A stretch of DNA of 64,000 nt, taken from the NCBI GenBank assembly GCA_903867985.1, contig CAIPTO010000082.1, positions 1 through 64,000 of the forward strand. Reading direction: 5' to 3'. This DNA comes from an uncultured Elusimicrobia bacterium. Lineage in GTDB: Bacteria > Elusimicrobiota > Elusimicrobia > Elusimicrobiales > UBA9959. The position numbers and the translations under genes are program-made. Positions 1 through 64,000 of the stretch are shown piece after piece. The notes below the pieces were generated by a model that made no database searches, had not been told where the DNA came from, and saw only the letters and a program-made list of their open reading frames with translations. How positions within the stretch are numbered: position 1 is the stretch's first letter; each line of letters opens with the position of its first letter.

Positions 1-269
1 GACAAGCGTCCCGGGGAAAGACCATCCATGGAGGAGGTTTATTCCCGCAAAAAAAACGGTGCAACAGCCAGTATTAAGCAGTCAGCCATCATGACATTTC
101 TAAAAAACTTAAACCATGACATTTTAACTTGCTTGCAACAAGGCTATGCTTTTTGCGGGGCTTATGCGCCGGACACGGGAGAAATAGCAATGCGGCGTTC
201 ACCTGTGCGCGGGTTCTCTTGGACGGGGGACAGCTAAATTTCGCAATAAACCATCCGAATGGAGGCGTT

Positions 270-1130
270 GTGGAAGAAAAAAAAGAAGAAGTAGCCGGCG
301 CGGCGGCGCCAAAAGACGGCGAGACTCCCGCTGAACCGGCGAAAGTCAGGTCCGGCGGCAAGGTCTTGAAAATAATTGCCGTCATTTTTTCCGTTTTGTC
401 AGTGATTCTGATCTGCGCGGCGCTTTTCATGTATCAGAAGCTTTCAGGTTTCAGGGAGCTTCTTATGCCTCCGTCCGAGCCCGCGGGCAATTCCGCTTTC
501 AGCGGCGGAGATGAGGGGGGCGTAATTTTGCCGGATGGTTTTAAGGGGCTCGGGGCTTCCGCGCAGGCCAAGGGTGGCTCCGCCCTTACCGTTTTCACTA
601 ATGCGGCGGAATACGCTCAGACGGCCGCGTCGATAACTCCGGAAGACGCAGAAAAAGCTGCCGACGCTTTTGCCAAATACGCCGATCGCGGCATCGTGAA
701 AGATTTTATGGCGGAGTTGAAGAAAGACCCGGATTTTATCCAGGCGCTGAAAGAAAAAGACGCGAACAACCCGCTGGCAATGATCGCATCCGTGCAGAAG
801 GTTAAGAGCATTCAGGGTCTGGTTTTCAAATTTATCATGCGAAAAGATTTCATGCCGCTGATGGTGGATGTTATGAACGACCCTGAAATGAAACCTCTGA
901 TAGGCAAACTTCCGATGGAAAATATGGGGCCGGCGGGACAGATGCTGAAGATGATGTCGGGCGCGGCGCGATCGCCTTCGGCGGAGATGGCGCAGTCTGA
1001 AAATAATGAGGCGGTTTCCGAAGAGGAAGACGGCGAACCGGCCATTCTGGACAATTCAGCTATGCGGAGTCCGGCTCGTTCGTCCGGAACCGCGCTGAAA
1101 AAGAAAAAGCCGCCACTTCCGAACGAATAG
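270..1130 (+). CDS. Hypothetical single-pass membrane protein, low-complexity C-terminus
   Basis: ORF 129..1130; GTG at 270 preceded by GGAGG fits better than the upstream ATG; TM segment VLKIIAVIFSVLSVILICAALFMY. Confidence 0.6.
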   Translation: MEEKKEEVAGAAAPKDGETPAEPAKVRSGGKVLKIIAVIFSVLSVILICAALFMYQKLSGFRELLMPPSEPAGNSAFSGGDEGGVILPDGFKGLGASAQAKGGSALTVFTNAAEYAQTAASITPEDAEKAADAFAKYADRGIVKDFMAELKKDPDFIQALKEKDANNPLAMIASVQKVKSIQGLVFKFIMRKDFMPLMVDVMNDPEMKPLIGKLPMENMGPAGQMLKMMSGAARSPSAEMAQSENNEAVSEEEDGEPAILDNSAMRSPARSSGTALKKKKPPLPNE

Positions 1131-1187
1131 AAAAGCGCGCGGTTTCCTGTTTGACAGGCTTAGCGTATATTGATTTAATATACGTAT

Positions 1188-2159
1188 ATGTCCCATAGAC
1201 GGCTGACAAAAATCATTAAGAGCGCGGCTAAGCCCATAAGCATTTTTATCGTCCCGCACAACAGCCTTCCCTCCATACGGTTTAACCTCCCTGTGGCGCT
1301 TCTTCTCGCTTTCGGCGTCTTTTGGACCGGACTTACGGTCTGGGCGGGATATATAGCCGGCCGGCAATTCGATTATTACGTTACCAAAACAGATAACAGG
1401 ATCCTGCGCGCCAAGATGGATTACGTGTCACAGCAGGTGGAAAAAGGCTTAGCCTATCTTGAGATAACCCGCAAGACCGATCGCCAACTTCGCAAGATGC
1501 TGGGTATGAATCCTAATCTTATAGACGACAGTTCTTCCGTGGGCGGCCCCACCGCTTCAGATCTTTCTGATTTCAGAAAACTCCTTGCAAACAAGGCTTC
1601 CGAGATACGGGAAACCTCGCTTAATAATTCGATTTTTAAGATGCAGGAAGAATCCCGCCGCCGGCTTGCCAGCTATTCCGAGGTCACCTGGTACATAGCC
1701 AACAAATATAACACCGCCAAGGCCACCCCTTCCATCTGGCCGACAGCCGGCCGCATAACCTCCTACTATGGCTATCGCATCGCGCCTTTGAGGATCGCCA
1801 GCGAATATCATACAGGCATAGATATCGCCAATGAGCCCGGCACTCCGGTTTATGCCACCGCTGACGGTGTCGTGCGCTACTCCGGCTGGGCCAACGGCTA
1901 CGGCTTATCCATGGTTCTGGACCACGGGTTCGCGTATTCCACCCTTTACGGGCATCTGAGCGAGCTGGTGGTCAAAGAAGGCGCGCAGGTCCGGCGCGGG
2001 CAGCTGGTCGGGCGCATCGGTTCCACCGGTACCTCCACCGGTCCCCATCTTCACTACGAGGTCTGGCTTGACGGTACGCCTAAAAACCCGATGCCTTATC
2101 TTCAGAGGGATAACAAGAACAGCCCTTTAGCCGATATTTTTGAAGGAATATTTTCCTGA
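1188..2159 (+). CDS. M23 family metallopeptidase (murein hydrolase/LytM-like)
   Basis: N-terminal TM; HTGIDIANEPGTPVYATADGVV ... STGPHLHYEVW motifs. Confidence 0.92.
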   Translation: MSHRRLTKIIKSAAKPISIFIVPHNSLPSIRFNLPVALLLAFGVFWTGLTVWAGYIAGRQFDYYVTKTDNRILRAKMDYVSQQVEKGLAYLEITRKTDRQLRKMLGMNPNLIDDSSSVGGPTASDLSDFRKLLANKASEIRETSLNNSIFKMQEESRRRLASYSEVTWYIANKYNTAKATPSIWPTAGRITSYYGYRIAPLRIASEYHTGIDIANEPGTPVYATADGVVRYSGWANGYGLSMVLDHGFAYSTLYGHLSELVVKEGAQVRRGQLVGRIGSTGTSTGPHLHYEVWLDGTPKNPMPYLQRDNKNSPLADIFEGIFS

Positions 2160-2187
2160 CGCGGAGAAGAGGAAAGGAGACGCAGTC

Positions 2188-2580
2188 ATGTTTAAGAGTT
2201 CTAATATAAATTTCGACACTAAAAATCCTGACACGGTTATAGGCCACGAGGCTTATTTTCAGGGCACTCTGACCGCCAAAGGTTCTTTACGCGTGGATGG
2301 CCGTATCGACGGGTCCATCGTGGACGCGAAGATCGTGACTATCGGTAAGACCGGAAAAATAAAGGGGGACATCTCCTGCGTGGTTTGTTGCGTTTCCGGC
2401 GATGTGACCGGTAATATCTCAGCTCTGGATCATATCGAACTTACGTCCGGTTCGAAAGTGGCCGGCGATCTGCGCGCCCCAAAAATTGTGATAGAGGAAG
2501 ACGCTGTTTTTAACGGCAACTGTTCGATGACCGGCCTTAAAAACTTTAAAATTGAAAATTCAGAAAAGGTGGCCCAATAA
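2188..2580 (+). CDS. Bactofilin family polymer-forming protein
   Basis: VIGHEAYFQGTLTAKGSLRVDGRIDGSI... repeated beta-helix; start at ATG 2188 after AGGAAAGGAG. Confidence 0.88.
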   Translation: MFKSSNINFDTKNPDTVIGHEAYFQGTLTAKGSLRVDGRIDGSIVDAKIVTIGKTGKIKGDISCVVCCVSGDVTGNISALDHIELTSGSKVAGDLRAPKIVIEEDAVFNGNCSMTGLKNFKIENSEKVAQ

Positions 2581-2581
2581 T

Positions 2582-3277
2582 ATGATATCGCTGCTTTCCA
2601 AATATAAACGGAGCATCTTCATGGTGGTCGTAGTCATTTTTATTGGTTCCATCTTTTTTGTAAGCGGCCAGATCTTCTCTTCCGCGTCCTCGAATTCCGT
2701 GGCAGATGTTGGTGGCACAAAGATCCCTTACCAGCGCTTTTCGCTGCAGGTCAACCGGGTCCTCGCCAACCTTAAGGACTCCGGCACCGAAGTCAATGAT
2801 ACCGTGGCCAAGAGCGTGAAACAGGAGATTTTCAGGGAAATGGTTATTGAGGAACTTCTTTCGCAGGAGGGCGCCAAGATGGGGATGAGCGTGCCCGACT
2901 TTGAGGTCGCGGTGGAAATACAGAACACGCCCCAATTCACGGAAAAGGGCGTTTTTAATCCTCGGATTTATTTCCAGACTATTTACAACGAATTCCGGAT
3001 GTCGCCGAACGATTATGAAGCCTGGCGCAAGAAAGCGCGTATGGCCGGCAAGTTTAAGCAGTTCCTGTCCACAAATGTGAAGGTGACGCCCGTGGAGCTT
3101 CAGGCCTATTACCTGTCTAAGAATAAGAGCCTTAAGGATTTTGAAAAGAATAAAGCCAAATATCTTGATGAACTCTCTAAGGAAAAATTCTCCCAGGTGG
3201 CCAGTTACCTCCTGCGCCAGCTGACCACGCAGATGGAGATCAAGAGTTATCTTGAGCTGCGCGAGCAGGGCCGGTAA
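2582..3277 (+). CDS. SurA N-terminal domain / peptidyl-prolyl isomerase-like membrane-anchored protein
   Basis: N-terminal TM anchor followed by VADVGGTKIPYQRFSLQVNR (SurA_N-like); no obvious catalytic PPIase domain. Confidence 0.65.
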   Translation: MISLLSKYKRSIFMVVVVIFIGSIFFVSGQIFSSASSNSVADVGGTKIPYQRFSLQVNRVLANLKDSGTEVNDTVAKSVKQEIFREMVIEELLSQEGAKMGMSVPDFEVAVEIQNTPQFTEKGVFNPRIYFQTIYNEFRMSPNDYEAWRKKARMAGKFKQFLSTNVKVTPVELQAYYLSKNKSLKDFEKNKAKYLDELSKEKFSQVASYLLRQLTTQMEIKSYLELREQGR

Positions 3278-3361
3278 CAGAGGTTGAGGCGCAGGTGCCT
3301 GCAAAGGATCAGGGGCAGAAGAAGCCGGATTTATACTCTGCCTTTACCTGCCGTTAACCCC

Positions 3362-4087
3362 GTGATTGAAATCCATAACCTTACAAAAAATTTTGGCGCC
3401 TACAAAGCCGTGGACGCCTTGAGCCTTAATATCTCCCCTGGGGAGATATTCGGTTTTCTGGGTCCGAACGGCGCGGGCAAGACTACTACCGTCAAGATAT
3501 TGTCGGGTATCATGAAACCCACTTCGGGCCGGGTCCTTGTGGGCGGTTTTGATGTGGTAAAGCAGCCGCTGGAGGCCAAAAAAGTCCTTGCCTATATCCC
3601 CGACGAGCCGTTCGTCTATCCCAAGCTTACCGGTTTTGAATTTCTGCGCTTTATCGGCGATATCTACTCCATCCCTTATAAAGAGCAGCGGGAGCGCATC
3701 CCTGAGCTGATGGATCTTTTTGAAATCTCCGCCCAAAGCGGCGAGCTTCTTGAATCCTACTCGCACGGCATGAAACAAAAACTGCTTATAGCCAGCGTTC
3801 TCCTGCGCAAGCCCCGTGTTGTCCTGTTCGACGAGCCTACTGTCGGGCTGGATCCGAAAAGCATACGGCGTTTCAAGCAGCTTCTGCTGGATATATCCAA
3901 GGACGGGACGGCGGTCTTCATGTGCACTCATATCCTTGATATGGCGGAAAAGCTCTGTACTTCCCTGGGCATTATTTCCGCCGGCCGCCTGATAGCTAAA
4001 GGCACTGTAGCCGAAGTTAAAAAACTGGCCTCCGGCGCCCACTGCGACCGTTCTCTGGAAGAAGTGTTTTTGGAATTGACCGCGTAA
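3362..4087 (+). CDS. ABC transporter ATP-binding protein
   Basis: Walker A GPNGAGKTT, signature YSHGMKQK, Walker B VVLFDEPTVGLDP; GTG start at 3362. Confidence 0.93.
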   Translation: MIEIHNLTKNFGAYKAVDALSLNISPGEIFGFLGPNGAGKTTTVKILSGIMKPTSGRVLVGGFDVVKQPLEAKKVLAYIPDEPFVYPKLTGFEFLRFIGDIYSIPYKEQRERIPELMDLFEISAQSGELLESYSHGMKQKLLIASVLLRKPRVVLFDEPTVGLDPKSIRRFKQLLLDISKDGTAVFMCTHILDMAEKLCTSLGIISAGRLIAKGTVAEVKKLASGAHCDRSLEEVFLELTA

Positions 4088-4136
4088 CCGGAAGATCGGC
4101 TCCGATCTTCTGATCTCCTGTTTTCCGGTTTTAACT

Positions 4137-5804
4137 ATGCTGAGCGTCCTTTTGAAAAGAAAGGTCCTGACCTTTAAAAACAGGATAAAAGCGATGAAGG
4201 GGTGGCATCTGGCCAAGACCCTGATGTTCCTGCTTGTCGGCCTGCTGATGCTGCTGGGGCTTTACGGCGGATTCTGGAGGCTTCTGACCTATCTGGAAGG
4301 CGTGCCGCTGATCGGGCCCATGCTTGCCTGGAAACTCACCTCCATGATCCTTCTTATCACTTTTTCCATGGTCATAGTTTCTTCCATCATAATCTCAATG
4401 ACCACACTCTATTACTCCTTTGACCTTAAATTTCTTTTTTCCTGCCCCATAAGCCTGCGCTCCCTTTTCATGGATAAAGCCATGGAGACCGTGTTTTATT
4501 CTTCGTGGACGCTGCTCCTGGCAGTCTTGCCGTACATTATAGCGCTGGGCCGGGTCAAAGGACTCGGCACCGGTTTTTACCTGTCTTATGCGCTGCTGAT
4601 GATTCCTTTCGTAATGCTGGCCGGCTCTTTCGGCATTATTTTCAGCACGCTGGTCATGTACCTTTTCCCTTCTTCCAGTACCAGGGATATCACCTGGCTG
4701 CTCGGCAGCCTGTCAGTATCCTTCGTTTATATCGCGTTCCGCTTTATGAAGCCGGAAACGCTTCTTAGGCCTGACAGTCTGGAGGTTGTGGCTCAGTATA
4801 TACAGTATCTGCAGTCCCCGACCGCGCCGTACCTGCCGTCTTGGTGGGTCACGAAGGCGATGATATCTTATCCAGCCGGAAACTGGGGCGCTTTCTTTTT
4901 TTACGCCGGCGTGCTTTTCGCGGCGGCCCTTATAATTTACGCGGGCGTGTATCTGGTTTCCGGTTTCGTCTACGCCAAGGGTTTCAGCGGGGCCCAAAGT
5001 TCGCCCAGGTTCCGGGGGACGGCCAGGTTGATCCCGGAGCAGCGGATCGTGATAAAACTCGGGAAATTCAGGCAGTTGCTTACCTTTTGCTGGAAGGACC
5101 GGCTGCTGCTCCTGCGCGACCCGCGCTACTGGTCGCAGCTCATACTCATCGCGGCCCTTATCGTAGTCTATCTTTTCAGCATCCGCCAGCTTCCGCTGGA
5201 TTCGCAGGATATAAAGAGTCTGGTTTCGTTCCTTAATATAGGGGTGGCGGGATTCGTGATGGCGGCTATCGGGCTGCGGTTTATCTTCCCGGCTATCAGT
5301 CTCGAAGGCGGCAGTTTCTGGCTTATTAAATCCTCTCCGGTCACCATCTCCCAGGTCATGAAAGAAAAACTGCTGATCTCTATCGTCCCTTCGGTCGTGA
5401 TCGGGGCGGTTCTGATAACATGCTCAAACCATCTGCTGAACGCCGACTTTTTTATTTCCGCGCTTTCAACCTGCAGCATTGTCATGGCCGCCGTGGTGAT
5501 CTCCGTGATGGGAACCGGTTTAGGCGCGCTCTTTCCGGATTTTAAGGTGGAAAATATCCACCAGTTGGAATCTTCTTACGGCGGCTTCATCTACATGGCC
5601 TGCGCGATGGGTTATCTCGGTCTCCTGGTCGCTTTAGAGGCATGGCCGGTTCAGATGCATTTTGCCCAGCGCTTCGGCCGGGCGCATCCGTGGGACTGGC
5701 GGGGGGTGGCGCTGTGCGCTGTCGCTTTTACGGCGCTTAACGCGGCGGCGCTTATAGTGCCCTGGAAACTGGGGCTCAGGAACCTTGAGCAGCATGAGAT
5801 TTAG
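4137..5804 (+). CDS. ABC exporter permease subunit
   Basis: Many TM segments, directly downstream of the ATPase gene. Confidence 0.75.
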   Translation: MLSVLLKRKVLTFKNRIKAMKGWHLAKTLMFLLVGLLMLLGLYGGFWRLLTYLEGVPLIGPMLAWKLTSMILLITFSMVIVSSIIISMTTLYYSFDLKFLFSCPISLRSLFMDKAMETVFYSSWTLLLAVLPYIIALGRVKGLGTGFYLSYALLMIPFVMLAGSFGIIFSTLVMYLFPSSSTRDITWLLGSLSVSFVYIAFRFMKPETLLRPDSLEVVAQYIQYLQSPTAPYLPSWWVTKAMISYPAGNWGAFFFYAGVLFAAALIIYAGVYLVSGFVYAKGFSGAQSSPRFRGTARLIPEQRIVIKLGKFRQLLTFCWKDRLLLLRDPRYWSQLILIAALIVVYLFSIRQLPLDSQDIKSLVSFLNIGVAGFVMAAIGLRFIFPAISLEGGSFWLIKSSPVTISQVMKEKLLISIVPSVVIGAVLITCSNHLLNADFFISALSTCSIVMAAVVISVMGTGLGALFPDFKVENIHQLESSYGGFIYMACAMGYLGLLVALEAWPVQMHFAQRFGRAHPWDWRGVALCAVAFTALNAAALIVPWKLGLRNLEQHEI

Positions 5805-5852
5805 CATGAGGATCAGCAGCCGGTATCCGGTAATGAGTGGCTGTTCACGGAT

Positions 5853-6626
5853 GTGGAAAACATGAAAAAAAACAAGTTTCAATATTTTTTATCTTTTTTT
5901 ACCGGTTATATATTACTGTCTGTAACCGGCTGCTTGTTGCTGGCCGCCGGTCACTGTTTCGCGGCCAATCAGTACGCCGGGAAATTTTTTGCGGAAGGAA
6001 GTTCCAAAAAATCCGAGTTCGCGCTCACTTATGACGATGGCCCCGGCTATATAACTGAAGACCTGCTGAAACTGCTGGACCGGTACAGCGCCAAGGCGAC
6101 TTTTTTTGCGACCGGCCAGTCCGTCCGTAAGTATCCCAAAAAAGCCGCGGCCGAGAGCGCAGCCGGACATCTGATCGGCAACCATACCGATAAGCACGAA
6201 TTTTATCCGAAAGTTGGAAAGAGACCTGACCGCGAAAAGATCCTGGAAAAGGAATTGGAAGACGCAGGCGCCGCTATCGTGTCCGCCGCCGGTGTCAAGC
6301 CTGTGTTTTTGCGCATGCCGAACGGCTATGACAGGGACTGGGTCAGAAAAGTGGCAGCCAGAAAAGGTTATATCCTGGTCAATTGGACCTACGGCAGCGA
6401 TTGGACTAATATACCGGAAGCCGAAATGACGGGGGGATACCTTAGAAATCTAAAGCCGGGAGCTATTCTTCTTATGCACGACGGCGGGGGGAAGAGCCGG
6501 GAAAAGACGCTGCGCATAACCGAACAAGTGCTGAAAGAAGCCGCGTTAAGAGGGCTGCGCCCCGTGACGATAAACGTGCTTTTAGCCATACCTGATGCTA
6601 AGACGATATCCGGTACTGCAAAGTAA
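5853..6626 (+). CDS. Polysaccharide deacetylase family protein (NodB-like)
   Basis: ALTYDDGPG, ATFFATGQSVRKYP, GNHTDKHE, GAILLMHDGGG motifs; signal peptide. Confidence 0.9.
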   Translation: MENMKKNKFQYFLSFFTGYILLSVTGCLLLAAGHCFAANQYAGKFFAEGSSKKSEFALTYDDGPGYITEDLLKLLDRYSAKATFFATGQSVRKYPKKAAAESAAGHLIGNHTDKHEFYPKVGKRPDREKILEKELEDAGAAIVSAAGVKPVFLRMPNGYDRDWVRKVAARKGYILVNWTYGSDWTNIPEAEMTGGYLRNLKPGAILLMHDGGGKSREKTLRITEQVLKEAALRGLRPVTINVLLAIPDAKTISGTAK

Positions 6627-6760
6627 CCGGTATAAAGTGCAGAATTATAATCGGTTACGGGTGTCATTCGTGAGCCCGTCCCGGTGCGTGTAAAAGAAAG
6701 CGGAATAAATTTTGTAGAATTGTGTTGTATCGATTATACCCCTAGCGGGGTGCGACAGGC

Positions 6761-6844
6761 GGGCAAGTGGCGGAACTGGTAGACGCGCAGGTCTCAAAAA
6801 CCTGTGATCTCACGGTCGTGAGGGTTCGATTCCCTCCTTGCCCA
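6761..6844 (+). tRNA. tRNA-Leu (anticodon CAA)
   Basis: Acceptor GGGCAAG/CTTGCCC, anticodon stem CAGGT-CTCAAAA-ACCTG, long variable arm, T-arm GGTTCGATTCC; CCA not encoded. Confidence 0.93.
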
Positions 6845-6935
6845 AAACTTTTGCGGCTATCCTGATAAGGGGTAATACCTGGAATTATGACCATAAGATG
6901 ATCGGGATCTGTATAGATGCCGGTTTGTGGGGGTT

Positions 6936-6964
6936 AGAGAGGCGCCGGGTGGCGTCTCTTTTTT
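6936..6964 (+). terminator. Rho-independent terminator after tRNA-Leu (possibly shared with the convergent gene)
   Basis: AGAGAGGCGCC-GGGT-GGCGTCTCTTTTTT hairpin followed by T run. Confidence 0.75.
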
Positions 6965-8039
6965 ATGTGTAAGGAATGCTTATCCGGGTGGGTTCCGCTT
7001 TTGGCTTCCAGCGAAACTCGGTCTCCTGCAGTTCCACGGCGATCTGGATTATCTCTTTTATGACGCAGGTGACGGGTATGGAAAAGATTATGCCCCAGAT
7101 GCCTCCCAGTTCCCAGCCGGCCAAAAGAGCGAAGAGCACTATGGCCGGGTTAAGTTTTACGGCCTTTTTCATTATATAGGGCTGTAGGAACCAATCGTCC
7201 ATAAAGCGGAGGCCGGTAAAAAAGATCAGTATTTTTATTATGGGCAGAGTGGTTCCAAACTGCAAATAAGCGACTATGGACGATACCACTGCTCCGACGA
7301 AGGCGCCCGCGTACGGCACAAGACTTGAAAAGCCTATCAGTATGGCGATGAAGGCGGAATAATTTAAATCCATTACTAAAAGGCCGCTGAAAGCGATAAG
7401 GAAAATTATCAGGGCTTCGGTAAGTATCCCGCGCAGGTAATTACCCAATGAAGCGTCTATGCGGGAAGCTATGTGGAGTATAATTTCCGCGTGCCGGGAC
7501 GGGACATGGTCCATAAGGTAGTCAAGTATGTCCGAGCCGCCCAGCAGTATGAAGAAAGTTATGAACGGCACTACGAACAAAAGCGTGAGGACCGGGATGA
7601 GCGTCAGCAGAAACTGCGGGATGATTTCCAGAACATGCGTTAGCTTTTCGTTCAGTTTTAAACTTGCCAGGAACGGGTAGCTGTTTACGAGTTTTGAGTT
7701 CAGATTCAGAACGAACTGCTGGATGCGGTCGGCGTAAGCCGGCCACGACTGCTGCAGTGTATCCATCTCGAACGAAAGGAAATGAAAAAGAAGATATATG
7801 CACACGAAGATAAGGACGCCCACCGTCATGTAGAGGCCGATGACGGCGTATAGCCGCTTTATCCCGCGCACTTCAAAGTATTTTATTATCGGATTAAGGA
7901 TGTAGGCGAGAGCGGCGCTGAGGATGAAAGGGAATACCGCGCCTTTAGCCAGAACCAGCATATAGGCGAACCCCAGGACGATAAAAACCGGGAGGATGAA
8001 TTCCCGGTAACTTCTTTTAGCGGCGGGTTCGTTAGCCAT
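6963..8039 (-). CDS. AI-2E family transporter (permease-like)
   Basis: FILSAALAYILNPIIKYFEVRGIKR...; multiple TM; PALLAGWELGGIWGIIFSIP-type C-terminus. Confidence 0.88.
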   Translation of the reverse strand: MANEPAAKRSYREFILPVFIVLGFAYMLVLAKGAVFPFILSAALAYILNPIIKYFEVRGIKRLYAVIGLYMTVGVLIFVCIYLLFHFLSFEMDTLQQSWPAYADRIQQFVLNLNSKLVNSYPFLASLKLNEKLTHVLEIIPQFLLTLIPVLTLLFVVPFITFFILLGGSDILDYLMDHVPSRHAEIILHIASRIDASLGNYLRGILTEALIIFLIAFSGLLVMDLNYSAFIAILIGFSSLVPYAGAFVGAVVSSIVAYLQFGTTLPIIKILIFFTGLRFMDDWFLQPYIMKKAVKLNPAIVLFALLAGWELGGIWGIIFSIPVTCVIKEIIQIAVELQETEFRWKPKAEPTRISIPYT

Positions 8040-8057
8040 AAAAATATCCGGATTTCT

Positions 8058-8549
8058 TTATCCCTGCGGCTTCTCTATCACGGCGCGCAGGCGGGCCGAC
8101 ATGATCTTGGCCAGTTGCGTGGCGATGACCACGCCGATCTTAGGCCGCGCGAAAAGCAGCGTTTCCAGCTTGATTTTAAATAGCATGAAGACTTTCGTCT
8201 CTTCAAGCGCGTAAACGGTGGCGGTTCTGGGCATCTCTTCAAGGAGCGCCATCTCTCCGAAAAATTCTCCGGGTTGCACCTCGGCGATGATCTCGCTCTT
8301 CTCCGTATCGCGCTCCATTCTTGACAGCGCTATCTTGCCGGAGAAGACTATGAACAGCGCCCGGCCGATGTCGCCTTGGGTGAAAATGGTCTCGCCTTTG
8401 AGATATGTGCGTTCCTGAAGGTTTTCCAGGATGTGAATAAGGTCCCGTTTTTTTATGCCTTCAAAAAGACGGATGCTTTTCAGGAAATCTATTTTTCTGA
8501 GCGTTTCCTTGTCGTAGAGGCGGTTTAATATGTTTATCACTTTAAACAT
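8058..8549 (-). CDS. Cyclic nucleotide-binding domain protein
   Basis: GETIFTQGDIGRALFIVFSGKIAL ... VQPGEFFGEMALLEEMPRTATVYALE. Confidence 0.9.
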   Translation of the reverse strand: MFKVINILNRLYDKETLRKIDFLKSIRLFEGIKKRDLIHILENLQERTYLKGETIFTQGDIGRALFIVFSGKIALSRMERDTEKSEIIAEVQPGEFFGEMALLEEMPRTATVYALEETKVFMLFKIKLETLLFARPKIGVVIATQLAKIMSARLRAVIEKPQG

Positions 8550-8621
8550 TCTTTCTCCCGTGAAAAGTGCGGATATAGGTTTGGGGGCGTGGCGGAGTCG
8601 GATTGCGACCCGTGCTTTTTC

Positions 8622-8870
8622 CTATTTTTTAAAGAATCCGTAAATACTTTGCGCCGCGCGAAACCAGCCGGACGAAATGCCGCTCGCGACTGTCTGAACG
8701 GCGCTGACGACCGGGTCCAGGGCGGTAAGTTTCCCGTCCGCGTTCAGGGCAAGGTATTCCACTGCCTTGGCGGTATAGCGCACCTGTCTCAGGGTGAGGA
8801 TCGCCTGCGCTGCGAGCGCGACGAAAGCCAGGGTCGCTACGATTACGCATACTGTAATTACGGTTGTCAT
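8622..8870 (-). CDS. Small membrane protein, DUF948-like
   Basis: Short ORF with one TM helix; 3' end adjacent to the CNB gene. Confidence 0.5.
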   Translation of the reverse strand: MTTVITVCVIVATLAFVALAAQAILTLRQVRYTAKAVEYLALNADGKLTALDPVVSAVQTVASGISSGWFRAAQSIYGFFKK

Positions 8871-9015
8871 GATATTCTCCTGAGAAAAAAATAAAGGGCT
8901 GATTTCAGCTTCTTATTAGAGTATATAAAATTTCGCCCCGTTCATTACTATTGCCGCTCGGTAATGGGGGGGGGGCGGCTGCGTTCCGCGCATGATTGCG
9001 GCCGGCAGGGAGGCG

Positions 9016-9390
9016 CTATTTGTTTAAGATACGGCGTTCAAGAACCTTGATCCTGGCCAGTAGGATGTCGTTGTTAAAGGGTTTGGGCAGGTAGTCGTCC
9101 GCCCCTGTTTCATAGCCGCGCACCTGGTCTTTGGCTTGTGTCATGACGGTCAGCATGAGTACGGGCATCTTCTTAAATCTGCCGTCCCTTCTTATGTGGT
9201 TCAAGAGTTCAAATCCGTCCATCTCCGGCATGTTCACGTCCAGCACCGCCATATCCGCCCCGTCGGCCTTAAGCCTCTCCCAAGCCAGGAGTCCGTTCAT
9301 CTCCGCGGCCACCTCGTAACCCGCTTCGGTAAGTACTTCAGCCAGCAGGTCCCTGAAAACATCGTTGTCTTCGGCTATCAGTATTTTCAT
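9016..9390 (-). CDS. Response regulator (REC domain only)
   Basis: MKILIAEDNDVFRDLL ... DMAVLDVNMPEMDGFELL ... ADDYLPKPF. Confidence 0.92.
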   Translation of the reverse strand: MKILIAEDNDVFRDLLAEVLTEAGYEVAAEMNGLLAWERLKADGADMAVLDVNMPEMDGFELLNHIRRDGRFKKMPVLMLTVMTQAKDQVRGYETGADDYLPKPFNNDILLARIKVLERRILNK

Positions 9391-10115
9391 AAATTTCCCT
9401 CCGCCCTGCCTTTATAAGTGTATCCGGTTCCGTAAACTGTTTTTATATTTTCCCCGTATGATCCCAATTTGTGTCTCAAAGATTCCACATGTTTATCGAT
9501 GGTTTCAAAATTGACATGGCCGGATTTTTCCTGCCAGATAGTCTCCATCAGGGATTTTCTTGAAACCACGTGGTTTTCGTTCCCCAGGAGCATGAAAAAA
9601 ATTTCAAATTCTTTAGGCGTTAGATCGTCAAGGATTTTGTTTTTGCCCGAGGGCAGGCGCAATTTAACGGTTTTTGCGGCTCTGTCCGTTTCAATATGCC
9701 CGTCCGCGGACTTGATCAGGGTCCTGGCCATGTTCAGGCTGGGTAAAAGACGCCGCATGTGGGCTTTTGTTTTTGAAAGCAGCACCTCTTCGTCTATATC
9801 GCTGGTTATAAAATCGTCGGCTCCGTTCTCAAGGAAACCGGAGATATCCGAATTGGAGACTTTGCCCGGGCGGCTGAAGACTATTACCGCGATATTATTC
9901 CTTCCGTTCAGGAGGGTTTTAAGATCCCCGGGTGAAGCGAGCCCGTCGGCGCATATTTCCACGAACGCCAGTCCCCAGGCGTCCTTAGATATACTGTTGA
10001 TCGCCGCCAGGTTCGGGAGCGGAGTGACGCTGAAACGCGCTCTGGAAAACACGCTGCGCCATTTGTCGGATGTTTCCCCGTCCTGGGTGACAAGCCATAA
10101 AGTGAATTTAATCAT
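9387..10115 (-). CDS. OmpR-type winged-helix response regulator (divergent REC)
   Basis: C-terminal LTPKEFEIFFMLLGNENHVVSRKSLMETIW...VESLRHKLGSYGENIKTVYGTGYTYK. Confidence 0.85.
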   Translation of the reverse strand: MIKFTLWLVTQDGETSDKWRSVFSRARFSVTPLPNLAAINSISKDAWGLAFVEICADGLASPGDLKTLLNGRNNIAVIVFSRPGKVSNSDISGFLENGADDFITSDIDEEVLLSKTKAHMRRLLPSLNMARTLIKSADGHIETDRAAKTVKLRLPSGKNKILDDLTPKEFEIFFMLLGNENHVVSRKSLMETIWQEKSGHVNFETIDKHVESLRHKLGSYGENIKTVYGTGYTYKGRAEGNL

Positions 10116-10225
10116 AATGCGTAATCCGGGTATTATATAATAAGTACCACATATATCCGATATGTCCGGCTATATCTGAAACTCTAAATTTGGCCGGACC
10201 ATGAGCTGACTATACCAATGGCGTT

Positions 10226-10249
10226 GTTATAATGTAATATTATTATAAC
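10226..10249. promoter_or_regulatory. Inverted repeat in the divergent intergenic region
   Basis: GTTATAAT-GTAATATT-ATTATAAC, 8-bp perfect arms. Confidence 0.4.
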
Positions 10250-10305
10250 TTTTCTGAAACATCGTTTCCGTACAATTTAACTGAACGGTACAAAGGGAGA
10301 TTACT

Positions 10306-11043
10306 ATGGATTTAAGTACTATTTTCGGAGTATTCGCTTTCGCGCTGCTTATTTTCGTGGGTATAATCACCCACCAGCTTACAGATTCGCTGGTGAATCT
10401 GCACGGCGTTTTCGTCGTGCTCGGCGGCTGTTTTGTGGCTATGCTGCTTAACACTCCGCTTAAACACCTGGTCAAAGCGTTTGTGGGACTGAAATCGCTT
10501 ATGCTGGATGATAATAGCGATGTTCAAAAGATCATCCCCGTTATGACCAGTCTGGCGGAGCAGTGCCGCATGAGGGGGCTGTCCGCTCTTAAGGACGCTG
10601 ATCCTGCCATTGCAAAAGGCTTTCTGAGCCGAGTCTCGCTGGCCGCGCTGGAGTACAACGACTTTAATTTCGTAAAGCAGGTAATTGAACAGGAAATTAA
10701 CCAGGGGGCCGATGAGACCAATGAAGTTGCGAATGTCTACCGGACAATGAGTCTTCTTATGCCCATGTTCGGCCTGCTTGGTACGCTGATCGGTATCATA
10801 GGCGTGCTGCGCGATCTCGCCAACCCGGAAAACGTCGGTCCGGCAATGGGCGTAGCCATAACTTCGGCTTTTTACGGCATCTTCCTGGCTAATATGGTTT
10901 GCGTTCCTATAGCCGGCAAGATCCGCTCCAGGATCTGGCTGGACGTTAAAATGAAGTCCATGATCCTGGACGGCGTTCTGGAAATAATGAAAGGCAGCAT
11001 TCCTATAGTTGTGGAGCGGAGGCTGCAGGCTTATCTGGGTTAG
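10306..11043 (+). CDS. MotA/TolQ-type proton channel, MotA-like
   Basis: MDLSTIFGVFAFALLIFVGI...LPMFGLLGTLIGIIGVLRDLANPENVGPAMGVAITSAFYGIFLANMVCVPIAGKI. Confidence 0.88.
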   Translation: MDLSTIFGVFAFALLIFVGIITHQLTDSLVNLHGVFVVLGGCFVAMLLNTPLKHLVKAFVGLKSLMLDDNSDVQKIIPVMTSLAEQCRMRGLSALKDADPAIAKGFLSRVSLAALEYNDFNFVKQVIEQEINQGADETNEVANVYRTMSLLMPMFGLLGTLIGIIGVLRDLANPENVGPAMGVAITSAFYGIFLANMVCVPIAGKIRSRIWLDVKMKSMILDGVLEIMKGSIPIVVERRLQAYLG

Positions 11044-11118
11044 CCCGGTCTTTTCGGTCGCCGCGACATCTGTTTTGAGCGTGCGTTAAAGAAGCACCTA
11101 AGGTTTCGGGGAATATTT

Positions 11119-12471
11119 ATGGAAAAGAAAAACTCGCTTTTCGCCGGATTGAATTCAGCCCCGGCCTCCCCGTTCTCTCCGGCGGCCGCGCCCAAACCGG
11201 CTGCTTCTGATCAGGATATTACGGCTCTTAAGCAGAAGATGGAGGCGCTGGAGGGGAGTATCGCCGCCGTGCTTGAGAAAAAAATAGGAGAGGCTTTAAA
11301 AGGCTCCGTTTCGGCCGCGCCCAGGCCTCCTGACATGAGCGCTCAATTTTTGCTGGCCAGAATAGGCGAGCTGGATAAACGGCTGGAAGAATTTACCCGC
11401 AGCGCCACAGTGTCTTCTACACAGATGAAAAATATTGAGGAGTCCAAGATCAGCGCCCGCCGCGAGATAGAGGATCTGCTTAAAGTTGTGCGCGAGCAGC
11501 AGAAGTATTCCGAGCTCGACCGCCAGATGCACGATCAGCTTGAGAAATCCTGGCGCCGGGTGGAAGAGCTGGAAAAAAAGCTGATGGATTTTTACGGCTC
11601 GATCCTGGCCGGCCAGCAGAAGAAAGAAGATATAGACGGCATGCTTTCCAGAGACCTCGGCGGCAGGATAGAGGCGCTGGCCGCAAGGCTTGAACTGCAC
11701 ACGCAGGCTGTGGAGACTAAACTTCTGGCTCAGAGCGCTTCCCTTGCGGCGGTGGCTGATATAAAAAAAGAAGTTATGGCAGAACTCGGCAGGACCCGCG
11801 AGGAAACCATAGCTCTCGGAAAGGAGCAGGCCGCGGCTTTGCGGACCATGTTTGAGGAACTTATGCCGGGCTCGGTTACCGCCGAACTTGAGCGGAGCCG
11901 CCGGGACGCGGCCGAAGAAATAGGGCTTTTTAAGAAAGAGTTCTCCGGATATATGGCTGACATGCGGGTAATGCTTGATAATTTTAACCGCGCGGCGCGT
12001 GAGAACCTGGTCAGAGCTGAGGGGGTGCAGGAATCCGTCGCCAAAAATACGGCAGACACCGCCGCCCTTCTCAAGGGTAATTTTGAAAAGATAAGCGAAA
12101 CTCTGGACCGCGAAGGCGGCAAATTCCTGTCTGAACTTGAGCAGCGCAACAGGCGGCACTTTGAAGCCCTGAACACGAAATACGCGGATGCTCTTTCGAA
12201 CGCGTCCGTGCTGGATTTTATCGGCGCGTCGGCGGACGCTTCACTAAAAAAGATGGCGGCTCTGGAAGAGACGCTTTCCGGCCTGATAAATCAGGTAGAT
12301 AAAGACAGACTCAGCGCGGCGCTGGGAGTTTCCGGCATGCTTATCCGTAAAAATTTTGAGGCCATGGAAGCGCTGCTGGCCGGGATCAGGCAGGACGCGT
12401 CCGGGCTTGAACGGATTAAAAATGAGACTGGCGAAAAATTAAAAGGCGTTTTCAGAGAAGGCGGCAAATAA
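11119..12471 (+). CDS. Coiled-coil protein of unknown function
   Basis: Long heptad-rich ORF between the motA-like and motB-like genes. Confidence 0.7.
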   Translation: MEKKNSLFAGLNSAPASPFSPAAAPKPAASDQDITALKQKMEALEGSIAAVLEKKIGEALKGSVSAAPRPPDMSAQFLLARIGELDKRLEEFTRSATVSSTQMKNIEESKISARREIEDLLKVVREQQKYSELDRQMHDQLEKSWRRVEELEKKLMDFYGSILAGQQKKEDIDGMLSRDLGGRIEALAARLELHTQAVETKLLAQSASLAAVADIKKEVMAELGRTREETIALGKEQAAALRTMFEELMPGSVTAELERSRRDAAEEIGLFKKEFSGYMADMRVMLDNFNRAARENLVRAEGVQESVAKNTADTAALLKGNFEKISETLDREGGKFLSELEQRNRRHFEALNTKYADALSNASVLDFIGASADASLKKMAALEETLSGLINQVDKDRLSAALGVSGMLIRKNFEAMEALLAGIRQDASGLERIKNETGEKLKGVFREGGK

Positions 12472-12475
12472 CGCT

Positions 12476-13165
12476 ATGATACACCGAAACCGGAGGGAAG
12501 AACTGGAAAATCAGCTGAACAAGGGCGCTCTTTGGGCCGTCACCTACGGCGACCTTATGAGCTACCTGATGATATTCTTTCTGGTTCTCTTCTCTTTCTC
12601 CATAGCGAAGACTGACAAGGCCAAGACCCGTAAATACGAAGAGTCGCTTGTAAACATCCAGAAAGCTTTCGGCGGTAAGTTAGACAAAAAACAGGTTGAG
12701 CGCGCCAAAGCCCAGGATCAGGAAGATAAAGTGGCCGACAAGCTCAAGGAGAGCATGGCGAACAATCAGATGTCCAACCTGGTCCAGATAGATTCTAACG
12801 AACACAGGGTGAGGCTGGTTCTGACCGAAGCGGTACTTTTTGATTCCGGCAAGGCGGACCTGAGGGGGCGGGCTAAAGACGTTCTTAAATCCATAGCCGA
12901 GGAGCTAAAGAAGCTGCCCAACGAAGTGCAGGTCGAGGGTCATACCGACAACGTGCCGATACGTGCCGGGCGGTACGCCACCAACTGGGAACTGTCTATG
13001 GCCCGGGCCTACAGCGTTATACAATTTTTGGAATCGACAGGCATGGATCCCAAGAAACTGGCCGGAATCGGCTATGGGGAGAACCGGGCGGTGGCGGAAA
13101 ATACCACTATAGAGGGACGAGCCAAGAACCGCCGCATAGAGATCTCGCTGCTGAAGACCGATTAA
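12476..13165 (+). CDS. MotB-like OmpA-domain protein
   Basis: WAVTYGDLMSYLMIFFLVLFSFS plug/TM plus OmpA domain VEGHTDNVPIRAGRYATNWELSMARA...NRRIEI. Confidence 0.9.
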   Translation: MIHRNRREELENQLNKGALWAVTYGDLMSYLMIFFLVLFSFSIAKTDKAKTRKYEESLVNIQKAFGGKLDKKQVERAKAQDQEDKVADKLKESMANNQMSNLVQIDSNEHRVRLVLTEAVLFDSGKADLRGRAKDVLKSIAEELKKLPNEVQVEGHTDNVPIRAGRYATNWELSMARAYSVIQFLESTGMDPKKLAGIGYGENRAVAENTTIEGRAKNRRIEISLLKTD

Positions 13166-13313
13166 GATTCCCTGAGTCAAAATAACTTTTTAAGTCAACC
13201 CCGAAAAGTCAGGTTCCTTTTTGATGTTTTTGTGCCCCAAACATCAAAGGGAGCCCGTTATATTTTGTATAATTACTCTGATTTATACGTCACGATACGA
13301 GGATACTACACAG

Positions 13314-16175
13314 ATGACCACTGAAAACATGGACTACTCCAAAACGGTTTTTCTGCCTAAGACGGCTTTCTCCATGAAAGCCGACTTGCCAAAAAAAGAG
13401 CCCGGCCTGCTGGAGTTCTGGAATAAAATAAACCTTTACGCCAAAATGCTGGAAAAACGCAAAGACGCCAAGCCTTATATCCTGCACGACGGGCCGCCGT
13501 ACGCCAACGGCCACATTCATATCGGCCACGCCCTGAATAAACTCCTAAAGGACATGACGGTAAAGTCCCGCTGCCTCACCGGTCATTATACACCCTATGT
13601 TCCCGGCTGGGACTGTCACGGCCTTCCCATAGAGCAGGCCCTGCTCAAAGAACTGAAGATGGGCAAAAGGCATATTGACGACGTAGCCGCTTTCAGGAAA
13701 AAGGCCAGGGAATTCGCCGGGAAATTTATAGACATACAGCGCGAAGAATTTAAGCGCCTGGGGATCATGGCCGATTGGGCTAATCCGTATATCACCATGT
13801 CCAACGACTACGAGGGCACGGTCATAAAAGCTTTCCGTGAACTGCTGGAAAAAGGCCATATTCACCGGGACAAGAAGACTATTTACTGGTGCATCTCCTG
13901 CGAGACCGCCCTGGCCGACGCAGAGGTTGAATACAAGGACAAGACGTCGCCGTCCGTCTATGTTAAATTCCCGCTCCGGGACCCTTCAATATCTCTTTTC
14001 GGCGCCGCAGTCGAAGGGAGAAAGGTTTCTATCGTTATCTGGACCACCACGCCCTGGACCCTGCCGTCCAATATGGCGGCCGCCGTCTCGAAAGAAGAAA
14101 CCTACCGTCTGCTGAACATAGATGGGGAATATCTGGTAGTGGCCGATAAACTGGCGGATTCTTTCCTTGCCGAAACCGGCGTTAATGCTTCTAAGGGCGC
14201 GCAGATCCCGGGCGAAAAATTGGTGGGCCTGAAATACGACCATTGCCTTGCGCCGCATATGCCTGAAAGCCGCCGCTTTCCAAGGGTCATAATCTCCACT
14301 GATTTCGTGGATATGTCCACCGGCACGGGCATCGTGCATATAGCGCCCGGACACGGAGAAGAAGACTTTCACGCCGGCAAGAAATGGGGGCTTGAAGTGT
14401 TCTGTCCGGTAAACGAGGAAGGCCGCTTCACCGCTGACGCCGGCATATTTGAGGGGCTGAAAGTTTTTGAGGCAAATGAAAAAGTGCTTGAAACTTTGAA
14501 AGGAGACGGATTGCTGCTCGGCTCCAAGGTCATATCTCACAGCTATCCGCACTGCTGGCGCTGCAAACAGCCTGTCATCTTTCGCGCCACTGAGCAATGG
14601 TTTCTCAAGGTGGACCTGAAAGACCTGCGCGGAGCGCTGCTTAAGGAAGCCGACAAGGTAGAGTGGATCCCCAAAGCCGGCCACGAGCGTATGGTTTCAA
14701 TGCTCAAACAGCGGCCAGACTGGTGCCTTTCCCGCCAGAGATACTGGGGGACTCCGATCATGGCTCTGTACTGCGAGGACTGCGGCAAGCCTCAGACAGA
14801 CAGCGGCCTGCTGAAAGGCTTTGAGGAAAGAGTGTTCAGCGAAGGCAGCGATTTTTGGTTCTCCGAAGATGTTAAAAGCTTGCTCCCCACGGGGTATAAA
14901 TGCGCCTGCGGCGGAACCGCGTTCCGCAAAGAAAAAGACATCATGGACGTATGGCTGGATTCGGGCGTTTCCTGGTACGCGGTCTTAAAAGACAAAAAAA
15001 GGTTCCCGGTGACCGGTAGCCAATCCGCCCTGTCACCTATGACCGCTGGTTCCGCCTACCCCGCCGACATGTACCTGGAAGGTTCCGACCAGCACCGCGG
15101 CTGGTTCCAGACCTCGCTTATTCCGTCGGTGGCGCTCAACGGCCATCCGCCCTATAAGACAGTGCTTACCCACGGCTTCGTCCTGGACGACCACGGCCGG
15201 GCCATGCATAAATCCATGGGCAATGTCGTAGCTCCCCAGGAAGTAATAACCAAGTACGGCGCCGAAGTGCTGCGCCTCTGGGTGGCTCTGAGCGACTATT
15301 CAGAGGATATCCGCATTTCAGACAAGCTTCTCAGCGGCCCCATAGACACCTACCGCAAGATCCGCAACACTATGCGCTACCTGCTCGGGAATTTGAGCGA
15401 CTTTAAACCCGAAAACAGGCTTGAGGAAGCCCGCCTTCTGGAGATAGACCGCTATATACTTATGCGCCTGGCTGAAGTCACAGCTAAGGTGCGCGGACAT
15501 TATGAAGCATTCGAGTTCCGTCAGGCCATACGCGCCGTCACGGATTTCTGCATATTGGACCTTTCGGCTTTTTATCTGGACGCTATTAAGGACCGGCTAT
15601 ACACTTATAGCGCGGATTCCGTGGAGCGCCGCTCAGCCCAGACCGCGCTTTACGACATACTGACCGCCGTTCTTAAGATGATCAGCCCTGTGCTGTCGTT
15701 CACGGCCGAGGAAGGTTGGCAGACGCTTAAGGCCGAGATAGCGCCGGGGCTTGAAGAGAGCGTTTTCCTGACCGACTACCCCCGATTTGCGGACTCACGG
15801 CTGAATAAAGAGCTTGGAGAAAAATGGGCGCGCATGATGGGGCTGCGCGAAACAGTTACTAAGGCCATAGAGGAGCGCCGCCGCGAAACCGTCGTCGGCT
15901 CTTCGCTGGAGGCCAAAGTCACTTTCCGTACCTCCGGCGCGGATATGAATAAATTCCTTTCCGATACGCTGTCTTTCTGGCCTCAGATACTTATCGTTTC
16001 ATCCTGCGCGCTTGAGTTTGACCCCGCGGCCGGGGAGTTTGAGGTCCGGGTGGAGCATGCGGACGGAGACAAGTGCCCGCGCTGCTGGCAATGGAAGAAG
16101 GATATAGGGGCGGATGCCGCGCGCGCCGGGGTCTGCGGCCGCTGCGCCGAAGCCCTGAATAAAATAAAGGCCTGA
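13314..16175 (+). CDS. ileS: Isoleucyl-tRNA synthetase
   Basis: DGPPYANGHIHIGHALNKLLKD, GWDCHGLPIE, KSMGN, C-terminal Zn motif CPRCWQW...CGRC; start ATG 13314. Confidence 0.97.
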   Translation: MTTENMDYSKTVFLPKTAFSMKADLPKKEPGLLEFWNKINLYAKMLEKRKDAKPYILHDGPPYANGHIHIGHALNKLLKDMTVKSRCLTGHYTPYVPGWDCHGLPIEQALLKELKMGKRHIDDVAAFRKKAREFAGKFIDIQREEFKRLGIMADWANPYITMSNDYEGTVIKAFRELLEKGHIHRDKKTIYWCISCETALADAEVEYKDKTSPSVYVKFPLRDPSISLFGAAVEGRKVSIVIWTTTPWTLPSNMAAAVSKEETYRLLNIDGEYLVVADKLADSFLAETGVNASKGAQIPGEKLVGLKYDHCLAPHMPESRRFPRVIISTDFVDMSTGTGIVHIAPGHGEEDFHAGKKWGLEVFCPVNEEGRFTADAGIFEGLKVFEANEKVLETLKGDGLLLGSKVISHSYPHCWRCKQPVIFRATEQWFLKVDLKDLRGALLKEADKVEWIPKAGHERMVSMLKQRPDWCLSRQRYWGTPIMALYCEDCGKPQTDSGLLKGFEERVFSEGSDFWFSEDVKSLLPTGYKCACGGTAFRKEKDIMDVWLDSGVSWYAVLKDKKRFPVTGSQSALSPMTAGSAYPADMYLEGSDQHRGWFQTSLIPSVALNGHPPYKTVLTHGFVLDDHGRAMHKSMGNVVAPQEVITKYGAEVLRLWVALSDYSEDIRISDKLLSGPIDTYRKIRNTMRYLLGNLSDFKPENRLEEARLLEIDRYILMRLAEVTAKVRGHYEAFEFRQAIRAVTDFCILDLSAFYLDAIKDRLYTYSADSVERRSAQTALYDILTAVLKMISPVLSFTAEEGWQTLKAEIAPGLEESVFLTDYPRFADSRLNKELGEKWARMMGLRETVTKAIEERRRETVVGSSLEAKVTFRTSGADMNKFLSDTLSFWPQILIVSSCALEFDPAAGEFEVRVEHADGDKCPRCWQWKKDIGADAARAGVCGRCAEALNKIKA

Positions 16176-16191
16176 ACCGGGACACTGGACT

Positions 16192-16671
16192 ATGGGTCTA
16201 TTTGTAAACGCCTGTGAGAAAATTAAGACCCCCGGTTTACTTCTCCGGGGCTTTGAACCGGCATTGGTGCTGGCGATTTTTTCCCTGGACCGCTTCACTA
16301 AGGCCCTCGCTATTAAACATCTGTACCTCAAATCTGAGGTGATCCTGCCTTTTTTAAGGTTTACGTACGTTGAAAATACCGGCGTGGCTTTCGGTATGTT
16401 CAGAGATAGCAATAATTTCTTTATCGCTTTTTCCGTCGTTCTTATCGCCGCGCTGCTGGTTTTCAGGATGAAATGTTCCGTGCGCGGCCTGGCCGCCACC
16501 GCGGGCTTTGCGCTGGTTTTGGGAGGGGCTTTGGGCAACCTCTACGACAGAATATTTTACGGGTTTGTGGCGGATTTTTTCGATTTTTCTTTTTTCCCTG
16601 CGGTTTTCAACGTCGCCGACAGTGCGATAACGGTCGGAGCCTTTTTTCTGATATTAGGCCTCAGGGAATGA
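16192..16671 (+). CDS. lspA: Signal peptidase II (prolipoprotein)
   Basis: DRFTKALAI, YVENTGVAFGMF, GALGNLYDRIFYGFVADFFDF, FNVADSAITVG. Confidence 0.95.
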   Translation: MGLFVNACEKIKTPGLLLRGFEPALVLAIFSLDRFTKALAIKHLYLKSEVILPFLRFTYVENTGVAFGMFRDSNNFFIAFSVVLIAALLVFRMKCSVRGLAATAGFALVLGGALGNLYDRIFYGFVADFFDFSFFPAVFNVADSAITVGAFFLILGLRE

Positions 16672-16724
16672 TTTCAAGGAGTTAGCGGAGTTACTGTCTT
16701 GCTGCCGCGCTGTCTGTAATTTTT

Positions 16725-17696
16725 ATGAAAAAATATCTCGCTATTCTAACCCTGCTGGTTTTTACGGCCGCCTGCAACAGGTCGCCTGAATATTATTTTG
16801 AGCAGGGGAACCGTCTGGCTTTGTCCGGCCGGAGTATGGAGTCCGTTGAGATGTATAACAAGGCCCTGTTGCTGAAGAAGAAGTACCCTGAAGCTCTTAC
16901 TTCCCGGGCTCTGGTTTATGAAAAGCTCGGTGACAGGCAGAAGGCCGCGTACGACTATCAGAAGGCCATAGATATGGACCCGTCATACGGCCCGGCCTAC
17001 AATAATCTGGCCGCGCTTTACCTGGACTCCGGAGAATACGCCGCGGCGGTCAGCCGTCTTTCCTCAGCTTTGGAGTTGGACCCCTCTTATGCGTACGCTT
17101 ATCTCAACCGGGGTATAGCCCGCTATAAACTTTCCGACTATCCCGGCTCCATGGCCGACCTGAACAGGGCGATAGAACTGGATCCCAAACTTGAATTGGC
17201 GCGATATCAGCGCGCCCTTGCCGCGGTCAAGCTGGGCGACTCTGTAACGGCGCTAGGGGATTTGAATTTACTGCTGAGCGCCAATCCCGGCTCCGCCCCG
17301 GTGTGGTTTGCGCGCGGCCGCCTTAAGTATAACGCAAAAGATTATCCCGGCGCGATCGAAGATCTTAAAAAAGCCGTGGAGCTCAAACCCGGCGCCGGGG
17401 CTTATCTTTACTGGCGCACCCTTGCGGTTTTAAAGACCGGCCGATACGACGACGCGCTGAAAGACCTGAACCTCATACTGCAGGCCGCTCCTGCTTACGC
17501 GCGCGCCTGGCTTCTCAAAGGCGACGTTCATGCGCTTATGCGAAATTTGCCTGCGGCCCGTGAAAGCTATTCAAGAGCGCTGGCGCTGGACCCAGCCAAC
17601 ACCGGGCTTTACATGGTCAGAATGTCCGCCCTTGACCGTCCTGTTCCGGCTACGGTAATGAAGCCCGCGAAGAAGGGGCGAAAAAAGACTAAATAA
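16725..17696 (+). CDS. TPR-repeat lipoprotein
   Basis: Lipobox-like VFTAACN; multiple tetratricopeptide repeats. Confidence 0.85.
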   Translation: MKKYLAILTLLVFTAACNRSPEYYFEQGNRLALSGRSMESVEMYNKALLLKKKYPEALTSRALVYEKLGDRQKAAYDYQKAIDMDPSYGPAYNNLAALYLDSGEYAAAVSRLSSALELDPSYAYAYLNRGIARYKLSDYPGSMADLNRAIELDPKLELARYQRALAAVKLGDSVTALGDLNLLLSANPGSAPVWFARGRLKYNAKDYPGAIEDLKKAVELKPGAGAYLYWRTLAVLKTGRYDDALKDLNLILQAAPAYARAWLLKGDVHALMRNLPAARESYSRALALDPANTGLYMVRMSALDRPVPATVMKPAKKGRKKTK

Positions 17697-17751
17697 AAGG
17701 CAGTTTAGGTGCGAAGTGAAGTAATTTTCCTTTGTTCAAGAGAGACCGCTT

Positions 17752-19911
17752 ATGGCTGAAAAAAAAGAAATTTCCGGTTGGCGTAAAAGATTTCTCGCTA
17801 ACAGGATGAGTTTTGAAAGCATCATGTTTGAAAAAGAGCTGGTCGTGCAGGATCGCGAAAGCCTTGGCAAGGGCCTGGCCGGCGCGCTCGCCATAGGGAT
17901 ATTCGCGTCGCTGCTTACCGCCCAGTGGGTGTTGAGGCAGGGATATTTGTTTACCGCCGCAGACTCCGCCGGCTTCCAGATGGCGTTCTCCTGTCTGGAT
18001 CATTTCAAGTCCGGCGGCGTGTGGAATCTTTTTAAGCCGCTTTCAAACGGTTTCGGCGCGCCGGTGATACCGCCGCTTTACTATCTCACCTATGTGCCGG
18101 TCCTGAAATTCATCACCGGCAACCTGAATTGGGCGATGGTCCTGGTGAACACATTCTATCTGACCGGGTTGGCCCTGGCTCTCTTCATCGCCATAAAAAA
18201 GAACCGGAATAATAAATCCGGCTGGCTCGGCGTTTCTGTCGCCATGGCCATGCCTTTCGTCCTGGAAACAGCAAGGCATCCCGATTACAGACTGGCCTCC
18301 ATGGCGCTGGCCGCGGCGGCTTACGCGGCTTTCATAAATTCAGAAGAATTCGAATATCCGTCCTGGAATTTGTGGTGCGGCGTTTTCTTCGGTCTCGGGT
18401 TTTTCTCCGACACCATGTTCTGGGTCTATATGCTCCCGCTTGTGCCTTTCATTATAAGCGGCCTTACCAATCAATTGTCCGGCGGTTCCATACTTAAGGG
18501 TCTGTTGCCGGGCGCAGTTCTGGCCCTGCCCTGGTACGCTTTCGCCTCCGTCTCCTGGGCGGTGCAGTATTTTTCCGGCTCCGCCGCGACGGACGCCTTA
18601 AGGCCGGGGCTGTGGCTCTGTCTGGCCGGCCTTTCCGGGGTCGCCGGTTTCCCGCTTTTCCTGCTGGGGGGAGCGGCGCTTACCTGGATGTATTTTTCCG
18701 TTTTTATGCCATACGCTTCCAGGAAAATAGTTGCCGCCTGGTTCTGGGTTCCTTTAGTGGTAGTTTATTTTCTGTTCAAAGGCCGGCCTGAATATATGTA
18801 CCCCGCGCTTTTGCCCATGGCCGTGGCGGTGGCGGTGATGACGCCTGGCCGGGCGCGCAAATACCTGATGGGTCTGGCCCTGTGTTTACTTGTGGTGAAC
18901 CAATCCGGGCTGGTGTCGCCTGTTTCGCTGTGGGGAGCGCGTTTAGCCGGCAGTCCGAAACCCTCTGGGGCGCAATACCGGATGCCGGAACTGATGGCCG
19001 AGCTTAAGTCAAGGGCGGCCGGGCCCCTGGCCGCTAAAGTTGCCCTGGTAGGTGAGGATGAAAACTTCAATCATACGAGCCTGAATTATCTTTCTGAGGA
19101 GATGGGACATGCCGCTATGAAGTTTGCCGTGCCGCAGCCCGGCACGCTCTCCCTGGCGGATTTCGTGGTCTATAAGACCGGCGCTTTCGGCGCTGTCAGA
19201 TCCGGAGATTGGGCCCCGCTGGCCGCGGAGATTTCCAGGCCCTGGTTCGCTAAGGCTTTTTCCCGCGCGGCCTCGTTTAATCTGGCGGATACTTCACAAC
19301 TTGTCCTTTACGCTAAAAACCCTGTATCCGGCCCCGCGTTCCCGGACGGGAAATATCCTTTTAAAAAAGTGAATCTGGGGGGGATCCTCATGGATGAGGG
19401 TACGCTCAGACTTTCCGGTTTTAATGCGGCCGGAGGCGTTTACGATACGGCCGTGCTTTTTTCTCCTTATGCGACGCTGGATGGCCTGGATATTTACGGC
19501 CTCAACATTGAGATATCCGGTTTTTCCTGCATCTCGCACACCGGCGCTGTCTCGGACATTCAGGCGACCGGAACCGGGATAGTACGGATCATTTCAGCAA
19601 AGATCAGCAACTACTCCCTGCAGCAGTATCTTGCCGGAAAATATCCGGGTCTGCAAAATATGGAGGTCAAGCTGGATAATACGGTGCAGATATCCGGAGA
19701 GCGTAACGGGGAAAAGGTGTATGGGGAACTTTCTCTGTCGGCGCGGCTGCCGGAAGTATATCTCCATCTGCAGAATTTAACTTACGCCGGGTATAACGTT
19801 CCCGATTTCCTGCTGGATATGTTTAAAATTAAATACGACCTGTCCGGGTTGCCATACGATATCCGGTTTAACCGCATAAAAGTTGCAGGCGAGATGCTGG
19901 AGATATCCTGA
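17752..19911 (+). CDS. Large multi-pass membrane protein (GT39/PMT-like N-terminus) with extracytoplasmic C-terminal domain
   Basis: ~10 hydrophobic segments; C-terminal ~200 aa beta-rich ISAKISNYSLQQYLAGKYPGLQNMEVKLDNTVQISGERNGEKVYGELSLSARL. Confidence 0.55.
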   Translation: MAEKKEISGWRKRFLANRMSFESIMFEKELVVQDRESLGKGLAGALAIGIFASLLTAQWVLRQGYLFTAADSAGFQMAFSCLDHFKSGGVWNLFKPLSNGFGAPVIPPLYYLTYVPVLKFITGNLNWAMVLVNTFYLTGLALALFIAIKKNRNNKSGWLGVSVAMAMPFVLETARHPDYRLASMALAAAAYAAFINSEEFEYPSWNLWCGVFFGLGFFSDTMFWVYMLPLVPFIISGLTNQLSGGSILKGLLPGAVLALPWYAFASVSWAVQYFSGSAATDALRPGLWLCLAGLSGVAGFPLFLLGGAALTWMYFSVFMPYASRKIVAAWFWVPLVVVYFLFKGRPEYMYPALLPMAVAVAVMTPGRARKYLMGLALCLLVVNQSGLVSPVSLWGARLAGSPKPSGAQYRMPELMAELKSRAAGPLAAKVALVGEDENFNHTSLNYLSEEMGHAAMKFAVPQPGTLSLADFVVYKTGAFGAVRSGDWAPLAAEISRPWFAKAFSRAASFNLADTSQLVLYAKNPVSGPAFPDGKYPFKKVNLGGILMDEGTLRLSGFNAAGGVYDTAVLFSPYATLDGLDIYGLNIEISGFSCISHTGAVSDIQATGTGIVRIISAKISNYSLQQYLAGKYPGLQNMEVKLDNTVQISGERNGEKVYGELSLSARLPEVYLHLQNLTYAGYNVPDFLLDMFKIKYDLSGLPYDIRFNRIKVAGEMLEIS

Positions 19912-19913
19912 AA

Positions 19914-20774
19914 ATGACAATCGTTCACCGCCGTCGCGTATTTAGCCCTTTATTCCTCTGCGTCTCCGTGTTTTTATCCCTGCTGTTGGGCGGCTGCGTA
20001 CCGCTGCCGGAGGGAGCTCTGGCTGGCATCTCCAAACCCGACATCCAGGCGACCGAACCGCCATATACCGGGCTCGCGCCGGGCTACAAGACCTATGAAA
20101 GCGCCCACTTCATGGTAAAAGCTTATACCAGTGAAACGGCTGTGTCCTACTCCGTTATCTGCGAGGAGGGGTACAACCGGGTGATGGGCGACGTGGGGCT
20201 CTACTCCTTCGCTCTGGCCAAGCCCTATAATATTGTCGTCTATAAAGACTCTGCTGAGTATATAAAAAAGACCGGTCAGCCAAGTTGGTCGGGCGGGATG
20301 TCGCAGGGCAACGCCATATTGGTTTACGAGTCCCAGGGGGCCGGCGCCATACTCGCGCACGAAATGACTCATCTCATTTTTAACGAGTTCATGGGGCTGG
20401 CCAACAGCGTGGATTTTAAATGGATCAACGAAGGCCTGGCTGTATACGAGGAGACCAGAGCCTCCGTTTCCTCCAAAGCCGCTTATAGCCAGCGGGTGAC
20501 TTCGCTGGTGGAGCCCAACCCCGTTCCTTTTTCGCAGATGATCAACCTGGCGCCGCAGGGTGAGCAGACCGCTGTTGTTGAGCGCTGGTACGCCCAGGTG
20601 GGCTCGGTGGTTTCTTTTATGATCAACGAAGGCGGTACGCTGGGTTTTTCCATATTTATTACTAAACTCAAATCCGGAGCCTCCGCTGACGCGGCTGTAG
20701 CTGAGGCGTTCCCGGGACTGTGGAAAAATATCGGCGATGTAGAGAAAGCGTGGCTGTTAAATATAAAACGCTAA
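19914..20774 (+). CDS. Peptidase MA-like metallopeptidase (lipoprotein)
   Basis: LLGGCV lipobox; ILAHEMTHLIFNEF ... KWINEGLAVYEE. Confidence 0.82.
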   Translation: MTIVHRRRVFSPLFLCVSVFLSLLLGGCVPLPEGALAGISKPDIQATEPPYTGLAPGYKTYESAHFMVKAYTSETAVSYSVICEEGYNRVMGDVGLYSFALAKPYNIVVYKDSAEYIKKTGQPSWSGGMSQGNAILVYESQGAGAILAHEMTHLIFNEFMGLANSVDFKWINEGLAVYEETRASVSSKAAYSQRVTSLVEPNPVPFSQMINLAPQGEQTAVVERWYAQVGSVVSFMINEGGTLGFSIFITKLKSGASADAAVAEAFPGLWKNIGDVEKAWLLNIKR

Positions 20775-20913
20775 TTGCCATAAGCCATAGGCTTTAGGCT
20801 ATAAGCTTTAAGCCATACGCGGAAAATAGGAACTCTCTAAAGTATACGGCGTACGACAAATAGCAATCGGCAGCCGGTATTCTGCCTATGGCGTATGGCT
20901 TAAAGCTTATAGC
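20774..20913. repeat. Solo word-repeat hairpin element (GCCATAAGCC/GCTTTAAG family)
   Basis: 23-bp perfect inverted repeat 20798..20820 / 20891..20913; left end ATTGCCATAAGCCATAGGCTTTAGGC identical to 56758..56783. Confidence 0.85.
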
Positions 20914-20921
20914 AGTTTATT

Positions 20922-23129
20922 ATGCCCGACAAATTTGTTTTACCGGAAGAAAATTTAAAAAAAGCGGTAATTCCACTTGAGGGCGTCCATTGTGCCAGCT
21001 GTGTTGAGCGCGTCGAGAGCGGCCTCGCCCGCATGCCCGGCATCCGCAGGGTTTCCGTCCATCTTCCTTCAAGAACCGCTTTTCTAACCTATGACCCGGC
21101 ACTCGCCACCACCGAAGCGATAACGCTGCGGATCGCCGAATTGGGCTACAAGGCGCTTGCTGTTTCCCAGTCGCCGGCTAAGGCCGAAAATATCGCCGGG
21201 GCGGAACTTGAGCGTGAGAAGCGCTATTTCCTGAAAAAATTTCTCGTCTCGCTCGCGGTTACGGGTTTCCTGCTGATGGGCCGCGTTTTTGATTCTTCGC
21301 CGTATACCATGATGATCGCCGCCGCCTTTGCCTGGTGGTGGTGCGGCTCCCATTTCCACGCCGGCCTTATCCGTTCGCTTAAGGCGCGCGCCGCGGATAT
21401 GAATACGCTGGTCTCTTTAAGCACCAGCGTCACTTTTTTCTACGGTGTATTCATTACTGTTTTTCCGGCCGCTATGTCCATGTCATACCACGCGCAGTGG
21501 CACGAGGTGGCCATGCTTATCACCTTTATAAATCTCGGGCGTTGGCTTGAAGCCCGCTCAAAGAGCGCGGCGGCGGCAGCGGTCTCCAATCTGTTTAAAA
21601 TCGCGCCCAAGTTCGCGCGCCGTGTCAGGGACGGCAGAGAGGAACTCATACGCGCTGAAGAAATACTGCCCGGCGACGTGATCTCGCTCCGGCCCGGGGA
21701 ACAAGTGCCGGTGGACGGGGCGGTTCTGAGCGGCTTTTCAGCCATAGACGAAGCCCTTCTGACCGGGGAGGCGCTGCCGCAGGAGAAAAGTCCCGGTTCC
21801 AGGATTTACGCGGGGACGATAAATACTACCGGCGCGCTGGAATTCTCAGCCACCGGAGTAGGGGAAGATATGGTCCTGATGAAGATCATCAAGGCCGTGG
21901 AAGAAAGTCAGGCGGCTAAAACCTCCACCCAGCGGCTGGTTGACCGCATCGCGGCCTGGTTCGTGCCTTTTGTCCTGCTTACGGCTTTTACGGCGCTGGG
22001 ATTCTGGCTTTATTATACCGACGTTTCCCGCTCGGTAAATGTGTTCGCGGCTGTGCTGGCGGTGGCCTGTCCCTGCGCTCTGGGGCTGGCCGTCCCCATG
22101 GCCTTGGCGGTCGGTTTCGGCCGGGCAGCCGGCCTCGGAATCCTAATAAATAACGGCGACGTACCTGAGCGCATTTCCAAAGTTGACGTTGTCATCTTCG
22201 ATAAGACCGGCACCATAACCGAAGGCCGTCTTAAAGTATCAAAGCTGCGGCCCTGGAAGATAAGCGAAACCGAATTTCTGGCGCTGCTTTTAAGCGCCGA
22301 ATCCAAATCAGAGCATCCCTTCGCGGCTGCGGTAAGACTTTACGCAGAAGGCCGCGTGCCTTCTTATGAGGCCCCGTCCGCTATAGAGGTGGTCCCCGGT
22401 AAGGGCGTAGCCGTTCAACTTAAGGACCGTGAGATCAAGGCGGGAAGTCAGAAGTGGTTCGTTGAGGAGGGGATAGCGCTGCCCGCGGATTCATTGGCGG
22501 AACTCAGGAATGATGACGGCTCTCTTCTCCTGCTGGCCGAAAACGGGCGGTTTGTCGGATATGTCGTGCTTGCCGATTCTATGCGCCCCGAAGCCGCCGG
22601 GCTCATCAAAGAGCTTGCTTCAATGGGCATAAAGCCTGTAATCGCTTCCGGAGACCGCGCGGCCGCGGTTTCAGCGGCCGCGGTAACGCTGGGCATTACT
22701 GAATTTTACTCCGAGGTTTTTCCAGAGGAGAAACGGCAGATCGTCCTGCGTCATAAAGCGCTTGGGCTGAAGGTCGCGGTCGTGGGTGACGGCTTTAACG
22801 ACGCGGCGGCTCTCTCAGAAGCCGATATCGGAATAGCCCTACGGTCCGGCACAGATATCGCGGTCAAAGCAAGCGATATCACGCTTATGCATAACGGCAT
22901 TGCCGGCGTAGCCCAGGCTGTGAAACTCGCCAGGATAATCCGCAGGGTTATTATCGAGAACCTGCTCTGGGCCTTTGCTTATAATATCATCCTCATCCCG
23001 CTCGCGGCAGGCGCCTTTTACCCGGCGTTCGGTCTGACCATCCCGCCGTATTTCGCCGGGGGCGCTATGGCCTTAAGTTCTGTTTCGGTGGTGATGAATT
23101 CGTTACGGCTTAAAAAGATGAAAATTTAA
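20922..23129 (+). CDS. copA: Heavy-metal (Cu-type) translocating P-type ATPase
   Basis: HMA motif GVHCASCVERVESGL; CPCALGLAVPMA; DKTGTITEG; GDGFNDAAAL. Confidence 0.88.
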   Translation: MPDKFVLPEENLKKAVIPLEGVHCASCVERVESGLARMPGIRRVSVHLPSRTAFLTYDPALATTEAITLRIAELGYKALAVSQSPAKAENIAGAELEREKRYFLKKFLVSLAVTGFLLMGRVFDSSPYTMMIAAAFAWWWCGSHFHAGLIRSLKARAADMNTLVSLSTSVTFFYGVFITVFPAAMSMSYHAQWHEVAMLITFINLGRWLEARSKSAAAAAVSNLFKIAPKFARRVRDGREELIRAEEILPGDVISLRPGEQVPVDGAVLSGFSAIDEALLTGEALPQEKSPGSRIYAGTINTTGALEFSATGVGEDMVLMKIIKAVEESQAAKTSTQRLVDRIAAWFVPFVLLTAFTALGFWLYYTDVSRSVNVFAAVLAVACPCALGLAVPMALAVGFGRAAGLGILINNGDVPERISKVDVVIFDKTGTITEGRLKVSKLRPWKISETEFLALLLSAESKSEHPFAAAVRLYAEGRVPSYEAPSAIEVVPGKGVAVQLKDREIKAGSQKWFVEEGIALPADSLAELRNDDGSLLLLAENGRFVGYVVLADSMRPEAAGLIKELASMGIKPVIASGDRAAAVSAAAVTLGITEFYSEVFPEEKRQIVLRHKALGLKVAVVGDGFNDAAALSEADIGIALRSGTDIAVKASDITLMHNGIAGVAQAVKLARIIRRVIIENLLWAFAYNIILIPLAAGAFYPAFGLTIPPYFAGGAMALSSVSVVMNSLRLKKMKI

Positions 23130-23170
23130 TACAATGCCGGCCGCCCGGCAGCTAAAAAAGGAGATATCTC

Positions 23171-23578
23171 ATGAAAAATAAATCTACCCGTTTCGGCTAT
23201 ACCTCGGCCCAGGCCCAGAGCGTGAATAAAATAAAGCTTCCGCCCATTGAGGCCTGGGAAAACCAGTATAAGCGGGATTACACTATCAGGATCATACATC
23301 CGGAATTCACCTCGGTCTGCCCTAAAACAGGCCTGCCGGATTTCGGCACTATTACAGTGGAGTATGTGCCGGGCAAACTTTGTCTTGAATTAAAATCGCT
23401 TAAATATTATTTTCTGCAATACCGCAACCTGGGTATTTTTATGGAAAACATCGCCAACCGCGTGCTTGACGATGTCGTCGCGGCCATAAAGCCCAAATCC
23501 TGCGTAGTCACGGGTGAATTTACGCCCCGCGGCGGCCTCCGTTCCGTCATTGAAGCAAAGTACAATCGTAAACTTTAG
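23171..23578 (+). CDS. queF: NADPH-dependent preQ0 reductase QueF
   Basis: FTSVCPKTGLPDFGTITVEYVPGKLCLELKSLKYY...RNLGIFMENIANRV. Confidence 0.95.
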   Translation: MKNKSTRFGYTSAQAQSVNKIKLPPIEAWENQYKRDYTIRIIHPEFTSVCPKTGLPDFGTITVEYVPGKLCLELKSLKYYFLQYRNLGIFMENIANRVLDDVVAAIKPKSCVVTGEFTPRGGLRSVIEAKYNRKL

Positions 23579-23690
23579 ATGGCGGGTGGTGTTGTGGCAA
23601 TGGCAATCCGTTTTTTTGTAGTCTTTCAGAAAGCGGCTGGCGCTTTCGGCGTCGGGAAACCTGGTTTAGGGGCGGACATTCGGTGAAATA

Positions 23691-24410
23691 ATGGCGAATA
23701 TAAAAGTCGTTCTGGTCACTCGTGATCTGGGGGTCGCGGGGTTTTGCGCCGCGGCCTTCAATAATTCTTTTGCGGATTTTGAATGCGCCTGCGACTCCGG
23801 AAAATTCAGGGAAGCGCTGAAAGCCGGGTTCGACGCCATTCTGCTGGATATGGCTGATCTGGCTGATTTGACGGGCTTTAAAACCACGGAAGACGCGTGC
23901 GGCCATCTCAGGAGACTGGGGCGTAAAAATGTGATAATCGTCATGAGCGCAGCCGTTCTGCCTCCGGGTCAGGTGGTGTCCATTTTAAACAGCGGCGCGA
24001 ACGATGTTATTACCGGAGAATGGCGGTTTCGGGTGATAGCGGAACAGGTAAAAGCGCTGGTTAACTTCTCCTCCGTGGGAATTAAAAAAAGCAGAAAAAA
24101 GGTATCCCTGAACGACGGCTCCATCACCATGGATATCGCGGCCCGGAGATGTATGGTAACGGAGGGCGCCGCCTCCGCGAGAGAGGTTTCCCTGACCGGA
24201 AATGAATTCAAGATTTTAAACCTTATGGTTTCGCGCAAAGGTGCGCTTGTTACCTATATGGATTTTAAGAATAAGCTGTGGCCGGACAGGATGTTCCAGG
24301 CCGAAGTCAAGCACTCCCTTCTGCAGCATCTGACCGATCTGAGAAGGAAGCTGGGCCCGCTGGGCGCGCGGATAGAAAATGTGTGGGGAGAAGGGTTCCG
24401 GATAACCTGA
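23691..24410 (+). CDS. Winged-helix response regulator with divergent REC domain
   Basis: C-terminal LTGNEFKILNLMVSRKGALVTYMDFKNKLWP...LRRKLGPLGARIENVWGEGFRI. Confidence 0.85.
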   Translation: MANIKVVLVTRDLGVAGFCAAAFNNSFADFECACDSGKFREALKAGFDAILLDMADLADLTGFKTTEDACGHLRRLGRKNVIIVMSAAVLPPGQVVSILNSGANDVITGEWRFRVIAEQVKALVNFSSVGIKKSRKKVSLNDGSITMDIAARRCMVTEGAASAREVSLTGNEFKILNLMVSRKGALVTYMDFKNKLWPDRMFQAEVKHSLLQHLTDLRRKLGPLGARIENVWGEGFRIT

Positions 24411-25879
24411 TGTCGATAAAAATTAAAATAAGTCTAATCATGGCCGTCCTTGTGGTTTTGGTGCTGGTGCTTTTCAGCAGCATCCTTTATTTTTCACAGA
24501 GCCGTGTTATTTACGCGCAGGAGCGTCTCCGGCACGCTACAATAGCCGAGTCGCTGGCGCAGGTGGCGGAGGAGAGCCTGCTTAGCGGTGACGACTTTTC
24601 GCTGATAAATTACACTTTCAAACTTACGAAAAATTCCGCCCTGGTAGCGGCTTACGTTTTTGACGGGCAAAAGTATCTTTCTCACACGAACAAGCAGCTT
24701 GTCCGGATCGTAGTGGCGACCCCGCAGGAATTTAGCGGGCCGGACGACGAGACCATCTCGAAAGAAATAATAGTCGGCGGGAACAGATATCTGGTCCGTA
24801 CGGTCTTTTCAAAAAAAATCGTCACGGTGGTGATGCGGTCAGCTCTTGACCGGATCTTCCTGGAAATACTGAAGGTTTCCCTGGTGGTTTTTTTGATAAG
24901 TATGGTCACGGCTTATTTCTTCGCCCTGAGTCTGGTCGCCCCGGTGCTGAAATTGTCCCTGGCCGCGCGCGAAGTGGGAAAAGGGGATCTCAGCGTGGAA
25001 ATGGAAACCTCCGTGCCGGACGGCGGCGGGGATGAGATGGAAACGCTCAAAAGGGACTTCAATTCCATGGTGGCCAGACTGCGCCAGCTTGACGAGATGA
25101 AGAAAGACTTTGTCTCTTCCGTCACACATGAGCTTAAATCTCCGCTCAGCGCGGTGGAATCCTACGTTGACCTTCTGAGCACGGGTTTTGTCCGCGCACA
25201 GGGAAAGGCTGACGCAGGCATGAAGCAGACGCTGGCCGAATGGATCGGGGACGTCGCCTATATACAGCAGAATACCAGGCGGCTTTTCGCGTTTATTAAC
25301 GATCTGCTGGATACGGCGAAAATGGAACGCGGCGCTTTCGGTATAAAAAAATCAAAAGTGGAGATGGCGGAGCTTATCACGCAGGCGATCCGTGTTTTTT
25401 CCTTAAAAGCGGAGAGTTTGGGGGTGAAGCTTGATACGGAAGCGTCTCTTGTCCGGCTTCCGGCAATGATGGTGGATGGCGAACGTGTTAAGCAGGTGCT
25501 CCTTAATCTCATTTCAAACGCCTTAAAATATACGCGGCCCGGGGGGAGAATAACGGTGTCAGCTGAGATGGTTGACGATTTGCGTCTGACATTTTTGTGT
25601 AAAAGGCATCAGCCGTCCGGCGCCGGCGGCGCCCAGGCAAGTTACGCTTTGATTTGCGTATCGGACACCGGCGTGGGTATTCCGGCCGGGGATCTTGAAA
25701 GGGTGTTTGGCAAATTTGAACAGGTTAAGACCTCCGGATATCTGGTTAAGGGCGCCAAAGGCGTAGGGCTGGGGCTTTATATAGCTAAAAGTATCGTTGA
25801 GGCGCATGGCGGGGATATATGGGTTGAAAGCGCGGAGGGGGCCGGCAGCCGGTTTTACTTCGCGCTTCCCAGGGAATAA
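24410..25879 (+). CDS. Membrane sensor histidine kinase (HAMP-HisKA-HATPase)
   Basis: FVSSVTHELKSPLSAVESYVDLL, LLNLISNALKYTRPGG, SDTGVGIPAGDLERVFGKFEQ, GVGLGLYIAKSIVEAHGG; ATGA overlap with upstream stop. Confidence 0.94.
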   Translation: MSIKIKISLIMAVLVVLVLVLFSSILYFSQSRVIYAQERLRHATIAESLAQVAEESLLSGDDFSLINYTFKLTKNSALVAAYVFDGQKYLSHTNKQLVRIVVATPQEFSGPDDETISKEIIVGGNRYLVRTVFSKKIVTVVMRSALDRIFLEILKVSLVVFLISMVTAYFFALSLVAPVLKLSLAAREVGKGDLSVEMETSVPDGGGDEMETLKRDFNSMVARLRQLDEMKKDFVSSVTHELKSPLSAVESYVDLLSTGFVRAQGKADAGMKQTLAEWIGDVAYIQQNTRRLFAFINDLLDTAKMERGAFGIKKSKVEMAELITQAIRVFSLKAESLGVKLDTEASLVRLPAMMVDGERVKQVLLNLISNALKYTRPGGRITVSAEMVDDLRLTFLCKRHQPSGAGGAQASYALICVSDTGVGIPAGDLERVFGKFEQVKTSGYLVKGAKGVGLGLYIAKSIVEAHGGDIWVESAEGAGSRFYFALPRE

Positions 25880-25882
25880 AAT

Positions 25883-26245
25883 ATGAAAATGATACTTGTC
25901 GTGGATGATGAGGAAGATTTTCACAGGGTGCTCAGGCGGGTGCTTGAGCCGGAAGGCTATAAGGTGGTTTCTTCGCTCAGCGCTGAGGAGGCTATGCGGC
26001 TGCTGGATGCCGTGGTGCCGGACTTGGCGATACTGGACTGGAACCTGCCCGGCATTACCGGGGTGGAATTAGCTAAGGCGATGAAGCAGAACCCGCGGTT
26101 TCAGAAAATTCCGCTGATAATGTACACTGTCAGGGAAAGTGAGATCGACCAGGTGGACGCGTATTCCTACGGCATACAGTTTTTTCTCACCAAACCCGTG
26201 GGATCCGCCGTACTCATCGCTAAAGTCAAACAGTTGCTTCAGTAG
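25883..26245 (+). CDS. Response regulator (REC only)
   Basis: MILVVDDEEDFHRVLRRVL...DLAILDWNLPGITGVEL...FFLTKPV. Confidence 0.92.
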   Translation: MKMILVVDDEEDFHRVLRRVLEPEGYKVVSSLSAEEAMRLLDAVVPDLAILDWNLPGITGVELAKAMKQNPRFQKIPLIMYTVRESEIDQVDAYSYGIQFFLTKPVGSAVLIAKVKQLLQ

Positions 26246-26436
26246 ATCCGGGACGCTTGACTGAATGATTGTTGCGGTTTGATCCCCGACGACGCCTCAG
26301 TTTATAAAGTTTGAGGGGGCGGCACGTCTCGTTGTTTTTTTGTCTACCTATGTGGCATCCCGCCCTGTCTGAATCTTGATTAAATCTTGACTATTTCTTG
26401 ATTGTGCTGGCCCCATTTCGGGGGTATACTTTATGT

Positions 26437-27822
26437 ATGACCCATATTAATAGGGGCGAAACTAAAAAAATCCAATCCATCGTGTTGCTGGCCGCGTTAC
26501 TGGTTCTTATGGTGCGGCCCGCGCGCGCCCAATGGGAGAACATCCGCCAGGTTGGGGGAGCCTCATGTCTGATTGAAAGCAGCACGGGGGCGTATCAGAC
26601 AAGTTACACGGTAGGCGAACCTTCCGCTTCGTTATATAAAATGGAGACGTCGTCGTCCAGCATGCTCTCTGGTTATCTTTCCCAAATACCGTCAAAGAAT
26701 CTCTCCCTGAATGTCGCGTTTGCGCAGGTCTCAGGCGCGGTCAGCCCCGTGGTTTCCGAGGGCGCGCTTTTGGGTGCCGAAGCCGGCGATCCCGTTAAAT
26801 TCTCTTTTTCAAACGAAGTCTCGTCCGAAGCGGTGGCGCCGGGGCTTGAGGTCGTAGAGGTTCGCGATCACCTCGGCGCGCCGGTAAATTCAACGCGGGC
26901 TATAAGCGTCGCGCTCGTTCCCAACGATACGGCGGTCGCGCTTAATTCCGCCGCCGGCTGGAATAAAGGGAGCGTTTACGCCGTCCGCTATTCTTCTGTG
27001 GTCGTGGATATCAACGGGATACCGCTTTCGCAGGACAACACGTATTATTTTACCGTCAAAATGGACCACCTGGAAAAAAATGTGGCTCTGGCCTTGAGCG
27101 ATCTTAAAACGAAAGTTGAAATCCCTCCCGGCGCTTATTCTTCCGATTTTGGTTTGATCGTTTCAACGGCTCAGAACTCCCCGGCTGTTGCGGCCGCGAA
27201 CGGCAAACTTTCTTCCATGCCCGGCGTCTTTGCCTCGGCGCTCAGGATTTTAAACGCTTCGGCGTTTGACGCTGGCAGCAGGGACGTCCAGCCTTCCCTG
27301 CCCTGCGTTATCTCGTTCCCTTACGCGGACGAGGACGGCGACGGTATCGTGGACGGCAGTTTTCCGTCAGTGAGAGTGAGGGATCTGGCGGTCTGGCGCC
27401 TGGATGAAACAAACGGGCTGTGGGTCAGAAGGACAGGGGCTAATATCGATGAGACGGCCAAAGAGGTGTATTTTAACGTGGAGCATTTTTCATCCTACGC
27501 GCTGATGGGGGTGCCGGATACGGATGTTTCCCTCGTCCGGGCCTACCCCGTGCCTTTCAGTCCTAACTCCGGAAACAGCGATCGCTACGGCGACTGGACT
27601 CGCCTGATAACTTTTACCGATCTTCCCGCCTACGGCAAAATACGTATTTTCACTATCGCCGGAGATCTTGTGAGAACTCTGGACGTTGGTCCGCAGGATG
27701 TCAATACAAAAAAATGGGATGTCAGGAATTCAGCCGGGCAGATAGTTGCCAGCGGCGTTTACATCTGGGAGATAGTTTCCGGCAAGAACAGAAAGACGGG
27801 CAAATTGATGGTGGTGAAGTAA
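26437..27822 (+). CDS. Secreted protein with C-terminal FlgD-like/T9SS-type beta-sandwich domain
   Basis: Signal peptide; C-terminal IRIFTIAGDLVRTLDVGPQDVNTKKWDVRNSAGQIVASGVYIWEIVSGKNRKTGKLMVVK. Confidence 0.7.
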   Translation: MTHINRGETKKIQSIVLLAALLVLMVRPARAQWENIRQVGGASCLIESSTGAYQTSYTVGEPSASLYKMETSSSSMLSGYLSQIPSKNLSLNVAFAQVSGAVSPVVSEGALLGAEAGDPVKFSFSNEVSSEAVAPGLEVVEVRDHLGAPVNSTRAISVALVPNDTAVALNSAAGWNKGSVYAVRYSSVVVDINGIPLSQDNTYYFTVKMDHLEKNVALALSDLKTKVEIPPGAYSSDFGLIVSTAQNSPAVAAANGKLSSMPGVFASALRILNASAFDAGSRDVQPSLPCVISFPYADEDGDGIVDGSFPSVRVRDLAVWRLDETNGLWVRRTGANIDETAKEVYFNVEHFSSYALMGVPDTDVSLVRAYPVPFSPNSGNSDRYGDWTRLITFTDLPAYGKIRIFTIAGDLVRTLDVGPQDVNTKKWDVRNSAGQIVASGVYIWEIVSGKNRKTGKLMVVK

Positions 27823-27823
27823 G

Positions 27824-27873
27824 ACAGTGGATAGTGGTTAGTGGACAGTGGCCGGTAAACCAGTGAGCGGTGG
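27824..27873. repeat. Word repeat (AGTGG-type, one-armed)
   Basis: CAGTGGATAGTGGTTAGTGGACAGTGGCCGGTAAACCAGTGAGCGGTGG. Confidence 0.55.
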
Positions 27874-27896
27874 TAGCTGAAACGGACGGAAAGAAT

Positions 27897-29123
27897 ATGA
27901 AAAAGGTCGAAGCGAAAGGAACGGGAATAAAAGACCACGGCCCGCGCGCGTCTTTTTCCTGTTCTTTTGCCGTCGGCGCGCGCCGCTTGCTGCTGATACT
28001 GGTTGCCTGCTATTTGCTGCCGGTAACGGCTGTGTACGCCGAATCCGGCAAATCCGGAGGCTATTTTTTCAGGGTGATACAGAGCCCCAGGGCTTCCGCA
28101 ATGGGCGAATCCGGCGCCGGGCTTTCCGGCGATCTTTTGGGCGCTTTGGCTCTTAATCCGGCGGCTCTGGGGAGAACGCGTTACAGTGAATTGGCGGTTA
28201 CCTACAATTCCTGGCTTGAGGACATCTCCATGCAGCAGGTCGCCTACGCACACCCGCTCTCAAAGACAAGCGCGCTGGCGGTTTCTGTTTCCCTTCTACA
28301 GATGAAATCTTTCGCGGGGTATGACAGTTTCGGAGGTTATGCCGGTTCCGTGAAAGCGGGTGATTCCGCGTATTCGCTGAGTTATGCCAAAAGAGTTTAT
28401 GGCCCCTGGGATGATCTGAAGTTCGGGATATTTGTGGGCGGAGGGGTAAAATACGCCCGTGAGGTCCTGGATGAATTTTCGGCTTCAACGATGCTTTATG
28501 ACGTCGGTATCCTTTCCATTTCCGAGTTGTTCGGCGGCGTGCTCGGACTTGGTGTTTCGGCCCAATCGCTGGGGCAGGGTTTCAAATTCAATTCCGTCAG
28601 GGATGATCCGCCTTCGGTGCAGAGGGCCGGGGCCGCGTGGACTATCCCGGCTTGGGGAGACCCCCTGACCTTAGCGTTGGATCTCAAAAAGCCGAACGAT
28701 TCCAAGGCGGCCTATTTAGCGGGCCTTGAATATGTCGTCAAGGACCTGGTTTCCGGAAGATTCGGCTACGCGGGGGATGTGGATCTGGGCAACGGCCTGA
28801 GATTTGGAATAGGATTCAATCTTAAGGTCGTTCAGATAGATTACGCGCTTTCCAAGTATGGGGACTTCGGTTATACGCACAGATTCGGGATTTCATATAA
28901 ATTCGGAAAGCCGGTGGAAGTCACGCCGCGCTTTACGCCCCGGCAGGAGAAAGCCAGATGGAAACTGGCCCGGGCCAAAGAGTTTATGAAAGAGAGAAGC
29001 TATTACGAGGCTGTGCTGGAACTTAACGACGCCGTAGAACTTGATCCGAATCTTAAAGAGGCGATGCGTCTTATGGAATACGCCAGAGGGATGATGGAGA
29101 CGGAGACGCCCGGCGCGCGGTAA
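27897..29123 (+). CDS. PorV/PorQ-like outer-membrane protein with C-terminal TPR
   Basis: FRVIQSPRASAMGESGAGLSGDLLGALALNPAALG ... GISYKFG then TPR; RBS GGACGGAAAG before ATG 27897. Confidence 0.75.
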   Translation: MKKVEAKGTGIKDHGPRASFSCSFAVGARRLLLILVACYLLPVTAVYAESGKSGGYFFRVIQSPRASAMGESGAGLSGDLLGALALNPAALGRTRYSELAVTYNSWLEDISMQQVAYAHPLSKTSALAVSVSLLQMKSFAGYDSFGGYAGSVKAGDSAYSLSYAKRVYGPWDDLKFGIFVGGGVKYAREVLDEFSASTMLYDVGILSISELFGGVLGLGVSAQSLGQGFKFNSVRDDPPSVQRAGAAWTIPAWGDPLTLALDLKKPNDSKAAYLAGLEYVVKDLVSGRFGYAGDVDLGNGLRFGIGFNLKVVQIDYALSKYGDFGYTHRFGISYKFGKPVEVTPRFTPRQEKARWKLARAKEFMKERSYYEAVLELNDAVELDPNLKEAMRLMEYARGMMETETPGAR

Positions 29124-29183
29124 GAAAAGGCAACCGTTTAAGCGGCAGGATATAAACCTGAGCGGAGTCGGAATAAGAGGCGT

Positions 29184-30689
29184 ATGAAAACGAAAGGGCT
29201 GCGGGTAATTAAGGGAGCCATCGGCCGTCTGATAGCCAGCGGCTCATTACGCTGCGCTGTCTCTGCCGCGTGGCGGGCTCTGCTTTGTTGCGGCGCCTGC
29301 GCGGGCATCGCTTTTTTTCCGTTTTTTACCGCGACAGCGAGCGTCTCTTACGCCTCCGAGATGAAGTTCCAGGAAAATCTGCAGGCGTTCAAAAGGGGTG
29401 ACTATAAAAACGCGATGCTTGGTTTTATGGATATCGTGATAGAGGATCCCAAAAACGATCTGGCCGGTAAATATTTAAGGGAATCCGGACTAAAGGTCTT
29501 AGAGATCGAGAACGGGAACATTCAGCGCAGAAGAGAAGAGTTGCTCCGCGGCGCCAAAATGATGAAAAAACAGCTTGATTCCCTGGAGAAAGTGAAAGAG
29601 GAGAAGATCCTGGAGTGGGACAAAGTGTTCTTGCGCGTGAAGAAACTTGCCGAAGACCCGGACTCCCTGCGGAAGGTGTTCCCGGCATACGCGGATTTTG
29701 TGGGCAAAACTCCGATCTACGCCGGAAAGCAGACCGAGCTTTATGAAAAAGAGCAAATTATACGGGAGATTCTTGTTAAGACGGTGAAGAAGAGCGCCCC
29801 GGACATAGTGATCATCGGAACCGGCGTCGACGACGCCAGTCTGGCAGGAATGTTCGCCTCCAGATTCGTTTTAAAAGGCGTTCTCGCTGAAAGCGTCCTG
29901 GCTGAGTTATTGCGGATAAAGGATATGAGGGGAAGAATTTCCGCGCTTTTTGAGTACGAGACGCGCGCTCTTGATCTGTACGGAAGGGGCAGGGTTGAGG
30001 AAGCGGACGTCCTTTTCAGGAGAGTTTTAAAGGTTGATACCGGCAATGTCGAAGCGGCTTTTTATTCAAACATTGCTTCTGAGCGTCTTACTGCTTCCTC
30101 GTTTCCGGGCACTCCCCTGCCTGCGGTACGCGCCCCTGCGGCTTCTGCGTGTATTAATGACTTATGTCCGAAGACGGACATGATTGATGCCCGTGCCGGC
30201 GTCGTTACAGATCAGCGCCCGGCGCGCGGAGCGGTAGCATCAATGCCCGCCGGGCTGCCTGAAAAAACTTTAGTCGAGAGCTCTTCCGGCGCTGAGGATG
30301 TCGCGGATGTGGCGTCGGAGGCCCCCGGCCGGCAGGCTTCCGGTACGGCCTCAGCCTCTGCACCGAATCAGCGTCCGCGCGAGACTGGTTCCCCGGTTAA
30401 GCGGACCGTCGCGGAAAAGGGTGCGCGGCCCAGAGGCAGCGCGGACGCCATTACAGAAGCCTATGGCTATCAGATGTCAGCTTCCATTTCGGAAGCGCCA
30501 GTGGAATCCGGGCAAGTCGGAAGCGCGGTGTCGGCTGATAAGCTTTATGAACAGGGCGTGCGAGAATTCTCGGTAGGAAATTACGGCGCCGCCGCTATAA
30601 TCTGGAAAGAATGTCTGCGGATAGACCCCGGCCATAAAAAGGCGAAACTGGGTATTAAAAGGCTGGAATCGGTAGTCGTTGATCAGTAG
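29184..30689 (+). CDS. Secreted/anchored TPR-containing hypothetical protein
   Basis: FKRGDYKNAMLGFMDIVIEDPKNDLAGKYLRES and EQGVREFSVGNYGAAAIIWKECLRIDPGHKKAKLGIKRLE. Confidence 0.65.
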   Translation: MKTKGLRVIKGAIGRLIASGSLRCAVSAAWRALLCCGACAGIAFFPFFTATASVSYASEMKFQENLQAFKRGDYKNAMLGFMDIVIEDPKNDLAGKYLRESGLKVLEIENGNIQRRREELLRGAKMMKKQLDSLEKVKEEKILEWDKVFLRVKKLAEDPDSLRKVFPAYADFVGKTPIYAGKQTELYEKEQIIREILVKTVKKSAPDIVIIGTGVDDASLAGMFASRFVLKGVLAESVLAELLRIKDMRGRISALFEYETRALDLYGRGRVEEADVLFRRVLKVDTGNVEAAFYSNIASERLTASSFPGTPLPAVRAPAASACINDLCPKTDMIDARAGVVTDQRPARGAVASMPAGLPEKTLVESSSGAEDVADVASEAPGRQASGTASASAPNQRPRETGSPVKRTVAEKGARPRGSADAITEAYGYQMSASISEAPVESGQVGSAVSADKLYEQGVREFSVGNYGAAAIIWKECLRIDPGHKKAKLGIKRLESVVVDQ

Positions 30690-30723
30690 ATGATTTCACG
30701 CGGTGGAGTACGGCAGATATAAT

Positions 30724-33700
30724 ATGAACAAAATATTCAGGTTTGTATATTTAGTTTTTTTCCTTGGCATTTTCGCCGGAGGCGCCCCCATCGGGTTCCT
30801 GGCCGGCAGCCTCGCGTACGCCGGGGCCCCCAAGAGCATTACCTATCAGGGAACCCTGCGCAAGGCCGGAGCTATTTACACCGGCGCGGTGCCGATGGAA
30901 TTCAGAATAACTAATGCCGACGGCTCGGTAGTTTACTGGACCAGCGGCTCAACTTCTGTTTATGTTTCAGCCGGGCTTTTCAGGTATCCGTTGGGCACGC
31001 CAAATGAAGCTCAGTTTTCGGCCATTCCTTGGTCATCGGCGTCCCCATATATACGCGTTATTATCGACGGGGCGGCCCTGCCCGCGGATCCGCTTTTATC
31101 CACGCCCTACGCCCTGCACGCGGGCACGGCTGAAGGAAGCGGGGGGGATTTTATCGTGGGTGACGGGGATCTTCGAATATCCACTACAACGGGGAACCGG
31201 GGCATTGTGTTCCAGGATGGTTCAATTCAACGCACGGCTGCGGTTTCGGCGTTAACGATGTCCGGGGACGTAACAATGGATAACGCTGGCGTGACGACTA
31301 TTGGTGCGGCTAAGGTAACTGCCGGCATGATAATGGATGGCGCGATAACCGCGGCCGATATAGCGCCCGCCGCCATATCGCTGGATAAGTTGAGCCAGAG
31401 CGGCTGCGCGGAGAACCAGATACCCAAATGGAACGGCTCCGCGTGGGCGTGCGCGGTGGATATCGGAGGCGGTGCTGATATTTACTGGAGCGGAGCCGCT
31501 ACGGGCCTTGACGCGGCGGCCGGGCGCGCGTCGCTGGGGCTTGGCGCGCTGGCGACCAAGAGCGCCGTAACGCAATCGGACATCTCTGGGACAATCTCAA
31601 GCCAGACGATATCGGGATTGGGCGCTTTAGCCGGGCTGAACACTATCACGGATTCATATATAAGCGGGAGTATCAGCGCGTCAAAGCTTAGCGGCGCGCT
31701 GCCGGCGCTGGATGGCGCGCTGCTGCTGAGGATCTCATCCATCACGGCGGGCACGGTAGGCCCGGATGAGCTGGCCGCGACGTCTGTGAGTTCGGGCACT
31801 TACGGCGACGGCACCAGTGTGGCCCGGTTTACGGTGGACGCTGACGGGCGGTTGACCAGCGCCGAGCAGGTTGCCATTACCGGTGCGGCGCCTACCGGCA
31901 CGGCGGGTGGTGATCTGACGGGTAGCTATCCTAACCCCAGGATCGGTGCCGGTGTGGTAGTGTCAACAAATATAGCGGACGGTTCGGTTGTGGATGTTGA
32001 TGTCGCGCTGACAACAGGCGCGATAAGATCCGGTAAATTTGATGATGAGAGAGTGGGGATAACCGTGTCGGCGATAAGCGGGCTTGGCGCGCTGGCGACC
32101 AAGAGCGCCGTAACGCAATCGGACATCTCTGGGACAATCTCAAGCCAGACGATATCGGGATTGGGCGCTTTAGCCGGGCTGGACACCATCACGGAGTCAT
32201 ATATAAGCGGCAGTATCAGTCCGTCGAAGATAAACGGCACCGTGGCCACGCTTGGCGCGAACACGTTCACCGCCGCGCAGACCATACTGTATACCAACGG
32301 TGTTGCTGTCGGCTTAACCATCTCCTCCGGGCTGGTGGTGGGGGCCGGCAATGTAGGAATCGGGACTGTGGCGCCGGCTACCAAGCTGCATGTCTCAAGC
32401 GGAGTGCTCACCGTTGACGGGACTGACGCGGGTATAATCACCACCGGCGCGCTCACCGCCTCAAACCTGTCCGGCACAAACACCGGAGACAACGCTGTTA
32501 ACATGCTGTATAGCGGGCTTATAACAAACGCCACGCACACGGGTGATGCAACGGGGGATACGGTTCTTACCGTAAAGCAAATAAACGGCGTGGCGCTGTC
32601 CGGCCTGGCTACCGGCATCTTAAAAAATACGACAGTGTCAGGCGTGCCGAGTATCGCCCTTGCCGGGACAGACTACCTCGCGCCGACCGGCAACGGTTCG
32701 GAACTTAGCGGGATAATCCAGTCCAGCGCAACCGGGACGTACCCGCTGTCGATATCCGGCAACGCGGCCACTGCCGGCAGTGTGCCGCAGTCGGGCGTTA
32801 ACCTGTCAACTGTAACAGTCAGAATAGAGTCACTGGAAGCCAAGACGTCAACCGCGGCCTATCTGTCCAGCCCCCAGACCTTCACGGGGGCGAACACCTT
32901 CGCCTCAACAACCTCGTTCACGGCGACACACGCCACGCTGCCCGGTGTTGATATCTCGTCCGGTCTGATAGTGCGCGCCGGCAATCTCGGCATTGGGACC
33001 GTGGCGCCGGCTACCAAGCTGCATGTCTCAAGCGGCGTCCTCACTGTCGACGGCGCCGGTGCCGGGATCACGACTACCGGGAATGTGATAGCTTCAGCAG
33101 GTGCGGCAGCCGCGCCCGCTTACGGTTTTGGCGGAGACCTGGATACAGGAATTTACAGCAGCGGGGCCAATTCAGTATCCATTTCCGCAGGTGGAAACGA
33201 AAAAATGCGAATATTCTCAAGCGGGAATATGGCGTTTGATGATTTTGCTAATATGCCCGGGGCCGCAAGCAACGGTACTTATAAGGTGTTTCATTTTGCT
33301 TCTCCCACAAATGACGGATCAACTATACTCTCTATGGCATCCAGAAATAGAAGCACGTCATTTTTCGGGAATTATATAGGGACATTTGTTATCGGTAATG
33401 AAGGAACATATCCGATCGATTTCAAAACCAATTTAGTATATGGGGCCAATGACATCTTTGCGGGAGGCACTACTGTAATGCGCATCACGGGCGCTGGCAG
33501 CGTAGGCATTGGGACTGTTGCACCGGCTACCAAGCTGCATGTCTCAAGCGGCGTGCTCACTGTTGACGGCATAGGCGCCGGGATCACCACTACTGGTAAC
33601 ATAACCGCCGCGACATTCATCGGTTCAGGGGCTTCACTTACGGGCGTACCGCAACTGGCCAGCACCCAGACTTTCACCGGAGTGAGTTCCTTTGCATCAA

Positions 33701-36114
33701 CAGCCGCGTTCACCGCGACAAACGCCACCCTGCCCGGCGTTGATATCTCATCCGGCTTGATAGTCCGTGCCGGCAATGTCGGCATCGGGACGGCGACGCC
33801 GGCATATATGTTGGATGTTCTTGGAACTACAAATTTCCCCGTCAAAGTTAAAGGCTCCACAGGCGGTGGTTTTATTCTTGGAGCTTATAATGATCAATGG
33901 GGCGGATTGTGGTCAGCAGGTGTAACACCGTCTATTACGAACTATAGTTTTATTGCGCATCCGACGGAGGGTTTGGCTTTTAATGCTCCCACGGGCGGAT
34001 CCTTGCAGTTTGATATAAATGACGTTGTGAAAATGTATTTGACCGCGAATGGGGGACTGAATCTTGGTTATGGCACCACCGCCACAGCGGCGGGGAATAT
34101 GGTAATTAGCGGCAATGTCGGTGTCGGGACGGCGGCACCGGCTACCAAGCTGCATGTTTCAAGCGGCGTGCTTACCGTTGACGGCACAGGCGCCGGGATT
34201 ACCACTACGGGGAATATGACCGCCGTGACATTTATCGGTTCCGGGGCTTCGCTTACGGGCGTACCGCAGCTCGCGTCCACCCAGACTTTCACCGGAGCGA
34301 GTTCCTTCGCATCAACAGTCGCGTTCACAGCCACAAACGAAACCCTGCCCGGAGTGGACATCTCATCCGGCCTGATAGTCCGCGCCGGCAATGTCGGCAT
34401 CGGGACGGCGTCGCCGGCTCACATGCTTCAAATCGGATCTGGTACCGCGCAGGTATCGATGAACAGTCTGGGACAGTTATCAGTTCTTAACAGTGGAGTA
34501 TATCCCAACAGCACCTATTATTCCGCTACATTCGGTAAAGCTATAAGCATTGTTGGCAGCAACGCCGGTTTCCAAATCGCCGATAGAGCGAACAGCGCTC
34601 ATAACTGGCAACATTACTCAACAGGGGATATTTTTAGAATTTATAAGGATTTCGGCACAAATGGCGCAGAACCTTTTGTAATAGATAGTACGGGTCGGAT
34701 CGGCGTCGGGACCATCGCGCCCTCCACTAAATTACATATATCCAGCGGCATCCTTACCGTTGACGGCACGGGAGCGGGGATTACCACTACTGGGGATATG
34801 ACCGCTGCGACATTTATCGGTTCCGGTGCTTCGCTTACCGGCGTGGCGCAACTGTCCTCCACCCAGACCTTCACGGGCGGCAATACCTTCACCGGTAATA
34901 CCGGCATATATGGGATAACAGTCTCTTCCAACGTGTCGCTTGCCGGCGCGCTCTATACCCAAAACGGCAAAGTCGGCATAGGTACCGCTAACCCGAGTGA
35001 GTTTTTGGAAGTGAACCCCGGCGCATCGTATGCGGGATATCCTGCAATAAAGATAGTTTCTTCTTACGCTGATGGTTATAACGCCAACCTCATATTAAAA
35101 AATGCGCATACCGGCGGCCAGGAGTGGTTTATTAGGGCCGGCAATAATCAGTCCGGAGGTGTATATTCTAATTTGCAAATTTACCAGACGGGCGCTGGCG
35201 CGCGTTTTGATATAACCGCCGCAGGCAATATCGGTATCGGGACCACGGCTCCGGCGGCGCGGCTGACTGTTATTTCCACCGGCACCATGGCTTATAGCAT
35301 GGCAGTGGGAACAAGCACGGCATACAGCATGGTCGTTTCAACCGCCGGCAATGTCGGCATAGGGACCACGGCGCCGGGGGCTCCATTGGAAGTATATCGG
35401 GATGACCCCACAAACGCCTTGCCGACAAGTATTATCAGAGGCGGTAATAACCACGCTCGTCTCAGATTTATTGTGAACGACACTTCGGATAGTATCTCCG
35501 AAATTTACAAAACTGTTTCTGATTATTCCTTTAACTTCTATACCTCTCCCTCGTATAATAATTCCGGATATAATTTTTACACCGCTCAAAGCGCGACAGT
35601 TCCAAAATTGTCTATAAAAAATGACGGTACTGTCGGTATCGGGACCACGGCGCCGGCGGCCGGGCTGGCTGTTATTTCCGGCACTTCCGTGGCGTATAGT
35701 TTGGCAGTGGGGACAAGCGCGGCCTCGTATCAGCTGGCGGTTTCAACAATGGGCGCCGTTACCATCGGAAAGTACGCTGTAACTGATAAAGGCACTGACC
35801 CGACAACCATTGCGCTGACTGTTTCCGATTTCGGAAACACCTTTATCTCCACAGGCACCGACACTACCACTCACTACAATCTTCCGTCCGTCACCTCAGC
35901 CGATGTCGGCGCGCAGTTTACCTTTGTAAAACTAGGCCCCGGAAAAGTTACAATACACGCTTCCGCCTCGACTTATATAGCCGACTCCGGCGCCGGCGGC
36001 ACAATATATAATGACTCAACCATGGAAACATACGCATGTATAACCTTGCGCCTGGTGACAGACACGAAATGGATAATAATCGGCGGTGACGGAAATTGGA
36101 TGACCACCAACTAA
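30724..36114 (+). CDS. Giant repetitive fibre/adhesin-like secreted protein
   Basis: Signal peptide; repeated GNVGIGTxAPATKLHVSSGVLTVDGTGAGITTTGNxTAATFIGSGASLTGVPQLASTQTFTG blocks. Confidence 0.8.
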   Translation: MNKIFRFVYLVFFLGIFAGGAPIGFLAGSLAYAGAPKSITYQGTLRKAGAIYTGAVPMEFRITNADGSVVYWTSGSTSVYVSAGLFRYPLGTPNEAQFSAIPWSSASPYIRVIIDGAALPADPLLSTPYALHAGTAEGSGGDFIVGDGDLRISTTTGNRGIVFQDGSIQRTAAVSALTMSGDVTMDNAGVTTIGAAKVTAGMIMDGAITAADIAPAAISLDKLSQSGCAENQIPKWNGSAWACAVDIGGGADIYWSGAATGLDAAAGRASLGLGALATKSAVTQSDISGTISSQTISGLGALAGLNTITDSYISGSISASKLSGALPALDGALLLRISSITAGTVGPDELAATSVSSGTYGDGTSVARFTVDADGRLTSAEQVAITGAAPTGTAGGDLTGSYPNPRIGAGVVVSTNIADGSVVDVDVALTTGAIRSGKFDDERVGITVSAISGLGALATKSAVTQSDISGTISSQTISGLGALAGLDTITESYISGSISPSKINGTVATLGANTFTAAQTILYTNGVAVGLTISSGLVVGAGNVGIGTVAPATKLHVSSGVLTVDGTDAGIITTGALTASNLSGTNTGDNAVNMLYSGLITNATHTGDATGDTVLTVKQINGVALSGLATGILKNTTVSGVPSIALAGTDYLAPTGNGSELSGIIQSSATGTYPLSISGNAATAGSVPQSGVNLSTVTVRIESLEAKTSTAAYLSSPQTFTGANTFASTTSFTATHATLPGVDISSGLIVRAGNLGIGTVAPATKLHVSSGVLTVDGAGAGITTTGNVIASAGAAAAPAYGFGGDLDTGIYSSGANSVSISAGGNEKMRIFSSGNMAFDDFANMPGAASNGTYKVFHFASPTNDGSTILSMASRNRSTSFFGNYIGTFVIGNEGTYPIDFKTNLVYGANDIFAGGTTVMRITGAGSVGIGTVAPATKLHVSSGVLTVDGIGAGITTTGNITAATFIGSGASLTGVPQLASTQTFTGVSSFASTAAFTATNATLPGVDISSGLIVRAGNVGIGTATPAYMLDVLGTTNFPVKVKGSTGGGFILGAYNDQWGGLWSAGVTPSITNYSFIAHPTEGLAFNAPTGGSLQFDINDVVKMYLTANGGLNLGYGTTATAAGNMVISGNVGVGTAAPATKLHVSSGVLTVDGTGAGITTTGNMTAVTFIGSGASLTGVPQLASTQTFTGASSFASTVAFTATNETLPGVDISSGLIVRAGNVGIGTASPAHMLQIGSGTAQVSMNSLGQLSVLNSGVYPNSTYYSATFGKAISIVGSNAGFQIADRANSAHNWQHYSTGDIFRIYKDFGTNGAEPFVIDSTGRIGVGTIAPSTKLHISSGILTVDGTGAGITTTGDMTAATFIGSGASLTGVAQLSSTQTFTGGNTFTGNTGIYGITVSSNVSLAGALYTQNGKVGIGTANPSEFLEVNPGASYAGYPAIKIVSSYADGYNANLILKNAHTGGQEWFIRAGNNQSGGVYSNLQIYQTGAGARFDITAAGNIGIGTTAPAARLTVISTGTMAYSMAVGTSTAYSMVVSTAGNVGIGTTAPGAPLEVYRDDPTNALPTSIIRGGNNHARLRFIVNDTSDSISEIYKTVSDYSFNFYTSPSYNNSGYNFYTAQSATVPKLSIKNDGTVGIGTTAPAAGLAVISGTSVAYSLAVGTSAASYQLAVSTMGAVTIGKYAVTDKGTDPTTIALTVSDFGNTFISTGTDTTTHYNLPSVTSADVGAQFTFVKLGPGKVTIHASASTYIADSGAGGTIYNDSTMETYACITLRLVTDTKWIIIGGDGNWMTTN

Positions 36115-36134
36115 AAAGGTAGCGTCTACCTTTT
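36114..36134 (+). terminator. Perfect hairpin with T tail after fibre gene
   Basis: AAAAGGTAG-CGT-CTACCTTTT; stop codon of fibre gene at 36112..36114. Confidence 0.6.
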
Positions 36135-36219
36135 GGTGGCGAAAAAACCCTTATTATGAATGACTTTTTTGAAAATTGGAGGGTAGGCGCTACCTTTTTG
36201 AGGTATGGAGGGCTTGATA

Positions 36220-36861
36220 ATGGCCAAGATAAATGAAGTTGCGATAGTGCTTGTTATTTTGCTGGCCGGAACCGTTGGCTCTTCCTATGGAGCCGATATT
36301 TCCATGCACGCGCTTGGACGAAAGAGCGGTTTACCGGCTACGGGGCAATTCACCTGCTACAATGTCACCACTCACGCCGTAATCGCCTGCCCGGCACCCG
36401 GCTCAACCAATGCTCAGGATGGATCATATGTGACGTCAGCTACGTCACCCAGCTTTACAAACAACGGCAACGGAACAATAACTGACAATAGAACAGGATT
36501 GATGTGGAAAAGATGCACTGAGGGATTGAGCGGGGATAATTGCGCCGCAGGCGCTGTTAATACAATTGCATGGGATGTGGCTTTAGCTCAATGCGAAAAT
36601 TTATCGTACGCTGGTCGCACTGACTGGCGTATGCCGAACATAAAGGAGCTTATCAGCATAGTGAACTATCAAAATTATAACCCAGCCATAGACATTGTGT
36701 ATTTCCCGAATACTCCGTATTCCAATTATCATATGGCCTCCACTACATATTCTAATGGTACCAGTATTAACTGGGAAGTGTCCTTTGCGGATGGAAGTGT
36801 GAACCACAATGCTTACAAATCTCAAGTCAACTATGTCCGTTGTGTGCGTGGCGGCCCATGA
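36220..36861 (+). CDS. DUF1566 (Lcl C-terminal) domain secreted protein
   Basis: TGLMWKRCTEG...ALAQCENLSYAGRTDWRMPNIKELISIVNY...YVRCVRGG; GGAGG before ATG 36220. Confidence 0.85.
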   Translation: MAKINEVAIVLVILLAGTVGSSYGADISMHALGRKSGLPATGQFTCYNVTTHAVIACPAPGSTNAQDGSYVTSATSPSFTNNGNGTITDNRTGLMWKRCTEGLSGDNCAAGAVNTIAWDVALAQCENLSYAGRTDWRMPNIKELISIVNYQNYNPAIDIVYFPNTPYSNYHMASTTYSNGTSINWEVSFADGSVNHNAYKSQVNYVRCVRGGP

Positions 36862-37024
36862 CTCACTATCTAACAATTTCGGATAGTATATCGGGAGTAG
36901 CTTTCTCAGCGGGGCCAGGTCGTTAAATTTAGCCAGCGTTTAACAGCGAAGCAAAAAATGTCTTTTTACATGCCTGGTTGTTTTATTGTCATGCTTTGAA
37001 ATATATTGTAGTATTTATAAATAA

Positions 37025-37099
37025 GCCCAGTTGGCGCAGCGGTAGCGCGTTCCCTTGACATGGGAAAGGTCATAGGTTCGATCCCTATACTGGGCACCA
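37025..37099 (+). tRNA. tRNA-Val (anticodon GAC), CCA encoded
   Basis: GCCCAGT/ACTGGGC acceptor; TTCCC-TTGACAT-GGGAA anticodon arm; ATAGG-TTCGATC-CCTAT T arm; ACCA end. Confidence 0.94.
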
Positions 37100-37104
37100 T
37101 TTTT

Positions 37105-37193
37105 TAGCAGGGGATAGGGTAAAGGCTGCAGGATTTAGGGTTGATGAGTGCCTTCCGCCTCTACCCTATATCGCACCCTCTACCCTTTCTTAA
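37105..37193. repeat. Word-repeat inverted element upstream of thrS
   Basis: Left GGGATAGGGTAAAGGCTGCAGGATTTAGGG, right CTCTACCCTATATCGCACCCTCTACCC. Confidence 0.6.
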
Positions 37194-37197
37194 CTTT

Positions 37198-38955
37198 ATG
37201 GCAGAAGAAAAAAAAGACGGTTTTGTCGAGATGATGAGGCATTCCCTGGCGCATGTGATGGCGCAGGCGGTAGTTGAGTTGTTCCCGGGCGCCAAACTGG
37301 CCATCGGCCCCTCGATAGAGAACGGCTTCTATTACGATTTTGAGTCCGAACACCATTTCACCCCCGAAGACCTGCCCAAAATAGAAAAAAAGATGAAGCA
37401 TATCATCGCGCAGGCCCAGAAGTTCGAACGCGTCCAACTTACCCGGGAGGAGGCGCTGCGCCATTTTGAAGAGAAGGGCGAGAAGTTTAAGGTGGAGCTC
37501 ATTAACGATCTGCCAGCCGCTGAGCCCATAAGCATTTATAAGAACGGCCCCTTTGAAGATCTCTGCCGCGGTCCCCATGTTGCCCATACCGGCCAGCTCA
37601 AGGCCTACAAGCTCGTCTCCATCGCCGGCGCTTACTGGCGCGGCGACGAGAAGCGGCCCATGCTCCAGCGCATATATGCCGTCGCCTTTGAGACCAAAGA
37701 AGAGCTGGACACCTATCTTAAACAGCAGGAAGAAGCCGCCAAGCGCGATCACCGCAAGCTCGGCAAGCAGCTTGATCTCTACAGTATAAATGAAACCGTG
37801 GGGCCCGGCCTGGTGCTTTGGCATCCTAACGGCGCCCGCATACGCAACGCTATAGAGACCTTCTGGAAGGAAGAGCATTCTAAAGGCGGGTACGACCTTA
37901 TTTATACGCCCCATATCGGCAGGGCTAATCTCTGGCAGACCTCGGGCCACCTGGATTTCTACAAGGATTCCATGTACGCCCCGATGGATATAGACGGCAT
38001 AGACTATTACGCTAAGCCGATGAACTGCCCCTTCCACATACAGATATACCAGAGTTCTCTTCACTCTTATCGCGATTTGCCGCTCAGATGGGCGGAACTT
38101 GGCACGGTTTACCGTTTTGAAAAAGCCGGGGTTCTTCACGGCCTCATGCGCGTACGCGGGTTTACCCAGGACGACGCGCACATTATCTGCACGCCGGAAC
38201 AGATGGAGGCGGAGACGCTTGAAGTGCTGCGTTTCAGCCTGAGCATCTGGCGCGCTTTCGGATTTACCGATATTAAGGCTTACCTCGCCACGCGTCCCGC
38301 CGACGCCGTGGGGGAACCGGCGCGCTGGGAAGAAGCCCAGAAAAGTCTGCTGGCCGCCGTTAATAAAGAAGGCATAAAAGTTGAGATGGATGAAGGCGGC
38401 GGAGCTTTCTACGGCCCCAAAATAGATCTTAAGGTGAAAGATTCGCTCGGCCGGGAATGGCAGACCACGACCATCCAGTTCGATTTCAATCTGCCCGAAC
38501 GCTTCCAGATGGAATACACCGGCGCGGACGGCCACCGGCACCGGCCTTATATGCTCCACCGGGCGCTGTTGGGTTCGCTTGAACGGTTCTTTGGTATTCT
38601 GATAGAGCACTTTGCCGGTAATTTTCCGCTTTGGCTCGCCCCCGTGCAGGTTAAAGTGCTGAATATCACTTCGCTTGAAGAAGGCTACGCCCGCGAGATC
38701 GCGGCCAAACTGAAGGCTGCCGGCCTCAGGGTGGTCTTAGACCCGCGTTCCGATACCATCTCCTCTAAAGTCCGTGACGCCGCGAATGAAAAAGTCCCTT
38801 ATGCTCTTATAGTCGGCAAAAAAGAAATGGCCGAGGGTAAAGTGTCGCTGCGGCTGAGGGGCAACCAGAGCATTTACGGACTTGACCTCTCCGAAGTTAC
38901 AGAGAACTTCGTGAAAGAGGCCGCCGAAAGACGCCTCACCAATTCTTACAGCTAA
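37198..38955 (+). CDS. thrS: Threonyl-tRNA synthetase
   Basis: HSLAHVMAQAV, GPSIENGFYYDF, MNCPFHIQIYQ, TQDDAHIIC, HRALLGSLERFFGILIEHFAG; true start ATG 37198. Confidence 0.97.
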   Translation: MAEEKKDGFVEMMRHSLAHVMAQAVVELFPGAKLAIGPSIENGFYYDFESEHHFTPEDLPKIEKKMKHIIAQAQKFERVQLTREEALRHFEEKGEKFKVELINDLPAAEPISIYKNGPFEDLCRGPHVAHTGQLKAYKLVSIAGAYWRGDEKRPMLQRIYAVAFETKEELDTYLKQQEEAAKRDHRKLGKQLDLYSINETVGPGLVLWHPNGARIRNAIETFWKEEHSKGGYDLIYTPHIGRANLWQTSGHLDFYKDSMYAPMDIDGIDYYAKPMNCPFHIQIYQSSLHSYRDLPLRWAELGTVYRFEKAGVLHGLMRVRGFTQDDAHIICTPEQMEAETLEVLRFSLSIWRAFGFTDIKAYLATRPADAVGEPARWEEAQKSLLAAVNKEGIKVEMDEGGGAFYGPKIDLKVKDSLGREWQTTTIQFDFNLPERFQMEYTGADGHRHRPYMLHRALLGSLERFFGILIEHFAGNFPLWLAPVQVKVLNITSLEEGYAREIAAKLKAAGLRVVLDPRSDTISSKVRDAANEKVPYALIVGKKEMAEGKVSLRLRGNQSIYGLDLSEVTENFVKEAAERRLTNSYS

Positions 38956-38971
38956 TCAGCGGGAGCGTGAC

Positions 38972-41900
38972 ATGAAGACAATCTTCCTTGCTTTACTTCT
39001 GGTCGGGCCAGCAAGCGCGCGTGCGGAACTCACTACGGCGCAGCTTAGCGAAGATGAGGCCGCTTTTCAAAGTCTCTCCGACCTTTACCGTGCCGCCGCC
39101 GACCGGTCCGCTGTCGTTGGCGCCTTTGATAAATTCATTAAAAAATACCCGAAGAGCATTCGGGCCGCCGACGCGCAGTTTATGCAGGCCGAGGCCTATA
39201 TGTCAAAGGGGCTTGAACTCCTGCGCCAGGAAAAGATTTCAAAGATGTCTTCCGAAGCCCGCAGTCTCTCGGGAGACAACCAGGCGGCCATAGCAGAGCT
39301 TAACAACGCCGCGGCGGCTTACCTTAAAGTAATAAAAAATTACCGCAAGTCCGGTCTGGAAGCCTCGGCCCAGAACCGTATCGGCGAAGCTTACTACAAT
39401 ATGGGCAATTGGGAGCGCGCGATAAAAGAATTTGAGCGCGTTGAGGACAAGTACCCGGACAGCTATATCGTGCCGGAAAGTCTGCTGGGCATTGTTTACT
39501 CCAATATCGCCTCAGGCAAGTTCCCGGCAGCCCAATCAACATTATTCCATCTGGAGGAAAGCTACCTCCCGTACATGAAAGATCCCTCAGTTCTTTTTGC
39601 CAAGGCCGTTATTGAGATGAATAACAAGAACTACCCCGCGGCCCAGAAGATATTTTCCCGGCTGGACACTGTTCAGGCTCGGGTGTTCCTTGGAAAGTCC
39701 TACCTTTACGAGGGCAAGACCTATATGGCGGCCGGCATTTTTGAGAAACTGCTGAAGGATTTCCCCGACTCCGATTACAAAGAAGAGACGGAGTTCATGA
39801 CCGCAGATTCTTTTTTCTACGCCAAGGATTTTGACGGCGCCATTGTAAAATATGAGAACTTTCTTAAGAAATATCCCGTTTCCAAACTTAAGAGCGCGGC
39901 CGTCTTCCGTATAGGCGCCTCGCAGTTCAGCAAAAAGGATTACTCCAGCGCGCGCTCCAATTTTCAGAGCATTATAGACCACACCCCCCAGGACCCTTTC
40001 GCGCCGTACGCCCAGTTCTTCATCGCGGAATCCTATCTGGAGAACAAACAGACCAGGGACGCGCTTTTCGCCTACACGAAGGTTACGGTGAATTACCCCG
40101 GTTCCTGGGTCGCCCCGGCTTCGCAGTATAAGTTAGCCTGGTGCCAGTATCTTCTGGAAGATTATCCTCAGGCTGTGCACGCCCTTGATAGCTTTCTCTC
40201 ACTGTATCCCGGCCACACTCTGGCCAAGAACGCCTGGCACCTCTCCGGCAACGCCAACCTGGAGCTGAAAAAGCCGCGGGAAGCTCTCCGGGCTTTCCAG
40301 AACGCGCTGGATATCGCGCCTTCCAGCGAAATAGCCGAACAGTCCCTTTTTCTTATGCTGCGCACCGAGTACGAACGGGGAAATTACAACAATATCCTTA
40401 CCTCCTACCAGTTCGTTTTTAAGCACCTGCCCCCGCTGGGTTCCAAGTGGCGCGCGCTCAGCCTTCTCTACGTAGCTGACGCCTACATGCGGCTTAATCT
40501 TACGGATGACGCCCGGAATATCTACAATACCGTCACCCGCATTTACCCCAATGATATTTCGGCCGTTTACGCCCAGGAAGGCCTGGTCTGGTGCAACGCG
40601 CTGGCCGGAGACGGCGACATAGCCATGAAGACCGCCGACAAACTGAAGACCATGAAGGCCGCGTTCCCCGATATCCCGCCGTCAGAAAGCGTGGATACCC
40701 TGGCCATAGCCGACAGTTATTTTAATCAGAAGGATTTTGAGAAAGCCTACCAGCTTTACGACAAGTTTGTCACCGAAAATCCTGCCAGTTCCTACGCTGC
40801 CGGCGCGCTTTACCGGGCCGGGCTATCGTTATACCGTCTGCGCTATTACAGCCAGGCCGTGGAACAGTGGGTTAAGCTCTCAAAGAATTACCCGTCAGCC
40901 CCCGAGACGGAGCTGGCGGATTTTCAGACCGCCGACACTTATTTCAGGGCGCAGAAGTATTCGGAAAGCATTGCCGCTTATAACGCCATCATCGCGAGGT
41001 ACCCTAAAAGTTTCCAGCTCCCGCTCGCCTATCTGCGCGTGGCCCAGGTCTATTATAATCTGAAGCAGGACGCTCAGGCGGTGGAGCAGACCAAGACGGT
41101 AGTAGGAAATTTCCCGTCCGCGGCGGAGGCGTATGACGCGTTGGATCTGGCGGAAGTGATCTTTGACCGCGATCCGGGCATGGATTTCAAGGCTTACTTT
41201 ACGGGCCTTTCCGCCATTGAACCCAAAACCAAATCTTCGGGGGAGGCCCTGTTCCGTCTGGGCCGCCGGCTGTTTGAGACTAAGAACTATCCGGGCGCCG
41301 TGGAATATCTTAAAAAATTCTGCGTGCAGTACATAGATCATTCCTCGGTCAAGGACGCGCAATTCTATCTGGGCGAATCCTATTTCCAGATTGGGGATAT
41401 GGAGAACGCGGCCGCCGTGTTCGAGCGCTTCGCGACTAATTATACCGACGCCACGGAACACCCGCTGGCGCTCTTCAGGCTGGGCAACGCTTACTACAAC
41501 TCCAAGAAATACGCCCCCGCCGTCAAGGCCTACGCCAAACTCACCGAACTTTATCCCGATAACGAATACATAAAGCCCGCGCTTTTCAACCTGGCGCTCT
41601 GCTATAAGAACACCGGAGCCACCGATCTGGCCGAGGAAACCTATCACAAGTATTTTGAGTTGTCGTCTAAGCCGGAAGAGGCATTGGGCGCGCTCTGGGA
41701 AATTTTTAACATTCAAAAGACGAAAGGGGATATGGCCGGGTCAATTAAAACTCTTACCGAGATCTACGGCGAGGCGGAAGGTAAGGAAGACGCACTTGAG
41801 GCCCTTTATCAGATGGGCGAAATAAGTTTAGAAGGCAAGCAGCCGGACGAGGCGCGCGATTACTGGGAGCGGCTGGCTCTGCAAAAACCCTTAAACAGTT

Positions 41901-42271
41901 CCTGGCGTCTGCAGGGTCTGGTCAAGCTAGGCGAGATCTACGAGGGGGAGAAGAACTACCCCGAAGCGGCCCGCGTATACGAAGATATTTCAAAAAACGC
42001 GGCCACGCAGGAAGTGTCCAGAGCCGCGGGCGAGCGGGCTAAAGCGCTTATCCGCATGTCGTATCAGGAAAAGGCCGCGCCGCCTAAAGATACGAAGGCC
42101 GCGCCTGAAGCAAAGCCGGCAGCAGCTGCGGACGAAAATGAAGCCCGGCCCGAAGCGGATACCCAGGCTGCCTCTAAAAAGACGCCGAGGAAAGTGAGAA
42201 AGGCAAAAACGCCGGCAAAAGTCCAGGATCTGCCCGGAATGAAGGGAACAAAGACAGAGGCGGTAAACTAG
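38972..42271 (+). CDS. Large TPR-repeat periplasmic/outer-membrane-associated protein
   Basis: Signal peptide; >15 TPR/YbgF-like repeats; basic Ala/Lys-rich tail. Confidence 0.85.
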   Translation: MKTIFLALLLVGPASARAELTTAQLSEDEAAFQSLSDLYRAAADRSAVVGAFDKFIKKYPKSIRAADAQFMQAEAYMSKGLELLRQEKISKMSSEARSLSGDNQAAIAELNNAAAAYLKVIKNYRKSGLEASAQNRIGEAYYNMGNWERAIKEFERVEDKYPDSYIVPESLLGIVYSNIASGKFPAAQSTLFHLEESYLPYMKDPSVLFAKAVIEMNNKNYPAAQKIFSRLDTVQARVFLGKSYLYEGKTYMAAGIFEKLLKDFPDSDYKEETEFMTADSFFYAKDFDGAIVKYENFLKKYPVSKLKSAAVFRIGASQFSKKDYSSARSNFQSIIDHTPQDPFAPYAQFFIAESYLENKQTRDALFAYTKVTVNYPGSWVAPASQYKLAWCQYLLEDYPQAVHALDSFLSLYPGHTLAKNAWHLSGNANLELKKPREALRAFQNALDIAPSSEIAEQSLFLMLRTEYERGNYNNILTSYQFVFKHLPPLGSKWRALSLLYVADAYMRLNLTDDARNIYNTVTRIYPNDISAVYAQEGLVWCNALAGDGDIAMKTADKLKTMKAAFPDIPPSESVDTLAIADSYFNQKDFEKAYQLYDKFVTENPASSYAAGALYRAGLSLYRLRYYSQAVEQWVKLSKNYPSAPETELADFQTADTYFRAQKYSESIAAYNAIIARYPKSFQLPLAYLRVAQVYYNLKQDAQAVEQTKTVVGNFPSAAEAYDALDLAEVIFDRDPGMDFKAYFTGLSAIEPKTKSSGEALFRLGRRLFETKNYPGAVEYLKKFCVQYIDHSSVKDAQFYLGESYFQIGDMENAAAVFERFATNYTDATEHPLALFRLGNAYYNSKKYAPAVKAYAKLTELYPDNEYIKPALFNLALCYKNTGATDLAEETYHKYFELSSKPEEALGALWEIFNIQKTKGDMAGSIKTLTEIYGEAEGKEDALEALYQMGEISLEGKQPDEARDYWERLALQKPLNSSWRLQGLVKLGEIYEGEKNYPEAARVYEDISKNAATQEVSRAAGERAKALIRMSYQEKAAPPKDTKAAPEAKPAAAADENEARPEADTQAASKKTPRKVRKAKTPAKVQDLPGMKGTKTEAVN

Positions 42272-42314
42272 AAGTTGCTGTCACTAATTCTTAACCATTA
42301 CGATTGGAGGTTTC

Positions 42315-42935
42315 GTGGAGAACATTAACTATTTAAATATTTTGAAGGACAGCTTTACGCTGGTCGTCCTGATATGTTGTTCGCTGCTGTCTTTTACCGT
42401 TGCTTTTGAGCGCTGGTGGTATTTCAGGAAAGCGCGTCACAGGAAAGTGGACGATTTTCTGGCGCACATAAGCGGACTGCTGAAAGAGGATAAGGCGGAT
42501 AAAGCTGTTGAATATACCGGCAAGATAGATTCACCCGTAGCGAGGCTGTTCAACTACGCCTTACGCCACCGTGAAATGCCCAAGCACGATATAGAAGAAC
42601 TGCTGGCCACTAAACGCCAGGAGGAGAAACTTAATCTCGAAAAGTTTCTGGGCGTGCTGGGTACCATGGGTAATATCGCGCCCTTCATCGGTCTCTTTGG
42701 CACGGTAATCGGAATTATAAAGGCTTTTCGCGACCTTGCGCTTTCCGGCGTCGGCGGTCCCACCGTGGTCGCCCGGGGCATAGCGGAAGCGCTGGTTGCT
42801 ACCGCGGCCGGCCTGGCAGTGGCTATCCCCGCCGTCATCATCTTCAACTATTTTACGCGAAAGGTTAAAGTTATCATGAGCGAACTGGAAATATTCTCTT
42901 CGCGCCTGATGATAATAATGGGATCGAAGCATTAA
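42315..42935 (+). CDS. MotA/TolQ/ExbB proton channel family protein (ExbB-like)
   Basis: LGTMGNIAPFIGLFGTVIGIIKAFRDLALSG...GIAEALVATAAGLAVAIPAVIIFNYF. Confidence 0.93.
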   Translation: MENINYLNILKDSFTLVVLICCSLLSFTVAFERWWYFRKARHRKVDDFLAHISGLLKEDKADKAVEYTGKIDSPVARLFNYALRHREMPKHDIEELLATKRQEEKLNLEKFLGVLGTMGNIAPFIGLFGTVIGIIKAFRDLALSGVGGPTVVARGIAEALVATAAGLAVAIPAVIIFNYFTRKVKVIMSELEIFSSRLMIIMGSKH

Positions 42936-42939
42936 AATC

Positions 42940-43027
42940 GCCATTTGCCGTTCGCCATTAGCCAGCAGTTTGGGAAAGAAGTTCCTTTACAGTTTCTGTG
43001 TATAGCAAATGGCCAACGGCTAATGGC
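42940..43027. repeat. Word-repeat inverted element (GCCATTNGCC family)
   Basis: Left GCCATTTGCCGTTCGCCATTAGCC, right AGCAAATGGCCAACGGCTAATGGC. Confidence 0.75.
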
Positions 43028-43055
43028 ATCAAATTAGGTTTTATATATTTATATT

Positions 43056-43460
43056 ATGGGTTTTTCTACAGGCAATTCCGACGAAGGAATAACTGATATC
43101 AATGTCACGCCCCTGGTGGACGTGTCTTTGGTGCTTGTTATAATTTTTATGGCCGTGGCCCCGTTCGCAGTGCAGTCAGGCATCAAGGTCCTGCAATCAA
43201 AGTCCAGCGCCCAGGTGGGCAAGGTTTCCGCCTCGGAGAGCATCCAGGTCAAACTGACCCTCGATGGCGTTATAAAGCTTAACGGCATCGAGGTCTCGAT
43301 GCTGGATTTTCCGGCGCGCATAGCCCAGGCTATCCTGGCCAGCAAGGATAAATTTGTGATCATCAAGGCCGATGACGGTAATAAAGTCGGAGAAGTTGTT
43401 ACGATGATGGACACGGCAAAGCAGTCCGGCGCTTTAAAGATGGCGCTGATGAAGAACTAA
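43056..43460 (+). CDS. ExbD/TolR biopolymer transport protein
   Basis: GITDINVTPLVDVSLVLVIIFMAVAPF. Confidence 0.92.
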   Translation: MGFSTGNSDEGITDINVTPLVDVSLVLVIIFMAVAPFAVQSGIKVLQSKSSAQVGKVSASESIQVKLTLDGVIKLNGIEVSMLDFPARIAQAILASKDKFVIIKADDGNKVGEVVTMMDTAKQSGALKMALMKN

Positions 43461-43463
43461 ATC

Positions 43464-43505
43464 TGGCTTACGGCTTATAGCATACGGCTTACGGCGTATG
43501 GCAAT
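43464..43505. repeat. Word repeat (GGCTTACGGC family, one-armed)
   Basis: GGCTTACGGCTTATAGCATACGGCTTACGGCGTATGGC. Confidence 0.7.
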
Positions 43506-43516
43506 GGTTTACAACT

Positions 43517-43939
43517 ATGTCCTTTAAAGTCGAGAGTAACGACGACAATTTGGTTACCGGTATAAATGTCACGCCCCTGGTGGACGTCTGCCTGGTGTTG
43601 GTCATAATATTTATGGTTACAGCCCCGCTACTGTCGGAGCCGGTTTTTAAGGTGAACCTGCCGCAGGCCCGTACCCAGGAGGGGGAAGAGAAGGAAAAAA
43701 TAGTCGTATCTCTCGCTCAGGAAGCCAAATACGCCGTAAATGAAAAGGCGTTCACCGTGAAGGACGAATTTTATAAAGCGCTGGAACGCTCTATCCGGGA
43801 AAGCGGCCTTAAGCTTGTGATCATAAAGGCCGACCAAAACGCCGGTTATGGTCTGCTGACGGACGTTATGCAGCGCGCTAAAGAAGCCGGGGCGTCCAGC
43901 ATTACTATAGCCACGGAGCAGACTAAGAAGAAAAAATAA
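43517..43939 (+). CDS. ExbD/TolR biopolymer transport protein (second copy)
   Basis: LVTGINVTPLVDVCLVLVIIFMVTAPLLSEPVFKVNLPQA. Confidence 0.92.
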   Translation: MSFKVESNDDNLVTGINVTPLVDVCLVLVIIFMVTAPLLSEPVFKVNLPQARTQEGEEKEKIVVSLAQEAKYAVNEKAFTVKDEFYKALERSIRESGLKLVIIKADQNAGYGLLTDVMQRAKEAGASSITIATEQTKKKK

Positions 43940-43980
43940 CCGGCGGTTATTTTTTAGAGGCAAGTGATAACAACTAGTGC

Positions 43981-44096
43981 GTAGTGGTTAGTGAATAGTG
44001 AATAGTGAATAGTGAATAGTGAATAGTGAATAGTGACTTACCACTTACCACTTACCACTTACCACTTATCACTTATCACTTATCACTTATCACTTA
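43981..44096. repeat. Two-armed word-repeat hairpin (AGTGAAT)n / (CACTTACC)n(CACTTATC)n
   Basis: Direct reading of tandem AGTGAAT units followed by CACTTACC and CACTTATC units. Confidence 0.92.
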
Positions 44097-44117
44097 ACCT
44101 TATTACCCTGTTTAACT

Positions 44118-45209
44118 ATGTATTCTCATTCCGATAAAACGCTCTTTTACTCTGCGATCGGAGCCGTTTTATTTCATGGTCTGTTCTTTTTTTTCTACAT
44201 TAATTTCGTTCTGCTTGGTCCGCAAACCAGAAATATAGTCATAAACAACGTCGATCTGTTGCTCCAGGAAAAGGAGGCCCGTGTTCCCAAGGCGCCCGGC
44301 AATAAAACCCTGGATTTCTTAAAGCTGGCCCTGCCCAAGATCCCTAAGATCGAGATGACCACGGTGCCCAAACTGCCGGAGATAAATATCAAGGCGCCGG
44401 AAGCCCGCAAAAAGAACTTCGACCTGCCGCAAAAACTGCTGGAACGCTCGGGCCGTGTGCAGGCGCAGGAGCGGCTTGAGATGGATACGGCTAAACGGGC
44501 CGCGGCTGCGATGAACGCTGACCTCGGGATCAAGGCTGAACGCGCTACGGCGGCCCTGGCGCCCAAAATTGAGCTTGAGGAAGTAGGCATGAAGAAAGCG
44601 CCTACCCTCCCTGAGAATCTCCAGTTTGACGAGAACGCCCGTTCCTTCACGCCGCAAACCATGCAGGAACTTAATATCGCGGTGGAACGGGCCAAGAAAT
44701 CATCCGCCCTGCCCCAGGGGCTTTCCGAAAGGCAGGGCGAGGTAAGCGCTATACGCGAGAGCGCCCGCATTACCCCGGCTATGCCTGAACGTCTGGCGGA
44801 AGCCATAAGCGCGCCCGCCGAAAGCCTTACGCAGGGGCTCAGGGCAAAACCCGTAATATTGGCCGCGAGTCTGGGCGGGCCTAAAAACGCCTCCATGAAG
44901 CAGGCTGAAGAAACGAAGAAAGTAGAGATAGAGGGGCCGATTTCAAAACGGAAAGTGCTTAAGTATTATGTGCCGTCTTTCCCGTCCTGGGCGCGCGAGC
45001 GCGGTTTGCTGGAAGCTTCGGTGTCCATAAAGTTTTATGTTAACAATTCTGGCCGGGTTCTGAATGGCGCTTCGGTGGAAAAGACTTCCGGCTACGGCGC
45101 TTTGGACCGGAGCGCTATTGACGCGATAAAAAAATGGCAGTTTGAGCCCATTAGCGGCGCGGAATCCCGTCAGTGGGGTATAATAACGTTCAGGTTCGTG
45201 TCGGAATAA
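44118..45209 (+). CDS. TonB-family energy transducer
   Basis: N-terminal TM; C-terminal PSWARERGLLEASVSIKFYVNNSGRVLNGASVEKTSGYGALDRSAIDAIKKWQFEP. Confidence 0.88.
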   Translation: MYSHSDKTLFYSAIGAVLFHGLFFFFYINFVLLGPQTRNIVINNVDLLLQEKEARVPKAPGNKTLDFLKLALPKIPKIEMTTVPKLPEINIKAPEARKKNFDLPQKLLERSGRVQAQERLEMDTAKRAAAAMNADLGIKAERATAALAPKIELEEVGMKKAPTLPENLQFDENARSFTPQTMQELNIAVERAKKSSALPQGLSERQGEVSAIRESARITPAMPERLAEAISAPAESLTQGLRAKPVILAASLGGPKNASMKQAEETKKVEIEGPISKRKVLKYYVPSFPSWARERGLLEASVSIKFYVNNSGRVLNGASVEKTSGYGALDRSAIDAIKKWQFEPISGAESRQWGIITFRFVSE

Positions 45210-45279
45210 GAGATATAGGGCCGGGACGCCGTGGGGCATACCCGGAAAAAGTCGTGAGTCGGAAAAATAGGAGCAGTTT

Positions 45280-46254
45280 ATGAAACAAAATATTCGCGGT
45301 AAAGCTTTAATTTCAGTTTTATTTTCATCGGTCATGCTTACGGCCTACGGCTTATGGCCCGCGGCCTTGGGCGCTCAACCCCTGACTGAGGAGGCAACTT
45401 CGTATAACGAAGTTCCCCAGGAAATCGTGATCAAGTCGGAAAGCGAAGACAAGATCCGGACCACCAAGCCGCCGCTGAAGATCAAGACGGATGACTTGGA
45501 GAGCATCAGGGAATCCCTCGAGCCGGACAAAGATCTTTTTCTGTACGGCGAGTTCGCGAGCGTTTCCCAGGATTATCCGGAAAAGTTGTTTTCGACCAGA
45601 GTGATACAGCCCTGGCGGGCCGGGTTCAGCGATAAAACCGTTATAGCTTTTTATCCGCTGCGCAAGTTTTCAGAGGCTTTTAACAGGAATTCATTTGACG
45701 GTAATTCCAAAGAGATCCAATGGACGCTTTCGGTCACCGACGAGGAGGGCAAGATCTTTCACAAATACGCCGGGACAGGCGTGCCGCCGGAATCTATATT
45801 CTGGACCGGCGAGAACGATCAGCGGGAATGGCTTAAAGCCGGGCATAATTACGCTCCGGTTTACGTCTTCGTGGACGAGATGGGCGCGCTTAAGACCATT
45901 GTCGGAGATATTATAAAGTTTACCGCGATAGTATTCCAGAAAGACAGCAACCTTAACATAAGTCTGGATTCAGTCTCCGTATTCGGGCCTACCAAATCCA
46001 TGAAGACAGTGGATAAGGTTCTGGGTGAAGCGCTGCTTACCGCCACATGCGACCTTATTAAGCGGCGCTATTATAATGTTCCGGTCAAGGTCAACGTTTA
46101 CGCCCAGACCAAGGACCTGGCCGAACAACAGGCCGACCAAGTAAGCAATTTTCTTAAAAAAGAGCTTATGACCGGAGCAAATCTCATAACCTATGAAGGT
46201 TTTGACGAAAGTTTCGCCCAGCAGCGGATCGACGTGATTTTGATGAATAAGTGA
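45280..46254 (+). CDS. Secreted hypothetical protein with OmpA-like C-terminal region
   Basis: Signal peptide; C-terminal VNVYAQTKDLAEQQADQVSNFLKKELMTGANLITYEGFDESFAQQRIDVIL. Confidence 0.6.
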   Translation: MKQNIRGKALISVLFSSVMLTAYGLWPAALGAQPLTEEATSYNEVPQEIVIKSESEDKIRTTKPPLKIKTDDLESIRESLEPDKDLFLYGEFASVSQDYPEKLFSTRVIQPWRAGFSDKTVIAFYPLRKFSEAFNRNSFDGNSKEIQWTLSVTDEEGKIFHKYAGTGVPPESIFWTGENDQREWLKAGHNYAPVYVFVDEMGALKTIVGDIIKFTAIVFQKDSNLNISLDSVSVFGPTKSMKTVDKVLGEALLTATCDLIKRRYYNVPVKVNVYAQTKDLAEQQADQVSNFLKKELMTGANLITYEGFDESFAQQRIDVILMNK

Positions 46255-46263
46255 TATCAGGGG

Positions 46264-46341
46264 AAGTGATAAGTGGTAAGTGATAAGTGGTAAGTGATAA
46301 GTAATAAGACTTACAACTTAATCCTTACAACTTACTCCTGA
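46264..46341. repeat. Two-armed word repeat (AAGTGATAAGTGGT / ACTTACAACTTA)
   Basis: AAGTGATAAGTGGTAAGTGATAAGTGGTAAGTGATAAGTAATAAG then ACTTACAACTTAATCCTTACAACTTACTCC. Confidence 0.85.
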
Positions 46342-46361
46342 GTCTTAATTTCGGAGACAAT

Positions 46362-47237
46362 ATGAAAGGAATAATATTGGCCGGCGGCAGCGGCACCCGG
46401 CTTTATCCCATTACCAACGCGGTCTGCAAACAGCTGCTGCCGGTATATGACAAGCCCATGATATATTATCCCCTGTCCGCGCTGATGCTGGCCGGGATAC
46501 GCGAGATACTTATTATTTCCACGCCTAAGGATCTGCCCAGGTTCAGGGAGATCTTCGGAGACGGCGCTGCCTGGGGGCTCAGTTTTGAATATAAAGAACA
46601 GGCCCGTCCCGCCGGTATAGCCGAGGCTTTTGTGATCGGCAGGGAATTTATAGGCGACGACGATGTCTGTCTGATCCTGGGCGATAACATCTTCTACGGC
46701 CAGGGTCTGACCGAAGCTTTAAGAAAAGCCGCCGCCGAGGTCGCCGCGCGCAAAAGCGCCGTCGTGTTCGGCTATTATGTTACCGATCCCCAGAGGTACG
46801 GCGTGGTTGAATTTGACGCGCGAGGCAACGCCGTCTCGATTGAGGAGAAGCCTAAAACCCCAAAATCCAATTATGCCGTCACCGGCATATATTTTTATCC
46901 GAACGACGTGGTTGAAATCGCCGGCGGAATGAAGCCATCGCCTCGCGGCGAACTGGAAATAACCGATGTTAACAGGGAATACCTGAAAAGAGGCGTCCTG
47001 AAAGTTGAGCTTCTCGGCCGCGGCTACGCCTGGCTTGATACCGGCACTTTTGAAAGCCTGCTGGAGGCGAGCGGGTTTATCGCTACCGTAGAGCGCCGGC
47101 AGGGTCTGAAGATCGCCTGCATAGAAGAAATCTCCTATTTGCTGGGCTATATTACTAAGGATGCCGTGCTGCTTCTTGCCGAGTCCATGAGTAAAAATAC
47201 TTATGGGGAGTACCTGCGGAAAGTAGTGAACGAATAG
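46362..47237 (+). CDS. rfbA: Glucose-1-phosphate thymidylyltransferase
   Basis: [52 protein letters not shown]. Confidence 0.96.
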
Positions 47238-47240
47238 ACG

Positions 47241-47378
47241 CAAAGCAGTCTAGATGCAAAGCGATCTGGAGGCAAAGCGATTTAGAGGGAAAGCAGTTTA
47301 GCGGTCTTCTTTGAATCTAAATTGCTAAATGGCTTTGCATCCAGATTGCTAAACTGCCAAACGGCCTTGCATCTAAAG
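47241..47378. repeat. Two-armed word repeat (GCAAAGCGATTTAGAG, ~16-nt units)
   Basis: Four left units GCAAAGCAGTCTAGAT/GCAAAGCGATCTGGAG/GCAAAGCGATTTAGAG/GGAAAGCAGTTTAGCG, then complementary TCTAAATTGCTAAATGGCTTTGCATCCAGATTGC... Confidence 0.88.
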
Positions 47379-47384
47379 GAAATT

Positions 47385-47927
47385 ATGCCTTTTGAGTTTG
47401 TAAAATTTAAACTTGACGGTCTTGTGCTGATTAAACCCCGCGTTTTCACCGACGAGCGGGGCTTTTTTCTGGAGGCTTATAAATTCAGCGATTTTGAGAG
47501 GGCCGGGATAAAAGAAAACTTCGTGCAGGATAATCATTCACGATCCGTCAGGGGCGTCCTGCGGGGCCTGCACTATCAAAAGCCTCCTGCCGCACAGGGC
47601 AAACTGATACGCTGCACTCTGGGCCGCATCCTGGATGTAGCCGTAGACATAAGAAAAGATTCCGCTACTTTTTGTGACTGGGCGTCAGTAGAATTGAGCG
47701 CCGATAACGCCCACATGCTCTATATCCCGCCCGGTTTCGCCCACGGCTTTCTGGTTTTAAGCGATATCGCGGAAATAATATACAAATGCACCAGCGAGTT
47801 CGCCCCGGAGCTTGAAGTCGGTATACGCTGGAACGATCCGCGGTTCGGCATCAAGTGGGGCGTAACTGACCCGGCTCTGTCGCCCAAAGACAGCGTTCTA
47901 CCCTGGTTTAAAGACGCGGATGTTTAA
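47385..47927 (+). CDS. rfbC: dTDP-4-dehydrorhamnose 3,5-epimerase
   Basis: DERGFFLEAYK, FVQDNHSRSVRGVLRGLHYQ, YIPPGFAHGFLVLSD; true start ATG 47385 (upstream ORF is repeat). Confidence 0.95.
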   Translation: MPFEFVKFKLDGLVLIKPRVFTDERGFFLEAYKFSDFERAGIKENFVQDNHSRSVRGVLRGLHYQKPPAAQGKLIRCTLGRILDVAVDIRKDSATFCDWASVELSADNAHMLYIPPGFAHGFLVLSDIAEIIYKCTSEFAPELEVGIRWNDPRFGIKWGVTDPALSPKDSVLPWFKDADV

Positions 47928-47941
47928 ACACTCTTCGGTTT

Positions 47942-48790
47942 ATGAAAATTTTAATAACCGGATCAAATGGCCAGCTGGCGGAAGCGTTCATCCGCCGCTT
48001 TGAGGAACAAGGGCACGAGTACCTGGGCCATGACCTCGACACGCTGGATATAGGCGGGCGCGACGCGGTTATTCGGGAGGTCCGCGCTTTTAAGCCGGGC
48101 CTGATAGTCAATTGCGCGGCCTACAATCTGGTGGACAAAGCCGAACAGGACTCTAAGACGGCGTTCAGGGCGAACGCCTGCGGTCCGGAAAATCTGGCGC
48201 TTGCCGCCCTGGAGACCGGCGCTTTTCTTATTCATTTCGGTTCCGATTATATCTTCGACGGCGCCAAGGCTCCAGTCCCTTACGCTGAAAATGACAAACC
48301 GGATCCCCTGAACAAATACGGCGCTTCAAAGCTTGAAGGGGAAAAATTGATAAGGGCGTCCGGCGTCAGGCATCTCATCCTGCGCGTGAGCTGGGTGTTT
48401 GGGAAAGGGAATCAGAATTTTACTGCAAAACTGCTGGAATGGGCCAAAAATCCCGGCGCGGTTACCGTGGCGGCGGATGAAGTTTCCGTGCCGACCTTCG
48501 CGGACGATATTGTTTACGGCTCTATGGCCGCGTTTAAGGCCGGTCTTGAAGGGACATGGCATTTACCCAATACCGGTTCCTGTTCAAGATATGAGTGGGC
48601 GGGTTTGATATTAAAAACTTTGAATATAAATAAAGAGCTGATCCCCGGCCGCATGGCCGATTTTAATCTTCCGGCCCGGCGCCCCGGTTTTTCCGCCATG
48701 TCTAACTCCGCTATTTCCAAAGAGCTGGGCATCACCATACCCGCCTGGCAAGATTCCGCGCGTGCTTTTATAAGGAGACAGAATGCCTAA
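47942..48790 (+). CDS. rfbD: dTDP-4-dehydrorhamnose reductase
   Basis: [16 protein letters not shown]...[14 protein letters not shown]...FGSDYIFDG...LRVSWVFG. Confidence 0.94.
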
Positions 48791-49523
48791 AGTTATGATA
48801 GTCCTTCCGGCGTACAACGCCGAAAAAACCCTCCCGGCCACCCTTGCGGACATACCGGCCGAATATCGCTCCAATGTTATACTTGTGGACGACTGTTCTA
48901 AAGACAAAACAGCAGAGGCGGCCGCTGGCTTCGGCATTACCGTAGTCCGGCATGAGTCCAATAAAGGCTACGGCGGCAATCAAAAAACCTGCTACCGCGA
49001 AGCGCTTAAGGCCGGGGCCGATATCGTTGTGATGCTGCACCCGGACTATCAATATAACCCAAAGGTTATCCCGCACCTGGTCGGCGTGATAGACGCCGGC
49101 ATTTGCGACATGATGCTGGGGAACCGTATCCGCACCCGCCGCGAAACTCTGGCCGGAGGCATGCCCTTTTACAAATATCTCTCCAACCGCTTCCTCTCCC
49201 TGCTCTGCAATGTGGTGGCCGGGGAAAATCTGGGCGAATGGCACAGTGGCATGCGCGCTTATTCCCGCAAGGTGCTTTTAACCATTCCCTGGGAGAATAA
49301 CACCGACGACTTCGCTTTTGACATGCAGTTTCTGGCGCAGGCTTCTTATTTCGGTTTCAGAATGGGCGATATCCCGGTTGAAACCAAATATTTTAAGGAC
49401 GCTTCCTCTATAAATTTTATCCGCAGCCTCAAATACGGGCTGCATACGCTGGTGATACTCGCTCAATTCCTGCTGCAGAAGAGCGGTTTGTTTAAGCCGG
49501 GGCTTTTCCGGAAGATAAAATGA
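48783..49523 (+). CDS. Glycosyltransferase family 2
   Basis: [21 protein letters not shown]...[12 protein letters not shown]...[10 protein letters not shown]. Confidence 0.92.
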
Positions 49524-50980
49524 CGGATAAATCTTTACGCGCGCCTGGGATGGTCGCTGAAGCGGGCTGGCGTTCCTTTTTCTCCGGCGAGGTTGTTTTT
49601 TACGCGGCTCTCCTGCTGCTCTGCTTTTTCAGGCTTGGCGAACTGCCCCTGGCCGAGATGGACGACATTACCCACGCGGCAATAGGCAAGTCCATATTGC
49701 TCAGCGGCGACTGGTTCACCATGCATGAAGGAGCGCAGCTCAGTTTCTTAAAGCCGCCGCTTTACTTCTGGCTGGAGGCTTTTTCGTTCAAGATCTTTTC
49801 CGTTTCGGATTATTGGGCCCGCTTTCCGGCGGCTTTAACCGGTTTTCTTACACTGACGCTGGCGTACACAACTATCCGTTCCGCCTGGGACAGGCAGACC
49901 GCTTTCCTTACGGTGCTGATACTCTGCTCAAGCACCTTCTTTGTGAAGTATTCACGCCGCGCTATGCTGGATATGCCGGTGGCTTTCGCGCTGTGCCTGG
50001 GCATATGGGCCGCCGTAAAAGCCGATTACGAGGATAAGCCCCGCTGCCTCCTGCTCTGCGGTATAAGCGCGGCCATAGGCTATTATTTCAAAGGCGTTCA
50101 GGGGTTTTACATACTGGCCGTGCTGCCGGCGTATTACGCGGTCACGCGCAGGCCGCTCCGCCTGTTCAATAAGTGGATGATTTTAGGGGGGCTCGCCGGT
50201 CTGGGACTTATCGCCGCCTGGGCGCTGCCGCAATATCACTTTAACGGCGCTGATTTCCTTTATTCACAGTCAGGCATCGGCCCGCTGGTCGACCGCGGCA
50301 TACCCGGGAAACATAACGCTTTTTATACCCCGTTCATAAAGGCCTTCAGCGTTTTTTATCTGCTGCCGCTTACGCTGTTCGGCGTGGCCATGATCAGAAA
50401 ATGGACGCCGGCTGAAAGTAAGTCCGCCGCGCTCAAATACCTGATGCTGACCTGGCTGCTCGTATTGCTGGCCGTGCTGGGCGCGAGCAACGCTTTTTAC
50501 ATACGCTACCTGATACCGGCTTTCGTGCCAATGGCTTTTTTTGCCGCGCTGGCGGCGCAGAAACTATCCTCTTTCCTGCGCGAAGAAAAGTCCCGCCCGC
50601 AGTTAATGGCTGTTTTCTCTCTGGCACTGCTGGTGTTCTGCGTGTTACCGCTCCCCACGGATTCCGGGGGCACGGGGTACAAGGGGCTGTATGAATGTCT
50701 CAAAAAAGTAGCTCCCGGGGATGCCAGGATAGTGCTTTATAAGGACAAGGCTTACAGATTCAATCAGGGGCTGGTGTTTTACGGCGACAGGGTTTTGTGG
50801 AAACAGGTCAATTCTCCCGAGGAGCTCCGCTCCGTGGCGGCCGCGAACCCGTCCTGCGCGATAATAGTGACGGCCGCCTACTTCCCTGAAATAGCCGGCG
50901 CCGGAGTAAAAATACAAAAGATAGCTGAAGAGCCCGGATGGCGGCTGTACTCGGTTAAACCCAATCTTTTGGAGGAGTAA
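49520..50980 (+). CDS. ArnT/GT39-like membrane glycosyltransferase
   Basis: [31 protein letters not shown]...[31 protein letters not shown]; multiple TM. Confidence 0.86.
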
Positions 50981-50983
50981 GAT

Positions 50984-52087
50984 ATGCACACAATACTTGT
51001 CACCGGCGGCGCCGGGTTTATAGGCTCAAATTTTATACGCTTTGTTTTTGAGAAAACCGGTTTTTCCGGCAGGATAGTGAACCTGGATAAGCTGACCTAC
51101 GCCGGCAATCTGGAAAGCCTGGAAGATATCCGCCGCAAATATAAAGGCCGCTATACTTTTGTTAAAGGCGACATCTGCGATTATAAAACCGTTCTGGGGC
51201 TGATGAAAAAGCACGGCGTGGATACAGTGGCGCATTTCGCGGCCGAATCCCACGTCGACCGCTCTATCTACGGACCGAAGGATTTTATAGAGACGAACAT
51301 TCACGGCACGTTCAGCCTGCTTGAAGCCGCCCGCCAGTTCTGGCAGCCGGCGCCGGAAAAAAAGGCGTCTTCGGGGCTTCGCTTCCGTTTCCACCATGTC
51401 AGCACGGACGAGGTCTACGGTTCCCTGGGGAAAACCGGGAAGTTCAGGGAAACTACCCCTTACGATCCCCGCAGCCCCTATTCCGCTTCGAAAGCTTCTT
51501 CTGACCATATCGTACGGGCTTACCACCATACCTACGGTCTGCCGGTCACTATTTCAAACTGCTCTAATAATTACGGCCCCTATCATTTTCCGGAAAAACT
51601 TATTCCTCTGGCTATTTTAAACGCGCTGGAGGGCAAACCGCTCCCGGTTTACGGCGACGGCCTGCAGGTGCGCGACTGGCTGTATGTCACGGACCATTGT
51701 GCTGCCATCTGGCGTATCCTTCAGAAAGGCCGGGCGGGGGAAACCTATAACATAGGAGGCAACTGCGAGAAGGCCAATATAGATGTCGTTAAAGAGATCT
51801 GCCGCGGACTTGAGCGCGCGCGCCCGTCACGCGGCAATCCGGCTTTAAAAGGGCGGAAATATTCCGACCTTATAACTTTTGTCAAAGACCGGCCCGGCCA
51901 TGACCGCCGTTACGCCATAGACGCCTCCAGGATCAAGGGGGAACTAGGTTGGAGGCCGGCCCACGATTTTAAAACCGGCCTCGCGTCCACCATAAACTGG
52001 TATCTGCAAAATGCCGCCTGGCTGGCCTCCGTTAAAAAAGCTTCCTATTCCGGCTGGCTGGATAAGAACTATAGCTGCCGTAAGTAG
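50984..52087 (+). CDS. rfbB: dTDP-glucose 4,6-dehydratase
   Basis: [53 protein letters not shown]. Confidence 0.96.
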
Positions 52088-52135
52088 AGGATTGGAGGAT
52101 TAGAGGACTAGAGGACTAGAGGACTAGAGGATTGG
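52086..52135. repeat. Word repeat (GGATTGGAGGATTAGAGGACTAGA family, one-armed)
   Basis: GAGGATTGGAGGATTAGAGGACTAGAGGACTAGAGGACTAGAGGATTGG. Confidence 0.88.
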
Positions 52136-52206
52136 CTGTGGTGATTTTCATTATTTGATAGAATGTCTTTAACCTGATAAGTCAATAACTGAAAAGGGGA
52201 TTTTTT

Positions 52207-52974
52207 ATGAAAGTAGTCATTTTGGCTGGCGGGATGGGCACCCGTTTAAGCGAAGAGACCGACCTGAAACCCAAGCCCATGGTTGAGATAGGCGAAAGGC
52301 CCATGCTCTGGCATATTATGAAACTTTACTCCCATTACGGGTTTAACGATTTCATCATCTGCCTGGGCTACAAGGGCTATATGATAAAAGAATACTTCGC
52401 CAATTATTTTATGCATCAGGCGGATGTTACCATAGACATGAAAACCAATAAGGTAGAGATCCATCACCAGAAGGCCGAACCCTGGAAGGTAACGCTGGTG
52501 GACACCGGCCTTAATACCATGACCGGCGGCCGGATAAAAAAAATTGAGAAATACATAGACAATAAACCGTTTCTTCTTACCTACGGCGACGGCCTTTCCG
52601 ACGTGAACATCAAAGACCTGGTTGATTTTCATAAAAAGAGCGGCAATCTCGCTACGCTTACTGCCGTGCAGACCCTGGGGCGTTTCGGCGCGCTGGAAAT
52701 TGCCCCAAAGGGCGGCGTTAAAGCCTTCAGGGAAAAGCCGGTGGGCGACGGAGCCTGGATAAACGGCGGATTTTTTGTCGTTGAGCCTGCCGCGCTTAAA
52801 TTGCTTAAAGACGACTCCACAGTCTGGGAGCGCGAACCCCTCGAGCGTCTGGCGCGGGATAACAAACTGGGCGCTTATAAACATGCCGGGTTCTGGAAAT
52901 GCATGGATACTTTAAGGGATAAAGTGGAGTTCGAAAAACTCTGGCGGGATAACGCGGCACCGTGGAAAAGATGA
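52207..52974 (+). CDS. rfbF: Glucose-1-phosphate cytidylyltransferase
   Basis: [64 protein letters not shown]. Confidence 0.97.
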
Positions 52975-53008
52975 GCATCGTCGGCTCTATTTGAAAGAGG
53001 GAATGAAT

Positions 53009-54124
53009 ATGAAAAAAGCTTTAATCGCCGGTATCACAGGACAGGACGGAGCGTATCTCACTGAATTGCTGCTTAAGAAAGGCTATGAAGTATACGGCGT
53101 ACGCAGAAGGGTTTCAGTTGACAACACCTCCCGCCTCAGAGAATATCTGGGCGAAGGTTTTAAAAATCCAAGGCTTAAACTGGTGTACGGCGATATGACG
53201 GATTCGGCCAGCGTTACCCGCCTGATAGAAAGAATACGGCCCGACGAAATATACAACCTGGCCGCCCAGAGCCATGTGGCGGTGAGCTTTGAGCAGCCGG
53301 AATACACAGCCAATTGCGATGCCATCGGCACCCTGCGCCTCCTTGAAGCCGTCAAGACGCTGGGGCTCCTCAAAAAAACAAAGATATACCAGGCCTCCAC
53401 TTCCGAACTTTTCGGCAGGGTACGCGCCATCCCGCAGAACGAGAATACCCCCTTTTATCCCCGCTCGCCGTACGGTGTCGCTAAACTTTACGGTTATTGG
53501 ATAATCGTCAATTACCGCGAATCCTACGGCCTCTTCGCTTCAAACGGCATTCTCTTTAACCACGAGTCCGCGCTGCGCGGCGAAACTTTCGTCACCCGCA
53601 AGGTGACTATCGCTCTTTCGCGGATACTGATGGGGCTTGAGGATTGCCTTCACCTCGGTAATCTGAACTCCAAACGGGACTGGGGCCACGCCAAGGATTA
53701 TGTGGAAGCCATGTGGCTGATACTCCAGCAGAAAACCGCCGAGGATTTTGTCATAGCCACCGGCAAACAATATTCCGTGCGCCAATTTATAGAGGAAGCG
53801 GCAAAATTCATGGGCGTTGCCATAAAATGGCAGGGCAAAGGCCTGAATGAGCGCGGCGTAGTGGCCGGGATCTTTAAGCCGCATGACGGCTCCGGTATAA
53901 CCCCTGAAATGGTAAAGCTGAAAAAAGGCGACGTGATAGTCCGCGTAGATCCGGCTTATTTCAGGCCGGCGGAGGTCGACACGCTGCTGGGCGATTCCTC
54001 CAAGGCCAGAAAGAAGCTGGGCTGGAAGCCTAAAGTCGATTTCAACGGACTTGTCAAAGAGATGATGTTCGCCGACCTGAAGGCGGCGCGCAAGGAAATA
54101 CATCTTAAGAAAGGCGGATTTTAA
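53009..54124 (+). CDS. gmd: GDP-mannose 4,6-dehydratase
   Basis: [34 protein letters not shown]...[18 protein letters not shown]...[16 protein letters not shown]. Confidence 0.95.
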
Positions 54125-54133
54125 GGAGCGTCA

Positions 54134-55603
54134 ATGAAGGCGATCATACTTGCCGGCGGCTCGGGTACGCGGCTTTGGCCTGTTTCGCGGTACGGCCTGC
54201 CCAAGCAGTTTATAAAACTGAACGGCGGTAAATCCCTGCTTTGCCAGACCGTGGAACGCCTGGCGGCCGTAGTGCCGCTGAAAGATATTTTTGTTATCAC
54301 CAACGAGGATTATCACTTTCACGTGCAGGAAGACCTTAAATCAGTGTCGCCGGATATACAGGATAATATCATTCTTGAACCGGTGGGGCGCAACACGGCC
54401 CCGGCTATAGCGCTGGTGATGAAGTACTGCCTGGAGAAGCTTAAATGCGCTAAGAGCGAGGTTGTTTTTATCTGCCCTTCCGATCATATCCTGGAGCCGG
54501 TGGAAAAGTTCGCCCGCTACGCCAAACAGGCCGAAGTCGCCGCCAAGGCCGGCAGCATTGTTACCTTCGGCATAAAGCCCAGCCGCCCTGAAACAGGCTA
54601 CGGCTATATTAAAGCGGGGACCAGAATAGTCACATGTCAAAAGTCGCAGGTTAAAAATAAAAAATCCGCCGATTCCGTAAAGCCTGCAGCCTGTGAAAGT
54701 CTTTTCGCTAACGTTTATAAGGTCGCGCACTTTACCGAAAAGCCTGATCGTGCAATAGCCGAGAAATATCTTAAAGACGGTAATTATTATTGGAATCTGG
54801 GCATCTTCGCGTTTACGATCGGCGCCATGCTGGCGGAATTTAAAGCTTACGCTCCGGAAATAAGCCGCAAAATGGGGCAGACTTTCGCAAAAATGACGGC
54901 GGATTTTAAGGATATCCCGCCCATTTCCATAGATTACGCCGTGATGGAGAAGTCTAAAAATACCGCGGTCCTGCCGATAGACATTCTCTGGTCAGACGTC
55001 GGCTCATGGGATTCTTTACCCGAAGTTATCAAGCCGGATTTCCAGGGTAATGTGAAAATCGGCGACGTGATAGCCGTCGATACGGTAAAAACCATAGTGA
55101 TGGGGGAAAACCGGCTTATTTCAACGATAGGGCTTAAAGACCTGATAATTGTGGACACCCCCGACGCTCTGCTTATAGCCCGCCGCGGCCAGGCCCAGCG
55201 CGTTAAAGAAATAGTGGACATGCTTAAAGAGCGCAAGCGTAAAGAAGTTGAGGAGCATACCACCACTTACCGGCATTGGGGTTCTTATACCGTTCTGGAA
55301 GAAGGCCCCCGCTACAAGATAAAACGCATAGTGGTTAAACCAGGCCAGAAGCTCAGCCACCAGGTGCACTACCACCGCAGCGAGCACTGGGTTATAGTTA
55401 AGGGCACGGCAAAAGCCACTATAGGCAAAAAGTCATTTATAGTGCATGAGAACGAAAGCACCTATGTGCCAAAATCCACCGGGCACCGCGTGGGGAACCC
55501 CGGCAAAGTTCCGCTTGAAATAATAGAGGTTCAGAACGGCGAATATGTCGGCGAAGACGATATCGTGCGGCTGGATGACGCTTACGAGCGGCGGCGACAT
55601 TAG
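54134..55603 (+). CDS. manC: Mannose-1-phosphate guanylyltransferase/mannose-6-phosphate isomerase
   Basis: [29 protein letters not shown]...HRSEHWVIVKGTAKATIGKKSFIVHENESTYVPKSTGHRVGNPG. Confidence 0.95.
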   Translation: MKAIILAGGSGTRLWPVSRYGLPKQFIKLNGGKSLLCQTVERLAAVVPLKDIFVITNEDYHFHVQEDLKSVSPDIQDNIILEPVGRNTAPAIALVMKYCLEKLKCAKSEVVFICPSDHILEPVEKFARYAKQAEVAAKAGSIVTFGIKPSRPETGYGYIKAGTRIVTCQKSQVKNKKSADSVKPAACESLFANVYKVAHFTEKPDRAIAEKYLKDGNYYWNLGIFAFTIGAMLAEFKAYAPEISRKMGQTFAKMTADFKDIPPISIDYAVMEKSKNTAVLPIDILWSDVGSWDSLPEVIKPDFQGNVKIGDVIAVDTVKTIVMGENRLISTIGLKDLIIVDTPDALLIARRGQAQRVKEIVDMLKERKRKEVEEHTTTYRHWGSYTVLEEGPRYKIKRIVVKPGQKLSHQVHYHRSEHWVIVKGTAKATIGKKSFIVHENESTYVPKSTGHRVGNPGKVPLEIIEVQNGEYVGEDDIVRLDDAYERRRH

Positions 55604-55620
55604 AGGCCGCCTGAACATGT

Positions 55621-56781
55621 ATGAAAAATAAAAACCTTCCATCCTCATCTTTTTGGCGTGACAAAAAGGTATTCCTCACCGGACATACCGGCTTTAAAGG
55701 CGCCTGGCTCTCCATCTGGCTGGACGCTATGGGAGCAGAAGTCACAGGTTACGCTCTTAAGCCTCCCACAAAACCGAGCCTTTTCGAACTGTGCCGCGTT
55801 GACCGCTCCGTTAAGTCACTTATAGCCGATATCCGTGACGCAGGGCGCCTGCAAAAAGCTGTCCTGGCGGCAAGGCCGGAAATAGTAATTCACATGGCCG
55901 CCCAGCCCATAGTCCGGCAATCCTATAAAGATCCGCGCGAAACTTATGAAACCAATGTCATGGGTACGGTAAACCTGCTTGAGGCCGTCCGTAATTGCGG
56001 TACTGTGCGGGCCGTAGTCAATGTCACCACCGATAAATGCTACGAAAACAAGGAGCATCTCCGCGGGTACAAAGAGGATGAACCCATGGGCGGTTATGAT
56101 CCGTACTCAAGCAGCAAGGCCTGTTCAGAACTCGTCACTGCGGCCTATCGCAACTCCTTCTTTAATCCCAAATCTTATCGTGCCTCCTGCCGATCCTCCA
56201 GTCCTCTAATCCTCCAGTCCTCTAATCCTCCAGTCCTCCAATGCGCCCACCATGTGGCCCTGGCTTCAGCCCGGGCGGGAAATGTTATCGGTGGCGGGGA
56301 TTGGGCGGCCGACCGCCTTATTCCGGACATAATACGCGCGGCTTTAAAGGGGGACAAAGTCCTTATCCGCAATCCCAGGGCAATACGCCCCTGGCAGCAT
56401 GTTTTGGAACCGCTCAGCGGCTATCTGGTTCTGGCTGAAAAACTTTATAAGCGGGGCCCCGGTTACGCCCAGGCCTGGAATTTCGGTCCCGACGCGGGCG
56501 ACGCCAAAGACGTGGAATGGATAGCGGAACGGATGTTCTCCGCCTGGCCCGAAGCCCCCGGCTACGCTCTGGATAAAGGCCTTCACCCCCATGAAGCGCA
56601 TTACCTGAAACTTGACTCCGCCAAAGCCCGCCGCGAACTCGGCTGGGCCCCGCGCTGGCGCATAGGCCAGGCCATAGATAAAATAATAGAATGGACCCTG
56701 GCGTATCAAAACAGTCTGGATATGCGGGATGTGACCCTTGGACAAATAAAGGAATATATTGCCATAAGCCATAGGCTTTAG
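55621..56781 (+). CDS. rfbG: CDP-glucose 4,6-dehydratase, with in-frame palindromic-repeat insertion and repeat-derived C-terminus
   Basis: FLTGHTGFKGAWLSIWLDAMGAEVTGYAL, VNVTTDKCYEN, DPYSSSKACSELV, AGNVIGGGDWA, HPHEAHYLKLD. Confidence 0.95.
   Translation: MKNKNLPSSSFWRDKKVFLTGHTGFKGAWLSIWLDAMGAEVTGYALKPPTKPSLFELCRVDRSVKSLIADIRDAGRLQKAVLAARPEIVIHMAAQPIVRQSYKDPRETYETNVMGTVNLLEAVRNCGTVRAVVNVTTDKCYENKEHLRGYKEDEPMGGYDPYSSSKACSELVTAAYRNSFFNPKSYRASCRSSSPLILQSSNPPVLQCAHHVALASARAGNVIGGGDWAADRLIPDIIRAALKGDKVLIRNPRAIRPWQHVLEPLSGYLVLAEKLYKRGPGYAQAWNFGPDAGDAKDVEWIAERMFSAWPEAPGYALDKGLHPHEAHYLKLDSAKARRELGWAPRWRIGQAIDKIIEWTLAYQNSLDMRDVTLGQIKEYIAISHRL
56193..56240. repeat. Three 16-bp word units inside rfbG
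   Basis: ATCCTCCAGTCCTCTA x2 then ATCCTCCAGTCCTCCA. Confidence 0.92.
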
Positions 56782-57246
56782 GCCGTAAGCTATAAGCCGT
56801 AGGCAGATTGGAAGAGGGAGCGAAATGGAAAAGTGGAAGAGTCTTGAGGTTTGGCAACTTGCTAATGATCTGGCGCATAAGGTTTATTTGGCAACAAAAG
56901 ATTTTCCTAAAGAAGAGCTATATGGGCTGACATCCCAATTACGCCGGGCTGCTTTGTCAGTTCCTACGAATATAGTGGAGGGACATTCCAGGAGTGGGGA
57001 TAAAGAACTTGCACGATTCTTAAATATTTCTTTGGGATCTCTCGGCGAAACAAAGTATCTTCTTTTCTTTTCAAATCAGTTGCAGTATTTGCCGGAGAAG
57101 TCTTTTCTTGAGTTGGATAAGTTAACCCAAGACGTTGGCGTAAAACTTTGGGCGTTCTATAAAGTTGTAAAAGAATAGTTCTGTTCTGCGTATGGCTAAA
57201 TCTTATGGCCTAAAGCCTAAAGCCTAAAGCCTAAAGCTTATGGCAA
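56758..57246. mobile_element. Candidate S23-encoding word-repeat element: inverted arms flanking a four-helix-bundle ORF
   Basis: Left arm 56758..56806 and right arm 57186..57246 are imperfect inverted repeats with 10-nt perfect termini TTGCCATAAG/CTTATGGCAA. Confidence 0.6.
56825..57178 (+). CDS. Four-helix bundle protein (S23 / 23S rRNA intervening-sequence protein family, Avd-related fold)
   Basis: KWKSLEVWQLANDLAHKVYLATKDFPKEELYGLTSQLRRAALSVPTNIVEGHSRSGDKELARFLNISLGSLGETKYLL. Confidence 0.93.
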   Translation: MEKWKSLEVWQLANDLAHKVYLATKDFPKEELYGLTSQLRRAALSVPTNIVEGHSRSGDKELARFLNISLGSLGETKYLLFFSNQLQYLPEKSFLELDKLTQDVGVKLWAFYKVVKE

Positions 57247-57268
57247 ACCTAATCGATAAGGCTCTACT

Positions 57269-58012
57269 ATGGAAATAATATTCTTAGGCACCAACGGTTG
57301 GTATGATACTAAACTCGGTAACGCCGTCTGCGTACTTCTCAAAACCGAAAAATACGACATCGTCATGGACGCCGGCAACGGCATCTATAAGCTGGACCAA
57401 TATGTGGACGGTTCAAAACCCGTTTATCTTTTTTTAAGCCATTTCCATCTGGATCACATAGTCGGCCTTCACATCCTGACAAAGTTTAATTTTAAAAAGG
57501 GTATGACCATTTGCGCCGGTAAAGGCGCCAATAAAACGTTAAATTCGATCCTTCGCCGCCCGTTCACCATCCCGCTGAAAAAATTAAGGACCAAAACCGG
57601 CGTTCTGGAGCTGCCGGCGCAGGCCGCGCGAATACCTTTTGACGTCAAATGCCTTCCTCTGGTTCACGCCGATCCTGTGCTGGGCTACAGATTTAATATA
57701 GACGGCAAAATTGTGACTTATTGCACCGATACCGGCTATTGCCCGAATTCATTAAAACTGGCAGCAGGCGCGGACCTGCTTATAAGCGAATGCGCCCACA
57801 GGCCGGGTGAGGAGAATCCCGGCTGGCCTCACATGAACCCGGAAAGCGCTGCCGCTCTGGCCAAAGAAGCCGGGGTGAAAAAGCTGATCCTTGTCCATTT
57901 CGGCGCCGACAGATATCCCGCCATGAAAGACCGGGAAAACGCCCAAAAAATAGCCCGAAAAACCTTCAGAAACACCCGGGCCGCAGTTGATGGCCTGCGC
58001 ATGGTGATTTAA
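57269..58012 (+). CDS. MBL-fold metallohydrolase (RNase Z-like)
   Basis: LFLSHFHLDHIVGLHIL ... CTDTGYC ... LISECAH ... HMNPESAAALAKEAGVKKLILVHFG. Confidence 0.9.
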   Translation: MEIIFLGTNGWYDTKLGNAVCVLLKTEKYDIVMDAGNGIYKLDQYVDGSKPVYLFLSHFHLDHIVGLHILTKFNFKKGMTICAGKGANKTLNSILRRPFTIPLKKLRTKTGVLELPAQAARIPFDVKCLPLVHADPVLGYRFNIDGKIVTYCTDTGYCPNSLKLAAGADLLISECAHRPGEENPGWPHMNPESAAALAKEAGVKKLILVHFGADRYPAMKDRENAQKIARKTFRNTRAAVDGLRMVI

Positions 58013-58256
58013 CTCCGCTCAGTCCTTTGCTGACTGCAGCAAACTCATTAAAAATGGCATATAGGGGAGCCAGTAAGTTCGCGAGGTCGCCGAGGGGTGG
58101 GTTCCAAAAACCAGGGTCGGGACACACCGTGCCCGCCCTTCCCTTCCTCAGCCTCGCCGCTTACGTAAGTCTCGGCTTCCGGAGGGTTTTTTCCACCCAC
58201 CCCTCGGCGCCTGCTCCATTGATTCATATGTGAGGCCTGCGCATGGTGATTTAACT
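57992..58256. repeat. 23-bp direct repeat GGCCTGCGCATGGTGATTTAACT (57992..58014, 58234..58256) flanking a segment with internal inverted repeat
   Basis: Direct reading of both copies; internal GCCGAGGGGTGGG / CCCACCCCTCGGC. Confidence 0.85.
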
Positions 58257-58331
58257 TCGCCAGTCCTGCACTAGCTTTAAAAATGCAGTCAAATGCAACA
58301 TTTGCGCCAAGTGGGTCCTTTGGGCGGATCC

Positions 58332-58360
58332 GCCAGTCCTTTGGCCCTCTAATCCTCTCA
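58332..58360. repeat. Degenerate word repeat (CCTCTAATCCTC family)
   Basis: GCCAGTCCTTTGGCCCTCTAATCCTCTCA. Confidence 0.45.
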
Positions 58361-58382
58361 TACAAATTGCTATAATTAACCT

Positions 58383-58555
58383 AAATCCTGCAGTTAAAGA
58401 TAGATTTCGTTTGGGAAAACCGGGAACATGATTATTCTGCAGGATTTCCCGCACACCGGGCTGAGGGCCCAGCGCTATGCGCGCCTGGCCCGAAGAGGTG
58501 TATGCCTCCCGAATGGGCGCCCGCAATGCGGGCGGAAAGTTGCAGCTGCAACTTT
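58383..58555. promoter_or_regulatory. Structured leader upstream of rfbH with three inverted repeats
   Basis: AAATCCTGCAG/CTGCAGGATTT (58383..58393/58437..58447); CGCCCGC-AAT-GCGGGCG (58518..58534); 20-bp palindrome AAAGTTGCAGCTGCAACTTT (58536..58555). Confidence 0.6.
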
Positions 58556-58598
58556 TAGGTTAACTATATAATAAGCGATTTGGAACTGAGGGACTGAA

Positions 58599-60113
58599 AT
58601 GGGCCTCAAAACTGCTAAAACCGAAAAAAAACTGCGCAAAGAGATACTTCGTAAGGTTTCGGAGTATCATGGCCTTTTCCATAAGAAAAAGGACTTTGAG
58701 CCAGGCAAGTCTTTTGTCGCTTACGGCGGAAGGGTATATGACGGGAAGGAATTATGCAATCTTGTCGGTTCCGCCCTTGATTTCTGGCTTACTTCCGGCC
58801 CATATGTTGACGCTTTCGAGAAAAAGTTCGGAGAATTCCTTGGCGTCAGGCATGTTTCCCTCGTAAATTCCGGCTCATCGGCCAATCTTCTGGCGTTCAT
58901 GGCCCTCACCTCCCCGAAACTTGGCGAAAGGCGCATAAAGCCCGGTGATGAGGTTATAACCGTCGCCGCCGGCTTTCCTACCACGGTTACTCCTATAATC
59001 CAGTACGGCGCGGTCCCCGTCTTCGTTGATGTCGAAATTCCGTCCTATAATATCGATTGTTCTCTGCTGGAAAAAGCTCTTTCAAAAAAGACCAAAGCCG
59101 TAATGGTCGCCCACACTTTGGGCAACCCCTTTGACCTGAAAAAGGTCCGCGCTTTTTGCGACAAGCATCGCCTCTGGCTAATTGAGGATAACTGCGACGC
59201 TCTGGGCAGTAGGTACAGAAGAATGGAGGACTGGAAGACTGGAGGACTAGCCAAACCCGCGGATCTTTGCCGCTGCCAATCCTCTAATCCTACAACCCTC
59301 CAAAAATCTGCTCTCTTGCCAATCCTCCAATCCTCTAATCCTCTAATCTTCCAATACACCGGAACTTTCGGCGATATCGGTACTTCCAGCTTCTATCCGC
59401 CGCATCATATGACCATGGGCGAGGGGGGAGCGGTCTATACTGATAACCCCCAGCTTAAAAGGCTTGTGGATTCTTTCCGTGACTGGGGCCGCGACTGCTG
59501 GTGCCCGTCCGGAAAAGACAACACTTGCGGTAAGAGATTCACCCGGCAGTTCGGCGAGCTTCCTTTGGGCTACGACCACAAGTATGTTTACTCTCATTTC
59601 GGTTATAATCTCAAGGCCACCGAGATGCAGGCTGCCGTCGGCCTGGCCCAGCTTGAAAAGCTTCCCAAATTCATTGAAGCCAGAAAAAAGAACTGGCAAT
59701 ACCTGCGCAAAGCCCTTAATTCTTTTTCGGATAAGCTTATCCTGCCCGAACCCGCCGATAATTCCGACCCCAGCTGGTTCGGCTTCCTGCTGACGGTCAG
59801 GGGGAACGCCGGCTTCACCCGCGAAGAGCTGGTCAGCCATCTTGAGGCCAATAAAATACAAACCCGCGTGCTGTTCGCAGGCAACCTTATAAAGCACCCC
59901 TGCTTCGACGAAATGCGCCGCTCCGGCAAAGGCTTCCGCGTCGTAGCCGGCGCTTCTCGCCAGTCCTCCAATCCTCCAATCCTCCTGGCCTCATTGCCCG
60001 TTACCGACCAGATCATGCGCGACACTTTCTGGATAGGCGTCTATCCCGGCATGACCGTAGAAATGCTGAAGTATGTCTCGGATACTTTTAAATCTTTTTT
60101 TAACCGTTCGTAA
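58599..60113 (+). CDS. rfbH: CDP-6-deoxy-D-xylo-4-hexulose 3-dehydrase (E1), with two in-frame repeat insertions
   Basis: [95 protein letters not shown]. Confidence 0.95.
59221..59355. repeat. Two-armed word-repeat insertion within rfbH (135 bp)
   Basis: Left GGAGGACTGGAAGACTGGAGGACTAG; right AATCCTCTAATCCT...AATCCTCCAATCCTCTAATCCTCTAATCTTCCAAT. Confidence 0.92.
59961..59988. repeat. Short word-repeat insertion near 3' end of rfbH
   Basis: CAGTCCTCCAATCCTCCAATCCTCCTGG encoding QSSNPPIL. Confidence 0.85.
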
Positions 60114-60122
60114 AGGATCATT

Positions 60123-61175
60123 ATGAGAACATATATCGCGGGCCACACCGGATTGGTCGGCTCGGCTATTTGCCGGAAACTGGCTGCCGGCAAAAAGCAT
60201 GAGCTGCTGGTAGAAGATCACGATAAGCTGGATTTGAAAAGGCAGAAAGAAACCGAGGACTATTTTAAAAAAAACAAACCGGATTGGGTTTTCCTCGCCG
60301 CGGCAAGGGTCGGGGGGATACTCGCGAACAGCACCTATAAAGCCGAATTCATCTATGATAATCTGGCCATTGCCCTCAATGTTATAGATGCCGCTTATAA
60401 GACGGGAGTGAAAAAACTTTTAAACCTCGGTTCTTCGTGCATTTATCCCAAACTCGCCCCCCAGCCGATGAAAGAGGAGTCGCTGCTTACAAGCGCGCTG
60501 GAACCCACCAACGAGGCTTACGCCATCTCGAAAATAGCTGCTTTAAAAATGTGCCGTTATTACAACGAGCAGTACGGCACCAACTACATCTCGGCGATGC
60601 CCACCAATCTTTACGGACCGCACGATAACTATAATCTGGAAACCGCCCACGTCCTGCCCGCCATGCTCAGGAAATTCCATCTCGCTAAGCTCTTAAAGCT
60701 TAGGGATTTTTCCGCTCTCTCTAAAGATCTGCAGAAGCGTCCCATAGGCTTCGGTCTCGATAAAAAAGTGGATTTTAAGGATGAAGGCTCCATTTGCGCC
60801 GCTTTGGAGTCCATAGGCGTTACGGCGGACAGCGTTCTTCTTTGGGGCACAGGCGAAGTTTACCGGGAATTTCTGCACGTCGACGATATGGCGGCCGCGG
60901 CCCTGTTCCTTATGGAGAAATGCGATTATTCCGATATCGGCGAGATAATAAATATCGGCACGGGTGAAGATCTGAAATTAAAGCTGCTGGCGCACATTAT
61001 AAGAGACGCGGTTGAGTACGACGGCGCCATAAAATACGATACCTTCAAACCCGACGGCACCCCAAGAAAACTTTTAGATATCTCAAGGATAAGGGCGCTG
61101 GGCTGGCAGCCCGCGATCCCGTTAAAAGACGGCGTAAAACAAAGCTACGCGTGGTATCTGTCTTCTCACGCGTAA
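60123..61175 (+). CDS. fcl: GDP-L-fucose synthase
   Basis: IAGHTGLVGSAICRKL, AAARVGGILANSTYKAEFIYDNLAIALNVIDAAYKTGVKKLLNLGSSCIYPKLAPQPMKEESLLTSALEPTNEAYAISKIAALKMC. Confidence 0.95.
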   Translation: MRTYIAGHTGLVGSAICRKLAAGKKHELLVEDHDKLDLKRQKETEDYFKKNKPDWVFLAAARVGGILANSTYKAEFIYDNLAIALNVIDAAYKTGVKKLLNLGSSCIYPKLAPQPMKEESLLTSALEPTNEAYAISKIAALKMCRYYNEQYGTNYISAMPTNLYGPHDNYNLETAHVLPAMLRKFHLAKLLKLRDFSALSKDLQKRPIGFGLDKKVDFKDEGSICAALESIGVTADSVLLWGTGEVYREFLHVDDMAAAALFLMEKCDYSDIGEIINIGTGEDLKLKLLAHIIRDAVEYDGAIKYDTFKPDGTPRKLLDISRIRALGWQPAIPLKDGVKQSYAWYLSSHA

Positions 61176-61230
61176 AGTTTGACGCCACTGGTTTTTGCCA
61201 GCATCAGAATTGCCGCCGGAGGCCCAGTTT

Positions 61231-63006
61231 ATGAAGTTGTCGGATTATGTCATAGATTTTATCGTAAAAGAAAAGGTCCGCCACGTTTTTGAAATGGTAG
61301 GCGGGGCCATAACCCATCTCCTGGATTCCGTCCACGGACGCAAGGATATAGTCTGCGTCTCCATGCATCATGAGCAGGCGGCGGCCTTCGCCGCTGAAGG
61401 CTACGCGCGCGTCAACGGCCGGCTTGGGGTGGCCATGGCTACCAGCGGCCCCGGCGCTCTTAACATGCTGACGCCCATAGGCAGCTGTTATTTCGACTCC
61501 GTCCCCTGCCTGTTTATAACCGGTCAGGTCAACACTTACGAATACAAATTTAACAGCCCGGTCCGCCAGATCGGTTTTCAGGAAACCGATATAGTCAGCG
61601 TCGCCAGGCCTCTGGTTAAATACGGAGAGATGATCACCGACGCGTCCCGGATACGCTACTGCGTTGAAAAGGCGGTTTTCCTTGCCCGCAGCGGCAGGCC
61701 CGGCCCGGTTCTGCTGGATATACCGATGAATATCCAGCGAGCTGAAATAAATCCCAAAAAACTGAAAGGTTTTTTCGGCACTCCTGAACACCGGCGTCTG
61801 GCAAAAATAAATGCGCCGTCTCAGGCTGTTATCGCAAGGATAGTAAAGTTGATTTCCGCCGCCAAACGCCCGGTGATACTCGCCGGCGGCGGAGTGCGAA
61901 CCTCCGGCGCTGCGGCGGAGCTGGAAATTTTGGTAAAAAAAACCGGTATTCCCGTGGTCACTTCCCTTATGGGTTTGGACTCCTTCGCCCACGATGATCC
62001 GTCGTTTGCGGGCATGATAGGCGCTTACGGCAACCGCTACGCAAACCTGGCCTTGGCCAATTCAGATCTGCTGCTCGTCCTCGGTTCCAGGCTTGATAAC
62101 CGCCAGACCGGCACAAAACCCGCAACTTTCGCGCGCGGCGCCGTTAAGATCCATGTTGATATTGACCCCGTAGAACTTAACGCCAAGGTTAAAACGGACA
62201 TTGCGCTTAATTGCGATGCGCGGGTTTTTATTAAAGCCCTTAATTCCGCGCTAAGCGCCCGGCCGCGTTCGGCGCTTGCGCCCTGGTATAAAGTTATGGA
62301 CGACTGCCGCCTCAGGTATCCGGCGTCCGAAAGCAAAAATCCCGGCGGAGATATTCAGCCCAACAATTTCATGGCGTTTCTGTCAGCCCGCGCTAAAGGC
62401 AGCGACATCGTTTGTCTTGACGTCGGGCAGAATCAGATGTGGGCCGCTCAGTCCTTTAAAGTTAAGAAAGGGCAAAGGATGCTGGTTTCCGGCGGGATGG
62501 GGTCAATGGGTTTTTCGATGCCGGCGGCGATAGGCGCCGTTCTCGCGGCTCCGGGAAAAAGAGCGCTGGTGATCTGCGGCGACGGCGGCATACAGGTGAA
62601 TATCCAGGATATGGACGCTCTTGTGAAACTCCGGCTTCCGGTTAAGATAGTCATAATGAATAACGGCTGTCTTGGCATGGTCAGGCAGTTTCAGGATATA
62701 TACTTCGGGGGCAGACGGCAATCCACGGAGATCGGTTACCATTGCCCCGATATTAAAAAGATCGCAGTCGCTTATGGCGTCAAAGTCTACACCATACGCG
62801 CCATGGGTCAGGCGGGGAAAGTCCTTGATTCCGCCTTAAATTATAACGGGCCGGTTTTGATAGACGTGAAGCTGGGGAAAAATACGACCGTTGACCCTAA
62901 ACTGACCGTTAATTGCCCCATAGAGGATATGTCGCCGCATTTGTCCCCTGAGGTCCTGGAAAAAGAGATGATCGTTAAGGCGGCGCCGGATAAACGGAAA
63001 ATATGA
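61231..63006 (+). CDS. Thiamine-pyrophosphate-dependent enzyme (acetolactate-synthase-like; YerE-type candidate)
   Basis: FEMVGGAITHLLDSVHGR...MHHEQAAAFAAEGYARVNGRLGVAMATSGPGALNMLTPIG...ICGDGGIQVNIQDMDALVKLRLPVKIVIMNNGCLGMVRQFQ. Confidence 0.88.
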   Translation: MKLSDYVIDFIVKEKVRHVFEMVGGAITHLLDSVHGRKDIVCVSMHHEQAAAFAAEGYARVNGRLGVAMATSGPGALNMLTPIGSCYFDSVPCLFITGQVNTYEYKFNSPVRQIGFQETDIVSVARPLVKYGEMITDASRIRYCVEKAVFLARSGRPGPVLLDIPMNIQRAEINPKKLKGFFGTPEHRRLAKINAPSQAVIARIVKLISAAKRPVILAGGGVRTSGAAAELEILVKKTGIPVVTSLMGLDSFAHDDPSFAGMIGAYGNRYANLALANSDLLLVLGSRLDNRQTGTKPATFARGAVKIHVDIDPVELNAKVKTDIALNCDARVFIKALNSALSARPRSALAPWYKVMDDCRLRYPASESKNPGGDIQPNNFMAFLSARAKGSDIVCLDVGQNQMWAAQSFKVKKGQRMLVSGGMGSMGFSMPAAIGAVLAAPGKRALVICGDGGIQVNIQDMDALVKLRLPVKIVIMNNGCLGMVRQFQDIYFGGRRQSTEIGYHCPDIKKIAVAYGVKVYTIRAMGQAGKVLDSALNYNGPVLIDVKLGKNTTVDPKLTVNCPIEDMSPHLSPEVLEKEMIVKAAPDKRKI

Positions 63007-63926
63007 AAAACAGGATCCTGATAACCGGCGCTTCCGGGTTCATCGGCCGCAATCTTACCGAGCGCCTTTCGGCTAAAGGACAACAGGTGTTCCAGGCGGA
63101 TCTGCCGGGGCTTGATCTTGCCGATGAAGCCGCTGTTATGGCGGCCTTTGATGATTTTTCACCGGAAGTCGTTATACATTGCGCCAATGTAGGCGGTACC
63201 AGAGCTTCCGAGTCTGATAAAGCTGCCGCTGATAAAGCTTTCGCGCTTAACATGCGCATATTTTTTAACCTGGCGCGCTGTCTTAAACCGGGCATGCGCA
63301 TGATCGCCATGGGCAGCGGAGCTGAATATGACAAGCGCCGTCCGCTGCGCAAAGTTCCGGAAAAGGATTTCGACGCTTTTGTTCCTGCAGATGACTACGG
63401 ATACGCCAAGTACCTGATCTCAAAGTACATAGAAAGAACTGACAATATCACCTGCCTGCGAATTTTCGGTCTTTACGGCAAATATGAAGACTATACCTTC
63501 AAGTTCATCTCCAACGCCATCGTTAAAAATCTTCTAGGCCTGCCCATAGTAATAAACCAGAATGTGGTCTTTGATTTCCTATGGATAGAGGATTTTTGTG
63601 AGATAGTCGGACAGCTTATCAATATAAAACCCCGGCACCCGCATTACAATATAACTCCAACCGAGTCAGTGGACCTTGTTTCGCTCGCGGACATGGTGAA
63701 CGCCGCGGGTAAAAAAAAGAGCGAAATCAAGGTTCTTGCACCCGGGCTTAACAGGGAATATACCGGCGATAATACCCGTCTGATCTCCGAACTGCCGGAG
63801 CTCAAATTTACGCCTTATCTGCCGGCCATTAAAAAGCTTTACGCCTACTACAGCGAAAACCTTGAGAAATTGGATCTTGCCGCGGTAAAGGCGGACCCAT
63901 ACCTTAAAAATTGCAAGACGGCATAA
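63003..63926 (+). CDS. NAD(P)-dependent epimerase/dehydratase (extended SDR)
   Basis: MKNRILITGASGFIGRNLTERL...YGYAKYLISKYIERTDNITCLRIFGLYG. Confidence 0.9.
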   Translation: MKNRILITGASGFIGRNLTERLSAKGQQVFQADLPGLDLADEAAVMAAFDDFSPEVVIHCANVGGTRASESDKAAADKAFALNMRIFFNLARCLKPGMRMIAMGSGAEYDKRRPLRKVPEKDFDAFVPADDYGYAKYLISKYIERTDNITCLRIFGLYGKYEDYTFKFISNAIVKNLLGLPIVINQNVVFDFLWIEDFCEIVGQLINIKPRHPHYNITPTESVDLVSLADMVNAAGKKKSEIKVLAPGLNREYTGDNTRLISELPELKFTPYLPAIKKLYAYYSENLEKLDLAAVKADPYLKNCKTA

Positions 63927-63927
63927 T

Positions 63928-64000
63928 ATGACAAATAGCAAACCCCGCGTATTTTTAACCGGCGGTTCGGGAATGGTCGGGCACAATATCCTGGAACATC
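63928..64000 (+). CDS. Partial NAD-dependent epimerase/dehydratase, runs off window end
   Basis: MTNSKPRVFLTGGSGMVGHNILEH... Rossmann motif GGSGMVG. Confidence 0.75.
   Translation, partial: MTNSKPRVFLTGGSGMVGHNILEH

Follow-up and report, generated by a model that had tools for sequence, protein, structure and literature searches.

The hairpin at 20.8 kb in the 64,000-nucleotide stretch analysed here (the window) is probably a short, S23-less member of a dispersed family of elements that resemble intervening sequences (IVSs), are probably mobile themselves and carry S23 in their coding form; we put the probability of this reading at about two in three. Members of the family would end in two inverted arrays of ~4-6 degenerate 7-nt words, which here belong to a dialect that we call A, i.e. 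(GCYWTAR)n with GCAGAAN capping inwards, and the long form (e.g. 56758-57247) would hold an S23/IVP gene between arms of the same kind.

The solo element and its neighbours are laid out as follows:

19914 to 20774, + strand: gene for a Peptidase_MA-like protein, upstream of the hairpin; its ortholog served for the empty-site test
20777 to 20825, + strand: 5' arm, six GCYWTAR heptads (GCCATAA GCCATAG GCTTTAG GCTATAA GCTTTAA GCCATAC), then the inner cap GCGGAAA
20798 to 20820, + strand: left half of the 23-bp perfect inverted repeat, with its partner at 20891-20913
20826 to 20878, no strand: loop, with no ORF and no detectable S23 remnant
20879 to 20913, - strand: 3' arm, GCTATAA GCTTTAA GCCATAC GCCATAG and the inner cap GCAGAAT
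20922 to 23129, + strand: gene for a P-type heavy-metal ATPase, downstream of the hairpin

A preliminary description had taken this hairpin for a MITE-like derivative of an S23 element 36 kb away, with which it shares a 26-nt end. The 26-mer, ATTGCCATAAGCCATAGGCTTTAGGC, is indeed identical at 20774-20799 and 56758-56783 (both +; none in dinucleotide shuffles), the arms 20798-20820 and 20891-20913 form a perfect inverted repeat of 23 bp around a spacer of 70 nt, and 20774-20913 contains no ORF of at least 60 aa, i.e. the element has complementary ends only and lacks the S23 ORF. However, the shared end lies outside the perfect arms, which it overlaps by only 2 nt, and forms the outer portion of the six-unit heptad array in the 5' arm. 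Nor is it unique to the two sites, since its core 23-mer recurs exactly at a third locus. Between loci, 10 identical three-heptad pairs were observed and 8.3 were expected from the word vocabulary. Because the vocabulary alone predicts such identities, the shared 26-mer is no proof of descent, and we rejected direct descent on this ground; what stands of the proposed derivation is that ORF-less derivatives of S23 elements are demonstrated in two cases, described below.

The S23 element consists of the following parts:

56758 to 57247, + strand: S23 element, long form of the solo family, inverted heptad arms around an S23 (PF05635) gene
56761 to 56809, + strand: 5' arm, six heptads and GCAGATT
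56825 to 57178, + strand: S23 / 23S rRNA-intervening-sequence protein (four helix bundle), 117 aa, PF05635 E 5.7e-35
57183 to 57244, - strand: 3' arm, GCCATAA, GCTTTAG four times, GCCATAA, degenerate words and the inner GCCATAC-GCAGAAC

A copy of ATTGCCATAAGCCATAGGCTTTAGGC with three mismatches at 57222-57247 (-) is the 3' arm of this element, and its arms are like those of the solo hairpin in both heptad dialect and GCAGAAN-type inner cap. Against the bAvd profile the S23 protein scores 26.2 bits, below the cut-off of 40, so it is not classed as a DGR accessory protein; the sole reverse transcriptase found in the genome is on a contig other than that of the window.

We read the genome (2.62 Mb, 147 contigs) in stretches around matches to the word pattern and in sampled stretches. 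GCYWTAR has 139 matches within 3 mismatches, compared with 1 for the reversed control, and the matches fall into 57 array clusters: 23 facing pairs, 33 single arms and 1 other. Most arms have 4-5 units; A arrays peak at 4 words plus cap, and GCAGAAN or a similar inner cap terminates many A-dialect arms. A-dialect elements are placed almost only between co-directional genes (42 of 49 intergenic clusters, with 5 between divergent and 2 between convergent genes) or within ORFs (8 further clusters). A terminator function was rejected, convergent genes flanking only 2 of the 49. Arms of the same element pair no better than foreign arms do (4778 of 5000 permutations were at least as good), by which arm-to-arm complementarity was rejected as the conserved trait; the 20.8-kb copy with its perfect 23-bp stem is a well-matched exception. 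This result suggests that the word is what is conserved, and it favours recognition by a protein over selection of an RNA stem. The genome has two S23 genes, each framed by heptad arrays that face each other; the dialect differs between the two.

Further arrays were seen in the window and elsewhere in the genome. An in-frame octad array, ATCCTCCAGTCCTCTA, lies at 56193-56242 within the GDP-mannose dehydratase gene (55621-56781); at the same position the ortholog in G028, a relative of the same genus, has a heptad array of TCATCCC and that in G192 an unrelated linker; a single loop of the protein is thus the site of arrays in different dialects. Facing octad arrays (GGAGGACTGG.. at 59218-59355, CCAATCCT at 59960-59985) are apparently translated in frame in a DegT-like aminotransferase gene (58599-60113). 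Within 3 kb, further heptad arrays or hairpins mark consecutive gene boundaries (43461-43502, 43982-44096, 45331-45372 and 46264-46339), in the dialects TAGTGAA/ACTTACC, AAGTGAT and GCCGTAA. At five loci (L040, L045, L052, L068 and L069) small perfect palindromes, GGGCGCNGCGCCC and GCGGCTGTCCCAGCCGC, are nested between A-dialect heptad words, a pattern that would fit insertion of another small element into the arrays. On contig C23 of the same genome (L036, 1918-2292), a 5'-truncated S23 relic beside 8-mer arrays follows immediately on the stop codon of a gene.

Orthologous junctions differ between relatives in the manner of insertions, at both the solo and the S23 site. The genes for Peptidase_MA and the P-type ATPase form a conserved pair among relatives. 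Its junction spans ~148 nt with the hairpin in the window; it is empty in G164 (TAA-TT-ATG), in G028 (TGA, 11 nt, ATG) and in further relatives, and in G158, from another genus, it holds a hairpin of another heptad dialect (GRGGCGA / TARCCYC). The S23 element lies at the junction of GMD and an MBL-fold gene, which is empty in G192 (same genus as the window), has about two words in G028 and in G081 and G164 contains a different S23 (38% identity) between 8-mer arms. In G045 the same junction carries an ORF-less A-dialect hairpin whose loop retains the S23 C-terminus: it reads LVWDIGVKLWFFYEVVK, matching LTQDVGVKLWAFYKVVK of the S23 C-terminus at 12 of 17 positions (E 9e-6). A second such fossil, at L413 in G157 (arms GGGTAGA / TCTACCC), is a truncated, internally deleted S23 of which the C-terminal ~40 residues are kept. 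These two cases demonstrate that internal deletion of an S23 element can leave an ORF-less hairpin, and for the family as a whole this derivation is likely. No target-site duplication was identified, the flanks of the empty orthologous junctions being too diverged for scoring, and no transposase or excision product was identified for the elements.

The association of S23 genes with facing arms holds across bacteria. Significant inverted arms (p<=0.02, from 100 dinucleotide shuffles per locus) surround 36 of 53 high-scoring S23 genes of family genomes, compared with 1 of 50 window genes. Facing arms are present at 35 of 40 S23 loci on viral contigs and 10 of 15 on plasmids, all chosen by protein similarity only and the former partly redundant, compared with 15 of 303 other genes taken from genomes that bear S23; with the more stringent criterion of an IR score of at least 36, the counts are 29/53 for the family, 38/55 for viral contigs and plasmids together and 4/303 for the controls. 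At least one significant array feature was found at 54 of these 55 viral-contig and plasmid loci, where 41 of the 46 significant 5' arrays have period 7; at S23 genes this period is dominant and period 8 is next. The 5' arms are purine-rich (64%) and the 3' arms pyrimidine-rich. S23 genes of other phyla have facing arms in 23 of 30 cases, a figure biased by the choice of genomes by array pattern. Low-scoring PF05635 matches have inverted arms in 2 of 12 cases, and several of these genes, which share contigs with reverse transcriptases, resemble DGR accessory genes. Period-7 arrays number 0-25 per 100 kb in 11 genomes (S23-bearing or of the same genus) and 0 in 400 kb sampled from ten S23-less genomes, a contrast in density for which GC and genus are confounders; G028 has many arrays, yet no high-scoring S23.

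The orientation of S23 differs between settings: it is mostly antisense to both neighbours in viral contigs (L348-L395; 24 vs 3) and co-directional in bacterial genomes (41 vs 0 in the family, 21 vs 1 in other phyla), where the genomes are draft MAGs and the strands of flanking genes were taken from ORF length, with annotation used for plasmids only. Among loci L342, L343, L397 and L340, S23 elements were seen within CRISPR-Cas operons (cas6/S23/cas4 and cas10/S23/cmr3) and between ribonucleotide reductase genes of cyanobacterial plasmids. A search for S23 among annotated phages gave no match.

An S23 lineage takes its dialect along to different sites. The proportion of S23 pairs that share a dialect rises from at most 2% below 50% identity to 28% at 60-70% and 84% at 70-80%. 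When only pairs at least 70% identical with unrelated outer flanks were considered, the dialect was common to 33 of 40, compared with a mean of 1.0 and a maximum of 6 in 2000 permutations, and in 9 of 11 S23 clusters all or most pairs have it in common. For example, the window S23 and that at L278 of G045 are 75% identical, lie at different sites and both have A-dialect arms. Most genomes with an S23 of the matching lineage have the A dialect, or a second one, T, in abundance, and counts of both are highest in such genomes. Exceptions exist: T is plentiful in G164 and A in G081, although neither has an obvious intact S23 to match, and in G107 an S23 of the T lineage is accompanied by zero T-pattern matches.

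Several observations count against the reading of the solo hairpin as an S23-less family member, among them the lack of an identified transposase, TSD or excision product and the confounded density contrast; in addition, a search of the 70-nt loop of the 20.8-kb copy detected no S23 remnant, and S23-less copies far outnumber S23 (~50 array clusters in the stretches read vs 2 S23 genes in the genome). This excess of ORF-less arrays would be expected if S23 were instead a cargo or homing gene that enters pre-existing heptad hairpins, themselves primary and otherwise made. Such entry could also explain why two unrelated S23 genes, one with 7-mer and one with 8-mer arms, occupy the same GMD/MBL junction in different genera, and why that junction has only two words in G028. 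We nevertheless consider it unlikely, because S23 lineage and dialect co-move to non-homologous sites (the 33 of 40 pairs above), the S23 fossils within hairpins point to gene loss from complete elements, and S23-free family genomes are without arrays in the sampled stretches.

A much less probable origin is polymerase slippage with template switching in intergenic gaps, by which the arrays would be simple-sequence repeats and the S23 link secondary. The solo element does consist of tandem 7-nt units, unit words are degenerate, some arrays are very long (150 nt at L420), and slippage has been proposed for the heptanucleotide repeats over-represented in many bacteria (PMC4692102, PMC4679880). 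Arm length is peaked at 4-5 units, however, with A arrays at 4 words plus cap and no broad tail; periods 4, 5, 10 and 11 are absent from the sampled stretches; and neither the tracking of S23 phylogeny by dialect nor the facing of arrays around S23 genes, rarely around others, would follow from slippage. It is similarly improbable that the elements are RNA processing signals, transcribed in operon mRNA and cut by RNase III like the 23S IVS, and for this reason tolerated or regulating the stability of flanking-gene transcripts. The architecture is that of the Coxiella IVS (terminal stem, S23 ORF, RNase III; PMC4990558), the sites lie between co-directional genes and the solo copy folds strongly (-57.2 kcal/mol, z = -5.75); but single arms make up over half of the A clusters, the arms within an element match no better than those of different elements, S23 elements of viral contigs are mostly antisense to their neighbours, and the 23S genes examined are without any element. 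The inserts of the latter, at L338 (G153) and L339 (G109), are group I introns (Rfam matches in L338; some with homing-endonuclease-like ORFs), by which a location of arrays or S23 in relatives' 23S rRNA was rejected; no 23S gene was found in the assembly that holds the window.

The family resembles several known systems in part. Short IVSs without an ORF exist. As in the 428-nt 23S IVS of Coxiella burnetii, with its S23p ORF, terminal stem and RNase III (PMC4990558), the 56.8-kb element has an S23-family ORF between complementary ends, and the long form is ~430-490 nt; unlike IVSs, both copies in the window lie between protein genes rather than in rRNA, and the elements end in word arrays, are dispersed in tens of copies and have poorly matched arms. 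In Rfam searches of the window only tRNAs were matched, the hairpin not being among them. Bacterial MITEs are likewise short, ORF-less and intergenic, with inverted ends, many copies and an ORF-bearing parent form, and the solo hairpin shows these features, sharing its ends with the ORF-bearing S23 element (dialect, inner cap, S23-fossil hairpins). The parent here, however, is without a transposase, its ends are tandem word arrays and not a fixed terminal repeat, and no TSD was found; autonomy via S23 is only putative, and S23 is not known to be a recombinase. REP/REPIN repeats with Y1 (RAYT) are also dispersed intergenic hairpins with one cognate protein whose lineage matches the repeat, but here the arrays have period 7, the presence or absence of Y1 is unlinked to them and the cognate candidate is S23. 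Known heptanucleotide repeats, e.g. GGGAATC in Xanthomonas (70 inverted, i.e. facing, pairs in Xcc) and GGGGAYT in Nostoc (PMC4692102) or TAACTGA in Beggiatoaceae (PMC4679880), share the intergenic seven-letter tandem units and in Xcc often the facing pairs, but are described as G-quadruplex or regulatory repeats with no S23 association reported there. Xcc encodes an S23 protein (XCC0516, PDB 2GSC). Finally, the DGR accessory Avd/bAvd (PF22296) has a homologous four-helix-bundle fold and weak PF05635 matches, but such low-scoring matches are mostly without arrays, and several are on contigs that also have RTs. We found no paper connecting S23 with heptad repeats; most subscription literature was outside the search, and the novelty is provisional.

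If the solo hairpin belongs to an S23-linked family, the following mechanism would be consistent with the results. The elements would move or be copied into gaps between operon genes. S23 would recognise its own dialect's words, probably in the form of a single strand or a hairpin transcript, and some host or partner enzyme would do the cutting and copying. ORF-less copies would be born by internal deletion and would persist or spread in trans, and the trait kept would be the word and not the base-by-base pairing of the arms. A reverse transcriptase was rejected as a necessary partner, being absent from several S23- or array-rich genomes, as was the Y1/RAYT transposase, which is present in 49 of 59 genomes, whether or not they have arrays. 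The known structures of S23 homologs (2GSC and 2RLD) have five chains each; with arm lengths peaking near five words, it is conceivable that there is one word per S23 subunit. A broader proposal, which we hold tentatively and think slightly more apt to fail than to succeed, is that S23 is the recognition component of bacteria-wide mobile or self-maintaining elements with ends of about five words (possibly one per pentamer subunit, cf. TRAP wrapping RNA), and that heptanucleotide repeats are largely their footprint.

Many proteins are annotated as S23, or 'four helix bundle protein', with no function attached, and heptanucleotide repeats are an old puzzle of bacterial genomes. A tight, dialect-specific link between them provides either one with a partner that can be tested, and points to elements of a new kind that end in word arrays. 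S23 genes inside operons, e.g. cas6/S23/cas4, are accounted for as well, and the facing heptad rows that frame most of the S23 genes examined may help to explain the abundance of 7-letter repeats in bacteria.
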